Part shown: one piece after another, positions 1 through 64,000 of the stretch | How the letters are laid out: each line of letters begins with the position of its first letter | Numbering within the stretch: the first letter of the stretch is position 1 | Assembly: GCA_009838525.1 (NCBI GenBank) | Contig: VXRJ01000034.1 | Span: 124,640 to 188,639 of the forward strand | Length of the DNA stretch: 64,000 nucleotides | Direction: 5' to 3' | Source: Acidobacteriota bacterium | Lineage (GTDB): Bacteria > Acidobacteriota > Vicinamibacteria > Vicinamibacterales > UBA8438 | Position numbers and translations under genes: made by a program | Notes under the pieces: generated by a model | Told to the model about the DNA's origin: nothing | Databases searched by the model: none | The model's input: the letters and a program-made list of their open reading frames with translations, nothing else

Positions 1-1248
1 CTGGTCGCGTAGCGGCTGCTGCTGGCGGTCGATGTCGGCGTTCGCGGCGCGCCAGACGTCCGCCTCGGCGCGGTCGAGGAGCGGCTGATCGATCTCGACG
101 TAGCCGTAGATCGACGCCTGCATGCTGTAGTAGTCCTTCTGCAGGATCGGGTCGAACTTGTGGTCGTGGCAGCGGGCGCAGTGGACGGTCATGCCGAGGA
201 CCCCGCGCCCGAGCGTCGCCAGCATGTCGTCGAGATAGTCGTGCCGCCGCTCCGGGTTGTCTTTCTCCCGGAAGTTGACGCGTGGTCCCGAGCGGAGGAA
301 GCCGGTCGCGATCAGCGTCTCGTCCGTCACGTGGTCCAGCTCGTCACCCGCGATCTGCTCGCGCAGGAACTGGTTGTAGGGCTTGTCCCGGTTGAACGCG
401 TTGATGACATAGTCCCGGTAGCGCCAGGCGTTCATCCGGACGTAGTCCTGCTCGAAGCCGTCCGTGTCGGCGTAGCGCGCGACGTCCAGCCAGTGGCGGC
501 CCCAGCGCTCGCCGTAGTGGGGGGAGTCGAGCAACTGCTCGATGAGCCGTTCCCAGGCGCCGCGCTCGGTGTCAGCAAGGAAGGCCTCGACCTGCTCCGG
601 CGTCGGCGGCAATCCGGTGAGGTCGAGGTACGCGCGCCGCAGCGCCGTCAGTCGGTCGGCCCGCGGCGCCGCCTCAACACCCGCACCGCCCCGCGCCGCC
701 GCGAGGAAGCGATCGACCGGGTGGGTGTAGACGTCCGACGCGGGCACGTCCACTTGCACCGGGTGCTGGAACGCCCAGTAGTCACGTGCGCCGGGAGGCA
801 GCTCGCTGTTCTCGAGGGCGGCGAGGGCAACGTCGGCATCGATCGCGCCACCCGCATCCCAATGCGCGCCCTCGTCGATCCAGGTACGCACCATGGCAAG
901 TTCGGCGTCCGTCAACGCATCGCCGCTCATCGGCATGGGCGGCTGATCCAGCCCCGCCACCATCCGATAGAGACGACTGCCGTCGGCGTCGCCCGGCACG
1001 ATCGCCGGACCCTTCGTTCCGCCCGCGAGCGCGCCGTCGCGCGAACTCAGGTCGAGATCGGAGAGCTGCGCCGCCTCGCCGTGGCAGTTCCAGCAGCTCC
1101 GCTCCATGATCGGACGGATGTGGTCGGTAAAGGTGACCGGTCCCGTCTGTGCGGCGGCCGGCGCCGCGGAGCTCGCGACGAGGAGAATGGCTGCCGCCGC
1201 AACCAGAAGCGTCCGGGGGGCTGGGGACGTGGGTGTGAGGCTGCGCAT
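1..1248 (-). CDS. Planctomycete-type cytochrome c / DUF1549 protein (3' part outside window)
   Basis: Seen by translating the reverse strand: an open frame of 416 codons starts at the ATG at 1248 and runs off the window edge. It begins with a signal peptide ending in an APAAAQ-type cleavage site. A haem c site CWNCH follows at residues 52-56, and a DUF1549-like block contains LTGLPPTPEQV and HYGERWGRHWLDVARYADTD. A second motif, CARCHDHKFDPI, lies near residue 365. Known proteins of this class continue into a DUF1553 domain, which would lie beyond position 1. Presumably a secreted multihaem protein; its substrate is unknown. A GGAA purine stretch precedes the start. Confidence 0.88.
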   Translation of the reverse strand, partial: MRSLTPTSPAPRTLLVAAAAILLVASSAAPAAAQTGPVTFTDHIRPIMERSCWNCHGEAAQLSDLDLSSRDGALAGGTKGPAIVPGDADGSRLYRMVAGLDQPPMPMSGDALTDAELAMVRTWIDEGAHWDAGGAIDADVALAALENSELPPGARDYWAFQHPVQVDVPASDVYTHPVDRFLAAARGGAGVEAAPRADRLTALRRAYLDLTGLPPTPEQVEAFLADTERGAWERLIEQLLDSPHYGERWGRHWLDVARYADTDGFEQDYVRMNAWRYRDYVINAFNRDKPYNQFLREQIAGDELDHVTDETLIATGFLRSGPRVNFREKDNPERRHDYLDDMLATLGRGVLGMTVHCARCHDHKFDPILQKDYYSMQASIYGYVEIDQPLLDRAEADVWRAANADIDRQQQPLRDQ

Positions 1249-1283
1249 CGTTTCGGTTCCTTCGCTCTTTGGACCAGCGATCG

Positions 1284-2276
1284 CTACCTGGCGATCTTCG
1301 GCAGCTTCGACCGGTACTCCGGATCCTCGGCGTACCGGTAGTTGTGCACGATGTTCTCCACGCCACGGTTGCCTTCGTGGCAGGCGTACTCGAACATCGG
1401 CTGATCGGTCTTGTGCATCGGGATGACGGCCGTCCAGTGCCGCTCCCAGGTCGCGGGATCGTCGAAAGTCACCTCGTACTCGATGACGTCGGGCGCGACG
1501 CGCGTGAAACGCTCCGTCAGTACCATCCCGGCCGTCGCGCCGCGCGGGGCGCCGTGCGGCACGAAGTTGGTGGTCTCCACCACCAGCGTATCGCCGTCGT
1601 AATAGCCGCGAGACGAGCCGTGCCACTGCGGGATGGCGCCGGCCAGGTGCGGACGATCGTCCAGCGGGACGATCCGGACGGCGTGAATCATCTCCTGCAT
1701 GATCGCCACGTGCGTCGGCGTCTGCGCTAACTGGTAGTTGTTGTTGTAGGCGCCCGGCAGCCGCGGCACGCCGAACGTGATGCAACGCTCGCCCAGGCTC
1801 CGGTCCTGAACCGAATGTGTCAGTCCGCGGCGCGCGCTACGTTCGCGTCCAGCCGCGCGGGCCGTCTCGGTGGTCGGCGGAATGCGGCCGTCAGGCGGGT
1901 CGACGATGAGTGACGTACGCCGGTCGGCGGTCATCTCGCGTCCGTTGTCCAACCACCACTTCGCGTGCACGCTGGGCGAGCGGTCGTAGTCGTCGAGGCG
2001 TTCGGAATTGACCCGCTCGTACTCCGCAACTTCCTCGGCCGTCAGCGTTGACTTGTCGCCGAACTCCCGCGGGCGCTCGAGCGGCGTCGCCGTCCGGTAG
2101 TCCCAGACTCCCTGCAGGTCCGGCGCACCCCACGGCGTGCGCGGCGCCTCGAAGTCGTCGGCCGCCGCGCCGGCGCCCTCGCCCGCGCGCTCCTGCGCCA
2201 GGGCCGTCCCAGCCCACACGGCGATCAACGAAGCCGCGACTGCCAAACGCAGTGCGGTGCGAAGTCCATCACACAC
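1284..2276 (-). CDS. YACHEGN-family secreted protein, copy 1
   Basis: Uncharacterised exported protein; I do not recognise a named domain. The GTG start at 2276 was chosen because GGGAGG lies 6 nt upstream and a signal peptide (ending TALAQE) follows at once; an ATG farther upstream would add a non-signal stretch. Shared family blocks seen here are DLQGVWDYRTATPLERP, RTSLIVDPPDGRIP, ERCITFG, the YNNNYQLAQTP/EMIHAVRIVPLDDRP region, DGDTLVVETTNF, and a C-terminal MFEYACHEGN. The invariant Cys-His-Glu-Gly-Asn near the end suggests an active or metal site, but that is inference. It is divergent from the metallo-hydrolase at 2444. Confidence 0.85.
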   Translation of the reverse strand: MCDGLRTALRLAVAASLIAVWAGTALAQERAGEGAGAAADDFEAPRTPWGAPDLQGVWDYRTATPLERPREFGDKSTLTAEEVAEYERVNSERLDDYDRSPSVHAKWWLDNGREMTADRRTSLIVDPPDGRIPPTTETARAAGRERSARRGLTHSVQDRSLGERCITFGVPRLPGAYNNNYQLAQTPTHVAIMQEMIHAVRIVPLDDRPHLAGAIPQWHGSSRGYYDGDTLVVETTNFVPHGAPRGATAGMVLTERFTRVAPDVIEYEVTFDDPATWERHWTAVIPMHKTDQPMFEYACHEGNRGVENIVHNYRYAEDPEYRSKLPKIAR

Positions 2277-2443
2277 CCAACACCTCCCGCCAGGGCGACC
2301 GCCGGACACAGCGCCGCCAGAGCCTCGCCAGAGACTTTGATCGGCAAGGATATCACTCCTCCGCCTGTGGATCGACTCCATTTCCCCGGTACATCTTCCG
2401 GGAGCCGGTGCTACAGTAGCTACCTGTTTTCGGGGAGGTCGAG

Positions 2444-3391
2444 ATGAAGCGCACACGCTGTTTGGCCGCACTGACCCTGGTCGGCGTGCTGGTAACGGTC
2501 GCCGCGAACGAGGCGCGGCAGGACCGGTTCCGGATCCGCCCGCTGGAGCTGACGGACAATCTCTACATGCTGACTTCCGATCCGTCGGAGCAGGGGATGC
2601 GCACCGGTGGCAACACGGCCGTCTTCGTCACGTCGTCGGGCGTCGTGCTTGTGGACACGAAGATCCGGGGCTACGGCCAGGACATCATGGACGAGGTGCG
2701 CCGGATCACGGACCAGCCGGTGACCACGATCATCAACACGCATACGCACTGGGACCACAGCGGCGCGAACACTGAGTTCCCCGATACCGTGAACTTCGTG
2801 ACGCACGAGAACACGGCGGGGCACATGGCGAGCACGGACTGCGATGACGGCTCCGGCTTCCAGGGCGGCTCGATCAAGAACTGCGAGGCCTTCACCGGCG
2901 AGAACAGCAGGTTCCTGCCGAAGACGACGTTCTCCACCCGGACATCGCTCTTCAGCGGGCCCGATCAGATCGACCTCTACTACTTCGGCCGGGGCCACAC
3001 CGACGGCGACACGTGGGTCGTCTTCCGGGAAGCCCGCACGATGCACACCGGCGACATGATGGCGCGCAAGGGCCTGCCGTTCATCGACGCGGCCAACACC
3101 AATGGCAGCGCCACCGAGTTCGGCCAGACGCTGGAGAAGGCGATCGCCGGTGTCTCGGGCGTCGACACACTCATCCCCGGCCATAACGACGACCCACTGA
3201 CTTGGGATGATCTCGTCGAGTACTCCGCCTTCTATAACGACCTGGTCGCCCACGCGGAAGAAGGCAAGGAGGCCGGCCGGAGCGCCGCCGAAACCGCGGC
3301 TGCGTATACGCTGCCGAGTCAGTTCAGCGACTTCCAGGCGCCCCCGGACCGGGTCGAGATGATCGTGGGACTGCTCCACGAAGGGCGTTAG
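2444..3391 (+). CDS. Secreted metallo-beta-lactamase-fold hydrolase
   Basis: A 315-residue protein with a signal peptide at residues 1-22. The MBL metal site HTHWDHSG lies near residue 103, a third His in GRGHTDGD near residue 187 and a fourth in IPGHNDDP near 245. An early LVDTKIRG block is typical of the fold. The start has GGGAGG 6 nt upstream. MBL-fold proteins of this shape hydrolyse esters, lactones or thioesters; the substrate cannot be read from sequence. It lies between two YACHEGN copies on the opposite strand, which hints at a shared catabolic role. Confidence 0.88.
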   Translation: MKRTRCLAALTLVGVLVTVAANEARQDRFRIRPLELTDNLYMLTSDPSEQGMRTGGNTAVFVTSSGVVLVDTKIRGYGQDIMDEVRRITDQPVTTIINTHTHWDHSGANTEFPDTVNFVTHENTAGHMASTDCDDGSGFQGGSIKNCEAFTGENSRFLPKTTFSTRTSLFSGPDQIDLYYFGRGHTDGDTWVVFREARTMHTGDMMARKGLPFIDAANTNGSATEFGQTLEKAIAGVSGVDTLIPGHNDDPLTWDDLVEYSAFYNDLVAHAEEGKEAGRSAAETAAAYTLPSQFSDFQAPPDRVEMIVGLLHEGR

Positions 3392-3422
3392 CCCTGAGTC
3401 CCTCCGGCCCGCGGTGATCTCC

Positions 3423-4448
3423 TCACTTCGCGGGCGGCGACGGCAGCTTCGACAGGTAGTCCGGATCCTCCGCGTAGCGCGCGTTGTGGAGGATGTTCCG
3501 GAGGCCGTAGTTCCCTTCGTGGCAGGCGTACTCGTAGGGTGGCTGGTCCGTCCGGGTCATCGGCATGGCGAACGTCCAGGGGCGCGTCCAGGTCTCCGGG
3601 TCCGTTAGGGTCGCGCTGTAGCGGATCGTTTCCGGGCCGACGCGGGTCAGGCGTTCCTCCAGCCGGAGCCCCGCCGTCGAGCCGCGGGGAGCCGCCCTGT
3701 CCGAGAAGTGCGTGCTGACGACGACGAGCGTGTCGCCTTCCCAATGCCCGCGCGCGACGCCGGACCAGAGCCGCACGTCGTCCGCCGGACGATCCCGCCC
3801 GTCGAGCGCCACGATGCGCGCGTCATGAATCATCTCGGAGAAGAGGACGACGTGATCCGGCGTCTGCACGATTAGGTAGTTGTTGTTGTACGGACCCGGC
3901 ACCGGCGGCATGCCGAAGTTGATGCAGCGTTCCGTGAGGCTACGGAACGTCGGGCCGGCGGCGGGATGTTGTTGCGCCCGCTCGCGCCGGGCCCCAGCGC
4001 GCGCCTTCGCCGCCTCGGTCGTCTCGGGGATCCGGCCGTCGGGTGGATCGATGATCAGCGAGGTCCTGCGGTCCGAGGTGAGTTCGCGACCATAGTCGAG
4101 CCACCAGACGGCATGGACCGTGGTCCGGGCATCGCGCACCGCGTTGGCGCGGGTTTCGTACTCGGCCGCCTCTTCTTCCGTGGCGACGGTCCGGTCGGCG
4201 AACTCCTCGGGGCGCTGGAGCGGCGTCAGCGTCCGGTAGTCCCAGATGCCTTGCAGATCAGGATCGCCCCAGGGGGTAGTGGGGGCCGTCCAACTGTCCG
4301 TCCCTGCGTCCTCGGACGAGATCTGGGCGGCGGCGCGGGTGAGAAACCCGGCCGCGCCGAGAGCGACACCGAAACAAAGGACCAACACAAGTGCAAGCTG
4401 CCCCTGCCGCCCCCGGGCCTGCCGAACGTAGCGTCTCGTGTCGCTCAT
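3423..4448 (-). CDS. YACHEGN-family secreted protein, copy 2
   Basis: 341 residues. A basic N-terminus (RRYVRQARGRQGQ) precedes one hydrophobic segment ending in TRAAAQ, consistent with export. Family blocks are DLQGIWDYRTLTPLQRP, RRTSLIIDPPDGRIP, ERCINFG, EMIHDARIVALDGRD, WEGDTLVVVSTHF, ERLTRVGPETIRY and YEYACHEGN. It starts 8 nt after the stop of PQQ dehydrogenase 1 and lacks its own Shine-Dalgarno sequence, so translation is probably coupled to that gene. Function unknown; the operon with a quinoprotein suggests both act on one pathway. Confidence 0.85.
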   Translation of the reverse strand: MSDTRRYVRQARGRQGQLALVLVLCFGVALGAAGFLTRAAAQISSEDAGTDSWTAPTTPWGDPDLQGIWDYRTLTPLQRPEEFADRTVATEEEAAEYETRANAVRDARTTVHAVWWLDYGRELTSDRRTSLIIDPPDGRIPETTEAAKARAGARRERAQQHPAAGPTFRSLTERCINFGMPPVPGPYNNNYLIVQTPDHVVLFSEMIHDARIVALDGRDRPADDVRLWSGVARGHWEGDTLVVVSTHFSDRAAPRGSTAGLRLEERLTRVGPETIRYSATLTDPETWTRPWTFAMPMTRTDQPPYEYACHEGNYGLRNILHNARYAEDPDYLSKLPSPPAK

Positions 4449-4456
4449 GGAGGGGT

Positions 4457-6499
4457 TTATGGCAGCGTCAGCGCGATCAGTTGGGGGACATCCCCGCCGA
4501 TGGTGAGGGCGATGTACTGGCGACCCTCGTGCAGGTAGGTCATCGGCGTGCCGATGGCGCCGGCCGGAAGGTCGACCGAGCCGACAATCTCGCCCGTCGA
4601 CTTGTCGCGCGCCACCAGGCGCGGGCCGCCGTCCGAGCCGCCCGCACTCAGGGCGCTGATGAGGAGCGTCTTAGTCAGCACCGGTCCGGCGTGGCCTTCA
4701 CCGCCCAGGGGCGGAAGGTCGAGGTCGCGCAGCATCGGGTGGTTTCTGTAGCGGTCGCCGTCGCCGTTCGGCTGCATCCATGCGTGCTCGCCGCGGTGCA
4801 TGTCGATGGCGGTCATGCGGGAATAGGGCGGCTTCAGCAGCGGAAGGCCGCGTGGCATCGTCGGCTGAATGCCGCTGTCGAAGGCCGCCTGTGTGTAACG
4901 AAGGTTGCCGCCCTCGGCCGGCTCCGGCGTGTAGTACTTGATGACCGAGAAGCGGTTTTCGGACGGAACGTAGAGCATGCCGGTGTCCGGATCGACGGCC
5001 GCGCCGCTCCAACTGGCGCCGCCAGCGATGTGGGGACGCTGAATCGTCCCCTGTAGCCCTCCGTCGTGGCTCAGCATCGGCGGCGTGAACAGCGGGCCGA
5101 GGCGGAAGTCCTTCACCGCCTCCACCGCCAACTCGCGGATCTCCGGCGTGAAATCGACGAGATCGTCGATCGCTATCCCCTGGTACTCGAACGGCGGTGG
5201 CTTCGTCGGGAAGGGCTGCGTCGGCGCCAGCACTTCGCCCTCGAGGTCGGTGTCGGTTTCCACCGGACGCTCCTCGATCGGCCAGACCGGGTCGCCCGTC
5301 GCACGGTCGAAGACATAGGTAAAGCCCTGCTTGCTCACCTGCGCCACGGCCTTGATGTCGCGGCCATCCACGGTGATGTCAACCAGGTTGGGCGCGGCGG
5401 GGAAGTCGTAGTCCCAGACCCCGTGATGCACCGCTTGGAAGTGCCACACGCGTTGGCCGGTTCCGGCGTCGACGGCGACGATGCTCTCCGCGAACAGGTT
5501 GTCACCCAGGCGGTGGCCGCCGTAGTAGTCGCTCGTCGGCGTGCCGAGCGGCAGATAGAAGATGCCCAGTTCGTCGTCGGCGCTGAACGGCGGCCAGATG
5601 TTGGCGTTGCCCGAGTAGCGCCATGACTCGTTCAGCCAGGTGTCGGCGCCGAAGTCGTCTCCCTGCGGAACGGTTCGGAACGTCCACTTCAGCTCGCCGG
5701 TCCGGGCGTCGATCCCCTTCAGCCAGCCGGGTGGCGCCTCCTTGCGGATGACGAAGTCCGAGACGATCGTGGGTGTCACGACGACGTCGTGCGTGACGAC
5801 GGGCGGCGAGGCGACGCCTATCAGGTTGCGGCCCAGGTAGTTCCGGTCGTTGCGGTCCGCGCGAGGAATGCCCGTCGTCAGATCGACGCGGCCGTTGTCG
5901 CCGAAGCCGCGGACCGGCTCGCCGGTGCGCGCGTCGACGGCGTGCAGGTACGCCGCGTTCGTTCCCCAGAAGATCCGGGCGTCGCTGCCGTCCGGCTCGG
6001 ACCAATAGGCAACGCCGCGCGAGCGGTAGGCGTGCGTCGGTCGGCCGCCGTTGTAGGCCTCCGGGTTGTAGACCCAGAGCGTTTCGCCCGTTCCGGCGTC
6101 GATGGCGGCTGCCTGATAGAGCGCGGTGGAGAGATACAGCACGCCGTCCACCATCAACGGCGTCGCCTGGATGCCGCGGATCGAGATCCGGGGCGGGTCG
6201 GTCGGCTGCGCGCCGTCGTTCGTGTTCGCCCCGGCGCCTGCCGCCATCAGGCGCTGCTGAATCGTCTCGATGTCGACCCCGGCGTCGGGCGTGTCCCACC
6301 GCCAGGCAATCTCGAGGTCGCTGAAGTTGGTCGCATCGATCTGATCGAGCGGCGAGTACTTCGTGCTTCCGTTGTCGGCGGCGTAACTGCGCCACTCCCC
6401 GTCGACAGCGCCGTACTGCGCGGCGACGGGCCCGGGCGCCAGCACGAACGGCAGCGCCGCGGCGGCGACGGCGACTAAACGTGCGTGTCGAGCGGACAT
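4457..6499 (-). CDS. Secreted PQQ-dependent dehydrogenase 1
   Basis: 680-residue quinoprotein beta-propeller with a signal peptide (cleavage near VAAQYG). Tryptophan-docking repeats are visible: DGEWRSYAADNGSTKYS at the N-terminus, IDAGTGETLWVYNPEA, VDARTGEPVRGFGDNGR, IDARTGELKWTF and VDAGTGQRVWHFQAVHHG. A segment reading SKQGFTYVFDRATGDP then WPIEERPV resembles the membrane glucose dehydrogenase (Gcd) type. There are no membrane helices apart from the signal, and no haem c domain, so electrons must go to a separate acceptor. GGAGG lies 5 nt from the ATG. It is the first gene of a pair with YACHEGN copy 2. Substrate is an alcohol or sugar by family, not proven. Confidence 0.9.
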   Translation of the reverse strand: MSARHARLVAVAAAALPFVLAPGPVAAQYGAVDGEWRSYAADNGSTKYSPLDQIDATNFSDLEIAWRWDTPDAGVDIETIQQRLMAAGAGANTNDGAQPTDPPRISIRGIQATPLMVDGVLYLSTALYQAAAIDAGTGETLWVYNPEAYNGGRPTHAYRSRGVAYWSEPDGSDARIFWGTNAAYLHAVDARTGEPVRGFGDNGRVDLTTGIPRADRNDRNYLGRNLIGVASPPVVTHDVVVTPTIVSDFVIRKEAPPGWLKGIDARTGELKWTFRTVPQGDDFGADTWLNESWRYSGNANIWPPFSADDELGIFYLPLGTPTSDYYGGHRLGDNLFAESIVAVDAGTGQRVWHFQAVHHGVWDYDFPAAPNLVDITVDGRDIKAVAQVSKQGFTYVFDRATGDPVWPIEERPVETDTDLEGEVLAPTQPFPTKPPPFEYQGIAIDDLVDFTPEIRELAVEAVKDFRLGPLFTPPMLSHDGGLQGTIQRPHIAGGASWSGAAVDPDTGMLYVPSENRFSVIKYYTPEPAEGGNLRYTQAAFDSGIQPTMPRGLPLLKPPYSRMTAIDMHRGEHAWMQPNGDGDRYRNHPMLRDLDLPPLGGEGHAGPVLTKTLLISALSAGGSDGGPRLVARDKSTGEIVGSVDLPAGAIGTPMTYLHEGRQYIALTIGGDVPQLIALTLP

Positions 6500-6572
6500 C
6501 GGATCCTCCAGTCAGGAACGCGCGGCGGGTCGCGCATCCTGGTTCCGCGTGCGACTATCGTATAGCGCACAA

Positions 6573-7997
6573 ATGCCATCGGAGGCGAACCTGCGCCGAT
6601 TGCTCGGCCGCGGCGACGTGCTGGCCATCGCCTTCGGCGCGATGGTTGGCTGGAGTTGGGTCGTGCTGGCCGGCGAGATGATCGTGCGCGCGGGCGCGGT
6701 CGGCTCGATCCTCGCCTTTGGGGCCGGCGCGGTGATGGTCTGGTTGGTCGGCCTTACCTACGCGGAACTGTCGGCTGCGCTCTCCCGCGCCGGCGGCGAG
6801 ATCAGCTTCACCTTCGTGGCGTTCGGACCTGCCGGGGCGTTCGCGTGCGGCTGGACGCTGGTGCTTGCCTACGTTGCGGTATGTGCCTTCGAGGCCGTTG
6901 CCCTGCCAACGGTTCTCAGCCATCTCGTGCCCGGTTTCGAGGTTGCGCGCCTCTACCAAGTAGCGGGCTGGGACGTGCACGCGAGCTGGGTGATCGCGGG
7001 GGTGGCGGGCACCCTGGCGATCGGCGTGGTCAACTACCGGGGGATCCGTTTCGCGGCCTTCGCGCAACGCCTCGCCGTCGGCGGCCTGCTGCTGGTGGGA
7101 TTGGCGTTCTTTCTGCCGGGCTCCGTACACGGCGACACTGCCAACCTGGCGCCGTTGATCACCGGATGGGAGGGCGTGCTGCGCGTGGTCATCATGACGC
7201 CGTTCTTGTACGTCGGGTTCGACGTCATTCCGCAGCTCGCGGAAGAGATCGACGTTCCGCTCCGGACCGTCGGCCGCGTCATCGTCCTCTCCATCGTGAT
7301 GGCGCTCGGTTGGTACGGCCTCGTGCAGTGGACGGTCGGCCTGTCGCTGGACCCCGCCACGCTGACGGATCGGGCCCTGCCGACGGCGGACGCCATGAGC
7401 GCCGTCTACGGCAGCGAGTGGGCCGGGCGCGTGCTCGTGATCGGCGGCGCGTTCGGCATCCTGACGAGCTGGAACGCGTTCTTCCTGGGTGCTTCCCGCC
7501 TGCTCTTCGCAATGGCTCGCGGCGGGATGCTGCCGGCCGTCTTCGCGCGCCTTCACCCCCGCTACGGGTCGCCGGCGGCGGTGGTCGTCGTGCTGACGGG
7601 CATCACCACGATCGCGCCGTTCTTCGGCCGGCCCGCGTTGGTATGGCTGGTCGACGCGGGTTCACTGGCGACCGTCGTCGCCTACCTGTTCGTGGCCGCG
7701 GCGTTTCTCGTCATCCGGCGGCGGCACCCCGACCTGCCGCGCCCGTATCGCGTCGCGGCGCCGGCGGTGGTCGGGTGGCTTGCGGTCGCGGCGACCGTCT
7801 TTTTCATCCTGCTCTATCTGCCGGGCAGCCCGTCGGCGCTCGTCTGGCCGGAGGAGTGGGCCATCGTGCTGTTGTGGATGGTCCTGGGCGCGGTGCTGGC
7901 GACCGGCATCCGGAGCCGGGTGGCGACACTGGGGGCCGCCCGGCAGGCCCGGCTGATTCTGGGCGACCAACTGCACGTCCTGGCGCGCCGGCGGTGA
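6573..7997 (+). CDS. APC-family amino acid/amine permease
   Basis: About 474 residues with roughly 12 hydrophobic segments. The N-terminal glycine-rich block GDVLAIAFGAMVGWSWV is typical of TM1 in APC-superfamily transporters, and YRGIRFAAFAQ and YVGFDVIPQLAEEIDVP match the middle of the family. It would import an amino acid or amine by proton or cation symport. I use the ATG at 6573; an in-frame GTG at 6549 is possible and neither has a clear Shine-Dalgarno. It is transcribed divergently from PQQ dehydrogenase 1. Confidence 0.88.
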   Translation: MPSEANLRRLLGRGDVLAIAFGAMVGWSWVVLAGEMIVRAGAVGSILAFGAGAVMVWLVGLTYAELSAALSRAGGEISFTFVAFGPAGAFACGWTLVLAYVAVCAFEAVALPTVLSHLVPGFEVARLYQVAGWDVHASWVIAGVAGTLAIGVVNYRGIRFAAFAQRLAVGGLLLVGLAFFLPGSVHGDTANLAPLITGWEGVLRVVIMTPFLYVGFDVIPQLAEEIDVPLRTVGRVIVLSIVMALGWYGLVQWTVGLSLDPATLTDRALPTADAMSAVYGSEWAGRVLVIGGAFGILTSWNAFFLGASRLLFAMARGGMLPAVFARLHPRYGSPAAVVVVLTGITTIAPFFGRPALVWLVDAGSLATVVAYLFVAAAFLVIRRRHPDLPRPYRVAAPAVVGWLAVAATVFFILLYLPGSPSALVWPEEWAIVLLWMVLGAVLATGIRSRVATLGAARQARLILGDQLHVLARRR

Positions 7998-8076
7998 TAC
8001 CATGCACTGCTACGACGAAGGTCGTTTTCCAGGGAGCCCGCGCGGGTACGGACGCGGGCCACAGGAGATGGTCAAC

Positions 8077-9123
8077 ATGCAGATTCAGTTTCGCGCGGTG
8101 GCGCTCGCGGTAGTCGTTCCGATGCTCTTCGTTACGGTGGCGGCGGCTCAGTCGGAGCTGCGCACGCCGGATGGCCAGCCGGACCTGCAGGGGGTCTGGG
8201 ACTTCCGCACGATGACGCCGCTGCAACGGCCGGAGGATCAGGAACAGGAGTTCCTCACCGAGGAGGAGGCGGCGGAAGCGGAAGCGGCCGCCAACGCGCG
8301 GCGCGCGGCACTGCTGGAGCCCAGCGAAGTGCGGACTGAACCGTTGCCGGCGGGAGGCACCGGCGCGGAACGCGGCCAGCGAGTGGGCGGCTACAACGAT
8401 TTCTGGCTCGACTACGGTACCAACATCATCGGGGACCGCCGGACATCGCTCATCGTCGATCCGCCGGACGGCCGGCTGCCGTCCCTGACGCCGGAAGGCG
8501 AGCGCCTGCGTCAGGTCGGTTCCCTCGCCGAGGATCTTCCGATCGAGCGCCCCGTCCGGGTCCGGGCGGCCGGCACCGGCCCCAATGATCCCGAAGATCG
8601 TGGCCTGGCCGAGCGTTGCCTGCTTGGCTTCAACAGCGGTCCGCCGATGATGCCGAGCGGCTACAACAACAACATGCAGTTGTTCCAGACGCCGGATCAC
8701 GTCGTCATCCTGAACGAGATGGTGCACGACTCCCGGATCATCCCGCTCGACGGCCGTCCGCACCTTCCGGAGGACGTTCGCCAGTGGATGGGCGACTCAC
8801 GCGGTCACTGGGACGGCGACACGCTGGTCGTGGTCACGAAGAACCTGACGGAATACACCGGCAGCTTCGACCCGTCCGCCACCCTGTCGATCGGCACGGG
8901 ATTGACGGTGACCCTGACCGAGCGCTTCACCCGTGTCGATGAGGACACGCTTCTCTACGAGTACACGGTGGACGACCCGACCATCTTCACGCAGCCGTTC
9001 ACCGTGGCGGTTCCGATGCGTCGCAACACGGAGCCTGTGTTCGAGTACGCCTGCCACGAAGGGAACTACGGCCTGTTGAACATCCTCAGCGGCGCGCGGG
9101 CCGAGGAAGCGGAGTCCCAGTAG
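8077..9123 (+). CDS. YACHEGN-family secreted protein, copy 3
   Basis: 348 residues. Start chosen at the ATG with AGGAG 9 nt upstream; another in-frame ATG at 8068 abuts the AGGAG and is less likely. The signal peptide ends in TVAAAQ. Family blocks: DLQGVWDFRTMTPLQRP, DRRTSLIVDPPDGRLP, a CLLGFNSGPP variant of the ERC block, YNNNMQLFQTPDHVV, EMVHDSRIIPLDGRP, WDGDTLVVVTKNL, TERFTRVDEDTLLYEY and FEYACHEGN. It is followed after 24 nt by a Tat-exported cyclase, probably co-transcribed. Function unknown. Confidence 0.87.
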   Translation: MQIQFRAVALAVVVPMLFVTVAAAQSELRTPDGQPDLQGVWDFRTMTPLQRPEDQEQEFLTEEEAAEAEAAANARRAALLEPSEVRTEPLPAGGTGAERGQRVGGYNDFWLDYGTNIIGDRRTSLIVDPPDGRLPSLTPEGERLRQVGSLAEDLPIERPVRVRAAGTGPNDPEDRGLAERCLLGFNSGPPMMPSGYNNNMQLFQTPDHVVILNEMVHDSRIIPLDGRPHLPEDVRQWMGDSRGHWDGDTLVVVTKNLTEYTGSFDPSATLSIGTGLTVTLTERFTRVDEDTLLYEYTVDDPTIFTQPFTVAVPMRRNTEPVFEYACHEGNYGLLNILSGARAEEAESQ

Positions 9124-9147
9124 CCCGGGTCCGCGTCGGAAGGGGAC

Positions 9148-10110
9148 ATGACTTCACGACGCAGATTCCTGATGCAGGCGGCGGCGTTCGGAGGGGTGGC
9201 GCTGGCCGCCCGACCCGGGGTGTCGCCCGCGCGCGCGGCGGCGCAGTCGGGCAGCGCGGCGGACTATGCCGCCATGTACCGCGAGCGGCGTAACTGGGGG
9301 CGCTGGGGAGCCAACGATCAGGTGGGTGCGATCAACCTGATTACCGCCGAGAAGCGCCGTGCGGCGGCGGGACTGGTGCAGACGGGGCGGACCGTCTCGC
9401 TCAGCCGCACTTTCGAGCCGCCCCAGCACTTCATGACGAAGGGCTCGCTCGGACCCGGCAGTGGCTACGTCATGGACTATCTCGGCTTCATCTACCACGG
9501 CGTGACGATCACGCACATCGACGCGCTTTGCCACATCTGGGATGACGACGGGATGTGGCAGGGGCGCGATCCGGACGTGGAGGTCACCACGCAGGGGGCT
9601 CACTTCGGCGACATCACGCACTGGAAGGAAGGGATCATTACGAAGGGCGTGCTGATCGACGTCCCGCGCCATCGGGGCGAGCCGCACGTCTCGATCGAAC
9701 AACCGGTGACCGGCGAGGAGTTGGAGGCAATCGCGCAAACCGAGAACGTCACCGTGGAGCCGGGCGACGCGTTGCTGGTCCACAGCGGCTGGGGCGCCTA
9801 CATGGCGAGCGATTCCGACCGTAGCCAGGGCGGTCCCGGTCTTCACGCGAGTTGCGCGGAGTTCATCCGCGACCACGATGTCGCGCTGCTCGGCTGGGAC
9901 CTGATGGACGCCCGCCCCCAGGGCGACCTCGCCTGGCCCGTGCATGGCGTCCTCTTCAACTTCGGCGTCGCCCTGCTCGACAACGCGCTGCTGGAACCGA
10001 TTGCGGAAGCGTGCGCCGAGGAGAACCGTTGGTCCTTCCTGTTCCAGGCGCTTCCCCTCAACGTCGCGGGAGGTACCGGCAGCCCCGTAAATCCGATCGC
10101 GATGTTCTGA
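9148..10110 (+). CDS. Tat-exported cyclase / kynurenine-formamidase-like metal hydrolase
   Basis: 320 residues in the cyclase superfamily (PF04199 type), which includes kynurenine formamidase and isatin hydrolase. The N-terminus SRRRFLMQAAAFGG is a twin-arginine signal. A metal-binding block matching the family's H-x-D-x-x-x-H pattern is seen as THIDALCHIWDD near residue 117. WGANDQVGAINLI is also typical of the bacterial branch. The reaction would be hydrolysis or lactonisation of an amide or ester; the substrate is unknown. It is co-directional with YACHEGN copy 3. Confidence 0.87.
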   Translation: MTSRRRFLMQAAAFGGVALAARPGVSPARAAAQSGSAADYAAMYRERRNWGRWGANDQVGAINLITAEKRRAAAGLVQTGRTVSLSRTFEPPQHFMTKGSLGPGSGYVMDYLGFIYHGVTITHIDALCHIWDDDGMWQGRDPDVEVTTQGAHFGDITHWKEGIITKGVLIDVPRHRGEPHVSIEQPVTGEELEAIAQTENVTVEPGDALLVHSGWGAYMASDSDRSQGGPGLHASCAEFIRDHDVALLGWDLMDARPQGDLAWPVHGVLFNFGVALLDNALLEPIAEACAEENRWSFLFQALPLNVAGGTGSPVNPIAMF

Positions 10111-10146
10111 AGCGGTAAGACCCGAGGTGGGCTGCGTCCGGGTGGC

Positions 10147-10152
10147 TATACT
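10147..10152 (+). promoter_or_regulatory. Predicted -10 element, leaderless start
   Basis: TATACT lies 6 nt before the ATG of the 76-residue gene. With the usual 6-8 nt to +1, transcription would begin at or next to the start codon, giving a leaderless mRNA. No Shine-Dalgarno is seen. Confidence 0.45.
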
Positions 10153-10158
10153 CGGAAC

Positions 10159-10389
10159 ATGCCCACGGTGACCGCGGCGCTCCACGATCTCCATGCGCGC
10201 GCCGCGGACGACGTGCGCCGCATGTCGATTCCCCAGCGCGTGGAACTGGCGTTGCGCCTGGGCGAGCGAGACCTTGAGTCGTTCCGCGCCACGCACCATC
10301 TCGACCGGGCGACGGCAAGGCGTCTCCTCGAGCGGCGCAAGCAGGCGACCCGCCAACCCAGCGCATGCCTGGACCGGCTGATCGGCTGA
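10159..10389 (+). CDS. Small helical protein paired with nucleotidyltransferase
   Basis: 76 residues, charged and predicted helical, rich in Arg, Leu and Ala (for example RVELALRLGERDLESF and RRLLERRKQATRQ). No known motif recognised. The downstream nucleotidyltransferase-like gene begins 25 nt inside it, so the two are almost certainly co-translated. That arrangement resembles two-gene toxin-antitoxin modules of the AbiE type, with this product in the regulator position, but there is no direct evidence. Confidence 0.62.
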   Translation: MPTVTAALHDLHARAADDVRRMSIPQRVELALRLGERDLESFRATHHLDRATARRLLERRKQATRQPSACLDRLIG

Positions 10390-10955
10390 AGCTCGCAGAG
10401 CGAGTTGCCGCGACGCTCGGCGCGGCGCGAGCGCGATTCGCCCTGATCGGCGCCGCCGCCATGGCTGTCCACGGCGTCGCTCGCTCGACGCAGGACGTGG
10501 ACCTTCTCACACTGTCGGACGTCAGTCTGGACGGCGCAGCCTGGGAGCCGCTCGCGGAGGGAGGCGTGGACGTGTCGGTGACCCGTGGCGACGCGGACGA
10601 TCCCCTCGCTGGCGTTGTCCGCTTCAGGCAGGAGGGTCAGGATCAGGTCGACCGGATTGTCGGACGCTACCGCTGGCAGCAGCGTCTCCTCGAGCGTGCC
10701 GAGCCCGCCGTCGTGGGAGGAGCCATCACGCTGCCGACTGCCCAGCCTCGTGATCTCGTTCTTCTCAAGCTCTTCGCCGGTGGTCCCCACGATCTGTGGG
10801 ACATTGAGCAGCTATTGGTCGGTGCGGACTCCGAGACCTTGGTGAGTGCGGTCAGCGACGATGTGAGCCAGCTTCCTGCCCGGTGCCGCCGACAGTGGGA
10901 TCGCCTGCTTCGCGAACGTTCGGATGATGCCGGCGGGGACGCCGGCGCACCGTAG
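10365..10955 (+). CDS. Nucleotidyltransferase-like protein (AbiEii-type fold)
   Basis: 196 residues. Near residue 26 the pattern ALIGAAAMAVHG followed by STQDVDLL matches the GS...DxD active-site region of the nucleotidyltransferase superfamily used by AbiEii and related type IV toxins. A C-terminal HDLWDIEQLL block is also common in these proteins. It overlaps the upstream small gene by 25 nt. The last residues, DAGGDAGAP, and its stop codon lie in a 24-bp tandem repeat, so the natural C-terminus may have been altered. Could also be a stand-alone minimal nucleotidyltransferase. Confidence 0.72.
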   Translation: MPGPADRLKLAERVAATLGAARARFALIGAAAMAVHGVARSTQDVDLLTLSDVSLDGAAWEPLAEGGVDVSVTRGDADDPLAGVVRFRQEGQDQVDRIVGRYRWQQRLLERAEPAVVGGAITLPTAQPRDLVLLKLFAGGPHDLWDIEQLLVGADSETLVSAVSDDVSQLPARCRRQWDRLLRERSDDAGGDAGAP

Positions 10956-11009
10956 GACGTGGACGCCGGCGCACCGTAGGACGTGGACGCCGGCGCACCG
11001 TAGGGAACG
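10938..11009. repeat. Three tandem 24-bp repeats (REP-like locus 1)
   Basis: The unit begins GACGCCGGCGCACCGTAGGA and is repeated at 10938, 10962 and 10986; the first two copies are identical and the third diverges at its end. It carries the GCCGGCGCACC core shared with the other intergenic repeat loci. It fills the space between two convergent genes and supplies the nucleotidyltransferase stop codon. Confidence 0.8.
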
Positions 11010-11010
11010 C

Positions 11011-12999
11011 CTAGTCCGGCAGCGCGAAGGCCACCAACTCGGGCACGTCGCCGCCGACAGTGAGCGCGATGTACTGGCGGCCCTCGTGCAGGTAGGTCAT
11101 CGGAGTGCCGATGGCGCCGCCGGGTAGATCGAGCGAGCCGACGATCTCGCCGGTAGCCTTGTCGCGGGCGATCAGCCGGGGGCCGCCGTCGTTGTTCTCG
11201 CCGCCGGCGGACAGCGCGCTAACCAGGAGCGTCTTCGTGAGGACCGGGCCACCCCTGCCGTCTCCCCCGACGGGCGGGAGATCGAGGTCGCGCAGGCGCG
11301 GGTGGTTGCGAAAACGGTCGCCGTCGCCGTTTGGTCGCATCCAGGCATGATCGCCGGTGTTGAGATCGATGGCGGTCATCCGGGAATACGGTGGCTTGAA
11401 CAGCGGAAGCCCCTGTGGCATCAGGGAAGGTGTCTGAAACCCGCCCTGCGTGTAGTTGAGGTCCGATCCCTCCTCTTCCGGAGTGACGTACTTCAGGATG
11501 GAATAGGCGTTTACCGACGGGACGTAGAGGATGCCGGTCTCGGGATCGACGGCCGAGCCGCCCCAGTTGGCGCCGCCGGCCAACGCCGGGCGTTGAATCG
11601 TTCCCTGCATCCCTCCCTCGACGGACAGCATGGGAGGCGAGAACAACCCGCCCAGCCGGTGGTTCCGCACCGCTTCGACCGCCATCTCCCGCAGCTCCGG
11701 CGTGAAGTCGACCAGGTCGTCGATCGATGAGCCCTGGTACTCGAACGGCGCCGGCCTTGTCGGAAACGGTTGCGTGGGCGCAAGCACCTCGCCCGGCAGG
11801 TCGGTGTCCGTCTCGACCGGCCGCTCTTCGATAGGCCAGACCGGCTCGCCGGTCACGCGATCGAAGACGTAGGTAAAGCCCTGCTTGCTGATCTGCGCCA
11901 GCATCTTCACGGGCCGCCCGTCCACCGTGACATCCACCAGGTTCGGGTGTGTCGGGAAGTCGTAGTCCCAGACGCCGTGGTGTACCGCCTGGAAATACCA
12001 CTGGCGCGCGCCCGTTTCGATGTCGAGGGCGACGATGCTCTCCGCGAAGAGGTTGTCGCCCGGGCGGTGGCCACCGTAGTAGTCGTTGGTCGGCGTGCCG
12101 GTCGGCAGATAGACGAAGCCCAGTTCCTCGTCGGCCGCGAAGGCGGACCAGACGTTGGCGCCACCGGTGTAGCGCCACGAATCGCCTCCCCACGTGTCGA
12201 CGCCGAAGTCATCCGATTCCGGCACCGTCTTGAACATCCACCGCGTCTCGCCGGTGCGTGCGTCCACTCCCTGCACCCAGCCCGGCACCTGCTCGCGAGC
12301 AATCGGCTGATCGGAGATCGAGAGCGGCGTGACTATCACGCCACGGGCGACGAGCGGCGGCGAGTTGACGCTCACGAACGGGTGGCCCTTCCAGTCGACC
12401 CGGCCGCGACCGTTGCGCGGCAGCTCCGCCGCCAGGTCGACGCGGCCGTTGTCGCCGAAGCCCGCGGCCGGCTGCCCGGTTCTGGCGTCGAGGGCAAGCA
12501 GGTACCCGTCGGGCGTGCCGTAGTAGAAGAACTCGTCGCTGCCGTCCCGCCAGTACGCGCCGCCCCGCGAGCTGAAGTTGCTCGAGTTGATGGAGAACTT
12601 CGTGTCCCGGACCACCTCCGGGTTGTGCACCCAGATCGTCTCGCCGGTCCCGGCGTCGAGCGCCACCGCGAGACGGAGCGGCGTCACGACGTAGACGACA
12701 CCTCCGACCATGAGCGGGGTGACCTTCAGGTTGCCCAGGCTGAGGTCTTCATGGATCTCGCGGAGCGCCTCGAGATCCAGGCCGGCATCGGCCGACTGCC
12801 AGCGCCAGGCGATCTTCAGGTCGTTGAAGTTGGTGGCGTCGATCTGATCCAGGCCGGAGTACTTGGTGCCCCCCACGTCGCCGCCGTAGTAGGTCCACTC
12901 ACCGTTCGGCGCGCCCTGTTGCGCTGCAGCCGACGCGGGGATCGCGACGCTGGCGAAAAACGCCGCAGCCAGCGCGAGCGTCGCCCGCCGCGCCGTCAT
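11011..12999 (-). CDS. Secreted PQQ-dependent dehydrogenase 2
   Basis: 662 residues, same subfamily as dehydrogenase 1. It has a signal peptide ending SAAAQQ, then NGEWTYYGGDVGGTKYS, propeller blocks LDAGTGETIWVHNPE and LDARTGQPAAGFGDNGR, and the KQGFTYVFDRVTGEP/WPIEERPV segment. It lacks the 20-residue TNDGAQ-containing insertion of copy 1 near residue 90. The ATG overlaps the stop of the upstream ankyrin gene as ATGA, so the two are translationally coupled. It would oxidise an alcohol or sugar in the periplasm through PQQ and calcium; no haem domain is present. Confidence 0.9.
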   Translation of the reverse strand: MTARRATLALAAAFFASVAIPASAAAQQGAPNGEWTYYGGDVGGTKYSGLDQIDATNFNDLKIAWRWQSADAGLDLEALREIHEDLSLGNLKVTPLMVGGVVYVVTPLRLAVALDAGTGETIWVHNPEVVRDTKFSINSSNFSSRGGAYWRDGSDEFFYYGTPDGYLLALDARTGQPAAGFGDNGRVDLAAELPRNGRGRVDWKGHPFVSVNSPPLVARGVIVTPLSISDQPIAREQVPGWVQGVDARTGETRWMFKTVPESDDFGVDTWGGDSWRYTGGANVWSAFAADEELGFVYLPTGTPTNDYYGGHRPGDNLFAESIVALDIETGARQWYFQAVHHGVWDYDFPTHPNLVDVTVDGRPVKMLAQISKQGFTYVFDRVTGEPVWPIEERPVETDTDLPGEVLAPTQPFPTRPAPFEYQGSSIDDLVDFTPELREMAVEAVRNHRLGGLFSPPMLSVEGGMQGTIQRPALAGGANWGGSAVDPETGILYVPSVNAYSILKYVTPEEEGSDLNYTQGGFQTPSLMPQGLPLFKPPYSRMTAIDLNTGDHAWMRPNGDGDRFRNHPRLRDLDLPPVGGDGRGGPVLTKTLLVSALSAGGENNDGGPRLIARDKATGEIVGSLDLPGGAIGTPMTYLHEGRQYIALTVGGDVPELVAFALPD

Positions 13000-14612
13000 T
13001 GCTGCTGACCGGTGCCGTCCGCCTGAACGTTCTCGGCCGTCTCGTGGACGACCCCGAGATCGCGGAGCGCTTGCGCGGAGTTGCCACTCGGGTAGGTAGT
13101 GATGTCGGGCCGCGCCGCGCGGCGCTGCTCGGCGCCCTCCGCGATCTGCAGCGGCGTTTGGCCGTTGCCGTTCTTCAGGGCGAGGTCGGCGCCGTGCTCA
13201 GCGAGCAACTCCACGACGGTGGCGTAGTTGCGCTGAGCGGCGGTATGGATGGGCGCCGTGCCATCGCGATCGGTGTGGTTCACATCGGCACCGAACTCGA
13301 TCGCCACGCTGGCTGCTTCGAGGGCCTGCCGCTCGTCGGCGTCGGGATCGCGGAGCGAGCTGTTGAAGACGCGGCCCCGATTGTGCTGGCCGCGCACGGC
13401 GGCAAGCAACGGCGACTGGAAGCCGCCTGCGATGTACGGCGGGCCGACACCGCCCGCCCGCTCGAACACCGACTCCCACATTTCGAGTGTCGTGAGTGAC
13501 GGATCGGCCCCGGCGTCGACCAGGGCTCGCATGATCTGTGGTTCCTGATAGTAGGCTGCGAGCCAAAACGGCGTGGCGCTCGTCAGTTGCGGCGCGATGT
13601 ACCAGTCCTGGCCGGCGCGGCGGAGGGGTGTGCCCTTTTCAAGGCGCGCGTTGGGATCCGCTCCCGCTTCGGTCAGCGCCCGCACGAGCCCCAGATCGCC
13701 GCGCAGAATCGCGGCGTGCAGCGGCGTGTAGCCGGCGCCCCGTGCGTTCGGGTCGGCCCCTGCCTCGAGCGCGAACAGTGCGAAGTTCGTCTGGCCGCTG
13801 TGCGTCGCAATGGTCAGGACGCTCGCGCCGGTCGGCGCTGTTTCGTTGATGTCAGCGCCGCCCGCGACAAGCAGCCGGCCCGCTTCCGTATCGCCATGGC
13901 GCGCGGCGAAGAGGAGCGGTGTGTAGCCGCCGCGATTCCAGACGATACCCTGGTCGTACTGGGACGCATTGGTGCTGTCGCTGTGCATCAGGCGGGGACG
14001 GATCCGCGAGCGCGCGGCGACGTCGGCGCCGTGCTCGAGCAACGCGGCGATCACGTCGTGATGGCCCTGCGCAACCGCCCACATCAGCGCGGTCTGGTCG
14101 CGCGACGCTTCGGCCGCGTCGATGTCCGCGCCGTGCGCCAGGAGCAGGCGGACCGCCTCTACGCTGCCGGTGCGGGAGGCAGTCATGATTGGGGTTTCGC
14201 CTTCCGGCAAGGTGACGTTCGGGTCGGCGCCCGCGTCGAGCAGCCGCTCGACCATGCGTGCGCTGCTGTTGTCGGCGGCCAGCCAGAGCGGGGTGGCGCC
14301 CAGCTCGTTCGCGGCGGTTACGTCAGCCCCGGCGTCGATCAGCAGGTCGGCGATCTCGAGGTCGTCACGGTAGGCGGCCCAGTGCAGCGCGGTCGCGCCG
14401 TCCGGCTGCCGGGCGTTGACGTCGGCGCCGTCGGCGATCAGCGTCCGGACCGCCTCGGCGTCCTGATTGCGTGCCGCCTCGATTATCGGCGCGCCGTCGA
14501 CATTCGCGGCGGCCGGGGCAGCCGCCGGCAGGGCAAGTGCGAGGGCAATCGCCACCCGCGTCGAGGTCCGTGCACGCGCCGCCGTCACGCCATACCCCTT
14601 TCCGCCCATCAT
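12996..14612 (-). CDS. Secreted ankyrin-repeat protein
   Basis: About 538 residues. A signal peptide (ALALALPAAAPAAAN) is followed by ten or more ankyrin repeats, for example DGATALHWAAYRDDLEIADLL, GETPIMTASRTGSVEAVRLL and GYTPLHAAILRGDLGLVRAL, continuing to the C-terminus. Ankyrin repeats bind proteins; export plus tight coupling to PQQ dehydrogenase 2 suggests a periplasmic partner or assembly role. The start is uncertain: ATG at 14612 or 14609, or GTG at 14588 behind AAAGGGG. Confidence 0.88.
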   Translation of the reverse strand: MMGGKGYGVTAARARTSTRVAIALALALPAAAPAAANVDGAPIIEAARNQDAEAVRTLIADGADVNARQPDGATALHWAAYRDDLEIADLLIDAGADVTAANELGATPLWLAADNSSARMVERLLDAGADPNVTLPEGETPIMTASRTGSVEAVRLLLAHGADIDAAEASRDQTALMWAVAQGHHDVIAALLEHGADVAARSRIRPRLMHSDSTNASQYDQGIVWNRGGYTPLLFAARHGDTEAGRLLVAGGADINETAPTGASVLTIATHSGQTNFALFALEAGADPNARGAGYTPLHAAILRGDLGLVRALTEAGADPNARLEKGTPLRRAGQDWYIAPQLTSATPFWLAAYYQEPQIMRALVDAGADPSLTTLEMWESVFERAGGVGPPYIAGGFQSPLLAAVRGQHNRGRVFNSSLRDPDADERQALEAASVAIEFGADVNHTDRDGTAPIHTAAQRNYATVVELLAEHGADLALKNGNGQTPLQIAEGAEQRRAARPDITTYPSGNSAQALRDLGVVHETAENVQADGTGQQQ

Positions 14613-14769
14613 CGCGCCTATCTTACCGTAGCCCTTCGTTTCCACAATCGTTCTTGTCCATCCGGTCCGCTTCTCGCGATGTGCCGGTTGAACCAAGCCT
14701 CACCTCGGCACATAATGGGCAGAATCCGGCACCGCCGGGACGGTGCCGTTGTGCGTGGAGGCCTTAGCC

Positions 14770-16260
14770 ATGACCCGATGGATCAGTTTCGCTGCCGTCG
14801 TCGCCGTGCTTATGCTGGGATCGGCGCCCGCCGTGGCCCAGGATCATCCCACCTACAACGGAGGGGTGGGGCAGCTCCTGCTCGACAATTGCGCCAGTTG
14901 CCACCGGCCGAACCAGGTGGCGCCGATGTCGCTGCTGTCTTACGGCGACGCGCGGCCGTGGGCGCGGGCGATCAAGGCGAAAGTGGCATCCCGCGAAATG
15001 CCGCCCTGGTTCGCCGATCCGCGGTTCGGCACGTTCGAGAACGACACGAGCCTGAGCGACGACGAGATCGCCACGATCGTCGCCTGGGTGGATGCGGGTG
15101 CGCCGGAAGGAGATGGCCTGGCGCCGGAGCCGCCGGTCTTTTCGGAAGCGGGCTGGAGCCATCCCGAGGGACTCGAGCCGGACTACGTGATCGAGTTTCC
15201 GATAGCGTGGCATATCGACGCCGACGGTGAGACGCCCAACTTCAACTTGTACACGCCACTGCCGTTCGACGACGTGATGCAGGTGTCCGCCACGCAGGTG
15301 CGGCCGGGCAACTACGCGGCCACCCACCACATCACGACCGGCCTGGTGAACCTGCCTGTCGGCGTGAAACTGGGACGTGGAGCCGCCTGGGCGGGCGGAC
15401 CGATGGTCGACTACGTGCCGGTGGAGGATCCGGATGCCGACCCGGAGGAGGTTGCCGCCGCGGAGGAAGCGGAACGGGAGCAGCAGCAGGACGAGGACGC
15501 GCGTGACGGCCGGAACGACGCCGACGCGGAGGAGCGTGCGCGCGCGCGGTCCGGCTTCGGTCCCTATATTCCGGGTGTGGGCGCCGAACTGGTGAAGCCG
15601 GGGCAGAAGCGCGAGATCCGCGGCGACCTCTTCGACTACATCATCTGGAACCTCCACTACCAGGCGACCGGCAAGCCCGAGACCGCACGGCCGGCGATCG
15701 GGGCCTGGCTGGCGTCGGATGACGCCGAGAACTTCGAGCGGACCATGTTTCTGCGCGAGTACACGTCCGAAAACGAGCAGTTGGTCGCGCCGCCACCCCT
15801 CACCCCGGAGGAGCGCCGCGCCGCCGCTGCGTCGCGCCAGGTGGGCCAGGGGCTCAATCCACTGCTGGCTCCGATTCCGCCCAACGACGCGAACTGGACC
15901 GTCACGGGCATCGGCGCGTTCCAGAACGACGCGTTCATTCAGAGTCTGTTCCTCCACATGCACGTGCGGGGCAAGGACGTCACCTACGTGCTCACCCGCC
16001 CCGATGGAACGGAGGAGATCCTTCTGCGGGTGCCGAACTACAGCTTCGACTGGCAGTTCGAGTACGACCTGACCGAGCCCGTCTTCGCGCCGGCCGGTAG
16101 CACCGTCAAGGCGATTGCCCGCTACGACAACTCCCGGACGAACCGGCTGAACCCGGCTCCCCACAAGGAGGTGTACTGGTCGGAGCAGAGCTGGGACGAC
16201 ATGTTCCTGGCGAACGTCAGTTACACGCTCAAGGACGGAGAACCCGCGAGCGAGGACTGA
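14770..16260 (+). CDS. Secreted cytochrome c / copper monooxygenase-like fusion
   Basis: 496 residues. GGAGG lies 8 nt before the ATG, and a signal peptide ends AVAQDH. An N-terminal haem c site CASCHRPNQ is followed by REMPPWF, whose Met may be the axial ligand. The rest resembles the two-domain type II copper, ascorbate-dependent monooxygenase fold: ATHHITTG near residue 187 and LHMHVRGKDVTY near 395 supply candidate copper histidines. An acidic linker of Glu, Asp and Arg lies near residues 225-260. Such proteins would hydroxylate a substrate using electrons from the fused haem. The stop overlaps the next ATG by one base. Confidence 0.82.
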   Translation: MTRWISFAAVVAVLMLGSAPAVAQDHPTYNGGVGQLLLDNCASCHRPNQVAPMSLLSYGDARPWARAIKAKVASREMPPWFADPRFGTFENDTSLSDDEIATIVAWVDAGAPEGDGLAPEPPVFSEAGWSHPEGLEPDYVIEFPIAWHIDADGETPNFNLYTPLPFDDVMQVSATQVRPGNYAATHHITTGLVNLPVGVKLGRGAAWAGGPMVDYVPVEDPDADPEEVAAAEEAEREQQQDEDARDGRNDADAEERARARSGFGPYIPGVGAELVKPGQKREIRGDLFDYIIWNLHYQATGKPETARPAIGAWLASDDAENFERTMFLREYTSENEQLVAPPPLTPEERRAAAASRQVGQGLNPLLAPIPPNDANWTVTGIGAFQNDAFIQSLFLHMHVRGKDVTYVLTRPDGTEEILLRVPNYSFDWQFEYDLTEPVFAPAGSTVKAIARYDNSRTNRLNPAPHKEVYWSEQSWDDMFLANVSYTLKDGEPASED

Positions 16261-16763
16261 TGAACCACGGTCGCACGGTCGCGTTGCACCGCGCGGGCGC
16301 GCTGCTGGTGGCGATGCTCTCGGCGTCGGTGTCAGGCGCTGCGGCTGCTTCGCTGCAACAGCCGGGCGGCGGCGACAACGGGCCTGCGGTCGAGGTGGTT
16401 CACACCGTGGGTTGCGCCGAGCGGCGAGGCGGCGACGCCGACTGGTGGCTCGTCCGGGCCGCCGAGCCGGAGCCGACGGGGGTGGGCGTCTTCAATGTTC
16501 TCGAGGTGGACGCCGCCAAGTCGCGTCCTCTCGGTGACCGCGAATTCCAGCTGATCGGCGTGCCGGACTTTCTGGGGGCCGAGGCACTGCTGAGAGCGGC
16601 CGACCGGGCGCTGTTCACGGAGCCCGATCAGGTGAACGCCACCGGCGAGTTGCGCGACGGCCGCGCCGTTCTCGTGAAGGCGCTCCTGATCGATGCGGAG
16701 CCCCCGCCGCGCCTGAACCTGCTTGCCGTCGTCGGCCTGGCTGATAACTGCGGAACGGACTGA
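16260..16763 (+). CDS. Secreted protein of unknown function
   Basis: 167 residues with a probable signal peptide (LLVAMLSASVSGAAAAS). The body has two cysteines, VGCAERR near residue 47 and DNCGTD at the extreme C-terminus, which could form one disulfide. No family recognised. The TGATG overlap with the upstream monooxygenase gene and the short gap to the next gene place it inside the oxidation operon. Confidence 0.7.
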   Translation: MNHGRTVALHRAGALLVAMLSASVSGAAAASLQQPGGGDNGPAVEVVHTVGCAERRGGDADWWLVRAAEPEPTGVGVFNVLEVDAAKSRPLGDREFQLIGVPDFLGAEALLRAADRALFTEPDQVNATGELRDGRAVLVKALLIDAEPPPRLNLLAVVGLADNCGTD

Positions 16764-16777
16764 CCGGGAGGGGTACG

Positions 16778-17488
16778 TTGATCGGACGGAAACCGGTGAC
16801 GGGGTTCATCGCTGGAGTGGCCGTCGTTGCATGGGCCGCACCGCTCGCCGCGCAGACGCCGGAGGAGATCGAGGCGGAGCCGATCGTCAAGCTGCAGGCG
16901 GGTGAGACGCCGGTTGAGGGTCAGTGCCTCACTCAGCAGGAACTCGATCTGATCGACGGTCTGAACGCGCTTCGGCGTCCAACGGTGGGGGTCGAGGCGG
17001 ACGGCGACGATCCGCTCCCGTTCGATCCGCACTACCTGGTGGGTGAGTGGTCCATCGAAGGCGTGCTGCCGGATTCCCCGCTGGCGCCCGCTGGCGAGTT
17101 CATCGGCACCGAGACGGTCGAGCACGTCGGCGGATGCTCCTACCGATCCACCATTGAGGCGACGATCGCGGAGGAGAACGTCACGATCGAAGCGCTGACG
17201 GTGTACGACCGGCGGGCGACCTACATGGTCCGCATCGAGGACGACAGCCGCGGCTTTCGACTGGTGAAGGTGGGCCGGGTGGGCGGCGATCCCGGCGGCT
17301 ACTTCTCGCATCACTGGGAGACCCCTGCCATTTCGCGGGGCGGCAGCCAGGTCCGCCTCGCTGGCCGCACCTACATCACCTCGCCGTTCGCGTATCAGGT
17401 TCGGATGCGGATCTCGGAGGACGGAGGTCCGTTCGTCAACTTCGGTTCGGTCTGGTGGGAACGCGTGGACGAAGATTCCGGGCCGTAA
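16778..17488 (+). CDS. Secreted protein of unknown function (lipocalin-like strand pattern)
   Basis: 236 residues from a TTG start with GGGAGGGG 4 nt upstream. The signal peptide ends PLAAQT. The core block FDPHYLVGEWSIEG, then alternating hydrophobic strands such as YRSTIEATIAEENVTIEALT, resembles DUF1579-like small beta-barrel proteins, but I do not assign it. The QCLTQQELD segment has a lone Cys. It is third in the operon begun by the cytochrome/monooxygenase gene. Confidence 0.7.
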   Translation: MIGRKPVTGFIAGVAVVAWAAPLAAQTPEEIEAEPIVKLQAGETPVEGQCLTQQELDLIDGLNALRRPTVGVEADGDDPLPFDPHYLVGEWSIEGVLPDSPLAPAGEFIGTETVEHVGGCSYRSTIEATIAEENVTIEALTVYDRRATYMVRIEDDSRGFRLVKVGRVGGDPGGYFSHHWETPAISRGGSQVRLAGRTYITSPFAYQVRMRISEDGGPFVNFGSVWWERVDEDSGP

Positions 17489-17502
17489 CGGTGTCCAGGG
17501 GT

Positions 17503-17531
17503 TTGACAACCGCCTGAAACGGCGAAAAAAT
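17503..17531 (+). promoter_or_regulatory. Predicted sigma-70-type promoter
   Basis: TTGACA at 17503-17508 and AAAAAT at 17526-17531 are separated by exactly 17 nt, in the gap before the DUF1592 gene. The -35 is perfect; the -10 matches TATAAT at four of six bases. Confidence 0.45.
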
Positions 17532-17616
17532 TGGCGGCCTGAGGCGTGCTGTCGCCGGGATCGGGCTGGTGCGCCCGTCTTCGGCGCCAGGGCGTTCCAA
17601 CCACTACGAGGAAGAG

Positions 17617-20121
17617 TTGCGTTTGCGAAAGCGGCTGTTCTCGGCGGTCGGTACGGCCGGGCTGCTGCTCGGCGTGGTCGCAATGGCGGAAGCGCCTGCC
17701 GCCCAGACTCAGGCGTCTGCCTCGGACGCGGCGGATGTCTCGCCGCAGCGGGCACTGGTCAACCAGTACTGCGTCACCTGCCACAACGAGCGAATCGTCA
17801 ACGGGACGGCCGGCGCCGGCCGGCTCGCCGACCAATTGCGCCTGCTCGGCCTGACGCTCGACACGGCGGACGTCGACAACGTCGCGACCGATCCCGAACT
17901 GTGGGAGAAGGTGGTCCGGAAGCTCCGCGTGGGCGCGATGCCGCCGCAGCCCCGGCCGCGTCCCGATCAGGAGACCTACGACGGCTTCCGCCGCTGGCTG
18001 GAAGACGAGCTCGATCGCGCGGCCGCGGCGCGGCCGAATCCCGGGCGGACCGCCGCGTTCCACCGTCTCAACCAGGCCGAGTACCGGAACGTCATCCGCG
18101 ACCTGCTCGACCTCGAGGTCGACGTCGCGTCGCTGATTCCGCCGGATTCACCCGACCAGCACGGCTTCGACAACATCGCCACGTCGCTGTCGCTCTCGCC
18201 CGCCCTGCTCGAGCGCTACGTCTCGGCGGCGCGGAAGATCAGCCGCCTGGCGGTGGGCGAAACGCCACCGGGCGGCGCGGTCATCGATACCTACGACGTC
18301 CCGCTCAACCTGATTCAGACCGATCAGCAGAGTGAGGACCTGCCGTTCGGATCTCGTGGCGGCGCCGCCATCCGTCACCACTTCCCGGTCGATGGCGAGT
18401 ACCGGATCCAGTTGCGGTTGCAGACCAACTACGTCGGCTACGTGCGCGGCATCGATGACGCGCATGACGTGGAAATCCGGCTGGACGGCGAGCGGGTGGG
18501 CCACTTCACGTTCGGGGGTGAGGCGCCCGGGATGCCCGCGCCGATCAGCTTTTCCGGCAACATCCGCGGTACGGACGATTGGGAGGACTACACGCTGCAC
18601 GCCGACGACGGTCTGCAGATGACGTTGTTCGTCCCGGCCGGCCCGCACACGCTCGGCGTCTCGTTCCCGCGTGAGACGTGGGAAGAGGAAGGTGTCCTGC
18701 AGCCTCGCCAGACGGGCTTCGCGCTCGCCATCAACGAGATGCCGGACACTAACCCGCGGCTCGCCAGCGTGCAGATCACCGGTCCGCTCAGCGTCGAGGG
18801 TCCAGGCGATACGCCGACGCGTCGCCGCATATTCACCTGCCGGCCGGAGCCGGGCGCGACCGAGGCTGAGGCGCGCGCTTGCGCCCGGGAGATCCTGTCC
18901 GCGCTTGCCCGCCGCGCGTACCGCCGGCCGGTGGAGGGTGCTGATGTCTCAACGCTGGTGGCGTTCTACGACGACGGCTTCGCGGAGGGGGGCTTTGAGC
19001 GCGGAGTGCAACTCGGCATCGAGCGGCTGCTCGCCGATCCCGACTTTCTCTTCCGGGTGATCCGCGATCCGGTCGACGCCGCGCCGAACGCCGGCTATCC
19101 GATTTCGGATGTCGCGCTGGCGTCGCGGTTGTCGTTCTTCCTCTGGAGCAGTATTCCGGACGACGAACTGCTCGATGCGGTCGAGCAGGGGACGCTGCGC
19201 AATCCCGGCGTTCTGGAGCAGCAGGTCCGGCGGATGATGGCCGATCCGCGCTCCCAGGCGATGGTCGACAACTTCGCCGGGCAGTGGCTCTATGTCCGGA
19301 ACATGGGTGGCGTGAGCCCTGACCCGAACATCTTTCCCCAGTTTGACGAGAATCTGCGGGAGGCGTTCGAAACGGAGACCGAGCTGTTCATCGGCAATCA
19401 ACTGCGCGAGGACCGAAGCCTTCTGGAATTGCTTTCGGCCGACTACACCTACGTCAATGAGCGCCTCGCCGAGCACTACGGGATACCTGGCGTCTACGGC
19501 AATCGGTTCCGCCGCGTCGAGCTCGACGGCCTGCAGCGGGGCGGCCTGCTCGGGCACGGCAGCGTGATGACGGTGACGTCGTACCCGAACCGTACGTCTC
19601 CGGTGCTGCGTGGCAAGTGGGTGCTGGAGAACATGCTCGGCGCGCCGCCGCCGGAGCCGCCGCCGGACATCCCGGCCCTGGAGGAGGAAACCGCCGACGG
19701 CAAGCCGCGCTCCCTCCGCGAGGCGATGGTGGAGCACCGCGAGAATCCGTCGTGCTCGGTCTGCCACGCGCCGATGGACCCGATCGGCTTCGCGCTGCAG
19801 AACTACGACGCGATCGGCGGCTGGCGCGACACCAACGAAGGGGGCACGCCGGTCGATGCTTCCGGCGTGCTTCCGGACGGAGCCGCCTTCACCGGGCGGG
19901 AGGGACTGCGCAACCTGCTTCTGGACCGCCCGGAGGACTTCGTCGGGACCGTCACCGAGAAGCTGTTGATGTATGCCCTGGGGCGCGGCGTGGAATACTA
20001 CGACTCCCCGGTGGTGCGGGAAATCGTCCGAGAAGCGGCTAGCGAAGACTACCGCTGGTCGTCTATCATTCTGGGCATCGTTCGGAGCGATCCGTTTCAG
20101 ATGCGGAGGTCAGGCTCATGA
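17617..20121 (+). CDS. DUF1587/DUF1595/DUF1592/DUF1588/DUF1585 secreted cytochrome
   Basis: About 834 residues. A TTG start with GAGG 5 nt upstream was preferred over the GTG at 17569 because the signal peptide (RKRLFSAVGTAGLLLG) then follows directly. There is a haem c motif CVTCHNERI near residue 50, with AMPPQPRP as a possible Met ligand. DUF1587 (FHRLNQAEYRNVIRDLL) comes next, then a carbohydrate-binding-like beta region. The DUF1595/1592 part includes SRLSFFLWSSIPDDELL, and DUF1588 carries a second CxxCH (CSVCHAPMDPIGF) near residue 713. DUF1585 forms the end. The start codon of the DUF1552 gene overlaps its stop (ATGA), the usual partnership in planctomycetes and acidobacteria. Confidence 0.9.
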   Translation: MRLRKRLFSAVGTAGLLLGVVAMAEAPAAQTQASASDAADVSPQRALVNQYCVTCHNERIVNGTAGAGRLADQLRLLGLTLDTADVDNVATDPELWEKVVRKLRVGAMPPQPRPRPDQETYDGFRRWLEDELDRAAAARPNPGRTAAFHRLNQAEYRNVIRDLLDLEVDVASLIPPDSPDQHGFDNIATSLSLSPALLERYVSAARKISRLAVGETPPGGAVIDTYDVPLNLIQTDQQSEDLPFGSRGGAAIRHHFPVDGEYRIQLRLQTNYVGYVRGIDDAHDVEIRLDGERVGHFTFGGEAPGMPAPISFSGNIRGTDDWEDYTLHADDGLQMTLFVPAGPHTLGVSFPRETWEEEGVLQPRQTGFALAINEMPDTNPRLASVQITGPLSVEGPGDTPTRRRIFTCRPEPGATEAEARACAREILSALARRAYRRPVEGADVSTLVAFYDDGFAEGGFERGVQLGIERLLADPDFLFRVIRDPVDAAPNAGYPISDVALASRLSFFLWSSIPDDELLDAVEQGTLRNPGVLEQQVRRMMADPRSQAMVDNFAGQWLYVRNMGGVSPDPNIFPQFDENLREAFETETELFIGNQLREDRSLLELLSADYTYVNERLAEHYGIPGVYGNRFRRVELDGLQRGGLLGHGSVMTVTSYPNRTSPVLRGKWVLENMLGAPPPEPPPDIPALEEETADGKPRSLREAMVEHRENPSCSVCHAPMDPIGFALQNYDAIGGWRDTNEGGTPVDASGVLPDGAAFTGREGLRNLLLDRPEDFVGTVTEKLLMYALGRGVEYYDSPVVREIVREAASEDYRWSSIILGIVRSDPFQMRRSGS

Positions 20122-21455
20122 TCGTCACTCGGAAAGCGATTCCGCGGCGGACCGTTTTGCGGGGCATTGGCGCGTCCCTTGCGCTGCCGTTCCTCGACAG
20201 CATGGCGCCAGCGTTTGCGGCCATCCGCAAGTCGGCGGCGAACCCGGTTCGCCGGTTCGGTGTGGTCTACGTCCCGAACGGGATGGCGATGCGCCACTTC
20301 ACACCGGCGACGGAGGGTGAAGGCTTTGAGATCTCCCGCATCCTGAAGCCGGTGGAGCAGTTCGCCGATCAGATGCACGTTCTGACCGGGCTGAACGGGG
20401 TGCCGAGCAACGCCGGCGTCCACGCCAGCGCGGCAACCCGCTTCCTCACCGGCGTAACGCCAGCGCGGACCGAGTCGGATCTCCAGGCCGGAGTTTCCGT
20501 CGATCAGTTGGTCGCGCGGAGCTTCGAGCAGCACACGCAGCTCGCGTCGCTCGAACTGGCGCTCGACAGCCGTGACGTTTCGGGTTCCTGCGACGTCGGG
20601 TTCAGTTGCACCTACACGAACACAATCGCCTGGCGCAGCGAGTCGACTCCGTTGCCGGGGGAGAACAACCCGCGCGCCGTCTTCGAGCGCCTCTTCGGCG
20701 ATGCCGGGACGACCGACACATCCGTTCGGATGGCCCAGATCCGGAAGGAGCGGAGCATTCTCGATTCGGTCACCGACAAGATCGACGCGCTGCAGCAGGG
20801 CCTCGGCCCCAACGATCGGATCCGCGTTGACGAGTATCTGGACGCCGTGCGCGATATCGAGCGCCGCATCCAGAAGGCGGAGGAGCAAAGCGACCGCGAG
20901 TTGCCGGAAGTGGATCAGCCGGCCGGCGTGCCGGCGACCTACGAGGAGCACGCCAAGCTGATGTTCGACCTGATGCTCCTCGCGTATCAGACCGACCTGA
21001 CGAGGGTCAGCACGTACATGCTGGCTCGCGAGATCAGCGGGCGGACCTATCCGGAGATCGGGGTGCCCGACTCGCACCACCCGACGTCGCACCATCGGAA
21101 CGACCCGACCCTCTACGAGAAGATTGCCAAGATCAACGAATTCCACATCGGGCTCTTCGGCTACTTCCTCGAGAAGGCGCGGGCGACTCCGGATGGCGAT
21201 GGCAGCCTGCTCGATCACATGATGCTGCTCTACGGCGCCGGCATGTCGGACAGCAACGCGCACGACAACAAGGGACTGCCGATCGTGCTCGTGGGCGGCG
21301 GGTCCGGCACGCTCAAGCCGGGCAGCCGGCATCTCGTCTACAAGGACAAGACGCCTGCGACCAACCTCCACCTCACCATCCTCGACAAGATGGGGGTGCC
21401 GGTCGACAAGATCGCGGACAGCACCGGCCCGCTCGATTTGCTGCCCGTCAGCTAG
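20118..21455 (+). CDS. DUF1552 Tat-exported protein
   Basis: 445 residues. The N-terminus PRRTVLRGIGASLALPFLD is a twin-arginine signal followed by the family block RFGVVYVPNGMAMRHF. DUF1552 proteins are unknown in function and share a fold with DUF1501/sulfatase-like proteins; they nearly always follow DUF1592-type cytochromes, as here by a 4-nt overlap. The C-terminal DHMMLLYGAGMSDSNAHDN is a conserved candidate active region. Confidence 0.9.
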   Translation: MIVTRKAIPRRTVLRGIGASLALPFLDSMAPAFAAIRKSAANPVRRFGVVYVPNGMAMRHFTPATEGEGFEISRILKPVEQFADQMHVLTGLNGVPSNAGVHASAATRFLTGVTPARTESDLQAGVSVDQLVARSFEQHTQLASLELALDSRDVSGSCDVGFSCTYTNTIAWRSESTPLPGENNPRAVFERLFGDAGTTDTSVRMAQIRKERSILDSVTDKIDALQQGLGPNDRIRVDEYLDAVRDIERRIQKAEEQSDRELPEVDQPAGVPATYEEHAKLMFDLMLLAYQTDLTRVSTYMLAREISGRTYPEIGVPDSHHPTSHHRNDPTLYEKIAKINEFHIGLFGYFLEKARATPDGDGSLLDHMMLLYGAGMSDSNAHDNKGLPIVLVGGGSGTLKPGSRHLVYKDKTPATNLHLTILDKMGVPVDKIADSTGPLDLLPVS

Positions 21456-21460
21456 CAGGC

Positions 21461-21541
21461 TTGGCGCGCCGACCTGGTGCGCCGGACCGGGTTCCGGTTG
21501 GTGCGCCGGCCATGGTGCGCTGGCCTCCAGGCCGGCTTTCA
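21461..21541. repeat. REP-like repeat cluster, locus 2
   Basis: Between two convergent stops lie successive GGTGCGCCGG-type units, ending in a near-perfect palindrome GCTGGCCT-CC-AGGCCGGC followed by TTTCA. The same core and TTTCA tail occur at locus 3. Confidence 0.7.
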
Positions 21542-21544
21542 GCG

Positions 21545-22411
21545 CTACACTGCGTCGGACCGCGCCAGTGCGGCGGTCAGCGCGCGCCGCGTGAAGACCT
21601 CTACCATCGCGCGCCGGTAGCCGGCGCTCGCATGGATGTCCTCGTTCAGGTCCGTGAGCCCGACGCCCGCGCCGGTGGCTGCGGCGGTCATGGCTTCAAT
21701 CGTCGCCGGCCGGCCGGCGAGAGCACGTTCGACGCCTTCCAACCGCGATGGCGATCCCGCCGCCCCGGTGACGGCCACCCGCGCCGAGACCACGACGCCA
21801 TCCTCCACTTCCAGCGCCGCCGCCACGCCGACGATGGCGAAGCGCGAGGCCCGCTGAGGGAGCTTCGCGTAGGCTGCCCGCCGCACCGGCTCGAATGTCA
21901 CCGCGGTCAGGATCTCGTCCGCTGCGAGGTCCACCGTGAACATCCCCTGGGAAAAGTCGTCGGCCCGCACGACCCGCATGCCGTTCGGCCCGGCGACCCG
22001 TAACGAGGCATCGAGGGCCAACATGGTCGCCGGATAGTCGGCCGCCGGGTCGGCATGGGCGAGGCTGCCGCCGATCGTCCCCCGGTTCCGCACCTGCGGG
22101 TCGCCGATGACCGCGGCCGTGTCCGCCACCGCCGGGCAGCGCTCGCGCAGCAGCGGTGATGTCGCCACGTCGTGGTGCGTCGTCCCCGCGCCGATAATGA
22201 TCCCACCACGGTCCGCCTCGCGCACGCCGGCAAAGTCGGGAATGTGCGCGAGGTCTATCAGCACCGCCGGCTGGCTCAGCCGCAGCTTCATGAGCGGCAC
22301 CAGGCTGTGGCCGCCGGCAATCAGCTTGCCCGCGCCGCCCGCGGCCTTCAGCCTGGCGATCGCGTCGTCGACGGAGGTCGCCCGTTCGTACTCGAACGCC
22401 GCCGGGATCAC
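21545..22411 (-). CDS. Molybdenum hydroxylase FAD subunit (CoxM-like)
   Basis: 288 residues of the FAD-binding medium subunit family. AGGHSLVPLMKLRLSQP and the IIIGAGTTHHDV and RNRGTIGGSLAHADPAADYP blocks bind FAD. It passes electrons from the molybdenum site, via the iron-sulfur subunit, to a quinone or cytochrome. The GTG start overlaps the large subunit stop (GTGA), and GGGAGG lies upstream, so S-L-M form one operon. Located in the cytoplasm or at the inner face of the membrane. Confidence 0.9.
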   Translation of the reverse strand: MIPAAFEYERATSVDDAIARLKAAGGAGKLIAGGHSLVPLMKLRLSQPAVLIDLAHIPDFAGVREADRGGIIIGAGTTHHDVATSPLLRERCPAVADTAAVIGDPQVRNRGTIGGSLAHADPAADYPATMLALDASLRVAGPNGMRVVRADDFSQGMFTVDLAADEILTAVTFEPVRRAAYAKLPQRASRFAIVGVAAALEVEDGVVVSARVAVTGAAGSPSRLEGVERALAGRPATIEAMTAAATGAGVGLTDLNEDIHASAGYRRAMVEVFTRRALTAALARSDAV

Positions 22412-24813
22412 GACGCGCCTCCCGTGCCCTCGCCCTCGCCGCCGCCTGTCTCCGGTGCGCTGCCGGCGCCGTTAATGATCCGCCAGAGCTTCTCCGGCCG
22501 CAGCATCATGTCGACGTGCCGCACGCCGAATGGGCTGAGCGCGTCGACCGCGGCGTTGACGATGCAGGGCGTGGAGCCGATCGTGCCCGCTTCGCCCACG
22601 CCCTTCGCGCCGAGGGGATTGCACGGCGTCGGGGTCACCGTGTTCGACAGTTCGAACCGCGGGAAGTCGCTCGCCCGGGGCAGCGCGTAATCCATCAACG
22701 AGCCCGTAACCGGCTGGCCGTCCTCGCCGTAGACCACCTCCTCCACCATCGCCTGCCCGATTCCCTGGGCCAGGCCGCCGTGGATCTGTCCCTCGACGAT
22801 TAGCGGGTTGATCAGGTTGCCCGCATCGTCCACCGCCACCATCCGGAGCAGCCTCGGTTCGCCGGTGTCGCGGTCGATCTCGAGCAGCGCGATGTGGCAG
22901 CCGAACGGATACGTGTTGTTGTCGGGTTCGAAGAACGACTCGTCGCTCAGACCCGGGTCGAGCCCGTCGGGCAGCCTGGTCGGCCGGTAAGCGTACGCTG
23001 CAACCTCGGCGAACGACTTCGCGGACGACGGCGCGCCCGCGACCGCGATCCGTCCGTTCTCGAACACCAGATCGGCCTCGTGCGCCTCGAGCAGCAGTGC
23101 CGCGAACCGCGCCATCTTCGTCTTCACCTTCGCGCCCGCCAGGTGCAGCGCCGTGCCCCCCACCGCTTGCGACCGGCTGCCGAAGGTGCCGACTCCCTGC
23201 TTGACGACACTCGTGTCGCCATGGTGGATCGTGACGTGGTCCATCGGGATGCCGAACTGGTCGGCCAGCATCTGGGCGAACGTTGTCTCGTTCCCCTGAC
23301 CGTGAGGAGAAGCGCCGGTCGTGGCGCTGATGCGGCCGTCTCGCTCCACCGTCACCTGGGCGTGCTCCCAGCCACCCGACCAGACCCCGCGAGACGGGCC
23401 GATGCCGCACACCTCGACGTACATCGACAGGCCCAGACCGACGATGCGTCCGTCGGCGCGGGCGGCGTCCCGTTCCGCCTTGAGCTCTTCCCAGCCGGCT
23501 GCCTCGAGCGCGTGATCGAGCGCCCCCGCGTAGTTGCCCGAGTCGTACACGGAGCCCGTCTCGGTCCGGAACGGGAACTGATCGGGCGGAATGAAGTTCC
23601 GGCGGCGCACGTCGGCGGGTTCCATCCCCAGTTCGCGCGCCAGCATGTCCATCGCCCGTTCGACGTAGTAGATCGCTTCCGGCCGCCCGGCCCCCCGGTA
23701 GGCATCGGTCGGCGTCTTGTTGGTGAAGACCTCCGTCAGCTCGGCGCGGATCGCCGGGAAGGCATAGACGTTGCTCGCCATCGACATCGTCAACGTCGGA
23801 ATTCCGGCCGTCAGCAGCATGTTGTACGCGCCGATGTCGGCGATGATCCGCATCTTCAGCGCGAGCACGCGCCCGTCGCGGGTGGCGGCCAGATCGATGT
23901 AGGCGATCGAGCCGCGGCCGTGGATGGTCGCCAGGAACGCCTCGGAGCGATCCTCGATCCATTTGACCGGCAGGCCGAGCTGCTTCGACAGCGCCGCCGC
24001 GACGTACTCCTCCCCGTAGATGTTGATCTTGGCGCCGAAGCCACCCCCAACCTCCGGAGCGATGGCGCGGACCCGATCCTCGCCGAGGCCAAGCATCTCG
24101 GCAACGAACGTCCGAACGGCGTGTGGATTCTGTGTCGACGACCAGATGGTCAGCGCCTCCCTGCCCGGCTCGTACCAGGCGACGACGCCGCGGGCCTCGA
24201 TGGACGTTGGAGCCAGGCGATGGTTCACCATCCGCTGTGAAACGGTGACATCAGCGCCGGCGAACGCCTGCTCGATCGCGCTGTCGTCGACCGCGCCCCG
24301 CCGGACGCCGGTCCCCGTCGGCATCGGTCCGACGCACACGTTGTTGGGGAAGTCGGCATGCAGGACAGCGGGCTCGCCGGTCATGGCCGCTTCCGGGTCG
24401 ACGACCGCCGGGAGCGGTTCGTAGTCGACGGCGATCGCGTCCGCGGCATCGCGCGCGATGTAGCGGTCGGCGGCGACCACCACCGCGACCGGTTCGCCGA
24501 CGAAGCGGACCCTGTCCACCGCCACCGCGCGGTGTTCGGGCGCCGGGAACGGCGTGGCTACCCGCATCGGCGGCAGGAACCCGGCGATCTGTGCCCCCGT
24601 GAAGACCGCTTCGACGCCGTCCATCGCGGCGGCGGCGCTCACGTCGATGGAGCGGATCCGGCCGTGCGGAATGTCGCTCCGCTTGAACGCCAGATGCTGC
24701 AGGCCGGCGATCTTCACGTCGTCGACGTAGGTGCCGTGCCCCTGAATCAGGCGCGGATCCTCACGTCGCTTGACGCGTTCGCCGACCAGCTTCGGAAGGA
24801 CCGGGGACGCCAT
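22408..24813 (-). CDS. Form II CO-dehydrogenase-like molybdenum hydroxylase large subunit
   Basis: 801 residues of the xanthine oxidase/CoxL family. The active-site loop reads DAYRGAGRPEA, the AYRGAGR signature of form II (BMS) enzymes rather than the AYRCSFR of true aerobic CO dehydrogenase. Other molybdopterin blocks include VGGGFGAKINIY, SPHGQGNETTFAQ, and NPLGAKGVGEAGT with the catalytic Glu near the C-terminus. The substrate could be an aldehyde, purine-like heterocycle or CO; form II members have rarely been shown to oxidise CO. It starts 4 nt after the small subunit. Confidence 0.9.
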   Translation of the reverse strand: MASPVLPKLVGERVKRREDPRLIQGHGTYVDDVKIAGLQHLAFKRSDIPHGRIRSIDVSAAAAMDGVEAVFTGAQIAGFLPPMRVATPFPAPEHRAVAVDRVRFVGEPVAVVVAADRYIARDAADAIAVDYEPLPAVVDPEAAMTGEPAVLHADFPNNVCVGPMPTGTGVRRGAVDDSAIEQAFAGADVTVSQRMVNHRLAPTSIEARGVVAWYEPGREALTIWSSTQNPHAVRTFVAEMLGLGEDRVRAIAPEVGGGFGAKINIYGEEYVAAALSKQLGLPVKWIEDRSEAFLATIHGRGSIAYIDLAATRDGRVLALKMRIIADIGAYNMLLTAGIPTLTMSMASNVYAFPAIRAELTEVFTNKTPTDAYRGAGRPEAIYYVERAMDMLARELGMEPADVRRRNFIPPDQFPFRTETGSVYDSGNYAGALDHALEAAGWEELKAERDAARADGRIVGLGLSMYVEVCGIGPSRGVWSGGWEHAQVTVERDGRISATTGASPHGQGNETTFAQMLADQFGIPMDHVTIHHGDTSVVKQGVGTFGSRSQAVGGTALHLAGAKVKTKMARFAALLLEAHEADLVFENGRIAVAGAPSSAKSFAEVAAYAYRPTRLPDGLDPGLSDESFFEPDNNTYPFGCHIALLEIDRDTGEPRLLRMVAVDDAGNLINPLIVEGQIHGGLAQGIGQAMVEEVVYGEDGQPVTGSLMDYALPRASDFPRFELSNTVTPTPCNPLGAKGVGEAGTIGSTPCIVNAAVDALSPFGVRHVDMMLRPEKLWRIINGAGSAPETGGGEGEGTGGAS

Positions 24814-24817
24814 CGTC

Positions 24818-25339
24818 TTACTTGCCGGGGGCGTTCATGCCCGTCGAGGGTTCGGCGGCGTTGGTGTCATCGCCTTCCGCCGCACGCGCCGCCGCGTACT
24901 GCACCGCGTTGACGATGTGCTGATAGCCGGTGCAGCGGCAGAGGTTGCCGTCCAGCCCCTCGCGGATCTCCTGCTCGCTCGGCTCGGGATTGTCAGCCAG
25001 CAGGTTGACCGCCGACAGGATCATGCCGGGCGTGCAGTAGCCGCACTGCAGGCCGTGTTCTTCCCAGAACCCCTCCTGCAGCGGATGGAGCTGCCCGTCC
25101 TGCGCGAGCCCCTCGATCGTCGTCACCTCCGAACCATCGGCCTGCACCGCAAAGAGGGTGCAGGACTTGGCGCTCCGCCCGTCCACCAGCACCGTGCACG
25201 CCCCGCACTGACTGGTGTCGCATCCGACGTGCGCGCCCGTGAGGTTGAGCTGCTCCCGCAGAAAGTGCACCAGCAGCAGCCGCGGCTCCACCTCCGCCGT
25301 CCGACGCTTCCCATTGACCGTAATCGCGACCCGCGCCAT
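24818..25339 (-). CDS. Molybdenum hydroxylase [2Fe-2S] subunit (CoxS-like)
   Basis: 173 residues. The plant-ferredoxin-type cluster is [16 protein letters not shown], with a Cys in KSCTLFA; the C-terminal four-Cys cluster is [11 protein letters not shown] and NLCRCTGYQ. The ATG at 25339 was chosen for GGAGGA 5 nt upstream. It carries electrons from molybdenum to FAD. First gene of the S-L-M operon; no coxD/coxE-type maturation genes or XdhC-like protein are seen nearby. Confidence 0.93.
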
Positions 25340-25429
25340 CGATCTCCTCCGGTTCGCTCGCACCCGCCATCTCTCCCTGGAGCTTCGGGTAGCATGGCGA
25401 TTCTAACTTGCACGGAGAAAGGACCGACC

Positions 25430-26905
25430 ATGGAGGCCAGGACGACAGCGACCCTCGGTGACCGCGCCCTGTTTCGCCAGCAGTGCTACGTGAACGGCCG
25501 CTGGACCGAGGCGCTGAACGGCGGCGCGATGGAGGTCGACAATCCAGCTACAGGCGAGATTCTCGGCACCGTTCCCGCCTTCGGCCGGGAGGAGACACGG
25601 GCCGCCATCGAGGTCGCCGACGCGGCGTGGAACGGTTGGCGCTCCCGCGCGGCCAAGGAGCGCGCCCGGCTGATGCGCCGGTGGTTCGAGCTGATGATGG
25701 CGTATCAGGACGACCTCGCGGTGCTGATGACGAGCGAGCAGGGCAAGCCGCTCGCCGAGTCGCGAGGCGAGATCGCCTACGCCGCGTCCTTCGTGGAGTG
25801 GTTCGGCGAAGAGGCGAAGCGCGTCTACGGCGACGTCATCAACCATCCGCAGCCCGGCCGGCGGATCGTGGTGCTGAAGCAGCCGATCGGCGTCGTTGCC
25901 TCGATTACGCCGTGGAACTTCCCGGCCGCGATGATCACCCGCAAGTGCGCGCCGGCGCTCGCAGCGGGGTGCCCGGTCGTGATCCGTCCGGCCTCGCAGA
26001 CGCCGTTCACGGCCCTCGCGCTGGCGGAGCTCGCCGACCGCGCGGGCATCCCGCCCGGAGTAGTCAACGTGATCACCGGTCCGTCCGGTCCCATGGGGGC
26101 GGAACTCACCTCGAATCCCACCGTCCGCAAGCTGTCGTTCACCGGTTCCACCGAGGTGGGCAAGCTGCTGATGTCGCAGTGCGCATCGACGGTGAAAAAG
26201 GTCAGTCTGGAGCTGGGTGGCAACGCCCCGTTCATCGTCTTCGACGACGCCGATCTCGACGCGGCGGTGGCCGGCGCAATGGCCTCGAAGTACCGCAACA
26301 CGGGGCAGACCTGCGTCTGCGCCAACCGCGTGCTCGTGCAGGATGGCGTCTACAACGCGTTCGCCACGAAGATGGCCGCGGCGGTCGCGGAACTCAAGGT
26401 CGGTAACGGCCTGGAGGAGGGAGCCCAGCAAGGTCCGCTTATCGACATGCGCGCGGTCGAGAAGGTCGAGGAGCACATAGCGGACGCGGTCGGCAAGGGA
26501 GCGACGATCGCCGTCGGCGGCGGACGCCACGCCCTGGGCCGCACTTTCTTCGAGCCGACCCTGCTGACCGGTGTCACCCCGGCGATGGCGGTGGCGCGCG
26601 AGGAGACGTTCGGTCCCCTCGCCCCGCTCTTCCGGTTCTCGACCGAGGAAGAGGCGGTCCGGATGGCCAACGACACCGAGTTCGGTCTCGCCGCCTATTT
26701 CTACAGCCGCGACATCGGCCGCATCTGGCGTGTTTCGGAAGGCCTGGAGTACGGCATCGTCGGTGTCAACGAGGGGATTATCTCGAACGAAGTAGCTCCG
26801 TTCGGGGGCGTCAAGGAATCGGGGATCGGCCGCGAGGGGTCGAAGTACGGCATGGACGACTTCGTCGAGATCAAGTACCTCTGCATGGGCGGAATCGACG
26901 CGTAG
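25430..26905 (+). CDS. gabD: Succinate-semialdehyde dehydrogenase, NAD(P)-dependent
   Basis: 491 residues, full length for the aldehyde dehydrogenase family. GabD-type blocks are clear: ITPWNFPAAMITRKCAPALAA, FTGSTEVGKLLM, the general-base block LELGGNAPFIVFDDADLD, and catalytic Cys in GQTCVCANR. The C-terminal VGVNEGIISNEVAPFGGVK is also typical. It oxidises succinate semialdehyde to succinate, linking GABA-type compounds to the TCA cycle; related semialdehydes cannot be excluded. AAAGGA lies 6 nt before the ATG. Divergent from the molybdenum hydroxylase operon. Confidence 0.9.
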   Translation: MEARTTATLGDRALFRQQCYVNGRWTEALNGGAMEVDNPATGEILGTVPAFGREETRAAIEVADAAWNGWRSRAAKERARLMRRWFELMMAYQDDLAVLMTSEQGKPLAESRGEIAYAASFVEWFGEEAKRVYGDVINHPQPGRRIVVLKQPIGVVASITPWNFPAAMITRKCAPALAAGCPVVIRPASQTPFTALALAELADRAGIPPGVVNVITGPSGPMGAELTSNPTVRKLSFTGSTEVGKLLMSQCASTVKKVSLELGGNAPFIVFDDADLDAAVAGAMASKYRNTGQTCVCANRVLVQDGVYNAFATKMAAAVAELKVGNGLEEGAQQGPLIDMRAVEKVEEHIADAVGKGATIAVGGGRHALGRTFFEPTLLTGVTPAMAVAREETFGPLAPLFRFSTEEEAVRMANDTEFGLAAYFYSRDIGRIWRVSEGLEYGIVGVNEGIISNEVAPFGGVKESGIGREGSKYGMDDFVEIKYLCMGGIDA

Positions 26906-26949
26906 CCAATCGACATCGCGCCACTGAAGAGGGGTTGTCCTACCAGCCG

Positions 26950-26981
26950 TTGACACGTATCACGTGTGCACATAATATGTG
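26950..26981 (+). promoter_or_regulatory. vapBC promoter with overlapping operators
   Basis: TTGACA (26950) and TAATAT (26973-26978) are 17 nt apart, a near-consensus promoter. Two inverted repeats cover it: ACACG-N5-CGTGT at 26953-26967 and CACATA-A-TATGTG at 26969-26981 over the -10. The ATG is 6 nt after the -10, so the transcript should be leaderless. The repeats are likely autorepressor sites for the VapB-VapC complex. Confidence 0.75.
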
Positions 26982-26984
26982 TGC

Positions 26985-27209
26985 ATGAACGTGACTCTCT
27001 CGATCGACGATCGAATCGTGACGGAGGCCCGCCGCATCGCCGTGGCACGGGGAACAAGCCTGAACCAGCTGATTCGCGACTACCTGAACGAGTTGACACG
27101 GGTCGACGACGCAGAGTCGGTCATTGCCGAGCTCAACAGGATCTGGGCCGACGAAACGTATCGCTCAACCGGTCCGTGGACCCGTGAGGAGTTGTATGAG
27201 CGAGCGTGA
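26985..27209 (+). CDS. Type II antitoxin, ribbon-helix-helix (VapB-like)
   Basis: 74 residues. The N-terminal strand NVTLSIDDRIVTEARRIA and the SLNQLIRDYLNELT helix form a ribbon-helix-helix DNA-binding unit; the C-terminal half would wrap and inhibit the toxin. ATG at 26985 is used; a GTG at 26979 would lie too close to the -10. It overlaps the toxin gene by 14 nt. Confidence 0.85.
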   Translation: MNVTLSIDDRIVTEARRIAVARGTSLNQLIRDYLNELTRVDDAESVIAELNRIWADETYRSTGPWTREELYERA

Positions 27210-27624
27210 GTTTCTCGATACGAACGTCCTGATCTACGCCGACGATGCACGGGATCCTTTGAAACAGGCACACGCCCGTATGCTGATAGAACGCCTCCTG
27301 AGCGAGCGTCGTGGCGTTCTGTCCATACAGGTCCTGCAGGAGTTCTTCTCGGCTGCCACGCGGAAGCTCGGCATGGCGAGCGAGGACGCCCGCCGCCGCG
27401 TCCTCCTCTACTCGCGTTTCGATGTGGTGGCCCTAGGTCCCGTGGATCTCCTTGCAGCGATCGATCTCCACAGACTGCATCACCTCTCCTTCTGGGACGC
27501 GCTCATCGTGCGGGCGGCTCTCAATGGATCCTGCGCGACGCTCCACACCGAGGACTTGCAGACCGGTTGCGTTGTTGAGACTCTGACGGTCCGGAACCCG
27601 TTCGCGACCCGGGATCGCCGGTGA
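27196..27624 (+). CDS. VapC-like PIN-domain toxin
   Basis: 142 residues. The PIN ribonuclease acidic residues appear as FLDTNVLIYADD at the N-terminus, LQEFFSAA in the middle, and LSFWDALIVRAAL and LHTEDLQTG towards the end. VapC toxins cleave tRNA or rRNA using magnesium. AGGAG lies 4 nt before the ATG, inside the antitoxin gene, a typical coupled module. Complete and apparently functional. Confidence 0.87.
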   Translation: MSEREFLDTNVLIYADDARDPLKQAHARMLIERLLSERRGVLSIQVLQEFFSAATRKLGMASEDARRRVLLYSRFDVVALGPVDLLAAIDLHRLHHLSFWDALIVRAALNGSCATLHTEDLQTGCVVETLTVRNPFATRDRR

Positions 27625-27678
27625 ATCCCATCGCCATCTTCTGACGGGAGCGGTATGCTTGCGCCGATGGAGGTTGCG

Positions 27679-28701
27679 ATGGTTCACAGGGTTTCTTTCT
27701 CTCCGGTTCTGGCAGTTGGCGCGCTGACAGTTCTCGTGCTGCTGCCGGCCGCGGCGCTGGGCCAATCGGCGGCAGGCAACGAGTCAACAACCCCACGCAC
27801 CACCTGGGGCGACCCGGACCTCCAGGGGCTCTGGACCTCGGCCACCCTTACGCCGCTGGAACGGCCCGGGCGGCAGTCGGAGCAGTCACTGCTGACGGAT
27901 GAGGAAGCCGCCGCCATCGAAGAAGAGTCAGCCCGGCGGCGCATAGAGTCGGACGGCAAGTCGGCCCCCGGCAGCGTGGGCGGCTACAACCAGGTCTGGC
28001 TGGATGCCGGCACCCGTATCGTCGGCGACCGGCGGACGTCGCTCATCGTCGATCCGCCGGAGGGAGTCATCCCCTGGGTCCCGGAGAAGAAGGTTGAGAG
28101 CGACCGCGAGCAGGCCCGTTACGGCGTCGGTCCCTTCTACACCTATACGGACCTCGACACGGGCGAGCGCTGCATCACCGACGGCCTCCCCAACATGGTC
28201 CCGCTGCAGCCGTACAACATGAACATGCGCATCTTCCAGACCCCGGGACAGGTGGTCATGCTGCACGAGATGTACCACGAGCTGCGGGTCATCCCACTGG
28301 ACGACCGTCCGCTGAACGGCATCCCGCAGTGGACCGGCGAGGCACGCGGGCGCTGGGAAGGCGAGACGCTGGTGGTCGAGACGGTCAACTTCATCGACCG
28401 GCCCGAGACCTACTGGAGTGCGCCCTGGCGGGCCGCGCGTCCCACCCTGCGGCTGGTCGAGCGATTCACGCGCGTCGGACCGGAGTCCATCGATTACACC
28501 TTCACGCTCGAAGATCCGACATCGTTCACACAACCCTGGACCGCGGCGGCGCCGATGACGACGGATCAGGCGTCGCGCGGTGTGACGGCAGGCGAGATCT
28601 GGGAGTACGCGTGCCACGAGGGCAACCACGCCATGATCAACATCCTGGGGGGCGCTCGAGCCGAGGAGGCCGAAGCGGCCGCCTCGACGGGCGCGCGCTA
28701 G
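27679..28701 (+). CDS. YACHEGN-family secreted protein, copy 4
   Basis: 340 residues from the ATG with GGAGG 5 nt upstream (ATGs at 27655 and 27667 are less well placed). The signal peptide ends AALGQS. Family blocks: DLQGLWTSATLTPLERP, GDRRTSLIVDPPEGVIP, ERCITDGLPN, YNMNMRIFQTPGQVVMLHE, WEGETLVVETVNFID, ERFTRVGPESIDY and WEYACHEGN. This copy has TSA in place of DYR after the QGxW motif. First of three tandem copies ending in a B3-like MBL protein. Confidence 0.87.
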   Translation: MVHRVSFSPVLAVGALTVLVLLPAAALGQSAAGNESTTPRTTWGDPDLQGLWTSATLTPLERPGRQSEQSLLTDEEAAAIEEESARRRIESDGKSAPGSVGGYNQVWLDAGTRIVGDRRTSLIVDPPEGVIPWVPEKKVESDREQARYGVGPFYTYTDLDTGERCITDGLPNMVPLQPYNMNMRIFQTPGQVVMLHEMYHELRVIPLDDRPLNGIPQWTGEARGRWEGETLVVETVNFIDRPETYWSAPWRAARPTLRLVERFTRVGPESIDYTFTLEDPTSFTQPWTAAAPMTTDQASRGVTAGEIWEYACHEGNHAMINILGGARAEEAEAAASTGAR

Positions 28702-28737
28702 CAGCCCGGCCTTCCGGGACACCAAGAGGAGGATGAG

Positions 28738-29751
28738 ATGAGTCATCAATGCGCCGTCGCCGTGCGTTTCGTGGTTCTCGTCGCCTCCGTGGCGGCACTC
28801 GTCTGGTCGCCGGCGGCCGTCCAGGCCCAGGATGGGACGACGCCGCGCACCGGCTGGGGCGATCCGGACATTCAGGGGGTGTGGAACAACGCGACCCTGA
28901 CACCGTTCCAGAGGCCCGAGGAGCTGGGCATGCAGGAGTTTCTGACGGAGGAAGAGGCTGCCGCCATCGCGCAGCGGCAGGTGGACCGGAACGCCGAGCT
29001 GTTCGACGCGCCGGCACGGAGGACCGAAGCGGGAGGCAATGTCGGGGCCTACAACAACTTCTGGATGGAGCGGGGCCGCGCGGTGGTGCCGACCCTACGG
29101 ACGTCGGTCATCACCGATCCACCGAACGGGCGGCTACCGGCGGTGACGCCGGAAGTGGAACGCTGGCTCAACTCCGACGAGGCGGCCCGCCGGACGGCGA
29201 TGCGGCGCGGCGACCTGCCGGTCGACTCTTACGAAACGCTCGACGGCGGCGACCGCTGCCTCTGGTACCGCGGCGTCCCGTCCTTCCCGACCGGCTACAA
29301 CAACAACTACCTGATCGTGCAGAACCCGGATTACGTGCTGATCCTGCAGGAGCACATCCACGACGTCCGGTACATCCCGCTGGACGGGCGGCCTCACCTG
29401 CCGGCGTCAGTCCCGCAGTTCGCCGGCAGCTCCCGCGGCCGCTGGGAGGGCGACACGCTGGTCGTCGAGACGCGCAACTTCAACGACCACGCGTTCATTC
29501 GCAACTTCAACGCGGATCTCACGCCCGACCTGGTGGTGGAGGAACGGTTCACGCGCGTGTCCGAGGACGTCCTCGATTACGAGTTCACGGTCAACGATCC
29601 GAACGTCTGGACGCAGCCCTGGAAGGGTTCCCTCCCGATGTGGCTCAACCCGGAGCCGCTCTACGAGTACGCGTGCCACGAAGGGAACTACGGCCTTGAG
29701 AACATTCTCGCCGGCTCCCGCGCCGAGGAAGCGGCACAGGCCGGCAAGTAG
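28738..29751 (+). CDS. YACHEGN-family secreted protein, copy 5
   Basis: 337 residues with GAGGAGGA just upstream and a signal peptide ending AVQAQD. Blocks: DIQGVWNNATLTPFQRP, a TLRTSVITDPPNGRLP variant, DRCLWYRGVP, YNNNYLIVQNPDYVLILQE, WEGDTLVVETRNFND, ERFTRVSEDVLDYEF and YEYACHEGN. It starts 36 nt after copy 4, same operon. The tandem order suggests duplication followed by divergence. Confidence 0.87.
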   Translation: MSHQCAVAVRFVVLVASVAALVWSPAAVQAQDGTTPRTGWGDPDIQGVWNNATLTPFQRPEELGMQEFLTEEEAAAIAQRQVDRNAELFDAPARRTEAGGNVGAYNNFWMERGRAVVPTLRTSVITDPPNGRLPAVTPEVERWLNSDEAARRTAMRRGDLPVDSYETLDGGDRCLWYRGVPSFPTGYNNNYLIVQNPDYVLILQEHIHDVRYIPLDGRPHLPASVPQFAGSSRGRWEGDTLVVETRNFNDHAFIRNFNADLTPDLVVEERFTRVSEDVLDYEFTVNDPNVWTQPWKGSLPMWLNPEPLYEYACHEGNYGLENILAGSRAEEAAQAGK

Positions 29752-29777
29752 CGAGACGCAGCGAAAAGGAGCGCATC

Positions 29778-30764
29778 ATGCAGCGGACCATCTTCGTTGT
29801 CGCGGTCGCCACAGTGCTCGTGGCTGCCGCGCCGGCCGACGCCCAGAACGCTCTCCGCACCGCGTGGGGAGCTCCGAACCTGCAGGGGGTCTGGGATTTC
29901 CGGACCATCACGCCGCTGGAGCGCCCGGAAGAGTTGGGTGACCAGGAGTTCCTGACGGCCGAGGAGGCGGCGAGGGCGGAGCAGGAAGTGGTCGATCGAA
30001 ACCAGGAACTGCTCGAGCGGGAGGCCGAACGGACCGAAGCGGCCGATCAGGTCGATCGCCGCGCCGACGGATCACCTGGTTTCTACAACAACTTCTGGCT
30101 CGACCGGGGCACCCGGACCATCGACACGCGCCGGACGTCGCTTGTCGTCGATCCGCCGAACGGCCGGCTGCCCGAGCTGTCGTCCCAGGGCAGGGAACGG
30201 GCCGAGGCGCGTCGCGACTACCGGCGCGAACACCCGGCCGACTCCTGGCGCGACCGGTCGGCTTACGACCGGTGCATTCTCGGCTTCAACGCCGGCCCGC
30301 CCATCACGCCAGGCGGCTACAACCAGAACATGCAGGTCTTCCAGACGCCAGATCACATCGCCCTCGTGACCGAGATGGTCCACACGCACCGCATCGTTCC
30401 GCTCGACGGCCGGCCCGCCCTCGGCGAGGACATACGGCAGTGGACGGGCGACTCGCGCGCGCACTGGGACGGCGACACGTTGGTCATCGAGACCAGGAAC
30501 TTCAACGATCAGCGGGGCTGGCGCGGCACGACGCCCAACATGACGCTGGTCGAGCGCCTGACACGCGTCGACGAAGACACGCTGGACTACACGTACACGG
30601 TGACAGACCCGGAGACCTGGGTTTCGGCGTGGACGGCGTCCATCCCGATGCGGCTGGCGGACCAGCCGATGTACGAGTACGCCTGCCACGAGGGGAACTA
30701 CAGCATGGAAGGGATCCTCGCCGGCGCCCGCATGGAAGAGGCGGAGGCGGCCGCGGGGCGGTAG
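29778..30764 (+). CDS. YACHEGN-family secreted protein, copy 6
   Basis: 328 residues; signal peptide ends APADAQN. Blocks: NLQGVWDFRTITPLERP, TRRTSLVVDPPNGRLP, DRCILGFNAGPP, YNQNMQVFQTPDHIA, EMVHTHRIVPLDGRP, WDGDTLVIETRNFND, ERLTRVDEDTLDYTY and YEYACHEGN. The CILGFNAGPP wording and FYNNFWLDRGT make it closer to copy 3 than to its neighbours. It lies 26 nt after copy 5 and 13 nt before the MBL gene. Confidence 0.87.
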   Translation: MQRTIFVVAVATVLVAAAPADAQNALRTAWGAPNLQGVWDFRTITPLERPEELGDQEFLTAEEAARAEQEVVDRNQELLEREAERTEAADQVDRRADGSPGFYNNFWLDRGTRTIDTRRTSLVVDPPNGRLPELSSQGRERAEARRDYRREHPADSWRDRSAYDRCILGFNAGPPITPGGYNQNMQVFQTPDHIALVTEMVHTHRIVPLDGRPALGEDIRQWTGDSRAHWDGDTLVIETRNFNDQRGWRGTTPNMTLVERLTRVDEDTLDYTYTVTDPETWVSAWTASIPMRLADQPMYEYACHEGNYSMEGILAGARMEEAEAAAGR

Positions 30765-30777
30765 GGAGCGAATGCTC

Positions 30778-31656
30778 ATGATGCGGAAGCGGATGCTTCG
30801 AACTGTTTTCGCGACCGGCCTGGCCTTTGCAATCACCCTGGCCGCCGCCGCTCCGGCGGTGGCCCAGCGCGACAACTGGGCCCGGCCTTTCCCCGGTCAC
30901 CGGGTCATCGGCAACCTGTATGCCGTCGGCACCTACGATCTGGCGGTGTTCCTCGTCACTTCCGAGGAGGGTCACTTCCTCATCAACACCGGCCTCGAGG
31001 ATTCGACCGAACTGATCCGGCAGAACATCGAGTCGCTCGGTTTCGACTTCGAGGACATCAGAGTGCTCCTGCAGATGCAGGCGCACTGGGATCACACGGC
31101 GGCGCTGGCCGAGATCAAGGAGATCACCGGCGCGGAGATGTGGGCGACGGCCGACGACGCTCCCGTGCTGGAGGACGGCGGCTTCAGCGACCCGCACTTC
31201 GGCGGCGAGCAGTCGTTCCAGCCGGTCGAGGTGGACCGCATCATCGCCGACGGCGATGTCCTCGAGCTGGGGGCGGCGCGGCTGACCGTGGTGGAGATGC
31301 CGGGCCATACTGCAGGGAGTTCCGGCTACGCGATGACCGTCCACGAGGCGGGACGTGACTACGACGTCATCATCGCGAACATGGGGACCATCAACCCGGG
31401 CAAGCAACTCGTCGTCGATCCCACCTACCCGGGCGTCGCGGACGATTTCGCGGAGACGTTCCGCAAGCAGAAGGCCATGGACATCGACGTCTGGGTCGCC
31501 GCGCACGGCTCGCAATACAACCTCCACGACAAGTGGGCGCCGGGCAACCCCTACGACCCGAACACGTTCGTCGACCCCGACGGGTTCCGTCTCGCCGTGG
31601 AGCGGCTGGAGCAGGCCTATCTGGATCAGCTCGAGGAGGAACGCGGGGGCCGCTGA
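30778..31656 (+). CDS. Subclass B3-like metallo-beta-lactamase-fold protein with Gln zinc ligand
   Basis: 292 residues with a signal peptide ending PAVAQR. The metal block reads LQMQAHWDHTAA, so the first ligand of the usual H-x-H-x-D-H is Gln, as in GOB-type B3 enzymes. Other ligands are MPGHTAGS and AAHGSQYNLHD. The IANMGTINPG and TFRKQKAMDIDVW blocks also match B3 enzymes. It may hydrolyse beta-lactams or a related cyclic amide or lactone; being last in an operon of three YACHEGN genes argues for a catabolic role. The start could also be the ATG at 30772. Confidence 0.85.
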   Translation: MMRKRMLRTVFATGLAFAITLAAAAPAVAQRDNWARPFPGHRVIGNLYAVGTYDLAVFLVTSEEGHFLINTGLEDSTELIRQNIESLGFDFEDIRVLLQMQAHWDHTAALAEIKEITGAEMWATADDAPVLEDGGFSDPHFGGEQSFQPVEVDRIIADGDVLELGAARLTVVEMPGHTAGSSGYAMTVHEAGRDYDVIIANMGTINPGKQLVVDPTYPGVADDFAETFRKQKAMDIDVWVAAHGSQYNLHDKWAPGNPYDPNTFVDPDGFRLAVERLEQAYLDQLEEERGGR

Positions 31657-31710
31657 ACACGCGAGCACACCAGTTGCCGGCGCGGTTAGCCGGGGAGACC
31701 GCGCAGCGCG

Positions 31711-32136
31711 TCAGGCGCTGAGTGGATGCCGCCAACGGAGGCCCGGGAAGCGGGCGAAATCGCTGTCCGTCGTGATCAGCTCACAACCGTGCTCGATTGC
31801 CAGCGCGGCAAGGTAGGCATCCGACACCAGAGGTCCTTCGATCTCCCGGCACAACTCGACGAAGATCTTCCAGTGCTGAGGCGTGGGCCGCGCCACAACG
31901 GCCCGCGGTTGTGTCGCGAGTCGCTGACAGAATGCGATGGCCGTTTCCATCGGCGTCGGGGGAGTGAAGATCCTTCCGTTCGTCACCAGACGGAGGAAAC
32001 TGGCCAGTACGGTCTCCGACACGGCAAAGGGCTCCGGGGAATGCGTCAGCGCCCGCAACCAGGACGCGTAGCGCGCGTGCTCCGGAGAGTCTTCTCGATG
32101 CGCGTAGATCAGGACGTTGACGTCGGGTAACTGCAC
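31711..32136 (-). CDS. VapC-like PIN-domain toxin
   Basis: 141 residues. PIN acidic residues: LPDVNVLIYAHRED at the N-terminus, SETVLASFLR, VSDAYLAALAIE and TTDSDFARFPG. Of the VapC subtype with the DVNVLIYA start, which often carries a longer C-terminal part ending in RWRHPL. It begins 3 nt after the antitoxin stop. Presumed RNA endonuclease. Confidence 0.87.
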   Translation of the reverse strand: MQLPDVNVLIYAHREDSPEHARYASWLRALTHSPEPFAVSETVLASFLRLVTNGRIFTPPTPMETAIAFCQRLATQPRAVVARPTPQHWKIFVELCREIEGPLVSDAYLAALAIEHGCELITTDSDFARFPGLRWRHPLSA

Positions 32137-32139
32137 CGC

Positions 32140-32397
32140 CTAGCTGCCCGACCCGTACCGTTCTCTATCTTCCGCCTCCAGCAGCGCGGAGGCCTTGTCA
32201 ATGTTGTGACGGGAAAACTCGCCGCCGGCTCCAAAGGTGATCAACTCGAACGGTTCTTCGTCTACCGTGTGAGTCGGCGCCCGCACAAACAGTCGCACTG
32301 CTTGCTCGATGAGCCGGCTGACGGATGTGCCTGACTCGGCCGCCCGCCGCTTCAGTTGCGCGAGGAGTTGCTCGTCCAGCGTGATCGTCGTCCGCAT
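32140..32397 (-). CDS. Type II antitoxin, ribbon-helix-helix (VapB-like)
   Basis: 85 residues. RTTITLDEQLLAQLKRRAAESG followed by SVSRLIEQAVRLFV is a classic CopG/RHH DNA-binding region; the acidic C-terminal part (EEPFELITFG to EAEDRERY) would bind the toxin. It precedes the PIN gene by 3 nt, forming a second complete vapBC locus, unrelated in sequence to the one at 27 kb. Confidence 0.86.
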   Translation of the reverse strand: MRTTITLDEQLLAQLKRRAAESGTSVSRLIEQAVRLFVRAPTHTVDEEPFELITFGAGGEFSRHNIDKASALLEAEDRERYGSGS

Positions 32398-32436
32398 GAT
32401 GTAGGATCATACTATGTCTGCATCATCGCATCACAA
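32398..32436 (-). promoter_or_regulatory. Predicted promoter of second vapBC
   Basis: On the minus strand TATGAT (32411-32406) lies 8 nt before the ATG; TTGTGA (32436-32431) is a weak -35 with a 19-nt spacer. ATGATG and CATCAT arms flank the -10 and could be an operator. No Shine-Dalgarno, so probably leaderless or nearly so. Confidence 0.4.
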
Positions 32437-32513
32437 CTGGCGGATCCCGCGGTGTGCCGCCAGGGGTTTCGGCATCTTGCCGCTGGCGCGATCCTGCGAA
32501 TCGCGGCGGGCGG

Positions 32514-35500
32514 CTAACCGAAGCTCAGCCGGGTGCCGAGGAAGACCCGCCGCGGCGGCGTGAAGCGGATACCGTCGCCGAAGGCGTTGCCGCCGGCGCC
32601 GGCCAGCAGGTCCTGGTTGCGAATGGCGTCCTGACTGTCGAGCAGGTTGAAGACGTCCGCGAACAGCTCGAGGCGGGTGTCCGCGAGCCGATAGTTGTAG
32701 AGCAGGCGGACGTCGACAACCCCGAAGGACGGATTGCGCAGGCTTCCTACCGCGGTCGGCGAGAGCCAGCGGCGCGTGATCCCGGCGAACTCGAACTCCT
32801 CGCCGGTCTCGACGCGAACGGGCAAGTTGCGCCTGAAGGCCCGGAACGTGCGACTGGCCAGCGTCCCCGAATTCCAGCGCCAGTTGGCGCCAATCTGGAA
32901 TCCGCCGGCCCAGTGGTACGACGTGCTCACCTTGAACAGGTGCGCGATCGAACCCGGCTGGTCTCCCCACTGGTTCGGAGCGCGCGGGTCGAGCCAGATC
33001 ACATCGCCCTGGAAGTCGGCGTTCGAGTCCGAGTTGGTGTTGCCGGTCGCGTGGCCGTAGGTGTAAGCGGCCAGCGCCTGCCAGTTGGCCCGCAGCCGCT
33101 GGCGGAAGGTGAATTCGAGGCCTTGGTAGTCGCGCGCGCCGCCGGCGAGGGTCGCAATGACGAAGTTCGACTCGGGGAAGGTGTCGTAACCGAAGTAGTC
33201 GAGACCGAGGAAGAGCGAGTCCGGATGATCGACCCGCCCCGGGTAGTTCGTCGTTCCGTCGGAGCGGAACGCATAGAGGGCCATGTCGTAGTCCTCGATG
33301 ATGTCCCGTGTCCGCCGTTTCGTATAGAGGGCCATGACGCTGCGGCCGCCGCCGAGGTCGGTTTCCCAGCTCACCTGGAAGTCGTCGGTCCATGGAGTCT
33401 TCGTGGTCGGCGCGAACAGCGCGTCGGCCTGCTGAGGCCCCCCGCGTACCCGGTAGGTCACCCACTGATCGTTGGCGTACACCTGCTCCTCGCGGATGGA
33501 ACCGGTCAGAGTCCCCGCGAAATTCGTGAGGTTGTTGCGAATCGGGTCGTAGTACCTGCCGTAGTACGCGCTGATCCGTTGCCGTCCGTTCCCGGCCGGG
33601 TCGTACGACACACTGAGGCGGGGCGCGAACGTCCAGTCGAAGGTGAAGATGTTAACGCCGTCCGTGGCGAAATGCGCAAACCGCTCCGTGCGCACGCCGA
33701 CATCGAACGACAGGTTGTCAGCAACGCTGAACGTATCCTGCAGGAAGAAGCTCAGCCCATCGGAACGGGTCTGCTGCAGGCCTAGTTCCGACTGGATCAT
33801 CCGGTCGTAGTTGATCGCCCCGTCCGGGTTCCCGGCGGTGCTGGCGAACGCCAGGCCGGCGGCGAGTTCGTCCTGGGTGATCGTGCCGTCGCCGTCCAGA
33901 TCGTAGAGCCCGTAGAACGACGCCCGGTCGGGAAGGCGGTCGACCGTGCGGATGAAGCCGGAGTAATCGCTGCTGTTGGTCGGGTCGAAGCGGGTATCGG
34001 AGAAGCTCCCCGCGAACAGCTCGGCCGCGGTGAGTCCCGCCAGCGGACCGGCCAGGGAGGTGTATAGCCCCCCGTCGAACACCGTGTCGCGCAGGTTTGC
34101 GTTCCGCATGAACTCCACGCCGCCATGGATGGCGTGGCGACCAGATTGCACCACGGCGGTGGCCTTGTAGCCCTCGGTGTCGCGCTGATCGAGGTCGTCG
34201 AGCCCGAAGCCGCCGAGCTGCTCGTCCTCGAGGGTGCGGATATCGGTGTCCCTGAAGACGATGCTGTTTCTGGGGCCGGAGAGCGCCGCGTAGTCGGACA
34301 CCTCGCCGTTGTGCTTGCTGTAGGAGCCCTCCACGAGCAGGTTTCCGAACAGGCGCGTGTACTTCAGGTGGTAGTTGTTCCCCCCTTGAACGCGACTGCT
34401 GTCCCTCGCGTTCGTGACCTCGCGGTTGCGGCTGCCGCTGATGTCGGTCGGGTCATTCAGAAACGTGAACGTGATCGTCTCGTTCGTGTCCGGCGCCCAG
34501 GTTCCTCGGCCGTAGAGCTGGTGCTGTTTCTTCTGGACGGTGCGGATCACGTCGATTCCGTCGAGAGCAACCACGGTGTCGGTACGCCCGAGCCGGCGGT
34601 AGCTGGCAAAGAACCATGCCTCGTCCCTGATGACCGGGCCGCCGCCGGTGAGAGCCGTGTCGAACCGGGAGAACTCCTGATCGGAGGCGTTGCGGTTCTC
34701 GGCGACGAGGCCGTCGTTCTGGAAGAAGTAGTTGATCGAGCCGCTGAACTGGTTGGCGCCCGACTTCGTGATGACGCTCGAGAGCAGCCCGGGAGCACCG
34801 ACGTACTCGGCCGGGATGCCCCCGGTCAGCACCTGTTGCTCCTGGATGATCTCGGTGTTGAGGTTGGCGCCGAACGTGCCGCTGACGCCATCGGTCACGT
34901 TGATGCCGTCAATGTAGTAGAAGTTGTCGCGCGAAACGCCTGCGTCGCCGCCGATGTCGCGGTAGTTGAGGCCCGACTTGGAGGCGGGGTTGCCGGGTGA
35001 CTCCGGGTCGTCCGGCAGCACGCCGGGCACGAGTTGCAGGTAGCTCTGGTAGCTGCGGCCGGTCGGGACCGCCTCGGTCAGATCCAGGGTGATGTCTTCG
35101 GCGACGACCGCGCTGGTGACGTCGACGACCGGGGGCGCGGCGGTTACCACCACGGCCTCGGTCAGGTTGCCGACCTCCAGACTCACGGCGAGCGATGCGG
35201 TCTGGCCCGCGCGGACCAGGACGCCCGCCTGCCGGCTCGTTCGGAAGCCGGGCAACTCGACGGTCACGACATAGCGGGCCGACGGGTTCAGGGCGCGCAA
35301 CTCGACCAGCCCTGCCGCGTCCGTGAATGCGACGCGCGTGGTGGCGGCATCATCCGCCGCCGCCGTGACGGTGGCGCCGGGGATAGAGAGGCCGGCCGGA
35401 TCGCTGACGGCGACCCGAATCGAGCCGGTGGTCGTTACCTGCCCTTGAGCGGCGGCCGGGAACGTGGCGATCAGCAGCGCAAGCAGCGCCACCGCGCGGC

Positions 35501-35522
35501 CAGGAGCTTGCGCCGCAAGCAC
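32514..35522 (-). CDS. TonB-dependent receptor, Oar-like, with carboxypeptidase-regulatory N-domain
   Basis: About 1002 residues. The GTG at 35522, 13 nt after the DUF6152 stop, was chosen because the signal peptide (ALLALLIATFPAAAQG) follows; the longer open frame would overlap DUF6152 by over 100 nt. Residues about 30-110 form a CarboxypepD_reg-like beta domain (PGATVTAAADD, GLVELRALNPSARYVVTVELPGF). The plug follows (YYIDGINVTDG, EIIQEQQVLTGGIPAEY, VITKSGANQFSG). The rest is a beta-barrel ending GTRLSFG. Such receptors import large substrates through the outer membrane with TonB energy. Last gene of a four-gene operon. Confidence 0.9.
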   Translation of the reverse strand: MLAAQAPGRAVALLALLIATFPAAAQGQVTTTGSIRVAVSDPAGLSIPGATVTAAADDAATTRVAFTDAAGLVELRALNPSARYVVTVELPGFRTSRQAGVLVRAGQTASLAVSLEVGNLTEAVVVTAAPPVVDVTSAVVAEDITLDLTEAVPTGRSYQSYLQLVPGVLPDDPESPGNPASKSGLNYRDIGGDAGVSRDNFYYIDGINVTDGVSGTFGANLNTEIIQEQQVLTGGIPAEYVGAPGLLSSVITKSGANQFSGSINYFFQNDGLVAENRNASDQEFSRFDTALTGGGPVIRDEAWFFASYRRLGRTDTVVALDGIDVIRTVQKKQHQLYGRGTWAPDTNETITFTFLNDPTDISGSRNREVTNARDSSRVQGGNNYHLKYTRLFGNLLVEGSYSKHNGEVSDYAALSGPRNSIVFRDTDIRTLEDEQLGGFGLDDLDQRDTEGYKATAVVQSGRHAIHGGVEFMRNANLRDTVFDGGLYTSLAGPLAGLTAAELFAGSFSDTRFDPTNSSDYSGFIRTVDRLPDRASFYGLYDLDGDGTITQDELAAGLAFASTAGNPDGAINYDRMIQSELGLQQTRSDGLSFFLQDTFSVADNLSFDVGVRTERFAHFATDGVNIFTFDWTFAPRLSVSYDPAGNGRQRISAYYGRYYDPIRNNLTNFAGTLTGSIREEQVYANDQWVTYRVRGGPQQADALFAPTTKTPWTDDFQVSWETDLGGGRSVMALYTKRRTRDIIEDYDMALYAFRSDGTTNYPGRVDHPDSLFLGLDYFGYDTFPESNFVIATLAGGARDYQGLEFTFRQRLRANWQALAAYTYGHATGNTNSDSNADFQGDVIWLDPRAPNQWGDQPGSIAHLFKVSTSYHWAGGFQIGANWRWNSGTLASRTFRAFRRNLPVRVETGEEFEFAGITRRWLSPTAVGSLRNPSFGVVDVRLLYNYRLADTRLELFADVFNLLDSQDAIRNQDLLAGAGGNAFGDGIRFTPPRRVFLGTRLSFG

Positions 35523-35535
35523 CCGCCAGGGCGCG

Positions 35536-35958
35536 CTAGCGGCGATCGTAGGGCGCCCCCGTGCCGGACGAGCCGACAAAGAACTGCGACCCGTCCGGCA
35601 GCGTGATGTCACGGGCGTTCGCCGTATTGGACCCGTTCTTGGCCCCAAAGCCGTCGATTACCAGTTCGGTGCCGACCGGGAGCGAGTTCTTGTTCAGGCC
35701 GCGGCGCATCAGCGCGTTGGGCGCGCCGCACTCTATGGCCCAGGTGGTCACCTCGCCGTCCTCTCCCTCCACGTCGATGTGGATCCAGGAATGCGGGTTG
35801 ATCCACTCCGTCTTCGATACCGTGCCGCGCAGTTGCAGCGGCCGGTTCGCGTCGAACTCGGCCGAGAAGGCATGGTGCGCTCCGACCGGCGTCCCGGTTC
35901 CGATCAGCAGCGCGGCCGTCACGGCACCGACGCCGAGTGCGCAGAATGTCAGTCGCAT
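35536..35958 (-). CDS. DUF6152 secreted protein
   Basis: 140 residues. The signal peptide is followed by HHAFSAEFDANRP, LRGTVSKTEWINPHSWIHIDV and WAIECGAPNALMRRG, the hallmark of DUF6152. The conserved His-His after the cleavage site and NPHSW suggest metal binding, unproven. AGGGA lies 6 nt before the ATG. It sits between YACHEGN copy 7 and the TonB receptor on one transcript. Confidence 0.9.
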   Translation of the reverse strand: MRLTFCALGVGAVTAALLIGTGTPVGAHHAFSAEFDANRPLQLRGTVSKTEWINPHSWIHIDVEGEDGEVTTWAIECGAPNALMRRGLNKNSLPVGTELVIDGFGAKNGSNTANARDITLPDGSQFFVGSSGTGAPYDRR

Positions 35959-35991
35959 CGCATGTCCCTCGCTTCCGCTGCAGCGTTGCCG

Positions 35992-36981
35992 CTATTTCGC
36001 TTCGACCCGGACCGAGTCGACGTCGACGCCGGTCATCAGTTCGAGGTTGCGCCCGTTGCCTTCGTGGCAGGCGTACTCGAAGAGCATGTGCCCTTCCGGC
36101 GCGCGGCGGAGTGCATTGAACTCGATGGTCCAGGGCTGGGTGAACACCTCCGGATCCTCAATGGTCGCGCGGTAGCTGATCGTGTCGGCGTCAACGAACG
36201 TGAACCGTTCGGTGACGCGCAGGTTGCCGCTGTGGAAGACGCCGTGGCCCGTGCTGAGCGTCCGGCCCGGCGCCCCCTCCGGTGGCGCGCCATGGCCGAC
36301 CGGCCAGGTGTTGTCGGTGAAGTTGGTCGATTCGACGACCAGCGTGTTCCCCTCCCACCGGCCGCGCGGATTACCCATGCCGAGACGGATGTTGTCGGGC
36401 AGGGCCGACTGATCGCCATCGACCGGGATGTAGCGGAACAGGTGGTTCCACTCGTAGATCATCACGACATAGCCGGGGATCTGCAGGATCTGGTACGAGT
36501 TGTAGCCGACCGGCAGATGCACGCGCGGCAAGGCTGACGGCAGGCACTTCACGCGCGGGTCGAGGTGGGCCAACTCGTCCTGCCGCCGCATGATCTCGTC
36601 GCGCTGCTCGGCCGCCCAGGGCTGAAGGGGGACCCTGCCATCGGGCGGGTCGATGATCATCGGCCGTGAGACCCGCTCCGCGCGGGGAGGTGCGTTGGCG
36701 TCGTCCGCGAAGAAGCGGGAGAATGCGGCGCCCTGTCCGCGGTTTGCCCCCTCGGGCGGCGACCAGTCGTCACTGGCTGGCGTCTCGAGCGGTTGCCCCC
36801 CGCCCGGCAGGTAGTAGCCGCTGAAGTCCGGGTCGCCCCAGGGCGTGCGCGGCGGATCGAACTCGGTGCCGCCGCCTTGCTGCGCGGGCGCGCCCGCGGG
36901 AAGCCCCACCACGCCGGCCACTGCCAGCGCGCCGATCAGAACCGTGGTACGCCGGAACGTTGTGTTTGCACGCAGGTTCAT
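35992..36981 (-). CDS. YACHEGN-family secreted protein, copy 7
   Basis: 329 residues; ATG with GGAGG 6 nt upstream, overlapping the upstream stop as ATGA. Signal peptide ends GAPAQQ. A divergent member: DFSGYYLPGGGQPLETP replaces the QGVWD block, PMIIDPPDGRVPLQPWA replaces RTSLI, and the Cys lies in RVKCLPSALPRVH. YNSYQILQIPGYVVMIYE, WEGNTLVVESTNFTD, ERFTFVDADTISY and FEYACHEGN remain. Together with copy 8 it forms a distinct subgroup that carries the QPWAAEQ/EWAAEQ block. Confidence 0.86.
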   Translation of the reverse strand: MNLRANTTFRRTTVLIGALAVAGVVGLPAGAPAQQGGGTEFDPPRTPWGDPDFSGYYLPGGGQPLETPASDDWSPPEGANRGQGAAFSRFFADDANAPPRAERVSRPMIIDPPDGRVPLQPWAAEQRDEIMRRQDELAHLDPRVKCLPSALPRVHLPVGYNSYQILQIPGYVVMIYEWNHLFRYIPVDGDQSALPDNIRLGMGNPRGRWEGNTLVVESTNFTDNTWPVGHGAPPEGAPGRTLSTGHGVFHSGNLRVTERFTFVDADTISYRATIEDPEVFTQPWTIEFNALRRAPEGHMLFEYACHEGNGRNLELMTGVDVDSVRVEAK

Positions 36982-38009
36982 GGTGCACCTCCCTCTGGTG
37001 CGGTCAGTTTCTGCAGGATGAAGTCGACGCAGTCGTAGTCGAGCAGTTGCAGCCGCTCTTCCAACCGGCGATAGAGCGGCATCCGCATCGTCCAGGGCCG
37101 GGTGAAGACCTCCGGATCCTCGATGGTCACTTCGTAGTCGATATGGGTCTCGCTGACGGGCGTATAGCGCTCGACGACATGCAACTGATTGCTGTGAAAG
37201 TTGCCCGCCGCGTCGAACCAGGTGAGTCCGTTGAAGTGGGTGGTGTCGACGACGAGCGTGTCGCCTTCCCAGTGGCCCCGCGAGTCGCCCAGCCAGAAGT
37301 CGTTCGGCAACGGATGGTCGCTGCCGTCGGTATAGATGATGCGGACGACGTGCTGGTATTCGTACGTGATGACGACGTGATCGGGCGTCTGCAGGATCCG
37401 GAACGGGAACGGCATGTAGGTGATGCGCGGCACGCCGGGCAGGTAGCACTTGCGGACGGGATCGTCCTGCAGCCGGTTGGCGTAGTTCTGCTCCTGCTGT
37501 TCGGCCGCCCATTCCTGGTAGGGGATTTCGTCGCCGACGACGACGCCGAGGCCGGCGGGGATGCCGTCCGACGCGTTGTGCGGGCGGATGTCCCACGACG
37601 CTGAATTGAGCGTCTGCCAGATGCCGTTCAGGTCGGGCTGTCCTTCCGGCGTCCGCGGTCCGTCGTAGGCGCTCTGGGTCGCGGCCGACCCGCCCGCGCC
37701 GCCGCTTCCCCCGGCGTTGAGCGAGTCGAGGTAGCCGACCACCTGCCGCACCTGGTCATCGGTGAGCTCGCGCCGCGAGATGGGTGGCATCTGGCCGTAG
37801 CCCTCGCGGACGACGGCCAGGACATAGTTCGTGTCGAAGCTGCCCGGCACAAGCGCTGGCGCGATATTTCCGCGCGCCCCCTCGCCATGGCATGCCTGGC
37901 AAACCTGCTGGTAGGGAACGCTGCCGGGGTGGTCCTGGGCGGTTGCCGGCGCCGGAAGGGCGCCTGCCAGAAGGATGCCGATCACCGCTGCCGAGAGGCG
38001 GAGGTCCAT
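36978..38009 (-). CDS. Cytochrome c fused to YACHEGN-family domain (copy 8)
   Basis: 343 residues from the ATG at 38009. After the signal peptide, a cytochrome c domain carries CQACHGEGARG near residue 36 and a Met ligand in GYGQMPPIS. A Gly-Ala linker (NAGGSGGAGGSAA) leads into a YACHEGN-type domain: DLNGIWQTLN, YQEWAAEQQEQ, KCYLPGVPR, FRILQTPDHVVITYEYQ, WEGDTLVVDTTHFNG and ERYTPVSETHIDYEV. The final block is changed to LLDYDCVDFIL, so the CHEGN motif itself is lost. The fusion ties the family to electron transfer. First gene of the operon with copy 7, DUF6152 and the TonB receptor. Confidence 0.87.
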   Translation of the reverse strand: MDLRLSAAVIGILLAGALPAPATAQDHPGSVPYQQVCQACHGEGARGNIAPALVPGSFDTNYVLAVVREGYGQMPPISRRELTDDQVRQVVGYLDSLNAGGSGGAGGSAATQSAYDGPRTPEGQPDLNGIWQTLNSASWDIRPHNASDGIPAGLGVVVGDEIPYQEWAAEQQEQNYANRLQDDPVRKCYLPGVPRITYMPFPFRILQTPDHVVITYEYQHVVRIIYTDGSDHPLPNDFWLGDSRGHWEGDTLVVDTTHFNGLTWFDAAGNFHSNQLHVVERYTPVSETHIDYEVTIEDPEVFTRPWTMRMPLYRRLEERLQLLDYDCVDFILQKLTAPEGGAP

Positions 38010-38016
38010 GGCCGCT

Positions 38017-38022
38017 ATTGTA
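38017..38022 (-). promoter_or_regulatory. Predicted -10 element, leaderless start
   Basis: TACAAT on the minus strand ends 7 nt before the ATG of the cytochrome/YACHEGN fusion gene. No Shine-Dalgarno. A palindromic repeat (locus 3) lies just upstream where the -35 would be. Confidence 0.4.
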
Positions 38023-38028
38023 TGCGTT

Positions 38029-38056
38029 GGTGCGCCGGCGTCCACGCCGGCTTTCA
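38029..38056. repeat. REP-like palindromic repeat, locus 3
   Basis: Perfect inverted repeat GCCGGCGT-CC-ACGCCGGC at 38034-38051, preceded by GGTGC and followed by TTTCA, between the fusion gene start and the threonine aldolase stop. Simplest single copy of the dispersed element. Confidence 0.72.
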
Positions 38057-38083
38057 CCACGGGCTGCCTAGGCTACCCGCCGA

Positions 38084-39139
38084 TCAGTCGCCACTGGCCG
38101 CCACGCCCCGGATCACGGCGAGGGCGCGGTCGATGTCGTCCCGCGACACGTCGAGATGCGTGACGGCGCGGACGTACCCACCCGCGCCGCTCATCAGGAC
38201 GCCGGCCGCCTTCAGCTTCGCCGCGAATTCGGCGGCGGTCATCCTGAGGCCGTCGACGGCGAAGAAGATCATGTTCGTTTCCGGTTCCGGCGTCCGCAGC
38301 GTGATGCTGGGAATCTCCGCCAATCCGGTCGCCAGGCGGCGCGCGTTCGCATGATCGTCGGCCAGCCGCTCGACGTGGTGATCCAGCGCGTACAGGCAGC
38401 CCGCCGCCGCGATCCCCGCCTGCCGCATCGCTCCTCCGAAGAGCTGCTTGAAGCGCCGCGCGGCCTGGATGAATTCCTTCGATCCGGCCAGCACCGCGCC
38501 AATCGGGGCTCCGAGTCCCTTCGTGAAGTCGATCCAGACCGAGTCGACGCAGGCCGCGAAGTCTGCCGCCGGCGCCCCGGCCGCCACCGACGCGTTCATC
38601 AGCCGCGCGCCGTCCATGTGCATCGCGATGCCGCGCCCGCGCACGGCGCCCGAGACCTCACGCAACGCGTCGAGCGGCCAGACCGCGCCGCCACCGAAGT
38701 TGTGGGTCTGCTCGACGCAAACCAGCGAGACGGGCTGGCCGTACGGTGTCGGCACCGTGGTCGCTCGGGCGATAGCGGCTTCGGCTTCGTCGGGGGTGAA
38801 GATCCCCCGGGCGGTCCGGATCGGTTCTATCGTCACCCCGGACGCCAGGGCCGACCCGCCCGATTCCGCGCGGACGATATGCGCCATCCAGTCGGCGACG
38901 ATGGCGTCACCCGGTCGGGTGTGCGTCCGGATCGCCGTCAGGTTGCACATCGTGCCGGTCGGCATCCAGAGCGCCGCCTCCTTGCCGAGCAGGCCGGCGA
39001 CGCGTTCCTGCAGGGCGAGGACGGTCGGGTCGGCGTTCTTCTGCTCGTCACCCACCTTGGCCGCGGCGATCGCGGCGCGCATTCCTTCCGTGGGGCGGGT
39101 CTCGGTATCACTGTAGAGGGAGACGACGCGGTTGGACAT
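38084..39139 (-). CDS. ltaE: Low-specificity L-threonine aldolase
   Basis: 351 residues of the beta-eliminating lyase / threonine aldolase family. DTETRPTEGMRAAI opens the fold, GKEAALWMPTGTMCN and MHMDGARLMNA follow, and the PLP lysine lies in DFTKGLGAPIGAV near residue 200. It cleaves threonine or allo-threonine to glycine and acetaldehyde in the cytoplasm. The ATG at 39139 is preferred; one at 39157 is possible. A damaged partial copy lies at 40001-40423. Confidence 0.9.
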   Translation of the reverse strand: MSNRVVSLYSDTETRPTEGMRAAIAAAKVGDEQKNADPTVLALQERVAGLLGKEAALWMPTGTMCNLTAIRTHTRPGDAIVADWMAHIVRAESGGSALASGVTIEPIRTARGIFTPDEAEAAIARATTVPTPYGQPVSLVCVEQTHNFGGGAVWPLDALREVSGAVRGRGIAMHMDGARLMNASVAAGAPAADFAACVDSVWIDFTKGLGAPIGAVLAGSKEFIQAARRFKQLFGGAMRQAGIAAAGCLYALDHHVERLADDHANARRLATGLAEIPSITLRTPEPETNMIFFAVDGLRMTAAEFAAKLKAAGVLMSGAGGYVRAVTHLDVSRDDIDRALAVIRGVAASGD

Positions 39140-39249
39140 CAGCCTGCACGCCGGCATGCCGCAGGGTCCGGCGACGAGGCCAATGATACGCTCGATCTCG
39201 CAGCCAACCACGGACCCGCGCCGTCGCCCGACACGGATGTCAAGAATTC

Positions 39250-39285
39250 TCGACACACCGGATGGTGTCTAGTATTCTTTACACC
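39250..39285 (+). promoter_or_regulatory. Predicted promoter and operator of the membrane-protein/HTH pair
   Basis: TCGACA (39250) and TATTCT (39273-39278) are 17 nt apart and the ATG is 7 nt after the -10. Inverted repeats ACACC-GGAT-GGTGT, then GGTGT-N12-ACACC, overlap spacer and -10, making three alternating half-sites. These would suit autoregulation by the HTH protein encoded two genes on. Confidence 0.5.
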
Positions 39286-39747
39286 ATGTCAACTACAGCA
39301 GTCACTTCATCGGAATCGGGAGATTCCCCGGGTATGTCCTTCGAGCAGAAGAGCGTCTGGATTCAACTTGTCAGTCTCGTCGTCGGCTTGGGTGGCTATC
39401 TGGTCGTCGCCGGCCTCATGCTGTCGAACGGCGTCAGCGCCTTGCCGCCCTTCGTGCCGATCTTCGCCGTGGCGATCGTCCTCATCGTAGCCGTCAATAT
39501 CGCAGGGCACGTCGTCGCCGCGATTACCAGCCGGTCGGACGAGGCCGACGAGCGCGATCGGCTCATCGCCTGTTGCGCAGAGAGCCGGTCGTCGTGGATC
39601 CTGGGCGTCGGAGTCATTGGCGCGATCATGGCGCTGATCCTGTCGGTCGGCGGCGTCTGGGTGGCGCACCTGCTCCTCATCTCGCTGTTCGGTTCCGAGG
39701 TGGCGAAGGACGTGTTGCAAATCGTCTACTACCGCCGGGGGATCTGA
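39286..39747 (+). CDS. Four-helix membrane protein paired with HTH regulator (DUF2178-like)
   Basis: 153 residues. Four hydrophobic segments: IQLVSLVVGLGGYLVVAGL, PIFAVAIVLIVAVNIAGHV, SWILGVGVIGAIMALILSV and VWVAHLLLISLFGSEV. A charged SDEADERDRLI loop lies between segments 2 and 3. This layout, with a tiny HTH gene 2 nt downstream, is that of DUF2178-type membrane proteins with YgzD-like regulators; the role is unknown, possibly membrane stress sensing. ATG at 39286 was chosen over the frame start at 39262. Confidence 0.75.
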   Translation: MSTTAVTSSESGDSPGMSFEQKSVWIQLVSLVVGLGGYLVVAGLMLSNGVSALPPFVPIFAVAIVLIVAVNIAGHVVAAITSRSDEADERDRLIACCAESRSSWILGVGVIGAIMALILSVGGVWVAHLLLISLFGSEVAKDVLQIVYYRRGI

Positions 39748-39749
39748 AC

Positions 39750-39977
39750 GTGGCTCAGTCGGGGACGAGCATCCGCAACCAGATCCGGACCCTGCGGTTC
39801 CGCCACGGCGAGATGACGCAGCAGCAACTCGCCGATCGGGTCGGCGTCACCCGGCAGACCGTCAACGCTATCGAGGGCGGCAAGTACTCGCCGTCGCTCG
39901 AGGTCGCGTTCCGGATTGCCCACGTGTTCCGCAAGCCGCTCGAAGAAGTGTTTCAGTTCGTCGCCGCGTCCGGGTGA
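39750..39977 (+). CDS. Small Xre/HTH_3 transcriptional regulator
   Basis: 75 residues from a GTG with GGGGGAT upstream. The entire protein is one helix-turn-helix: IRTLRFRHGEMTQQQLADRVG, then RQTVNAIEGGKYSPSLEVAF. These compact regulators typically act with the adjoining membrane protein. It starts 2 nt after that gene's stop and likely binds the GGTGT/ACACC repeats upstream. Confidence 0.85.
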   Translation: MAQSGTSIRNQIRTLRFRHGEMTQQQLADRVGVTRQTVNAIEGGKYSPSLEVAFRIAHVFRKPLEEVFQFVAASG

Positions 39978-40000
39978 CGGGGACGCCCGCCCCGCGAGCG

Positions 40001-40423
40001 CTAACTCATCGGGTTGCCGCTCGTCCGGAACTCGGTCGCATGGCGCGTCAGCTCTTCGCCGGTGGCGGCGTCGAACGCGTAGAGGTACGGGTCGCCGCCG
40101 CCGCGATCCCCGCCTGCCGCATCGCTCCTCCGAAGAGCTGCTTGAAGCGCCGCGCGGCCTGGATGAAGTCCTTCGACCCGGCCAGGACCGCGCCAATCGG
40201 GGCTCCCAGTCCCTTCGTGAAGTCGATCCAGACCGAGTCGACGCAGGCGGCGAAGTCCGCCGCCGGCACCCCGGCCGCCACCGACGCGTTCCTGCAGGGC
40301 AAGGACGGTCGGGTCGGCGTTCTTCTGCTCGTCACCCACCCTGGCCGCGGCGATGGCGGCGCGCATGGCGTCGGTGGGGCGGGTTTCCGTATCGCTGAAA
40401 AGGGAAATGACGGAGATGGACAT
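40001..40423 (-). pseudogene. Mosaic pseudogene: threonine aldolase fragments joined to a PQQ dehydrogenase tail
   Basis: Reading the minus strand from the ATG at 40423, about 46 codons match the intact threonine aldolase N-terminus (DTETRPTDAMRAAIAAARVG). At CGACGCGTTC (40282-40291) the sequence jumps to an internal aldolase segment (FTKGLGAPIGAVLAGSK), now out of frame. The same 10-mer occurs twice in the intact gene at 38588 and 38998, so a 410-bp deletion between direct repeats explains it. Near 40095-40110 it jumps to the C-terminal end of a PQQ dehydrogenase (DPYLYAFDAATGEELT), similar to the gene at 42014, ending NPMS and stop. It cannot make a working enzyme. Confidence 0.85.
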
Positions 40424-40554
40424 ATTGCAGCCTGATGTGACGCCAGCCTCCAGTCTACTTGCGCGGCGGCCATATAATTCGGCGGGACGATGTCGAACTC
40501 CCCGAGCCTGCAGCCGGTCGATGACGCAGGCGCGAGCCGGGTCGAGAAGGTGCG

Positions 40555-41298
40555 ATGACGCAGCCCGCCGCCTACGATGCCATCGCCGATCGCTACCGCG
40601 AATCGAAGTGGCTGCTGTTCCGCCACTACGTAGAGCGATACACGCTCGTCGAGTTGCTGGGTGACCTGCGCGGCAGGACGGTGCTGGACCTGGCCTGTGG
40701 CGAGGGAGTCTACGCGCGCCAATTCAAGCGGTCCGGCGCAGCCGCCGTGACCGGCGTCGATCTCTCGCGGGAAATGGTCGCGCTGGCGGAGGCGGAGGAG
40801 CGCAGGGACCCGCTTGGCTGCCGCTATGTCTGCGAAGATGCCGCCACGTTCACGCCGCCGGCGCCGGTCGATATCGTGGTCGCGATCTATCTTCTCAACT
40901 ACGCGCGAACCCGGCTCGCAATCAATCGGTTCTTCCGCGCGTGCTATCGCGCTCTGAGGTCTGGTGGCCGGCTCGTCGGATTCAACGACAACGTGCGGCG
41001 TCCGCCGCAGCCGGGAGCTTCACTGGCGAAGTACGGATTGGAAAGAACGTGTCCGCACCCTCCGAGCGAAGGCGACATCATCCAGTACCGGATCACGAAT
41101 CACGACGGGCGGTCGTTTGAATTCGAGAACTACTATCTGGAACCCGCCACCTACACGGCGGCGGCGCGCGATGCCGGTTTCGACGATTTCCGCTGGGTCG
41201 ATGCCCTGCTCGATCCGTCCGAGCACGGCGACCCGTACTGGGGCGAATTCATGGCCCAGGCGCCCCTGACGGCCTTCACCGCGTCGAAGCCCCGTTAG
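40555..41298 (+). CDS. Class I SAM-dependent methyltransferase
   Basis: 247 residues. SAM-binding motif I is VLDLACGEGVYAR near residue 43; GVDLSREMV is the acidic loop and VCEDAATF motif II. A YDAIADRYRESKW start is typical of small-molecule methyltransferases of the UbiE/ToxA type. The C-terminal YYLEPATYTAAARDAGF helix forms the lid. Substrate unknown. GAAGG lies 4 nt before the ATG. Convergent with the lipoprotein gene. Confidence 0.85.
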   Translation: MTQPAAYDAIADRYRESKWLLFRHYVERYTLVELLGDLRGRTVLDLACGEGVYARQFKRSGAAAVTGVDLSREMVALAEAEERRDPLGCRYVCEDAATFTPPAPVDIVVAIYLLNYARTRLAINRFFRACYRALRSGGRLVGFNDNVRRPPQPGASLAKYGLERTCPHPPSEGDIIQYRITNHDGRSFEFENYYLEPATYTAAARDAGFDDFRWVDALLDPSEHGDPYWGEFMAQAPLTAFTASKPR

Positions 41299-41312
41299 CC
41301 CGAAGCTCCTCT

Positions 41313-42002
41313 TCAGGGCTGCTCCACCGTAAGGCGACACAGCATCGTATTGTGCGTCTCGAGGTCGGCTCCCCAGATCAGACGCGCCTCGTCCCGCCAC
41401 GCTATCGCATCGTAGCCACCTCGGGGTCTGACGGCGGCTTCGCTGTGCTCCACCGCCGACGGCCATTGGGCATCGTCGAATCCGGCCATGCGCCAGCCGT
41501 CAGGCTCTGGCATCGACTCGAACTGGCACGGGCCGGCGCCGGGTACCGGTTCGGCCTCGTCTTCGCAAGCGCGGTCGAGCGGCGCATCGTGAATCACCAG
41601 GCATCGCCAATCGCTATTCGTGACTGCGACCATCGCTCCGGTGGCAACATCCGTGAACTGCGCGATGAGCCCGCCATCGCCCATCTGCTGGTTGCTGCGG
41701 CCGATGTATTCCAGACCGGTATCGTCCTGCTTGAAGTCCTTGGCGACGATGTTCAATTGCAGGGGGTAGTCGGCGTTGAAGACAAACGCCTCGGCATTGA
41801 ACGACCGCTCCGTCGTTATCGGAGTCGAGTCCTCGATGATCAGCCGTTCGCCGAGGTAGAAGGCGAACCAGTTGTCGGCCCAAACCTCGGCCTTGATCGA
41901 CACGGCGCCCGGGGTCTCGACGACGATGACTTCGGGTGCCTGTGAACTGTCGCAACCGACCAGTGTCGCCACAAGAACAGCCAGCGTCCAGATTCTCGAC
42001 AT
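41313..42002 (-). CDS. Lipoprotein of unknown function, jelly-roll-like
   Basis: 229 residues. The lipobox LVGC places a lipidated Cys at residue 17. The WADNWFAFYLGERLI and AGFDDAQWPSAVEHS blocks and the late IWGADLETHNTMLCRL resemble galactose-binding jelly-roll domains attached to cell-surface proteins. No enzyme motif. It starts 11 nt after the stop of PQQ dehydrogenase 3, so it is probably co-transcribed with it. Confidence 0.72.
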   Translation of the reverse strand: MSRIWTLAVLVATLVGCDSSQAPEVIVVETPGAVSIKAEVWADNWFAFYLGERLIIEDSTPITTERSFNAEAFVFNADYPLQLNIVAKDFKQDDTGLEYIGRSNQQMGDGGLIAQFTDVATGAMVAVTNSDWRCLVIHDAPLDRACEDEAEPVPGAGPCQFESMPEPDGWRMAGFDDAQWPSAVEHSEAAVRPRGGYDAIAWRDEARLIWGADLETHNTMLCRLTVEQP

Positions 42003-42013
42003 CGTAGTCGCCG

Positions 42014-44014
42014 TCAGGGCAGGGCAAAGGCGACGAGGCGGGCGTCGGGACCCGCGCCCGTCGCGATCAGGATGAACTGCCGCCCCGCGCGCGAGCGATA
42101 CGTCATCGGGTTGCCGCTCGTGCGGAACTCGGTGGCGTGACGCGTCAGCTCCTCGCCGGTGGCGGCGTCGAACGCATAGAGATACGGGTCTCCCCCGCCC
42201 AGGAAGACGAGTCCGCCACCGGTCACCATCGGACCCATGGCCCCCGGCGTGCCGAGGCGCTCCGGCAGGTCGACGCCGCGCAGCAGAGGGTGCGACCGCA
42301 TGACCCGGCTGCCCTCCCCGAACGGGACGCTCCAGGCGATGTCGCCAGCGTTGAGGTCGATGGCGACGAGCTTCGCGTAGGGCGGCTTGATGAGGGGAAT
42401 CGGCCCGAGCTGGCTACGCTCGGCCGGCACGTAGCCATCCAGTCCACGAAAGATTCCCGCCGATCCGCCGCGCGGACAGTTGTTGGTGTATTCGACGTCG
42501 ACATCCGGCACGTTCGGATCCGTGGCGCAGACCTGGTTGGGGGAGACCCCCTCCGAGGTGCGCACGTAGAGCCAGTTGGTCTCGTGATCGAGGGCGGCGC
42601 CGCCCCAGTTGGCTCCGCCGTCTACGCGCGGGCGTTGCAGCGTTCCGCGCATGCTGGGAGGCGTAAAGAGCGGACCGAGCCGAAAGGTCTGCATCTCCTC
42701 AGTGGCGATGCGGTGGATCTCCGGCGTCAGGTCGTTCGCGTCATCGAGCGAGACGCCCTGCGCCGCGAACGGAGGCGGCTTGGTCGGGAACGGTTGCGTC
42801 GGGTAGGCCACCTCGCCCGGCACGTCGGTCTCGGTGTCGACCGGGCGCTCCTCGATCGGCCAGACCGGCTCGCCCGTCACCCGGTCGAAGACGTAGGTGA
42901 AGCCTTGCTTAGAAACCTCCGCCACTGCGTCGATGGCCCGGCCGTCCACCTCGAGCGTCATCAGGTTGGGGGCCGACGTGAAGTCGTAGTCCCACAGCCC
43001 GTGGTGAACCGCCTGGAAATGCCACTGGCGCTCGCCGGTCCGCGCGTCGAGGCAGACGAGCGACTCGGCGAACAGGTTGGCCCCGAGCCGGTCGCCGCCC
43101 CAGTAGTCGCTGCTCGGTGTGCTGGTCGGGACGTAGAGGAGGCCCCGTTCGTCGTCGAGGGACATCAGTCCCCAGACATTGGCGTGCCCCGTGTAGCGCC
43201 ACGATCCGTTCTCCCACGTGTCGGCGCCGAACGCGTCGTTCGACTGCGGCACCGTGTAGAAGACCCACCGCCGCTCGCCGGTGTGAACGTCGAACGCCTG
43301 CACCGAGCCGGGCGTGTCGAACCGTCGCTGGATGCGGTCGGGCACGCGGCTGCCGACGATCACGAGGTCCTCGAAGACAACCGGTGGCGACGTCTGATCG
43401 AACATGTCGGGGGTGACCGGGTTGGGGAAGTCCTCGGTCAATCGGATCTGACCATCCTCGCCGAACGTCGGAATCAACGCGCCGTCCGCCGCGTCGACGG
43501 CGTACAGCCTGTCGCGGCTGTTGATGAAGATCCGCATGGCGTCGCCCTCGCCCCAGACGGCGACCCCGCGGTGCTTGAAGCCGCCGGGAGGACTTCCCTC
43601 CGCGCCCCCGCGCCATGCTTCGGGGTCGAACGCCCAAAGCTGTTCGCCCGTCTCGGCGTCGAGCGCGACGACGCGCGTGTACATCGTCGAGACGTAGACG
43701 ATGCCGTCGATCATCAGCGGCATTACCTCGAAGCTACCGGGGCGCGTGCCGAACTCCTGGTTCGGCAACTCGTTCGGCTCCCACGTCCAGGCAATCTCGA
43801 GCTGATCGACGTTGGCACGGTTGATGTCGGCAAGCGGGGAGTACTTTGACGCCGCCTGGTCCGCGCCGACGTAGGGCCATTCGACCATGTCGGCGTCCTG
43901 GGCCTGCATCGCGACCGCGGCGATGCCGACTGCGGCCGCCGTCGCCACCGCCAGTGCAGCGGCCGGGATGTCTGCTCTAGACGGAACGTGTCGCGCGACG
44001 TTCGTCAGCTGCAT
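42014..44014 (-). CDS. Secreted PQQ-dependent dehydrogenase 3
   Basis: 666 residues. AAAGGAG lies 6 nt before the ATG; the longer open frame upstream is not supported. Signal-anchor ALAVATAAAVGIAAVAMQAQ, then VEWPYVGADQAASKYS and propeller motifs LDAETGEQLWAFDPEAW, DVHTGERRWVFYT, KQGFTYVFDRVTGEP and WPIEERPV. Unlike copies 1 and 2 it carries an extra cysteine-bearing insertion (NQVCATDPN...NNCPRGG) near residue 500. It ends FLGGGDPYLYAFDAATG, the part duplicated in the pseudogene at 40 kb. Downstream of two FMN oxidase homologs, upstream of a lipoprotein. Confidence 0.9.
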   Translation of the reverse strand: MQLTNVARHVPSRADIPAAALAVATAAAVGIAAVAMQAQDADMVEWPYVGADQAASKYSPLADINRANVDQLEIAWTWEPNELPNQEFGTRPGSFEVMPLMIDGIVYVSTMYTRVVALDAETGEQLWAFDPEAWRGGAEGSPPGGFKHRGVAVWGEGDAMRIFINSRDRLYAVDAADGALIPTFGEDGQIRLTEDFPNPVTPDMFDQTSPPVVFEDLVIVGSRVPDRIQRRFDTPGSVQAFDVHTGERRWVFYTVPQSNDAFGADTWENGSWRYTGHANVWGLMSLDDERGLLYVPTSTPSSDYWGGDRLGANLFAESLVCLDARTGERQWHFQAVHHGLWDYDFTSAPNLMTLEVDGRAIDAVAEVSKQGFTYVFDRVTGEPVWPIEERPVDTETDVPGEVAYPTQPFPTKPPPFAAQGVSLDDANDLTPEIHRIATEEMQTFRLGPLFTPPSMRGTLQRPRVDGGANWGGAALDHETNWLYVRTSEGVSPNQVCATDPNVPDVDVEYTNNCPRGGSAGIFRGLDGYVPAERSQLGPIPLIKPPYAKLVAIDLNAGDIAWSVPFGEGSRVMRSHPLLRGVDLPERLGTPGAMGPMVTGGGLVFLGGGDPYLYAFDAATGEELTRHATEFRTSGNPMTYRSRAGRQFILIATGAGPDARLVAFALP

Positions 44015-44031
44015 CGAAGTCTCCTTTTCTT

Positions 44032-44097
44032 GCCGGCCTGGAGGCCGGCGCACCAAGCCGGCGCACCAAACCGCGCACAGAGTGGCGCACCATGCCA
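44032..44097. repeat. REP-like repeat, locus 4
   Basis: Perfect inverted repeat GCCGGCCT-GG-AGGCCGGC at 44032-44049, followed by GCACCAA-GCCGGC-GCACCAAA units and a GGCGCACCA unit. It fills the 93-nt gap between the FMN oxidase stop and the PQQ dehydrogenase start and reaches close to the latter's Shine-Dalgarno. Confidence 0.75.
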
Positions 44098-44106
44098 CGC
44101 GAGGCG

Positions 44107-45213
44107 CTACCGTGAATCGAAGCGGACCAGTTCCCGGTCGATCATGGCGATGGTGGGACGCCCCGAGGACGCCATGTTGCGGGCCAGCTCGGTCTGCAGG
44201 ATCTCCAGGCCCACCTGCACGCCCTCCGCGCCGTAGGCGGTCAGGCCCCACATCGGGGGCCGCGCCACCATGACGGCGCTCGCCCCCAGGGCCAGCCCCT
44301 TCAGGACGTCCGTGCCGCGGCGGAAGCTGCCGTCCACGAGGACCGGCGCCTCGTCGCCCACGGCGTCCGAGATTCCCGGCAGGACGTCGATCGCGAGCGC
44401 GTTCCCCGTCGGCAGCATGCCGCCATGGTTCGAAACCACCAGGCCGCGCGCTCCCTGATCGAGAGCGGCGCGGGCGTCGTCCACTCGCATGATGCCCTTG
44501 GCGACCACCGGCACGTCGATCGCACTGCTGAGTCGCCCGATAGCGTCCCAATCGACTGGCGCCGGCTGACGGTCGATGTCCGCGCCGACGGTGACGCAGA
44601 CGGCGCGGCAACCCGCCTCGACGGCGCGCGCAGCGTCGTCTTCGGCGCCGGGGTCGCCCGCGTAGATCTGGTACCAGACCGGCTCGCTGCTCGCCGCCAC
44701 CACCTGATCGATGGGCTTGTCCGACTGCCGCGTCGCCACCATCACCGCCTTGGCGTCGGAGGCGCCGCGCGCCGTCGCCAACTCGCCGTCCGGGTGAAGG
44801 GCGGACTGGTTACCGACCGGGCCGACGATGATCGGCGCGAACATGTCGTAGTCGAAGAGGCGCGTCGTCAGGTCGAGCTCCATCGCGTAGACCATCAGCC
44901 GCTGCCGGAACGTCATCCGATCGAACGAGCCGCGGTCGCCCCCGGCAATCGTGTCGAACCGGTCCGGCGTGAGCTTCAGGCGCGCCATCGCCTCGAATTC
45001 CGGGACGTTCACCAGTTCGAGGACCGGCGCAAGCCGGTCGTTCGGCGGGGCGCCGCTCCAGGGTTCGCGCTGTGCGCCGGGGACTCCGGCCGACGGCGCG
45101 GCAGCGTCGGGTCCGGCGGTGGAGCCGGTCGCGGCAAGTCCGAGCCGGCGCAGCCAGTCGCGCCGGCTGCTTGCTGTCGGCCTGTGAGTCGTTCCGCGTT
45201 TTGCCATCCTCAT
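44107..45213 (-). CDS. FMN-dependent alpha-hydroxy acid oxidase homolog with altered active site
   Basis: 368 residues with a twin-arginine-like start (SSRRDWLRRLGLAATGS). The FMN barrel is clear: PIIVGPVGNQSALHPDGE, YQIYAG, VPVVAKGIM with the flavin lysine, GLVVSNHGG with the catalytic His, and APVLVDGSFRRGTDVLKGLALGA. But the residue after SNHGG is Met instead of the substrate-binding Arg, and the usual TVD of strand 5 reads TVG. In glycolate oxidase these are Arg257 and Asp157. The protein may bind FMN without normal oxidase activity. It lies 31 nt downstream of the second homolog. Confidence 0.83.
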   Translation of the reverse strand: MRMAKRGTTHRPTASSRRDWLRRLGLAATGSTAGPDAAAPSAGVPGAQREPWSGAPPNDRLAPVLELVNVPEFEAMARLKLTPDRFDTIAGGDRGSFDRMTFRQRLMVYAMELDLTTRLFDYDMFAPIIVGPVGNQSALHPDGELATARGASDAKAVMVATRQSDKPIDQVVAASSEPVWYQIYAGDPGAEDDAARAVEAGCRAVCVTVGADIDRQPAPVDWDAIGRLSSAIDVPVVAKGIMRVDDARAALDQGARGLVVSNHGGMLPTGNALAIDVLPGISDAVGDEAPVLVDGSFRRGTDVLKGLALGASAVMVARPPMWGLTAYGAEGVQVGLEILQTELARNMASSGRPTIAMIDRELVRFDSR

Positions 45214-45244
45214 CGTCGTGCTCGTCGTGGTTCTTGCACCAACC

Positions 45245-46438
45245 CTACGGGAAGTTGGTCTTCACGATGCTGCGGTCGATCCGGGCGATAGAGTCGACGC
45301 CGACCGCCGCCATCGCATGCCGCAGCTCGGCGTTCAGGATTTCCAGCACGCGCTGGGCGCCTGCTTCGCCGAACGCGCCGAGTCCCCACCGCAGCGCGCG
45401 GCCGAAGCAGACCGCGTCGGCCCCGAGCGCGAGCGCCTTGAGGGCGTCGCTGCCGCGCCGGAACCCGCTGTCGATGAGCACCGGCACGCGTCCGTCGACC
45501 GCCTCGACGACCTCCTCGAGCACCTCGAGGCTCGACGGACCGTAGTCGATTGCGCGTCCGCCGTGGTTGGAGACGACGATGCCGTCGACGCCCATTTCGA
45601 GGCATTTCAGCGCCCCCTCCGCGGTCAGGATGCCCTTGGCGAGCATCGGCACCTCGCACATCGGGCGGAGCTGATCGAAGAGCGACCACTCGTACCAGAG
45701 GCGCCCGGCGCTTACGCGGTAGGGGTTGGGCGGATTGTTCTGCCGGCGTCGCGTCACCGTGCGGGGCGTGCCCCCGAGGTGGCGGTCGTGCAGGTCGCGC
45801 TCGTAGTAGGACGCCTGCTGATCGATGGTCACGACGATGGTCTGGGCGCCCAGTTCCTGGGCTTCCGCCAACACCTTTTGGTTCGTCTCCGGATCCGGCG
45901 TCGCATAGCGCTGGAACCAGAGCGGCCCGTCCGACGTCTCCGCTATCCGCCGGAACGGGAAGTGCGACGCGTTGCTGACCATCATGGTCGTTCCCATCGT
46001 CGTCGCGGCGCGGTGCATGCCCACCTCGCCGTCCGGATGCAGGTCGCGCTGGAACGAGGTGGGCGCGATCATGATCGGACTCGGCATCCGGTGGCCGAAC
46101 AGTTCCGTCGACGTGTCAACCGATTCCGGGTCAATGCCGCCCCGGCCGACGAGCTGCACCCAGTCCATCGCGTCGCGGTTGCGGTAGAGCGTGAACTCCG
46201 ATTCGGTGCCGTGGGCCGTGTAGTCGTAGACCGACAGCGGGACGTTGGCGCGGAAGACCGGCTCGAAGTCGAAGACGTCGCGCATCTCGTCAAAGCCGAG
46301 GAACCGCCGGTGGGGCCCGAGCGGCCACGGGTCACGCTGAGCGTAAAGCACGGGCGACGCCGCCACGAACGACGCCATCCCGGCAATCGCCTTCCGACGC
46401 GACATGCCCCGGCGCCAGCGCTTCTCAATCTTCCCCAC
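45245..46438 (-). CDS. FMN-dependent alpha-hydroxy acid oxidase (lactate/glycolate oxidase family)
   Basis: 397 residues from a GTG with GGAGG 5 nt upstream. MSRRKAIAGMASFVAASP suggests Tat export. All canonical residues are present: FQRYA, TIDQQ with the Asp, VPMLAKGIL with the Lys, and GIVVSNHGGRAIDY with catalytic His and Arg. VLIDSGFRRGSDALKALALGADAV binds the FMN phosphate. It would oxidise a 2-hydroxy acid such as lactate or mandelate to the 2-oxo acid, passing electrons to oxygen or a membrane carrier. First gene of the run leading to PQQ dehydrogenase 3. Confidence 0.88.
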   Translation of the reverse strand: MGKIEKRWRRGMSRRKAIAGMASFVAASPVLYAQRDPWPLGPHRRFLGFDEMRDVFDFEPVFRANVPLSVYDYTAHGTESEFTLYRNRDAMDWVQLVGRGGIDPESVDTSTELFGHRMPSPIMIAPTSFQRDLHPDGEVGMHRAATTMGTTMMVSNASHFPFRRIAETSDGPLWFQRYATPDPETNQKVLAEAQELGAQTIVVTIDQQASYYERDLHDRHLGGTPRTVTRRRQNNPPNPYRVSAGRLWYEWSLFDQLRPMCEVPMLAKGILTAEGALKCLEMGVDGIVVSNHGGRAIDYGPSSLEVLEEVVEAVDGRVPVLIDSGFRRGSDALKALALGADAVCFGRALRWGLGAFGEAGAQRVLEILNAELRHAMAAVGVDSIARIDRSIVKTNFP

Positions 46439-46534
46439 GGCTGCCTCCCGTCGTCCTGGCGAGTCGAACCCGTATCATATCGCGCCGCCGCGCCCTGCCC
46501 GTGATAGTGGCGGCCGCAGCGGCGGCGCATTGAA

Positions 46535-46585
46535 ATGAGTACCGAGGAGATCCTCTCCTCGATTCACGAAGGCCATCGCTGGTGA
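46535..46585 (+). other. 16-codon reading frame ahead of the PIN toxin
   Basis: ATG to TGA encoding STEEILSSIHEGHRW after Met; its stop overlaps the toxin GTG start. It could be a leader, the stub of a lost antitoxin, or chance. The preceding in-frame stop at 46505 leaves no room for a full antitoxin. Confidence 0.25.
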
Positions 46586-47004
46586 CCTGCTTTGTGCTGG
46601 ACGCGTCCGTCGCCGCGGCATGGCTCTTCGATGACGAAGACAACCCGCGGGCGAACGCGGCCCTGGAGCGGCTCGAGACAGAGCTCGCGCTCGTGCCGCA
46701 GCTCTGGCACCTGGAAGTCAGGAGTGCCCTCATCGGCGCAGAACGCCGGGGACGCATGCGGGCAGATGAAGTCGACGAGTGTTTGCGCCGCATCGAAGAA
46801 CTGCCGGTTGAGACGGACACGAAGCTCAATGTCGGCGTCTCGTTTGCGCTAGCGCGCGCCCATCGACTGTCCATCTACGACGCCACGTACCTTGAACTGG
46901 CCCTTCGGGCGGATGCACCGTTGGCGACGTTGGACAAGACACAGGCGGCGGCGGCGGTTGCCGAAGGGCGTATGTTGGTCGAAGCGCTCGACGGCCTCGT
47001 ATAA
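46582..47004 (+). CDS. VapC-like PIN-domain toxin without a visible antitoxin
   Basis: 140 residues from a GTG start (AAGG 9 nt upstream). PIN acidic residues: FVLDASVAAAWLFDDE, LWHLEVRSALI, LSIYDATYLELAL and LATLDKTQ. This subtype is usually encoded directly after a short antitoxin gene; only a 16-codon frame is seen there. It may be an orphan, or its antitoxin may be elsewhere. RNA endonuclease by family. Confidence 0.85.
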   Translation: MTCFVLDASVAAAWLFDDEDNPRANAALERLETELALVPQLWHLEVRSALIGAERRGRMRADEVDECLRRIEELPVETDTKLNVGVSFALARAHRLSIYDATYLELALRADAPLATLDKTQAAAAVAEGRMLVEALDGLV

Positions 47005-47130
47005 GCACGCGGTCGCCGCACTTGAAGGCGCCTCCGTCAGCACCTCCCTAGCCGTCCTCGGACGTTCGAACTCGCACCGCCTCACACCGAGACTCTGTCT
47101 GCTTTCCTCTCTTTATGTATGCAATTATTA

Positions 47131-47160
47131 GCAGTAACATCTATACTGCATAATTTTAGG
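47131..47160 (+). promoter_or_regulatory. hipBA promoter region with inverted-repeat operator
   Basis: An AT-rich island unlike the surroundings. GCAGTA-N7-TACTGC (47131-47149) is a perfect 6-bp inverted repeat containing TATACT (47142-47147); CATAAT follows at 47149. AGGTGAT just before the ATG is the Shine-Dalgarno. Likely HipB binding site. Confidence 0.55.
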
Positions 47161-47166
47161 TGATAT

Positions 47167-47505
47167 ATGAGTGTTCCGATCAGGAAGTCCATGCCGTTTG
47201 CGGCGCGCCGGGCGCTGATGCAGCTCGGTGCGGACATCCGCGATGCACGCCGCCGCCGCCGCATCCCGACGGCCATGATGGCGGAGCGCGCCCTGATCAG
47301 CCGTTCAACGCTCCACAAGATCGAGCGGGGTGATCCGGGCGTCGCGCTCGGCGCAGTGGCGACGGTGCTGTTCGTCCTGGGGCTGTCGGACCGGATCGCC
47401 ACGCTGGCCGACGCCGGACGCGACAGCGTAGGGCTGGACCTGGAGGCGGAACGCCTGCCGCAACGGATTCGCGCTCGCCGACGCCGCCCGTCGTCGCAGG
47501 AATAG
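47167..47505 (+). CDS. hipB: HipB-like HTH antitoxin
   Basis: 112 residues with an Xre-type helix-turn-helix: LGADIRDARRRRRIPTAMMAER, then SRSTLHKIERGDPGVALGAV. The Arg-rich C-terminus (RIRARRRRPSSQ) is exposed. It lies 6 nt before hipA. Represses the operon and binds the kinase. Confidence 0.86.
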   Translation: MSVPIRKSMPFAARRALMQLGADIRDARRRRRIPTAMMAERALISRSTLHKIERGDPGVALGAVATVLFVLGLSDRIATLADAGRDSVGLDLEAERLPQRIRARRRRPSSQE

Positions 47506-47511
47506 CCGACG

Positions 47512-48774
47512 ATGGAGCGGGAGATCTTTGTATCCGTCGATCTGCACGGCGCACCGGTCCTGGTGGGACGCCTGTGGTGCCGCTTCCGCGGCGGTCGCGA
47601 GAGCGCGACATTCGAGTACGACGCTGGATGGCTGGAGCATCCAGAACGCTTCGCTATCGATCCGGCGCTACCGCTGACTGCGGCGGCCGGACCGTTCCAC
47701 ACCGTGCGAGGCGTGGCGCTGTTCGGGGCCATGAGCGATTCGGCCCCGGACCGTTGGGGCCGGATGTTGTTGCGTCGCGCCGAGCGCCGCCGCGCGCGTC
47801 GGAACGATCTGGCGCCCCGAGGGTTGTCGGAGGCCGACGTGCTGCTGTCAGTCGACGACGAGGCCCGTCAGGGCGCGCTCCGTTTCGCCATCGAGCCGGA
47901 GGGGCCGTTCCTGGCTGCGCCCCAACCATCGCGAATGCCACCGCTCGTCGAGCTGCGGCGACTGGTCGCGAGCGCCGACCGGGTCACAGGCGACCGTGAG
48001 GACGATGAGGACCTGCGGCTGCTGATCGGCCCGGGCTCGTCACTGGGCGGTGCACGGCCCAAGGCGGCGGTACGATTGCCGGACGGTGCGCTTGCGATCG
48101 CCAAGTTCCCGCACACCGAGGACGATCGCAACGTCGTTCTCTGGGAAGCGGTGGCGCTCGCCCTCGCGGAACGCGCCGGCATCGAGGCGCCGTCCCGGCG
48201 GATCCAGAACGTCGGCGGCAAGACCGTCCTGATCGTCGACCGCTTCGACCGGCGCGGCGGCGAGCGGATACCGTTCCTTTCCGCGATGAGCCTGGTGGGA
48301 GCTGCGGATCGGGAGACGCACTCGTACCTGGAGATTGCGGATGCGCTGCGCCAGCATGGCGCCCGCCCGCGGCAGGATCTCGCGCAGTTGTGGCGGCGGA
48401 TTGTCTTCAACGTGCTGATCTCGAACACCGACGACCACCTCCGCAACCACGGTTTCCTGCACGAAGGCCAACTCGGCTGGCGTCTCTCGCCGGTCTACGA
48501 TCTCAACCCGACGCCAACGGACGTTCGGCCCCGCGTCCTCTCCACGTCGATCGGCTTCGACGATCCGGCCGCGTCGCTCGACTTGGCTCTCGAGACGGCG
48601 GAGTCGTACGGTCTTGAAGCGCCAACCGCCCGCGGGATCGCCGGAGAGGTAGGGGCTGCAGTCGCCGCATGGAAGCAGACGGCCGAGCGCCTCGGCGCCG
48701 CGCGCCGCGAAACAGACCGGCTAGCCTCGGCGTTCGAGAACGAAGATCTTGTCGCCGCCCTTGCGATGCGGTAG
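47512..48774 (+). CDS. hipA: HipA-like serine/threonine kinase toxin
   Basis: 420 residues. Seen: the N-subdomain (FEYDAGWLEHPERFAI, LPLT), a Gly-rich loop GPGSSLGGARPKA, AIAKFPH with the ATP lysine, VDRFDRRGG, a catalytic loop SNTDDHLRNHGFL, and YDLNPTP with the metal Asp. HipA kinases phosphorylate glutamyl-tRNA synthetase or other targets and cause dormancy. Full length and intact. Convergent with the GntP permease, 18 nt apart. Confidence 0.88.
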   Translation: MEREIFVSVDLHGAPVLVGRLWCRFRGGRESATFEYDAGWLEHPERFAIDPALPLTAAAGPFHTVRGVALFGAMSDSAPDRWGRMLLRRAERRRARRNDLAPRGLSEADVLLSVDDEARQGALRFAIEPEGPFLAAPQPSRMPPLVELRRLVASADRVTGDREDDEDLRLLIGPGSSLGGARPKAAVRLPDGALAIAKFPHTEDDRNVVLWEAVALALAERAGIEAPSRRIQNVGGKTVLIVDRFDRRGGERIPFLSAMSLVGAADRETHSYLEIADALRQHGARPRQDLAQLWRRIVFNVLISNTDDHLRNHGFLHEGQLGWRLSPVYDLNPTPTDVRPRVLSTSIGFDDPAASLDLALETAESYGLEAPTARGIAGEVGAAVAAWKQTAERLGAARRETDRLASAFENEDLVAALAMR

Positions 48775-48792
48775 CGGCACGGTTGATGGCGT

Positions 48793-50139
48793 TCAGATCA
48801 ACCCTGCCGCCCACAGGACGTAGACGACCGCCATCGAGACCACGCCGTTCACCAGCGTGACGCCGCCGTAGGACAGCAGGCCCGCCTTGAGGGTCATCTT
48901 CGAGAGCGACATGCAGACCCAGAAGTAGCTGGAGTTGACGTACTTGATGATGATGGAGCCGGCCGCGCCGGACAGCATCGTCGCCTCCGGGCTGAGTCCG
49001 AGGGTGCCCATCATCGGCGCCGCGACGCTGGCCGCGGTGATGACGCCGACGGTGGTCGAGCCGGTCACCATGTTGCCGGCGATGCCGAGGACGAACGGCA
49101 GGAAGATGGAGGGGACGCCGGTCGCGGCGACGGCTCCGGCGATGGCGTCGACGGCGGGCGTCTCGCGCAGGATCTGGCTCAGCGATCCGCCCAGGCCGGT
49201 CACCATGATGATCATGGCGGACGTGCGGAGCGCGTTCTCGATCCACTCGCTCGTCCGCGCCGCCCGCTGATTGGCGCGCGTGTTTCGGTAGGCGAGCAGC
49301 ACGCCGATGCCGAGGGCGACGACCGGCCAGCCGAGGTAGAGCATCGCGCGATTGACGATGTGGCCGGCCGGAAGCGCGAACGCGGCGACGCTCTGCCCGG
49401 CGATGAGGGCGAGCGGAATGAGGATCGGCGCGTAGGCCCGCCACGTGGCGGGCAACTCGGCCTCGCGTCCCTGCTCGACGAACGACTGCCCGACGAACTC
49501 GCGCGACGGGGGTGATTCGATGTGGGGTCCGACGATCGATGCATACGCCCAGCCAGCGAGCGCCCCGACGAAGGTCGCTATCCCGCCGAACAGGATCACC
49601 TGGCCGATGTCGGCGCCGACCAGCGCGACGGCCGCGAGCGGCCCGGGCGTGGGCGGCACCATCGCGTGCGTGAGCTGCATGGCGCCTACGAGCCCGGTCG
49701 CCATCACGCTCATGTTCAGTCCGCTGTTGATCGCGGCGGAGTGGACGAGCGGGTTGAGGATGACGTAGCCGACGTCGGAGAAGATCGCGAGCCCGATTAC
49801 GAAGCCGCTCAGCGTCAGCGCCAGCGGCATCCGCGCTTCGCCCACCCACCGGATCATCGAGATGGTGATCCGCTCGATGCCGCCGGTGTGTTTCAGCGCC
49901 TCGGCCAGTACCGAGCCCAGGACTATGACCACCGCGATGCTCTGAATCGTCCGGCCGAAACCCTGCTCGAATGCGTCGATGAACGCCTCCCGGTCAAGTC
50001 CCGGGACCAGCGCGAGCAGGACGATGGGCAGCAGCAGCGCGATGAAGACGTGCCAGCGAAAACGTGCGATCAGGAGAAAGAGCAGGGCGACGACGGCCAA
50101 GAGGCCGGCGATCGCGACCAGGGCGCTGTCGGTAATCAT
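48793..50139 (-). CDS. GntP-family gluconate/organic acid:H+ symporter
   Basis: 448 residues, about 12-14 membrane segments. Family blocks: GFGRTIQSIAVVIVLGSVLAEALKHTGG, GLAIFSDVGYVILNPLV, THAMVPPTPGPLAAV and GNMVTGSTTVGVI. GntP members import gluconate or D-serine (DsdX). Near the FMN oxidases and PQQ dehydrogenases, a sugar acid or hydroxy acid is a reasonable cargo, as inference. A TACAAT lies 13 nt before the ATG and there is no Shine-Dalgarno. Confidence 0.88.
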   Translation of the reverse strand: MITDSALVAIAGLLAVVALLFLLIARFRWHVFIALLLPIVLLALVPGLDREAFIDAFEQGFGRTIQSIAVVIVLGSVLAEALKHTGGIERITISMIRWVGEARMPLALTLSGFVIGLAIFSDVGYVILNPLVHSAAINSGLNMSVMATGLVGAMQLTHAMVPPTPGPLAAVALVGADIGQVILFGGIATFVGALAGWAYASIVGPHIESPPSREFVGQSFVEQGREAELPATWRAYAPILIPLALIAGQSVAAFALPAGHIVNRAMLYLGWPVVALGIGVLLAYRNTRANQRAARTSEWIENALRTSAMIIMVTGLGGSLSQILRETPAVDAIAGAVAATGVPSIFLPFVLGIAGNMVTGSTTVGVITAASVAAPMMGTLGLSPEATMLSGAAGSIIIKYVNSSYFWVCMSLSKMTLKAGLLSYGGVTLVNGVVSMAVVYVLWAAGLI

Positions 50140-50178
50140 CGGGCCGTCGCCGATTGTACGGGCCCGGAGAGATTCCCG

Positions 50179-52626
50179 CTACAGGCGAAACAGCCGGTTC
50201 ACCTTGACGACGAGACCGCGGTTGCGCAGCAGGGAGAAGCTGTCGAAGCGATCCGGGCGCAGGGGGTCGGTGTCGCGGTCTTCCGTGTAGACGACGAACA
50301 GCTCACTGCCCGGGCTGTACTCCCACCGCAGCCGGAGGTTGGTGCTGACGCTGTTCGTGGCGGAGTTGTACTGAATCAGCCCGCCGAAGAACATGCGGGG
50401 CGAGAACGTGTAGATGACCCGGGAGACGATCAGGCGGGTGTGGAACGAGCCGTACGGCGTGTCGATCCAGTTCTCCGACACGGTCGGTTCGATCGACAGC
50501 TCCGGCGTGACCGACAGACGGCCCTGGCTGAAGCCGACCGACCAGATGTTCCCGTTGAAGTACTCGCCGCCGCGTACCGTGACAATCCCCGTGAGGCGGC
50601 GCTGCGCCCCAATCTGGTAGGTCGCCTCGACATCACGGAACCCGTAGCCGCCCACCGGCAGCACGACGCCCGGCCCCGGCTCGAACGGGCGCACGAGGAA
50701 CTCGTAGTTGTCCGCAAGGGTCATCCCCAACCGGTCGCTGGTCTCGAACTCCGTGTTGAAGCCCACCTGCGCCTGCTTCGTCTCCAGGATGCCGGTGTCG
50801 GCGGTCAGGATGTAGTCGTAGCTCGCTTCCAGCCGGAACTGCCGCACTGCCTCCAGTGACGCCGGGCGCGGACTGAAACGTCCCGCGAGGTACGATCGCC
50901 GGAAGTTGTCGCGCCGTAGAAAGCCGACCTCGGGAATGAAGTTGTCCTCGACGACGAGATGCTCGGCCGTGACGCCGTAGCGGTCCCCGGCGTACATGAA
51001 CTGGCCCTGGTAGCTCACATCCCGCCCCTCGAAACCGGGCGTCTGGGTCCTGGCGACGTAGCCCACCACGCTCACGTTCTCGTAGAACGCGAGGGTGGCG
51101 TCGGCGCCGAACACGCGGTTTGCGCCGGCGCCCTCTCCGACAACCGAGACGGAACGGTTGGTAAACAGGCCGCCGACCGCACTGCGGCGCAGGATGTCGC
51201 GCTTTATCCGCACGACGGCGAAGTTCGTCGACTCGGCGCTGGTGCCCCCCTGGGAACCGGGCGACAAATGACCGGTCTGGATGTTCAGGGCGCCTACGTC
51301 GAAATCGCCCACCTTTCCCGTGACGCGTCCGCCGCCGACTATCGGCACCACTGCTCCGCCCTGAAGGCCGATCTGCCGCGAATAGAAGAGGGTCGGCGCA
51401 TTGCCGATGCCGCGCGAGCTGCGCCCGCCGCCTCCGATCTGGCGCAGGGCGCTGGACCGCGAGCTCGGGCCGCCGCCGCGCGCGAACTCGAAGATTCCCC
51501 GGCCCTCGAGGAAGAACTCCCGTTTCTCGGGAAAGAACAGGCTGAAGCGGGTCAGATTCACCTGCTGCTCGTCCACTTCTACCTGCGCGAAGTCCGTGTT
51601 GTATGTGAAGTCGGCGGTCAGGTTCTGGGTGATCCCGTACTTCACGTCCACACCGGCGTCGCCGTTCCACGCGGTGGGCGGGCTGGCGCTGACGTCGGTC
51701 GTGGTCCCGCCGATGGTGTACGGCTTGATTTCCAGGTTGGTGCCCGCCGCAGGCAGTTCCAGGCCCACCAGCATCGCCGCGTCGGATAGGCGGAAGAGGC
51801 CGCGGCGCCCGGCCGAGATGGGCACCGGCGTCAGGTATGAGCGTTCGTTCTTCCGCCGCACCATGCGGCGGAACTGGATGCCCCAGACCGGCTCGGGCCC
51901 GGGACGGTAGCGCACCGACTTGAAGGGAATCTCCATCTCCACAGTCCAGCCGCCGTCGAAGCGTCCCGTGCGCACGTCCCACACCGGGTTCCAGTCGCCG
52001 TTCGGATTGCCCTCGTTGGTGATCTGGAAGTCGCCGAGTGCGCCGAGCGGGTTGGTGTAGAAGGCGACTCCGTTGCGGCGGTCGTTGAACGTGTCGAAGG
52101 CGACCCAGAACGTGTCATTCTCGCGGAGTTGCGGCGTGTCGCGCTGCATTTCGTTCGCCACCCACGCGGATGGCGGAGCCGAGTCCCAGAGACGGGCGCT
52201 TATGTAGATGTTGGTCGCGTCGAACAGAACCCAGGCCTCCGTCTTCTCGCTGGCCGGTGCGCCCTCGTTCGGTTCCTGCTGGATGAAGTCGTCGAGGGCG
52301 GGGACGGTTTCGTAGGCCGGTTCGTCGAGGACGCCGTCCAGGCGGATGCCGGTGGCCAGCCTGACGGCGCGCACGGTGGCCCGTGCCTGTTCGTCCCGGG
52401 CGATGACGGCGGGCGGCGCCGGCGGGCCCGGGCGGTCGGCGACGCCGGACGGAGCGGATCCGGTCGCCGCGCCGGCTACCGTGGTCACGGCCTCACGCGG
52501 ATCGGGCGTGCCCGGTTCAAGCTCGGATGTTTGCGCCAGCGCGGCAGCAGCCGGTGTGAGTAGCGCCGCGATACACGCGACCCCAAGACGGCCCAGCCGC
52601 CTCCGGGGACCGCAGCCAGTAGTCAC
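50179..52626 (-). CDS. DUF5916 outer-membrane protein with CBM9-like domain
   Basis: 815 residues from a GTG that overlaps the stop of YACHEGN copy 9 (GTGA). After the signal peptide (ALLTPAAAALAQ), a CBM9-like domain reads IRLDGVLDEPAYETVPALDDFIQQEP and WVLFDATNIYISARLWD. The DUF5916 barrel follows with YNTDFAQVEVDEQQVNLTRF, LFFPEKREFFLEGRGIF and a terminal VKVNRLFRL. Proteins of this class sit in the outer membrane and are thought to bind or pass substrate; function is not established. The signal before the CBM is followed by a Pro-Ala-rich spacer. Confidence 0.87.
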   Translation of the reverse strand: MTTGCGPRRRLGRLGVACIAALLTPAAAALAQTSELEPGTPDPREAVTTVAGAATGSAPSGVADRPGPPAPPAVIARDEQARATVRAVRLATGIRLDGVLDEPAYETVPALDDFIQQEPNEGAPASEKTEAWVLFDATNIYISARLWDSAPPSAWVANEMQRDTPQLRENDTFWVAFDTFNDRRNGVAFYTNPLGALGDFQITNEGNPNGDWNPVWDVRTGRFDGGWTVEMEIPFKSVRYRPGPEPVWGIQFRRMVRRKNERSYLTPVPISAGRRGLFRLSDAAMLVGLELPAAGTNLEIKPYTIGGTTTDVSASPPTAWNGDAGVDVKYGITQNLTADFTYNTDFAQVEVDEQQVNLTRFSLFFPEKREFFLEGRGIFEFARGGGPSSRSSALRQIGGGGRSSRGIGNAPTLFYSRQIGLQGGAVVPIVGGGRVTGKVGDFDVGALNIQTGHLSPGSQGGTSAESTNFAVVRIKRDILRRSAVGGLFTNRSVSVVGEGAGANRVFGADATLAFYENVSVVGYVARTQTPGFEGRDVSYQGQFMYAGDRYGVTAEHLVVEDNFIPEVGFLRRDNFRRSYLAGRFSPRPASLEAVRQFRLEASYDYILTADTGILETKQAQVGFNTEFETSDRLGMTLADNYEFLVRPFEPGPGVVLPVGGYGFRDVEATYQIGAQRRLTGIVTVRGGEYFNGNIWSVGFSQGRLSVTPELSIEPTVSENWIDTPYGSFHTRLIVSRVIYTFSPRMFFGGLIQYNSATNSVSTNLRLRWEYSPGSELFVVYTEDRDTDPLRPDRFDSFSLLRNRGLVVKVNRLFRL

Positions 52627-53690
52627 CGTGCTCCGGCGGCCGCCGCTTCGGCTTCCCGTTCCTCGGCGCGATGGCCGGCGAGAATGCCCTCCATGCCGAT
52701 GTTCCCTTCGTGGCAGGCATATTCGAATAGGGCTTCGTCCTTGCGCGACAGGGGAATCATCGCCGTCCAGTTGCCTGCGTACGTGCCCGGATCCTCGACC
52801 GTGAACTCGTGCTGGAGCGTGTCGGGGCCGACTCGGGTGAAGCGCTCGACCAGGCGCAACTGTTGCGCGGAGCCGCGCGTCCGCTGGTAGAGGGCGGCTG
52901 GCGACTCGCTCCGGGGCGAGAAGTTCGTGGTTTCGACCACCAGCGTGTCGCCCTCCCAGCGCCCGCGGGCGTCGCCGTGCCACTGCCGGATGGCGTCGTC
53001 CACGTGCGGAGGTCCATCCAGGGGGATGATGCGGGCGTCGTGGATCATCTCGTGCAGGAAGACGACGTGCCCCGGAGTCTGGATGATCTGGTAGTAGGTG
53101 TTGTACCCGGCGAACAGGTTGGGCATGCCGAAGGTGATGCAGCGCTCCTGCAGCCGGCGGTCGGTCCAGGATGACGCCGGATTGTCGGCGAGATGGGCGA
53201 TTCGGGCCTCGCGCTGCCGCTGCGCCTCCGGCGTGAACGGCGGCAGGCGCCCGTTCGGGGGATCGATCACCAGCGAGGTCCGGTTGTCGAAATCCCGATC
53301 CACCAGCCAGAACTGGTTGTAGTTGCCGGTGGCGGCGTCACGCGACGAGAACGAGTCCTGATCGCCGAGGGCAGCGACGAACACGCTGTCTGCGAACGCC
53401 GCATCGCTCTCGCCGCTCGCGAAGAGCTCCGCGTAGCGCGCTTGCACGCGAGCCAGCTCCTCGTCCGTCAGCTCCGCCTTGTCGCCCAGAATCTCCGGGC
53501 GCTCCAGCGGCGTGGCGGTGTTGTTGGCCCAAACGCCCTGCAGGTCCGGCTGGCCGTCCAGCGTGCGCGGAACGGTCCACGACTCCGGCTGGGATGACTG
53601 TGCCTCGACCGGCGGAGCGGCGCCCGGCCCCGGCGCGGCCACCGTGAGCAACGTCACCGCCAGAACTCGCGCCATGCATGATTGGTTCAT
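52623..53690 (-). CDS. YACHEGN-family secreted protein, copy 9
   Basis: 355 residues from the ATG with GGAG 7 nt upstream. Signal peptide ends PPVEAQSS. Blocks: DLQGVWANNTATPLERP, NRTSLVIDPPNGRLP, ERCITFGMPN, YNTYYQIIQTPGHVVFLHE, MIHDARIIPLDGPP, WEGDTLVVETTNFS, ERFTRVGPDTLQHEF and FEYACHEGN. Translationally coupled to the DUF5916 gene and 38 nt after the NHL lipoprotein, linking the family to an outer-membrane protein again. Confidence 0.87.
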   Translation of the reverse strand: MNQSCMARVLAVTLLTVAAPGPGAAPPVEAQSSQPESWTVPRTLDGQPDLQGVWANNTATPLERPEILGDKAELTDEELARVQARYAELFASGESDAAFADSVFVAALGDQDSFSSRDAATGNYNQFWLVDRDFDNRTSLVIDPPNGRLPPFTPEAQRQREARIAHLADNPASSWTDRRLQERCITFGMPNLFAGYNTYYQIIQTPGHVVFLHEMIHDARIIPLDGPPHVDDAIRQWHGDARGRWEGDTLVVETTNFSPRSESPAALYQRTRGSAQQLRLVERFTRVGPDTLQHEFTVEDPGTYAGNWTAMIPLSRKDEALFEYACHEGNIGMEGILAGHRAEEREAEAAAAGAR

Positions 53691-53728
53691 CTTCCGTCTC
53701 CCGTTTGAATCCCAGGGTGGCGTGATCA

Positions 53729-54730
53729 TCAGCCGCCCGATCTCGGGACGAATTTCTGCACCCGTCCGCTGAGTTGCGCGACGAACACCTCGCCGTTCTG
53801 CGAGACGGTCATGCCATGGCCGCCGTAGCCGTCCGGCAGCTCCGTGAGGATCGTGCCGTCCAGCTCACGCAGCGCGCCGCCCGCCCAGATCCGCTGGTCG
53901 TCGGTGACGAAGAGCGCCTGGACGCCGGTCAGGTCGGTCCACTCGTCGAGGAACGTTCCCTCCGAGTCGAAGACCTGCACGCGGCGGTTGTCGCGGTCGA
54001 CGGCGAAGACACGACCGTCGCGCGCCACCGCGATACCGTGCGGGAGGCCGAACTCGCCGGGCCCGGTGCCGCGCGATCCCCATTCCGCCTTGTACGTGCC
54101 ATCCTTCGTGAACCGGACGATGCGCGCGTTGCCGTAGCCGTCGCTCACGAAGAGATCGCCGTCGGGTCCGAACGCGATGTCGGTCGGCAGGTTGAACGTG
54201 TCCGGCCCGTCACCCGGGACCTCCGGCGTCCCCAGTTGCATCAGCAGTTCGCCGGTCGGACTCAGCTTGTGGATGACGTGCCCCGGCGCGTCGACGACCC
54301 AGACATTTCCGTCCGGGTCGACGCGGATCGCGTGGGCTCCGCAGTGCTGGCAGCCGGCCGCCCCGTAGACCGCCGAGTAGCCGGAAGCACCCGGCGCGCG
54401 GTCTTCCGGCGGGACGCCCGCCACCTTGCCGTGGCTGAACAATCCGTCGCCCCAGGCGCGGACGAACGTGCCGTCCGGCGCGAACTCCAGAATGGGATGG
54501 CGCTGCCGTTGCAGCATCAGGATGTTCCCGTTGGCGCCGGTCGCCACCGCCACCACCTGCCCGAAGTTCCAGACCGTCGGCGAATCGGCTGCCGTCGTCG
54601 CCGCAATCGGCCACTCCACCTCGGTGTAGGCCGCCGCTGATTCGCCGGCCGGCGTAGCACATCCCGCCGCCAGTCCGAACAGCGCGAACGCGACGGCCGC
54701 CCGTCCGGCGTAGCGCCAGTCTGGTCGCAT
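53729..54730 (-). CDS. NHL-repeat beta-propeller lipoprotein
   Basis: 333 residues. Lipobox LAAGC near residue 24. At least five NHL-type repeats: AIRVDPDGNVWVVDAPGHVIHKL, FNLPTDIAFGPDGDLFVSDGYG, FGLPHGIAVARDGRVFAVDRDN and similar. This six-bladed propeller shape is shared with peptidyl-hydroxyglycine lyase and many binding proteins; no enzyme residues are assigned. A GCQHCGAH motif could bind metal. Head of the operon with YACHEGN copy 9 and DUF5916. Confidence 0.85.
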   Translation of the reverse strand: MRPDWRYAGRAAVAFALFGLAAGCATPAGESAAAYTEVEWPIAATTAADSPTVWNFGQVVAVATGANGNILMLQRQRHPILEFAPDGTFVRAWGDGLFSHGKVAGVPPEDRAPGASGYSAVYGAAGCQHCGAHAIRVDPDGNVWVVDAPGHVIHKLSPTGELLMQLGTPEVPGDGPDTFNLPTDIAFGPDGDLFVSDGYGNARIVRFTKDGTYKAEWGSRGTGPGEFGLPHGIAVARDGRVFAVDRDNRRVQVFDSEGTFLDEWTDLTGVQALFVTDDQRIWAGGALRELDGTILTELPDGYGGHGMTVSQNGEVFVAQLSGRVQKFVPRSGG

Positions 54731-54773
54731 CTTCAGTCCCTCCAGTCTTGGGAGGATCCACGTGTGACCCGGA

Positions 54774-54803
54774 TTGTACTCCCGCGACCCCGGCCTGTAG
54801 AAT
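54774..54803 (+). promoter_or_regulatory. Predicted promoter of the peroxidase/selenoprotein gene
   Basis: TTGTAC (54774) and TAGAAT (54798) with an 18-nt spacer. This gives +1 near 54810 and a leader of about 30 nt to the ATG at 54841; it argues against the ATG at 54802, which overlaps the -10. Confidence 0.5.
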
Positions 54804-54840
54804 GGCGGCTGGAAGCGCGCGCGACACGGTCATCGACGCC

Positions 54841-55416
54841 ATGCCCTGGATTCAAACCGTCAGACCCGAGGCGGCCTCAGGCCGCCTCGCCAAGAGCTAC
54901 CGCGCCGGGGTGGAGCGGGCCGGGCGCGTGTTCGGCATCGTACGGACGATGAGCCTGCAGCCGGCGGTGCTGGACGCCTCGATGGGACTCTACGTGGCCA
55001 TCATGAAGCAGCCTGGCGAACTGTCTCTCGCGCAGCGAGAGATGCTGGCCACGGTGGTGAGCCGGGCCAACGACTGCCACTATTGAATGCTGCAGCACGC
55101 AGACGATCTCCGGGTCGAGATCGCACGAGGGGGTGGCGACGCGGGAGTGGCGGACGCCGTGCTCGCGGACTGGCGTAAGGCCCCGCTCGAGCCGGTCGAC
55201 TCGGCGCTGTGCGCCTACGCCGAGAAGCTCACGCGGGACCCCGCGGCGATGACCGAGGCGGACCTGGAGCCTCTACGAGCGGCCGGCCTTGGCGACCGAG
55301 CGATCCACCACGCGATACAGGTCGTTTCTTTCTTCAACTACATCAACCGCGTCGCCGACGCGGTGCACGTCGAACTTGAGCCGGAGATGCCGTCGTACCC
55401 GGACGGTTCGCGGTAG
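54841..55416 (+). CDS. AhpD-like peroxidase-related selenoprotein (in-frame TGA at 55084-55086)
   Basis: 191 codons read through one TGA. The protein matches the carboxymuconolactone decarboxylase / peroxidase-related enzyme family: MPWIQTVRPEAASGRLAKSY, LSLAQREMLATVVSRANDCHY, then TGA, then MLQHADDLRVEI and HHAIQVVSFFNYINRVADAVHVEL at the C-terminus. Family members read N-x-C-x-Y-C at this spot, so TGA replaces the second redox Cys (residue 82), giving C79-H-Y-U82. Both halves are in the same frame and the total length fits the family. A hairpin follows (see 55104). It would reduce peroxides or disulfides. The alternative is a simple nonsense mutation. No sel genes lie in the window. Confidence 0.85.
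55104..55123 (+). promoter_or_regulatory. SECIS-like hairpin downstream of TGA
   Basis: Perfect 7-bp stem CGATCTC / GAGATCG closing a 6-nt loop CGGGTC that contains GGTC, as in the E. coli fdhF loop. The loop begins 25 nt after the TGA, inside the range known for bacterial SECIS elements. Lies within the coding region, as expected for bacteria. Confidence 0.65.
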
Positions 55417-55475
55417 AGATAACCACATCCAGACCGCCTTGGGCGAGCGAAGGTCCAATTGACGGCGGAAGCGCG

Positions 55476-57233
55476 ATGAGCAGCAGGGGCGGGCGCCGCC
55501 AGACCGGGCTTCGCTACCAGGCTGACGAGACTCCTCCCGTGCGTCTCACGATGGGTCTGGGGCTTCAGCTCGCCGTGCTCACGGTGGCCATCCCGGTCTT
55601 GATCCCGACCGCGGTCATGCGAATCGCCGGTGCTCCAGAGGACTATCTGTCCTGGGCAGCGTTTGCCGCCGTCGCGATCTCCGGCGCGGGCACTGCGCTG
55701 CAAGCAGTCCGGTGGCGCAGGATCGGTGCCGGCCAGGTGCTCGTGATGGGCACCTCTGGCGCGTTCATCGGCGTCAGCATCGTAGCGATTGCAGAGGCCG
55801 GCCCGGCACTCTTCGCCACCCTCGTCGTCTGTTCCGCGCTCTTGCAACTCCTCGTATCCGAGCGGCTCGCGCTTTTCCGGAAGCTTCTCACACCGGCTGT
55901 TTCCGGCACGGTGATCATGCTGGTGCCCGTCACGGTCGTGCCTATCGTGTTCGGGATGCTCGAGGACGTACCGGAGGGCAGCCCTGCCTACGTCGGGCCC
56001 GTGATCGCACTCGCCACGACCACCGCCATCGTCGGCGCTTCGTTGAAGGGAAGCCCCGCACTCCGTATCTGGTCACCGATCATCGGCATTGTCGCGGGTA
56101 CGGCGGTGGCGGGCTTCTTCGGCGTGTACGATGTGGATCGCATCGCCGCGGCCCCCTGGTTCGGACTGACCGAGTGGCGGGCGCCGGGATTCGATCTCGA
56201 TTTCGGTCCGCCGTTCTGGGCGTTCCTTCCGGCCTTCCTCTTGGCGGCGCTGATCGGCTCGATCCGCACGATGAGCAGCTGCATCGCAATGCAGCGTGTG
56301 TCCTGGCGTAGCCGGCGGCCCGTGGACTTCCGGTCCGTGCAGGGCTCCGTCACGGTCGACGGTATGAGCAACTTGCTCGCCGGGTTGGCCGGAACAGTGC
56401 CGAACACGACCTACTCCCTGGCCGCTCCGCTCGTCGAGGTCACGGGGGTCGCGTCCAGGGCGATCGGGGTCGCCACCGGAGCCATCTTCCTTGCGCTGGT
56501 TTGCCTGCCCAAGGCGCTCGCAGTGGTGCTGGCCGTACCAGGTCCGGTCGTGGGCGCCTACCTCATCGTTCTGATGGCGATCCTCTTCGTAATCGGCATG
56601 AGCATGGCGCTGCAGGAAGGGATGGACTACCGCAAGGTGTTGATCGTCGGCGTCTCCTTCTGGCTCGGCGTCGGTTTCCAGAATGATCTGATCTACCCTG
56701 AGCTGGTCTCGGATCTCGCTGGCGGGATCCTGAGCAACGGGTTGACTGCCGGTGGCCTTGCCGCCATCCTCATGACCTGGCTGGTGGAAGCCACCGGACC
56801 GCGCCCCCACCGCATGGAAACAGAATGCGCCGTTTCCGCGCTCCCGGAAATCCGGGAGTTCTTGAAGGCGTTCGCCGCCCGCAACCGCTGGAGCGGAGCG
56901 ATGGCGGACCGCCTGGACGCGGTCGCCGAGGAGACGTTGCTGACCCTTCTCCAGCAGTTTGAGGACGGTGAGACGCACGACCGGCCGCGCCGCCTCCGGC
57001 TCTCATCATCCAGGGGGGAGGGCGGGGCGACGCTGGAGTTTGTCGTGGCACCGAGCGGCGAGAACATTCAGGAACGACTCGCGCTCCTTGGGGACGTGAA
57101 CGATCAGGGTCGGTCCGAGCGGGACGTCTCGATCCGGTTGTTGCAGCACCTGGCCTCTTCCGTGCGGCATCAACAGTACCACGACGCTGATATCGTGACC
57201 GTCCAGGTCAAGGAACGGGTGGCAGACAGTTAG
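55476..57233 (+). CDS. NCS2 (SLC23-type) permease with C-terminal ATPase-like domain
   Basis: 585 residues. Residues about 20-445 hold 12-14 membrane segments of the nucleobase:cation symporter-2 family (VLVMGTSGAFIGVSIVAI, VQGSVTVDGMSNLLAGLAGTVPNTTYS). From about 454 on, a soluble tail reads EIREFLKAFAARNRWS, DRLDAVAEETLLTLL, GGATLEFVVAPSGENIQERL and LLQHLASSVRHQQYH. This resembles the HATPase_c_2 fold of anti-sigma factors, but the N-box Asn is not obvious. Substrate probably a purine, pyrimidine or similar. Lies 59 nt after the selenoprotein gene, same strand. Confidence 0.85.
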   Translation: MSSRGGRRQTGLRYQADETPPVRLTMGLGLQLAVLTVAIPVLIPTAVMRIAGAPEDYLSWAAFAAVAISGAGTALQAVRWRRIGAGQVLVMGTSGAFIGVSIVAIAEAGPALFATLVVCSALLQLLVSERLALFRKLLTPAVSGTVIMLVPVTVVPIVFGMLEDVPEGSPAYVGPVIALATTTAIVGASLKGSPALRIWSPIIGIVAGTAVAGFFGVYDVDRIAAAPWFGLTEWRAPGFDLDFGPPFWAFLPAFLLAALIGSIRTMSSCIAMQRVSWRSRRPVDFRSVQGSVTVDGMSNLLAGLAGTVPNTTYSLAAPLVEVTGVASRAIGVATGAIFLALVCLPKALAVVLAVPGPVVGAYLIVLMAILFVIGMSMALQEGMDYRKVLIVGVSFWLGVGFQNDLIYPELVSDLAGGILSNGLTAGGLAAILMTWLVEATGPRPHRMETECAVSALPEIREFLKAFAARNRWSGAMADRLDAVAEETLLTLLQQFEDGETHDRPRRLRLSSSRGEGGATLEFVVAPSGENIQERLALLGDVNDQGRSERDVSIRLLQHLASSVRHQQYHDADIVTVQVKERVADS

Positions 57234-57940
57234 GGAACGGACTCGCGCGCTTCATGGGCGACGCCGGCCGCAAAACGCTCGTTGCTCAGGTCTTCCAGCC
57301 GCCATTGGACCGCCGGCGTGTCGGGAAACCGGAACAGGCCCGTCGCCGCGCCGCGGCGCATCGCGGCTGGGATCTCGAACCGGGACATCTGCAGCGACAG
57401 TCCAAGCCCGCGCGCCTTGATCAGCGCTTCCTTCAGCGTCCAGAGTCCAAAAAACAGGTGAAGCCTGCGGCGGCCGCGTGCGGTGAGAAGCTCAGCCTGC
57501 TCGTCCGGCCCCAACACCGTCGCGATCAACCCGTCGAGGTCTCGCCGCTCCACGCGCTCTTCCACGTCCACACCCAGACGGCCGTTGGCCGCAAACGCGA
57601 TAAGTCCATGCTCGCCGCTGTGGCTGACGTTGAAGCTGATGGGCGCCGGTCTTCCGTGCACCAGGGCGAAGGGCTTTCCGTGACTAGAGGCGCCGAACGA
57701 CAGCTCTTCGTTTCGGCAGCCGAGTTGGCTACGGAGCACGGCGCGAAGCGCCGCGCGGCACAGGGTGAATCGCCGTCTCGAACCGTCGTGCGTGAAACGC
57801 CGCCAACGCCCCCGTTCCTCCTCGTCGAGCGCCGTCATCGCCGCCGCTTCACGTGCGGCGTGGGGCGTCAAATCGACATGCGCCACGGTAACGGCGCGGG
57901 CCTTCCTGAACGGTCGCCACCAAGGCTGGACATTGGACAC
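57230..57940 (-). CDS. Sfp-type 4'-phosphopantetheinyl transferase
   Basis: 236 residues from a GTG at 57940; a TTG at 57994 would extend it. Seen: GKPFALVHGRPAPISFNVSHSGEHGLIAFA, the P1/P2 region; GRLGVDVEER with the metal Asp and Glu; and FFGLWTLKEALIKARGLGLS with the P3 Lys. It transfers phosphopantetheine from CoA to carrier proteins, plausibly including the ACP at 61.6 kb. Its stop overlaps the NCS2 stop by 4 nt on the other strand. Confidence 0.86.
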   Translation of the reverse strand: MSNVQPWWRPFRKARAVTVAHVDLTPHAAREAAAMTALDEEERGRWRRFTHDGSRRRFTLCRAALRAVLRSQLGCRNEELSFGASSHGKPFALVHGRPAPISFNVSHSGEHGLIAFAANGRLGVDVEERVERRDLDGLIATVLGPDEQAELLTARGRRRLHLFFGLWTLKEALIKARGLGLSLQMSRFEIPAAMRRGAATGLFRFPDTPAVQWRLEDLSNERFAAGVAHEARESVP

Positions 57941-58061
57941 AGTCAGATGGCGTGCGGCGCTCGACCCCGACTGAAACCACGCGCATTGTTGCAACCGGTT
58001 CGCGTCGTGTCAACACATTGCAAAGCGGCTGTTCTGCCACAGCCTGCTAGACTGGCGCCCT

Positions 58062-58097
58062 ATGGCGATGGGAACGCCGACCTGCACTCTGGGCTGA
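58062..58097 (+). other. Possible 11-codon leader frame upstream of the RND pump
   Basis: ATG to TGA (AMGTPTCTLG after Met), 6 nt before the pump ATG, with TAGACT at 58048 acting as a possible -10 8 nt upstream. Could be a leader peptide or chance. Confidence 0.2.
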
Positions 58098-58103
58098 GCA
58101 ACC

Positions 58104-61100
58104 ATGAACGGCGCCATCGCCTGGCTCGCCCGCAATTCCGTCGCGGCCAATCTCCTGATGGTCCTGATCGTGGCGAGCGGGCTGATCGGCGTTTCGACCG
58201 TCACCCAGGAGGTCTATCCCGATCTCGCACTCGACAGCATCAGCATCGAAGTTCCCTATCTCGGCGCTGGGCCGGAAGAAGTCGAGGAGGGCGTCGTCTC
58301 ACGCATCGAGGAGGCGATCCAGGGCGTTGACGGGGTCAAGGAGATCCGGTCCGTCGCGTCGGAAGGCACCGCGTCGGTCACCGTCGAGCTGGAAACCGGT
58401 GCGGACACCCGCCGGGTGGTCGACGAAGTCAAGAACAACGTCGACGCCATCACTACCTTTCCGATCGAGACCGAGAGGCCGATCATCCGTGAGCTGATCG
58501 CTCGCAACCAGGTTGCCGACATCATCGTCTCCGGCAGTGCCGACGCGTTCGTCCTGAAGGAAGCCGCCGAGCGGGTGCGCGATGAGCTTTCGGCCCTGCC
58601 CGAGATCTCGCAGGTCGACGTGGTAAGCGCCCCGCCCTATGAGATCTCCATCGAGGTGTCCGAGGTCGCGCTACGTCGCCATGGGTTGACCTTCGACAGC
58701 TTCGCGGATGCCGTCCGCCGGTCGTCGCTCGACCTGCCCGGAGGCTCCGTACGGACCGAGGGCGGCGAGATCCTGCTGCGCACCACCGGTCAGGCCTACC
58801 GGGGCCACGAATACGAGAATCTCGTGCTCTGGACAAGATCCGACGGCAGCCGGCTGGAGCTGGGCGACATTGCAACCGTCGTCGACGGTTTTGCCGAGAC
58901 CGACCAATCCGCCCGATTCAACGGGGATGCCGCTGTCATGGTGTCGGTCTTCCGAAGCGGCGAACAGAGCGCGCTCGACATCTCGTCCGCCGTACACCGC
59001 TACGTCGAGAACCGGCCGGCGAGTCTGCCGCACGGGATCAACCTGACCGTCTGGCAGGATCAGTCCGCACTGCTTCGGGATCGGCTCTCGGTCATGCTCC
59101 GCAATGGCGCCATGGGGTTCGTCCTCGTCGTCATAGTCCTGGCGTTGTTCTTGGACCTGCGGCTGGCCTGCTGGGTCAGTCTCGGGATTCCGCTCTCGTT
59201 CCTCGGCGCGATAGCCCTCCTGCCGGTGCTGAACGTATCGATCAACATGATCTCGATTTTCGCCTTCATCCTCGTGCTCGGCGTGCTGGTCGACGATGCG
59301 ATCATCGTCGGGGAGAACATCTTCCGGCATCAGGAAGAACCAGGAAACGGACTGCGGAGCGCCATCGAGGGAGCAAGAGAGGTCGCCAAGCCCGTGACCT
59401 TTGCCGTCCTGACCACCGTGACGGCCTTCCTGCCTTTGCTCTTCATCCCCGGTGCGTTCGGCCAGATGTTCGAGGTCATTCCCCTTATCGTCGCGCCGTG
59501 CCTGCTGTTCTCCCTGCTCGAATCACTCGGCATCCTGCCGGCCCACCTCGCCCACACCGGCGCGCGGGCCCGTCGCGGCCCGCTCCACGGGCTCCAGCGG
59601 ATCGTGCGCAGGAGCATGGAGATTGCCGCGACGGTCTACCGGACGCCGGTGCTCCGGACCGCCCTCCGCTGGCGGTACGCCACCGCCGCGGTCGGCGTCT
59701 CGATCCTGGTGCTGGCCGCCGGCATGGTGCTGGGCGGCTGGACCGCTTTCAGCTTTCGCACGGCGATGGAGGCCGATTACATAACGGCGTCCGTCACGAT
59801 GCCGCAAGGCGCTCCCGCCGAAGCGACTTCGCAGGCCATCGCCGCGCTCGAGGCAGGCGCCGCGCGCCTGCGGACCCGTCTGATGACCGAGACCGGAATC
59901 GACCATCTCGGGCACGTGTCCACGATTGTCGGCGACCAGCCGACGCTGGCGGGAAACGCGAGCCCGCTTTCGGGCGGGGATGCCACAATCGTGGCCGGGG
60001 CGCACCTTGGCGAGATCACGGTCGAGCTGGCGCCGCCGGATGACCGGATCTACACCAGCGAGCGGCTCGGGCTCCTGTGGCGCGAGGCGGCCGGGCCCAT
60101 CCCGGAAGCTGTCGCCATCGATTTCAGCACCTCGCTCGTCAACACGGGGGCCGACATCGACCTCGAGCTGACCGGATCGGATGTCGGCCGCCTGCGCGCC
60201 GCCGCCGAGGCGGTCAAGCGCCGGCTGGCCGAGTACGCCGGCGTCTACGGCGTCCGCGATTCGTTCCGCGCCGGCAAACGGGAGATGCAACTCGGCATCA
60301 AGCCGGCCGCGGAGACTCTCGGCCTGACGCTGCAGGATCTGGGGCGCCAGGTCCGTCAGGGGTTCTACGGCGAGGAAGTCCAGCGCATCCAGCGCGGCCG
60401 CGACGACATCCGTGTCATGGTCCGCTATCCCCGCGACCAGCGCCGATCGCTCGGCGATCTGGAGCACATGCGCATCCGGACGCCGGCCGGCGGCGAGGTG
60501 CCCTTCAGCTACGTGGCGCGGGTGGAACCGCAAAGCGGTTTCTCGTCCATCAGGCGCGTCAACCGCAACCGCACGGTCAACGTGACCGCGGGAGTCGATC
60601 CGCGAGCGGCGTCAACCGCGCAGATCGTCGCCGACTTGAGTGAGCGCATCCTGCCGGCCGTAATGGCGGAGCACCCGGGGGTGTCGTACGCTTTCGCAGG
60701 CCAGCAGGCCGATCAGGCGGAGGTCATCGGCGGCCTGCAGCGCGGGTTCATGCTCGCCATGCTCGCGATCTTTGCCCTGCTGGCCGTTCCGTTGCGGTCG
60801 TACCTGCAACCGCTCGTCATCATGGCCGCCATCCCGTTCGGAGTTGCGGGCGCCATCCTGGGCCACGTGTTGATGAACCTCGACTTCTCCACGTCGTCGT
60901 TACTGGGTTGCGTCGCGCTGTCTGGAATCGTGGTGAACGACAGCCTGGTGATGATCGACGGCATCAATCGGGCGCGGGACCGGCAATCCGCGTCAGCGCG
61001 CCATGCCGGTGACGCAGCGGGACCTCAGGATCCGCGCGGGTTGACCTCGACGGGTCTCGACCTCGCAATCCTCGCAGCGGCGGGCACGCGCTTCCGTCCG

Positions 61101-61310
61101 ATCCTCATCACCTCGTTGACCACGTTCGCCGGACTCGCCCCCATGATGTTCGATCGGAGCGGGCAGGCTGCTTTCTTCGTGCCGATGGCGGTCTCGTTGG
61201 GATTCGGAGTGCTCTTCGCGACGTTCATCACCCTGATTCTCGTGCCGGTCGGCTGTCTGATTCTCGACGACCTGCAACGGACATTGGGGCGGCTCGGACC
61301 CGGCGCATAG
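58104..61310 (+). CDS. RND-family efflux transporter (AcrB/HAE1-like inner-membrane pump)
   Basis: 1068 residues, full length for the family. TM1 (NSVAANLLMVLIVASGLIGV), a large periplasmic porter region, TM2-6 around residues 335-475 with the LVDDAIIVGENIFRH motif and VTFAVLTTVTAFLPLLFIPG, a second porter region, then TM8-12. In the second half SGIVVNDSLVMIDGINR is the mirrored motif. It exports hydrophobic compounds or metals by proton antiport, but the substrate is unknown. No membrane fusion protein or outer-membrane factor gene adjoins it. Confidence 0.92.
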   Translation: MNGAIAWLARNSVAANLLMVLIVASGLIGVSTVTQEVYPDLALDSISIEVPYLGAGPEEVEEGVVSRIEEAIQGVDGVKEIRSVASEGTASVTVELETGADTRRVVDEVKNNVDAITTFPIETERPIIRELIARNQVADIIVSGSADAFVLKEAAERVRDELSALPEISQVDVVSAPPYEISIEVSEVALRRHGLTFDSFADAVRRSSLDLPGGSVRTEGGEILLRTTGQAYRGHEYENLVLWTRSDGSRLELGDIATVVDGFAETDQSARFNGDAAVMVSVFRSGEQSALDISSAVHRYVENRPASLPHGINLTVWQDQSALLRDRLSVMLRNGAMGFVLVVIVLALFLDLRLACWVSLGIPLSFLGAIALLPVLNVSINMISIFAFILVLGVLVDDAIIVGENIFRHQEEPGNGLRSAIEGAREVAKPVTFAVLTTVTAFLPLLFIPGAFGQMFEVIPLIVAPCLLFSLLESLGILPAHLAHTGARARRGPLHGLQRIVRRSMEIAATVYRTPVLRTALRWRYATAAVGVSILVLAAGMVLGGWTAFSFRTAMEADYITASVTMPQGAPAEATSQAIAALEAGAARLRTRLMTETGIDHLGHVSTIVGDQPTLAGNASPLSGGDATIVAGAHLGEITVELAPPDDRIYTSERLGLLWREAAGPIPEAVAIDFSTSLVNTGADIDLELTGSDVGRLRAAAEAVKRRLAEYAGVYGVRDSFRAGKREMQLGIKPAAETLGLTLQDLGRQVRQGFYGEEVQRIQRGRDDIRVMVRYPRDQRRSLGDLEHMRIRTPAGGEVPFSYVARVEPQSGFSSIRRVNRNRTVNVTAGVDPRAASTAQIVADLSERILPAVMAEHPGVSYAFAGQQADQAEVIGGLQRGFMLAMLAIFALLAVPLRSYLQPLVIMAAIPFGVAGAILGHVLMNLDFSTSSLLGCVALSGIVVNDSLVMIDGINRARDRQSASARHAGDAAGPQDPRGLTSTGLDLAILAAAGTRFRPILITSLTTFAGLAPMMFDRSGQAAFFVPMAVSLGFGVLFATFITLILVPVGCLILDDLQRTLGRLGPGA

Positions 61311-61393
61311 AAGGCCGCGGAGCCGACAGCAATGAGCCACCCTCGACCGGACTGGAACCACCTGCTCCAACGCGCCCGGGCCGTGGGCGTGAC

Positions 61394-61527
61394 GTTCGGT
61401 GTGTCAAGAAACTCGCGCGTTTCAACCAGCCCGGCCACCGCGCCACCGGCAACCGCCGCCGGTGCACGCCAGGGGCCGGCTGGGACTACGTCCACGTCTA
61501 CATCGATGACCACTCCCCGCGTCGGCG
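61394..61527 (+). mobile_element. IS481-family transposase remnant
   Basis: A 44-codon stretch reads VKKLARFNQPGHRATGNRRR, then GAGWDYVHVYIDDHS, the segment before and at the catalytic core strand of IS481-type DDE transposases. It has no start and loses similarity after DDHS. The rest of the 61311-61595 gap shows no gene or inverted repeats that I recognise. Marks an old insertion beside the accessory ACP/PhyH segment. Confidence 0.65.
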
Positions 61528-61595
61528 CCCTCTCGAAGAACGGGCGAGTCCGACACCCAAACCCGGCGGGGCGAGCTCGGGAAGTCCGGGCGGCG

Positions 61596-61835
61596 TCAGC
61601 CCTTATGCGAATCCACCAGGGCGGCGAGATCGCGAAGCGTTTCCACTCCGTCGCAATCGCCAACGTTCAGCGATGTCACGTTGAACTCTTTACTCACCAC
61701 CTTCAGGAAGGCGACGAGGTCAATGGACGACACTCCAGTTTCGGCCAGATTGCTGTTGGCTTCGGGTGATGGGTCGATACCGAGATGCTCGTGAGCAAGA
61801 TCTACCAAACGTTGCTCGGTGGTCGTCGTGGTCAT
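61596..61835 (-). CDS. Stand-alone acyl/peptidyl carrier protein
   Basis: 79 residues with AGGAGG 4 nt before the ATG. Four-helix carrier fold: QRLVDLAHEHLGI, the phosphopantetheine site NLAETGVSSIDLVAFL with Ser37 as attachment point (the usual Asp before it is Ser), and VETLRDLAALVDSH at the end. Not a housekeeping AcpP by sequence. It lies downstream of the PhyH-family oxygenase and 4 kb from a phosphopantetheinyl transferase, suggesting a carrier-bound substrate. Confidence 0.85.
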   Translation of the reverse strand: MTTTTTEQRLVDLAHEHLGIDPSPEANSNLAETGVSSIDLVAFLKVVSKEFNVTSLNVGDCDGVETLRDLAALVDSHKG

Positions 61836-61953
61836 GGTTCCTCCTAAAAGCGAATTGGTTATTAATATCACAGGTCCCGAGGATCGTGTCGCCAAGGACA
61901 CGTCGGATCCGCGAATCCCGAATGCGGGCGCAAGCGAGATCCCGGGGCCCTGA

Positions 61954-61985
61954 AGGGCGGGCGGCGGCCGATCGGCTCCCGCCCT
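61954..61985 (-). terminator. Strong hairpin at the 3' end of the PhyH-family gene
   Basis: AGGGCGGG and CCCGCCCT arms (8 bp, perfect) flank 16 nt that itself holds the palindrome GCCGATCGGC. It starts at the PhyH stop codon. There is no T-run, so it may block or attenuate transcription, or protect mRNA, ahead of the ACP gene. Confidence 0.4.
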
Positions 61986-62955
61986 ACGCCGGAGGCTGCT
62001 CCCGCCGCACCATCCGACGGTTCCGATCGCTGAAGTAAGCGCAAGTGGAGATAAGGTCGCCGTCCGCCGCTCCGGCTTCCGCGATCTCAATGTGCTGACG
62101 CGTGATTGGCCTGTACGGGAAAAGTCCTTTCCCGTACCTTTGAACGGGATACTCGAGGTTCTGCGCCCGCCGCAGGTCGTAGCGCGATCCCGCATCGACA
62201 AAACGCAACACGTAGGCTGCGCGGCTGGCGAGTTCGCCGTCCCCGAGCATTACGCTCCTATGAACAACCGTCTTGTTGAACAGCAGCGCGTCGCCGGGCT
62301 CGAAATCGTCTTCGACCCGGTGATTCTCAAGTATGTCACCGATGGCCGGTGAATTGAGAATCCCCCCACGCATGGCGAAATACTCGTTCACGCTCGTCCT
62401 GACCCCCGCCCGATCCTTGGCCCTGAGCGTCGAGACAACCGCCGGTTCGATTTGGTCAAACACAAACTCACCGGATACGACGTGCTGGGGGACATATGCC
62501 ATTCCTCCGTGCTGGCCCTTCGTGTCCACCGAATGCAGCGGCGCCCACAATGTGCATCCGAACTCCTCTGCGAATTGGTACCCGAAACTCTGCGCGCCGA
62601 CATGCCACGGGAATCCCTTGCTGACCCCCCTTTCGATTTCGAAGCACAGTTCGAACGTGAGAAAGAGATCGCGTTCTACCAGGTCCGTGAGCGCGTTCCG
62701 AAAGTAGCGCCGTTCCAGCAGCTGGAAGATGGCGTCCTTGTTGCTCTCGAAGTCATATTTGGCGCGTTTGAACTGTGAATCCGCCTTGAAGTTGTCAACT
62801 GTGCCCCGACGCAGTTCGACTTCGACCCGATCAAGCAGGGCTTCGATAACTTCAGCGTTCAAGAATCCCGCCAGTTTGACGAACCCGTCACGCTGGAACT
62901 GCGCCTTCTGCTCCGGAGTAATCCGAAACTCATGATCGAAGGGATGTCGGTTCAT
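61984..62955 (-). CDS. PhyH-family Fe(II)/2-oxoglutarate enzyme with HxG metal motif
   Basis: 323 residues. FQRDGFVKLAGFLN opens the phytanoyl-CoA dioxygenase fold. The proximal metal site reads FPWHVGAQSFGYQ, so H118 is followed two residues later by Gly, not Asp/Glu. The distal ligand is in VHRSVMLGDG (H232), and AAYVLRFVD holds the 2-oxoglutarate Arg. In SyrB2 (HxA) and WelO5 (HxG), loss of the acid makes room for a halide, so a halogenase is possible; a rewired or inactive oxygenase is the alternative. Overlaps the fragment upstream by ATGA and precedes the ACP. Confidence 0.83.
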   Translation of the reverse strand: MNRHPFDHEFRITPEQKAQFQRDGFVKLAGFLNAEVIEALLDRVEVELRRGTVDNFKADSQFKRAKYDFESNKDAIFQLLERRYFRNALTDLVERDLFLTFELCFEIERGVSKGFPWHVGAQSFGYQFAEEFGCTLWAPLHSVDTKGQHGGMAYVPQHVVSGEFVFDQIEPAVVSTLRAKDRAGVRTSVNEYFAMRGGILNSPAIGDILENHRVEDDFEPGDALLFNKTVVHRSVMLGDGELASRAAYVLRFVDAGSRYDLRRAQNLEYPVQRYGKGLFPYRPITRQHIEIAEAGAADGDLISTCAYFSDRNRRMVRREQPPA

Positions 62956-63233
62956 ACCTTGTTCTCCTCGTGTTCTGTCGGGGCCAGGGCGCGGGTGCCG
63001 TCGCGGGCGTCGCGATTGTCGAGCGGCAGGAAGTGGCAGTGCGAGACGATGAGTTCGAGCTTGTCGCCGACCTGGTAAATCCGGCTCGGGTCCTCGTAGC
63101 GGATGGTGCCGAACTCATCGGAGCCCGAGGTGTAGCTCATCCCGCTCTCGCCTTTCACGATCGGCCGCACTACCATCGACGCCGGCGCCAAGGTTGCCAA
63201 GCGGACCGAAAACTTCGCGATCCCGCCCGTCAC
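62952..63233 (-). pseudogene. C-terminal fragment of an alanine racemase / D-threonine aldolase-like PLP protein
   Basis: 93 codons from an arbitrary GTG. The wording VRPIVKGESGMSYTSGSDEFG and YQVGDKLELIVSHCHFLPLDN matches the C-terminal domain of D-threonine aldolase / D-serine dehydratase-like proteins, whose metal site uses a His-x-Cys (SHC). The PLP barrel of some 250 residues is missing, and upstream DNA has no trace of it. Its stop overlaps the PhyH start, so an intact ancestor was in the same operon. Confidence 0.7.
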
Positions 63234-63280
63234 CCTCGGCTAGTTCCGTGATTAGCGGGGAGACACCCGGTCATTCCGTC

Positions 63281-63353
63281 ATGATATCATTCACCCGTGA
63301 AGCGCCTGCAGATTCAGTTAGACGAAGCCACCTGCGACGCTCTGCGGAGTTAA
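63281..63353 (+). pseudogene. Truncated ribbon-helix-helix antitoxin with its promoter
   Basis: A GTG at 63297 starts KRLQIQLDEATCDALRS and then stops (TAA at 63351). That is the N-terminal strand and first helix of a CopG/VapB-type antitoxin. A perfect 10-bp palindrome ATGATATCAT (63281-63290) containing TATCAT lies 6 nt before the start, like the vapBC operator at 27 kb. The remaining DNA to 63516 shows no toxin gene. Confidence 0.6.
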
Positions 63354-63516
63354 CGCGGCGGCTCTTGACATCGAATGGGTGGGCGCCCGTCTCCATCGTC
63401 AGGCGCTGGCGCGGGCACAGTCGCGAAACGCGCTCCAACCTGGTGAGTGTGTCGCGCGGTATGGCGTTCGCCATCTTCGCCCCGTGCTCTCGGCAGGAGA
63501 CGATGAGGAGCAAGCC

Positions 63517-64000
63517 ATGACGCGACATTCCTTCGATCATGGGTTTCGCATTACGCCCGCACAAAAGAAACAGTTCGAGCGCGACGGGTTCGTCAAATTG
63601 CCCGGATTCCTGAATGCCAACGTAGTCGAAATGTTGCTTCATCGGGTAGACGCCGAAATGGGCCGAGACGCGGAGAAGACCACGGCGCATTCGCTCCTCA
63701 AGCGGGTCACGTATGACCATAAGGGCGACAAAGGCGACATCTTCGAGCTTTTGGAACGGCCTTACGTCCGGCGGGCTTTGACGGATCTAGTGGAACGGGA
63801 TCTTTTCTTCACTTTCGAGCTGTTCGAAGTCGAAAAGAACGTCAGCCCAGGGCAGCCGTGGCAGGTCGGCGTTCAGAGTTTCGGCTATCAGTTCGCGAGA
63901 GAGTTCGGTTGCAACATATGGGCGCCACTTCATCCTGTGAATGCAAAGGGGCAGCGGGGGGGGGTGGCTTGCGTCCCTCGGCCGGTCATTTCGGGGGAGT
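63517..64000 (+). CDS. PhyH-family protein 2, partial at window end
   Basis: 161 codons seen. AGGAG lies 6 nt before the ATG. Clear paralog of the PhyH protein at 61984: HSFDHGFRITPAQKKQFERDGFVKLPGFLN, LTDLVERDLFFTFELFEVE, FGCNIWAPLHPVNAKGQ. At the metal position it reads QPWQVGVQSFGYQ, so the proximal His is Gln and the acid is Gly: neither usual ligand is present. A run of nine G at 63956-63964 could be an assembly-sensitive spot. The C-terminal part lies beyond the window. Confidence 0.8.
   Translation, partial: MTRHSFDHGFRITPAQKKQFERDGFVKLPGFLNANVVEMLLHRVDAEMGRDAEKTTAHSLLKRVTYDHKGDKGDIFELLERPYVRRALTDLVERDLFFTFELFEVEKNVSPGQPWQVGVQSFGYQFAREFGCNIWAPLHPVNAKGQRGGVACVPRPVISGE

Follow-up and report, generated by a model that had tools for sequence, protein, structure and literature searches.

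AhpD-like proteins carrying selenocysteine (Sec, U) in a CxxU motif (COG2128/TIGR01926) have been known since 2005, when 27 sequences were described in the Sargasso Sea selenoproteome (PMC1088965); they appear again as ‘AhpD-like 1’ of GOS 2008, with 299 occurrences (PMC2398784), and under TIGR01926 in Table 1 of a 2026 review (PMC13188914). In the related protein PA0269, a relay is formed by Glu36, Cys48, Tyr50, Cys51 and His55, and the accompanying peroxidase activity is weak (PMC3141380). The bacterial SECIS (bSECIS) model, in turn, calls for a loop of 3-9 nt carrying a G at its position 1 or 2, an upper stem of 4-16 bp, a distance of 16-37 nt between UGA and loop, and a minimum free energy (MFE) <= -7.5 kcal/mol (PMC13188914).

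The family is thus not new, and the gene at 54841-55416 of our window (the whole stretch of DNA analysed, 64,000 nucleotides) is a further, particular member of it which, judged by the published descriptions, shares the domain family, the CxxU position and a SECIS-like hairpin after the TGA (PMC1088965, PMC2398784, PMC13188914). A second family, NF041238 (AhpD_rel_CFYUT; Sargasso Sea hypothetical protein 1), has the same AhpD-type domain and C-x-Y-U motif as the window protein, but its model is 357 positions long as against 191 residues here; the joined protein aligns to the C-terminal half of that model and scores 67.3 bits, well under the curated cut-off of 175, such that on sequence grounds we regard NF041238 as a related but different family.

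The interrupted reading frame and its active site

The features discussed below are as follows.

54841..55416, + strand: predicted selenoprotein gene of the AhpD-like (TIGR01926) type, encoding 191 aa between an ATG start and a terminal TAG
55075..55077, + strand: Cys79, presumably the resolving residue of the pair (from the translation and alignment to 6k40_A)
55084..55086, + strand: internal TGA codon, predicted to encode selenocysteine at residue 82, the U of the C-x-Y-U motif
55104..55123, + strand: predicted bacterial SECIS hairpin (from comparison across genes and published bSECIS criteria)

Under translation table 11, two open reading frames are called here, one running to ...CHY and ending at 55086, the other spanning 55087-55416; both share one phase, in agreement with the initial annotation, which took them for a single gene interrupted by TGA. 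Read through with TGA as U, the frame gives 191 residues with codon 82 as its sole internal TGA (N-D-C-H-Y-TGA-M-L-Q-H) and ends at TAG, whilst homologues beginning MPWI, MTWI or MAWI support the ATG start at 54841. The joined protein matches TIGR01926 (‘peroxidase-related’) at 140 bits against a cut-off of 81.8, with residues 2-181 of 191 covering model positions 1-177 of 178, and it also matches Pfam CMD; it is therefore a full-length member, and the earlier reading that the C-terminal half continues the family sequence at a fitting overall length is borne out. With standard gene calling, this gene and dozens of the relatives identified here come out split or truncated, and part of the peroxide-defence repertoire of these environmental bacteria is, as a consequence, easily overlooked.

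The TGA had been suggested to replace the second Cys of a CxxC motif, and alignments to AhpD-like PDB chains agree, placing it on the second Cys of CxYC (‘CVYC’ in the AhpD structure 6k40_A). The AhpD relay residues are kept as Glu67, Cys79, Tyr81, Sec82 and His86, with Sec in place of the second Cys, and their spacing equals that of Glu36/Cys48/Tyr50/Cys51/His55 in PA0269, so that the window protein belongs with the proteins bearing a Glu/Cys-x-Tyr-Cys/His relay. These include the sequence relatives of known structure, PDB 6k40, 2oyo, 3c1l and 2o4d (PA0269), which have the same relay but carry a second Cys where the window protein has its predicted Sec.

TGA or cysteine at the active-site codon

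Homologues were sought with a Cys-filled query, which carries no bias toward TGA, and in 396 genomes of the phylum all 36 homologues at E<=1e-30 have the in-frame TGA. With TIGR01926 itself as query, matches were found in 107 of the 396 genomes, many with one TGA and others with none. The fetched loci yielded 90 distinct active sites, at which the codon is TGA in 72 genes and Cys (TGC/TGT) in 18; Sec and Cys are equivalents at this position. The 72 TGA genes span many families and two phyla, and none has a further stop within -75/+80 codons of the TGA. The claim that a stop at this one catalytic codon lies beyond chance is thereby upheld, as is the expectation that homologues would carry either TGA or Cys there, and the scattered stops that would have told against it are not seen within that span. 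The 72 Sec and 18 Cys genes also make a good data set on the constraint and movement of coding-region SECIS elements.

The same comparison bears on the idea that translation stops at the TGA and re-initiates at the ATG of 55087 to give two proteins. In the window this ATG lies directly 3' of the TGA and coupled re-initiation is conceivable, but only 11 of the 72 TGA genes have ATG there (ATC and ACG are commoner) and the split would part one active site, Cys79 from His86; we consider this explanation extremely improbable.

The downstream hairpin and the selenocysteine machinery

Downstream of the TGA, the segments 55104-55110 and 55117-55123 can pair as a 7-bp stem (CGAUCUC/GAGAUCG) around a 6-nt loop, CGGGUC (55111-55116), which begins 24 nt after the UGA and has G at loop positions 2-3. 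With its 6-nt loop, 7 bp, 24-nt distance and -9.6 kcal/mol, this hairpin agrees with the published bSECIS model in every respect. Its folding energy is unremarkable against dinucleotide shuffles (z -0.09 for 51 nt, -1.35 for 28 nt), and it is not singled out against a synonymous-codon null (z +0.77); the argument for a SECIS element therefore rests on comparison across genes. Rfam at the gathering threshold gave no match anywhere in the window.

That comparison reveals a SECIS-like constraint. At least 6 of the 7 pairs can form in 58 of 72 TGA genes as against 0 of 18 Cys genes (p=1e-10, uncorrected for kinship and with a Cys set made up mostly of distant relatives). Among 27 distinct sequences, picked by protein motif and not by structure, 177 of 189 cells are paired, compared with a mean of 160 and a maximum of 169 over 2000 shuffles that kept relatedness. 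The outer pair alternates between C-G and G-C (13 and 12 sequences, respectively), a compensatory exchange, and the wobble base of the Asp codon (T/C) tracks the first base (A/G) of the codon with which it pairs. Codon choice is skewed as well: Leu is CTC in 60 of 72 TGA genes (34% elsewhere), and Arg is CGT in 38 of 66 (12% elsewhere) and either CGT or CGG in 58 of 66, whilst CGC is commonest elsewhere. The Arg skew is in keeping with a G[G|U] loop consensus for the hairpin class of the window and, in the other class, with a T pairing with the A of the His codon.

These two classes differ in position by about 8 nt, the hairpin lying at +20..+39 from the TGA in the window's clade and at +12..+30 in other clades. 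Within the first 45 nt after the TGA, L041, L043 and L045 are without the full +20..+39 hairpin and have instead a 7-bp hairpin at +12..+30 with the loop AGGAU; in L026 (2001-2585) all 7 pairs are possible in both registers. The strongly conserved Leu CTC codon would thereby lie on opposite sides of the stem, as the 5' arm in one register and the 3' arm in the other. From sequence, this pattern suggests one register shift within the AhpD-like (TIGR01926) family; we hold the chances evenly balanced that its SECIS element has changed register between clades. The greater distance of the hairpin from the TGA in the window's clade, compared with other relatives, is a mildly new point, and a register change, if true, would give a direct view of a coding-region SECIS moving in evolution without loss of function.

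The source genome (4.29 Mb, 96.9% complete) contains selA (540.7 bits), selB (304 bits, on an 806-aa frame that also includes the C-terminal part) and selD (308.5 bits), together with a tRNA-Sec scoring 60.6 bits whose anticodon is TCA (= UCA), and so the Sec machinery that a selenoprotein reading calls for is present. Across the 396 phylum genomes, with selA called at E<=1e-80, selA is found in 31 of the 36 genomes with a homologue, as against 218 of the 360 genomes lacking one (Fisher p=0.002); for the five carriers without a selA match, tRNA-Sec is above threshold in four, and in the other, G266 (72% complete), neither selA nor tRNA-Sec was detected.

A general reassignment of TGA to Cys or Trp, through a variant code or non-specific readthrough, would likewise leave the frame open; we give it almost no credence, however, given the dedicated UCA tRNA-Sec with selA, selB and selD, and a SECIS-like hairpin that is found in TGA genes and missing from Cys genes. 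Moreover, the genes of close relatives L021-L027 themselves end in TGA, and TGA is therefore a normal stop there.

Proposed decoding and chemistry

Synthesising these findings, we consider it almost certain that the product is an AhpD-like (TIGR01926/COG2128) oxidoreductase of the thiol-selenol type with Sec at position 82, directed by SelB and the downstream hairpin. The initial annotation, which took the TGA for selenocysteine, is thus strongly supported by the Cys alignment, the machinery, the TGA/Cys homologues and the bSECIS-type hairpin, from which insertion itself at TGA 55084-55086 is predicted. In our model, SelB with Sec-tRNA(Sec) would bind the hairpin ~24 nt downstream of the UGA, such that Sec is inserted at residue 82 to give the active site Cys79-His-Tyr-Sec82, with Glu67, Tyr81 and His86 as the relay. 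Sec82 would most likely attack peroxide, or exchange electrons with a peroxiredoxin partner, after which Cys79 may resolve it as a selenenylsulfide. This would probably be a selenol version of PA0269 chemistry with Sec82 attacking and Cys79 resolving; the attacking role is given to the second active-site position on the model of M. tuberculosis AhpD. Peroxidase activity and a reducing partner are likewise proposed, and no functional partner was found among the neighbouring genes at the window locus.

Those neighbours encode an NHL-repeat protein, a xanthine/uracil-type permease, a 4'-phosphopantetheinyl transferase and an RND transporter; none is obviously common to the loci of L021 or L022, where the neighbouring genes seem to differ. 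When the window was screened by composition for other coding frames broken by a TGA, none with a recognisable redox motif turned up, and a scan of viral contigs returned a match to a 29-residue fragment only.

Selection, phylogeny and distribution

Purifying selection acts on the gene on either side of the TGA: against L021, L027 and L022, dN/dS is 0.29-0.33 upstream of the TGA and 0.14-0.20 downstream, and the downstream half is therefore selected as protein. A true stop, left by a pseudogene or by a sequencing error in the source genome, would be compatible with a lone in-frame stop in one assembly, but with the TGA recurring in so many genes and both it and the downstream half conserved, this reading was already refuted and has next to no probability.

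On a tree of 88 proteins, Sec and Cys forms cluster strongly, with 4 changes of state as against 15 when the labels are shuffled; the clade that includes the window gene is wholly Sec. Two TGA-containing copies, L132 and L135, branch off outside the main Sec clade and may represent an independent Cys-to-Sec change, with a long branch and unsure placement.

The nearest named relatives are from Vicinamibacteria/Acidobacteria MAGs (76-86% identity), followed by Planctomycetota (~68%), and they point to a source genome of Acidobacteriota/Vicinamibacteria type. The Planctomycetota MAG copies, L023-L026, are nearer to the window gene than other sampled copies from its own phylum, L036-L064 (<=51%), and a close copy is absent from G077, the sole genome of the same family sampled; horizontal transfer or mis-binned contigs may account for both observations. 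Finally, at least two TGA-containing TIGR01926 paralogues per genome occur in G041, G275, G377, G218, G099 and G343.
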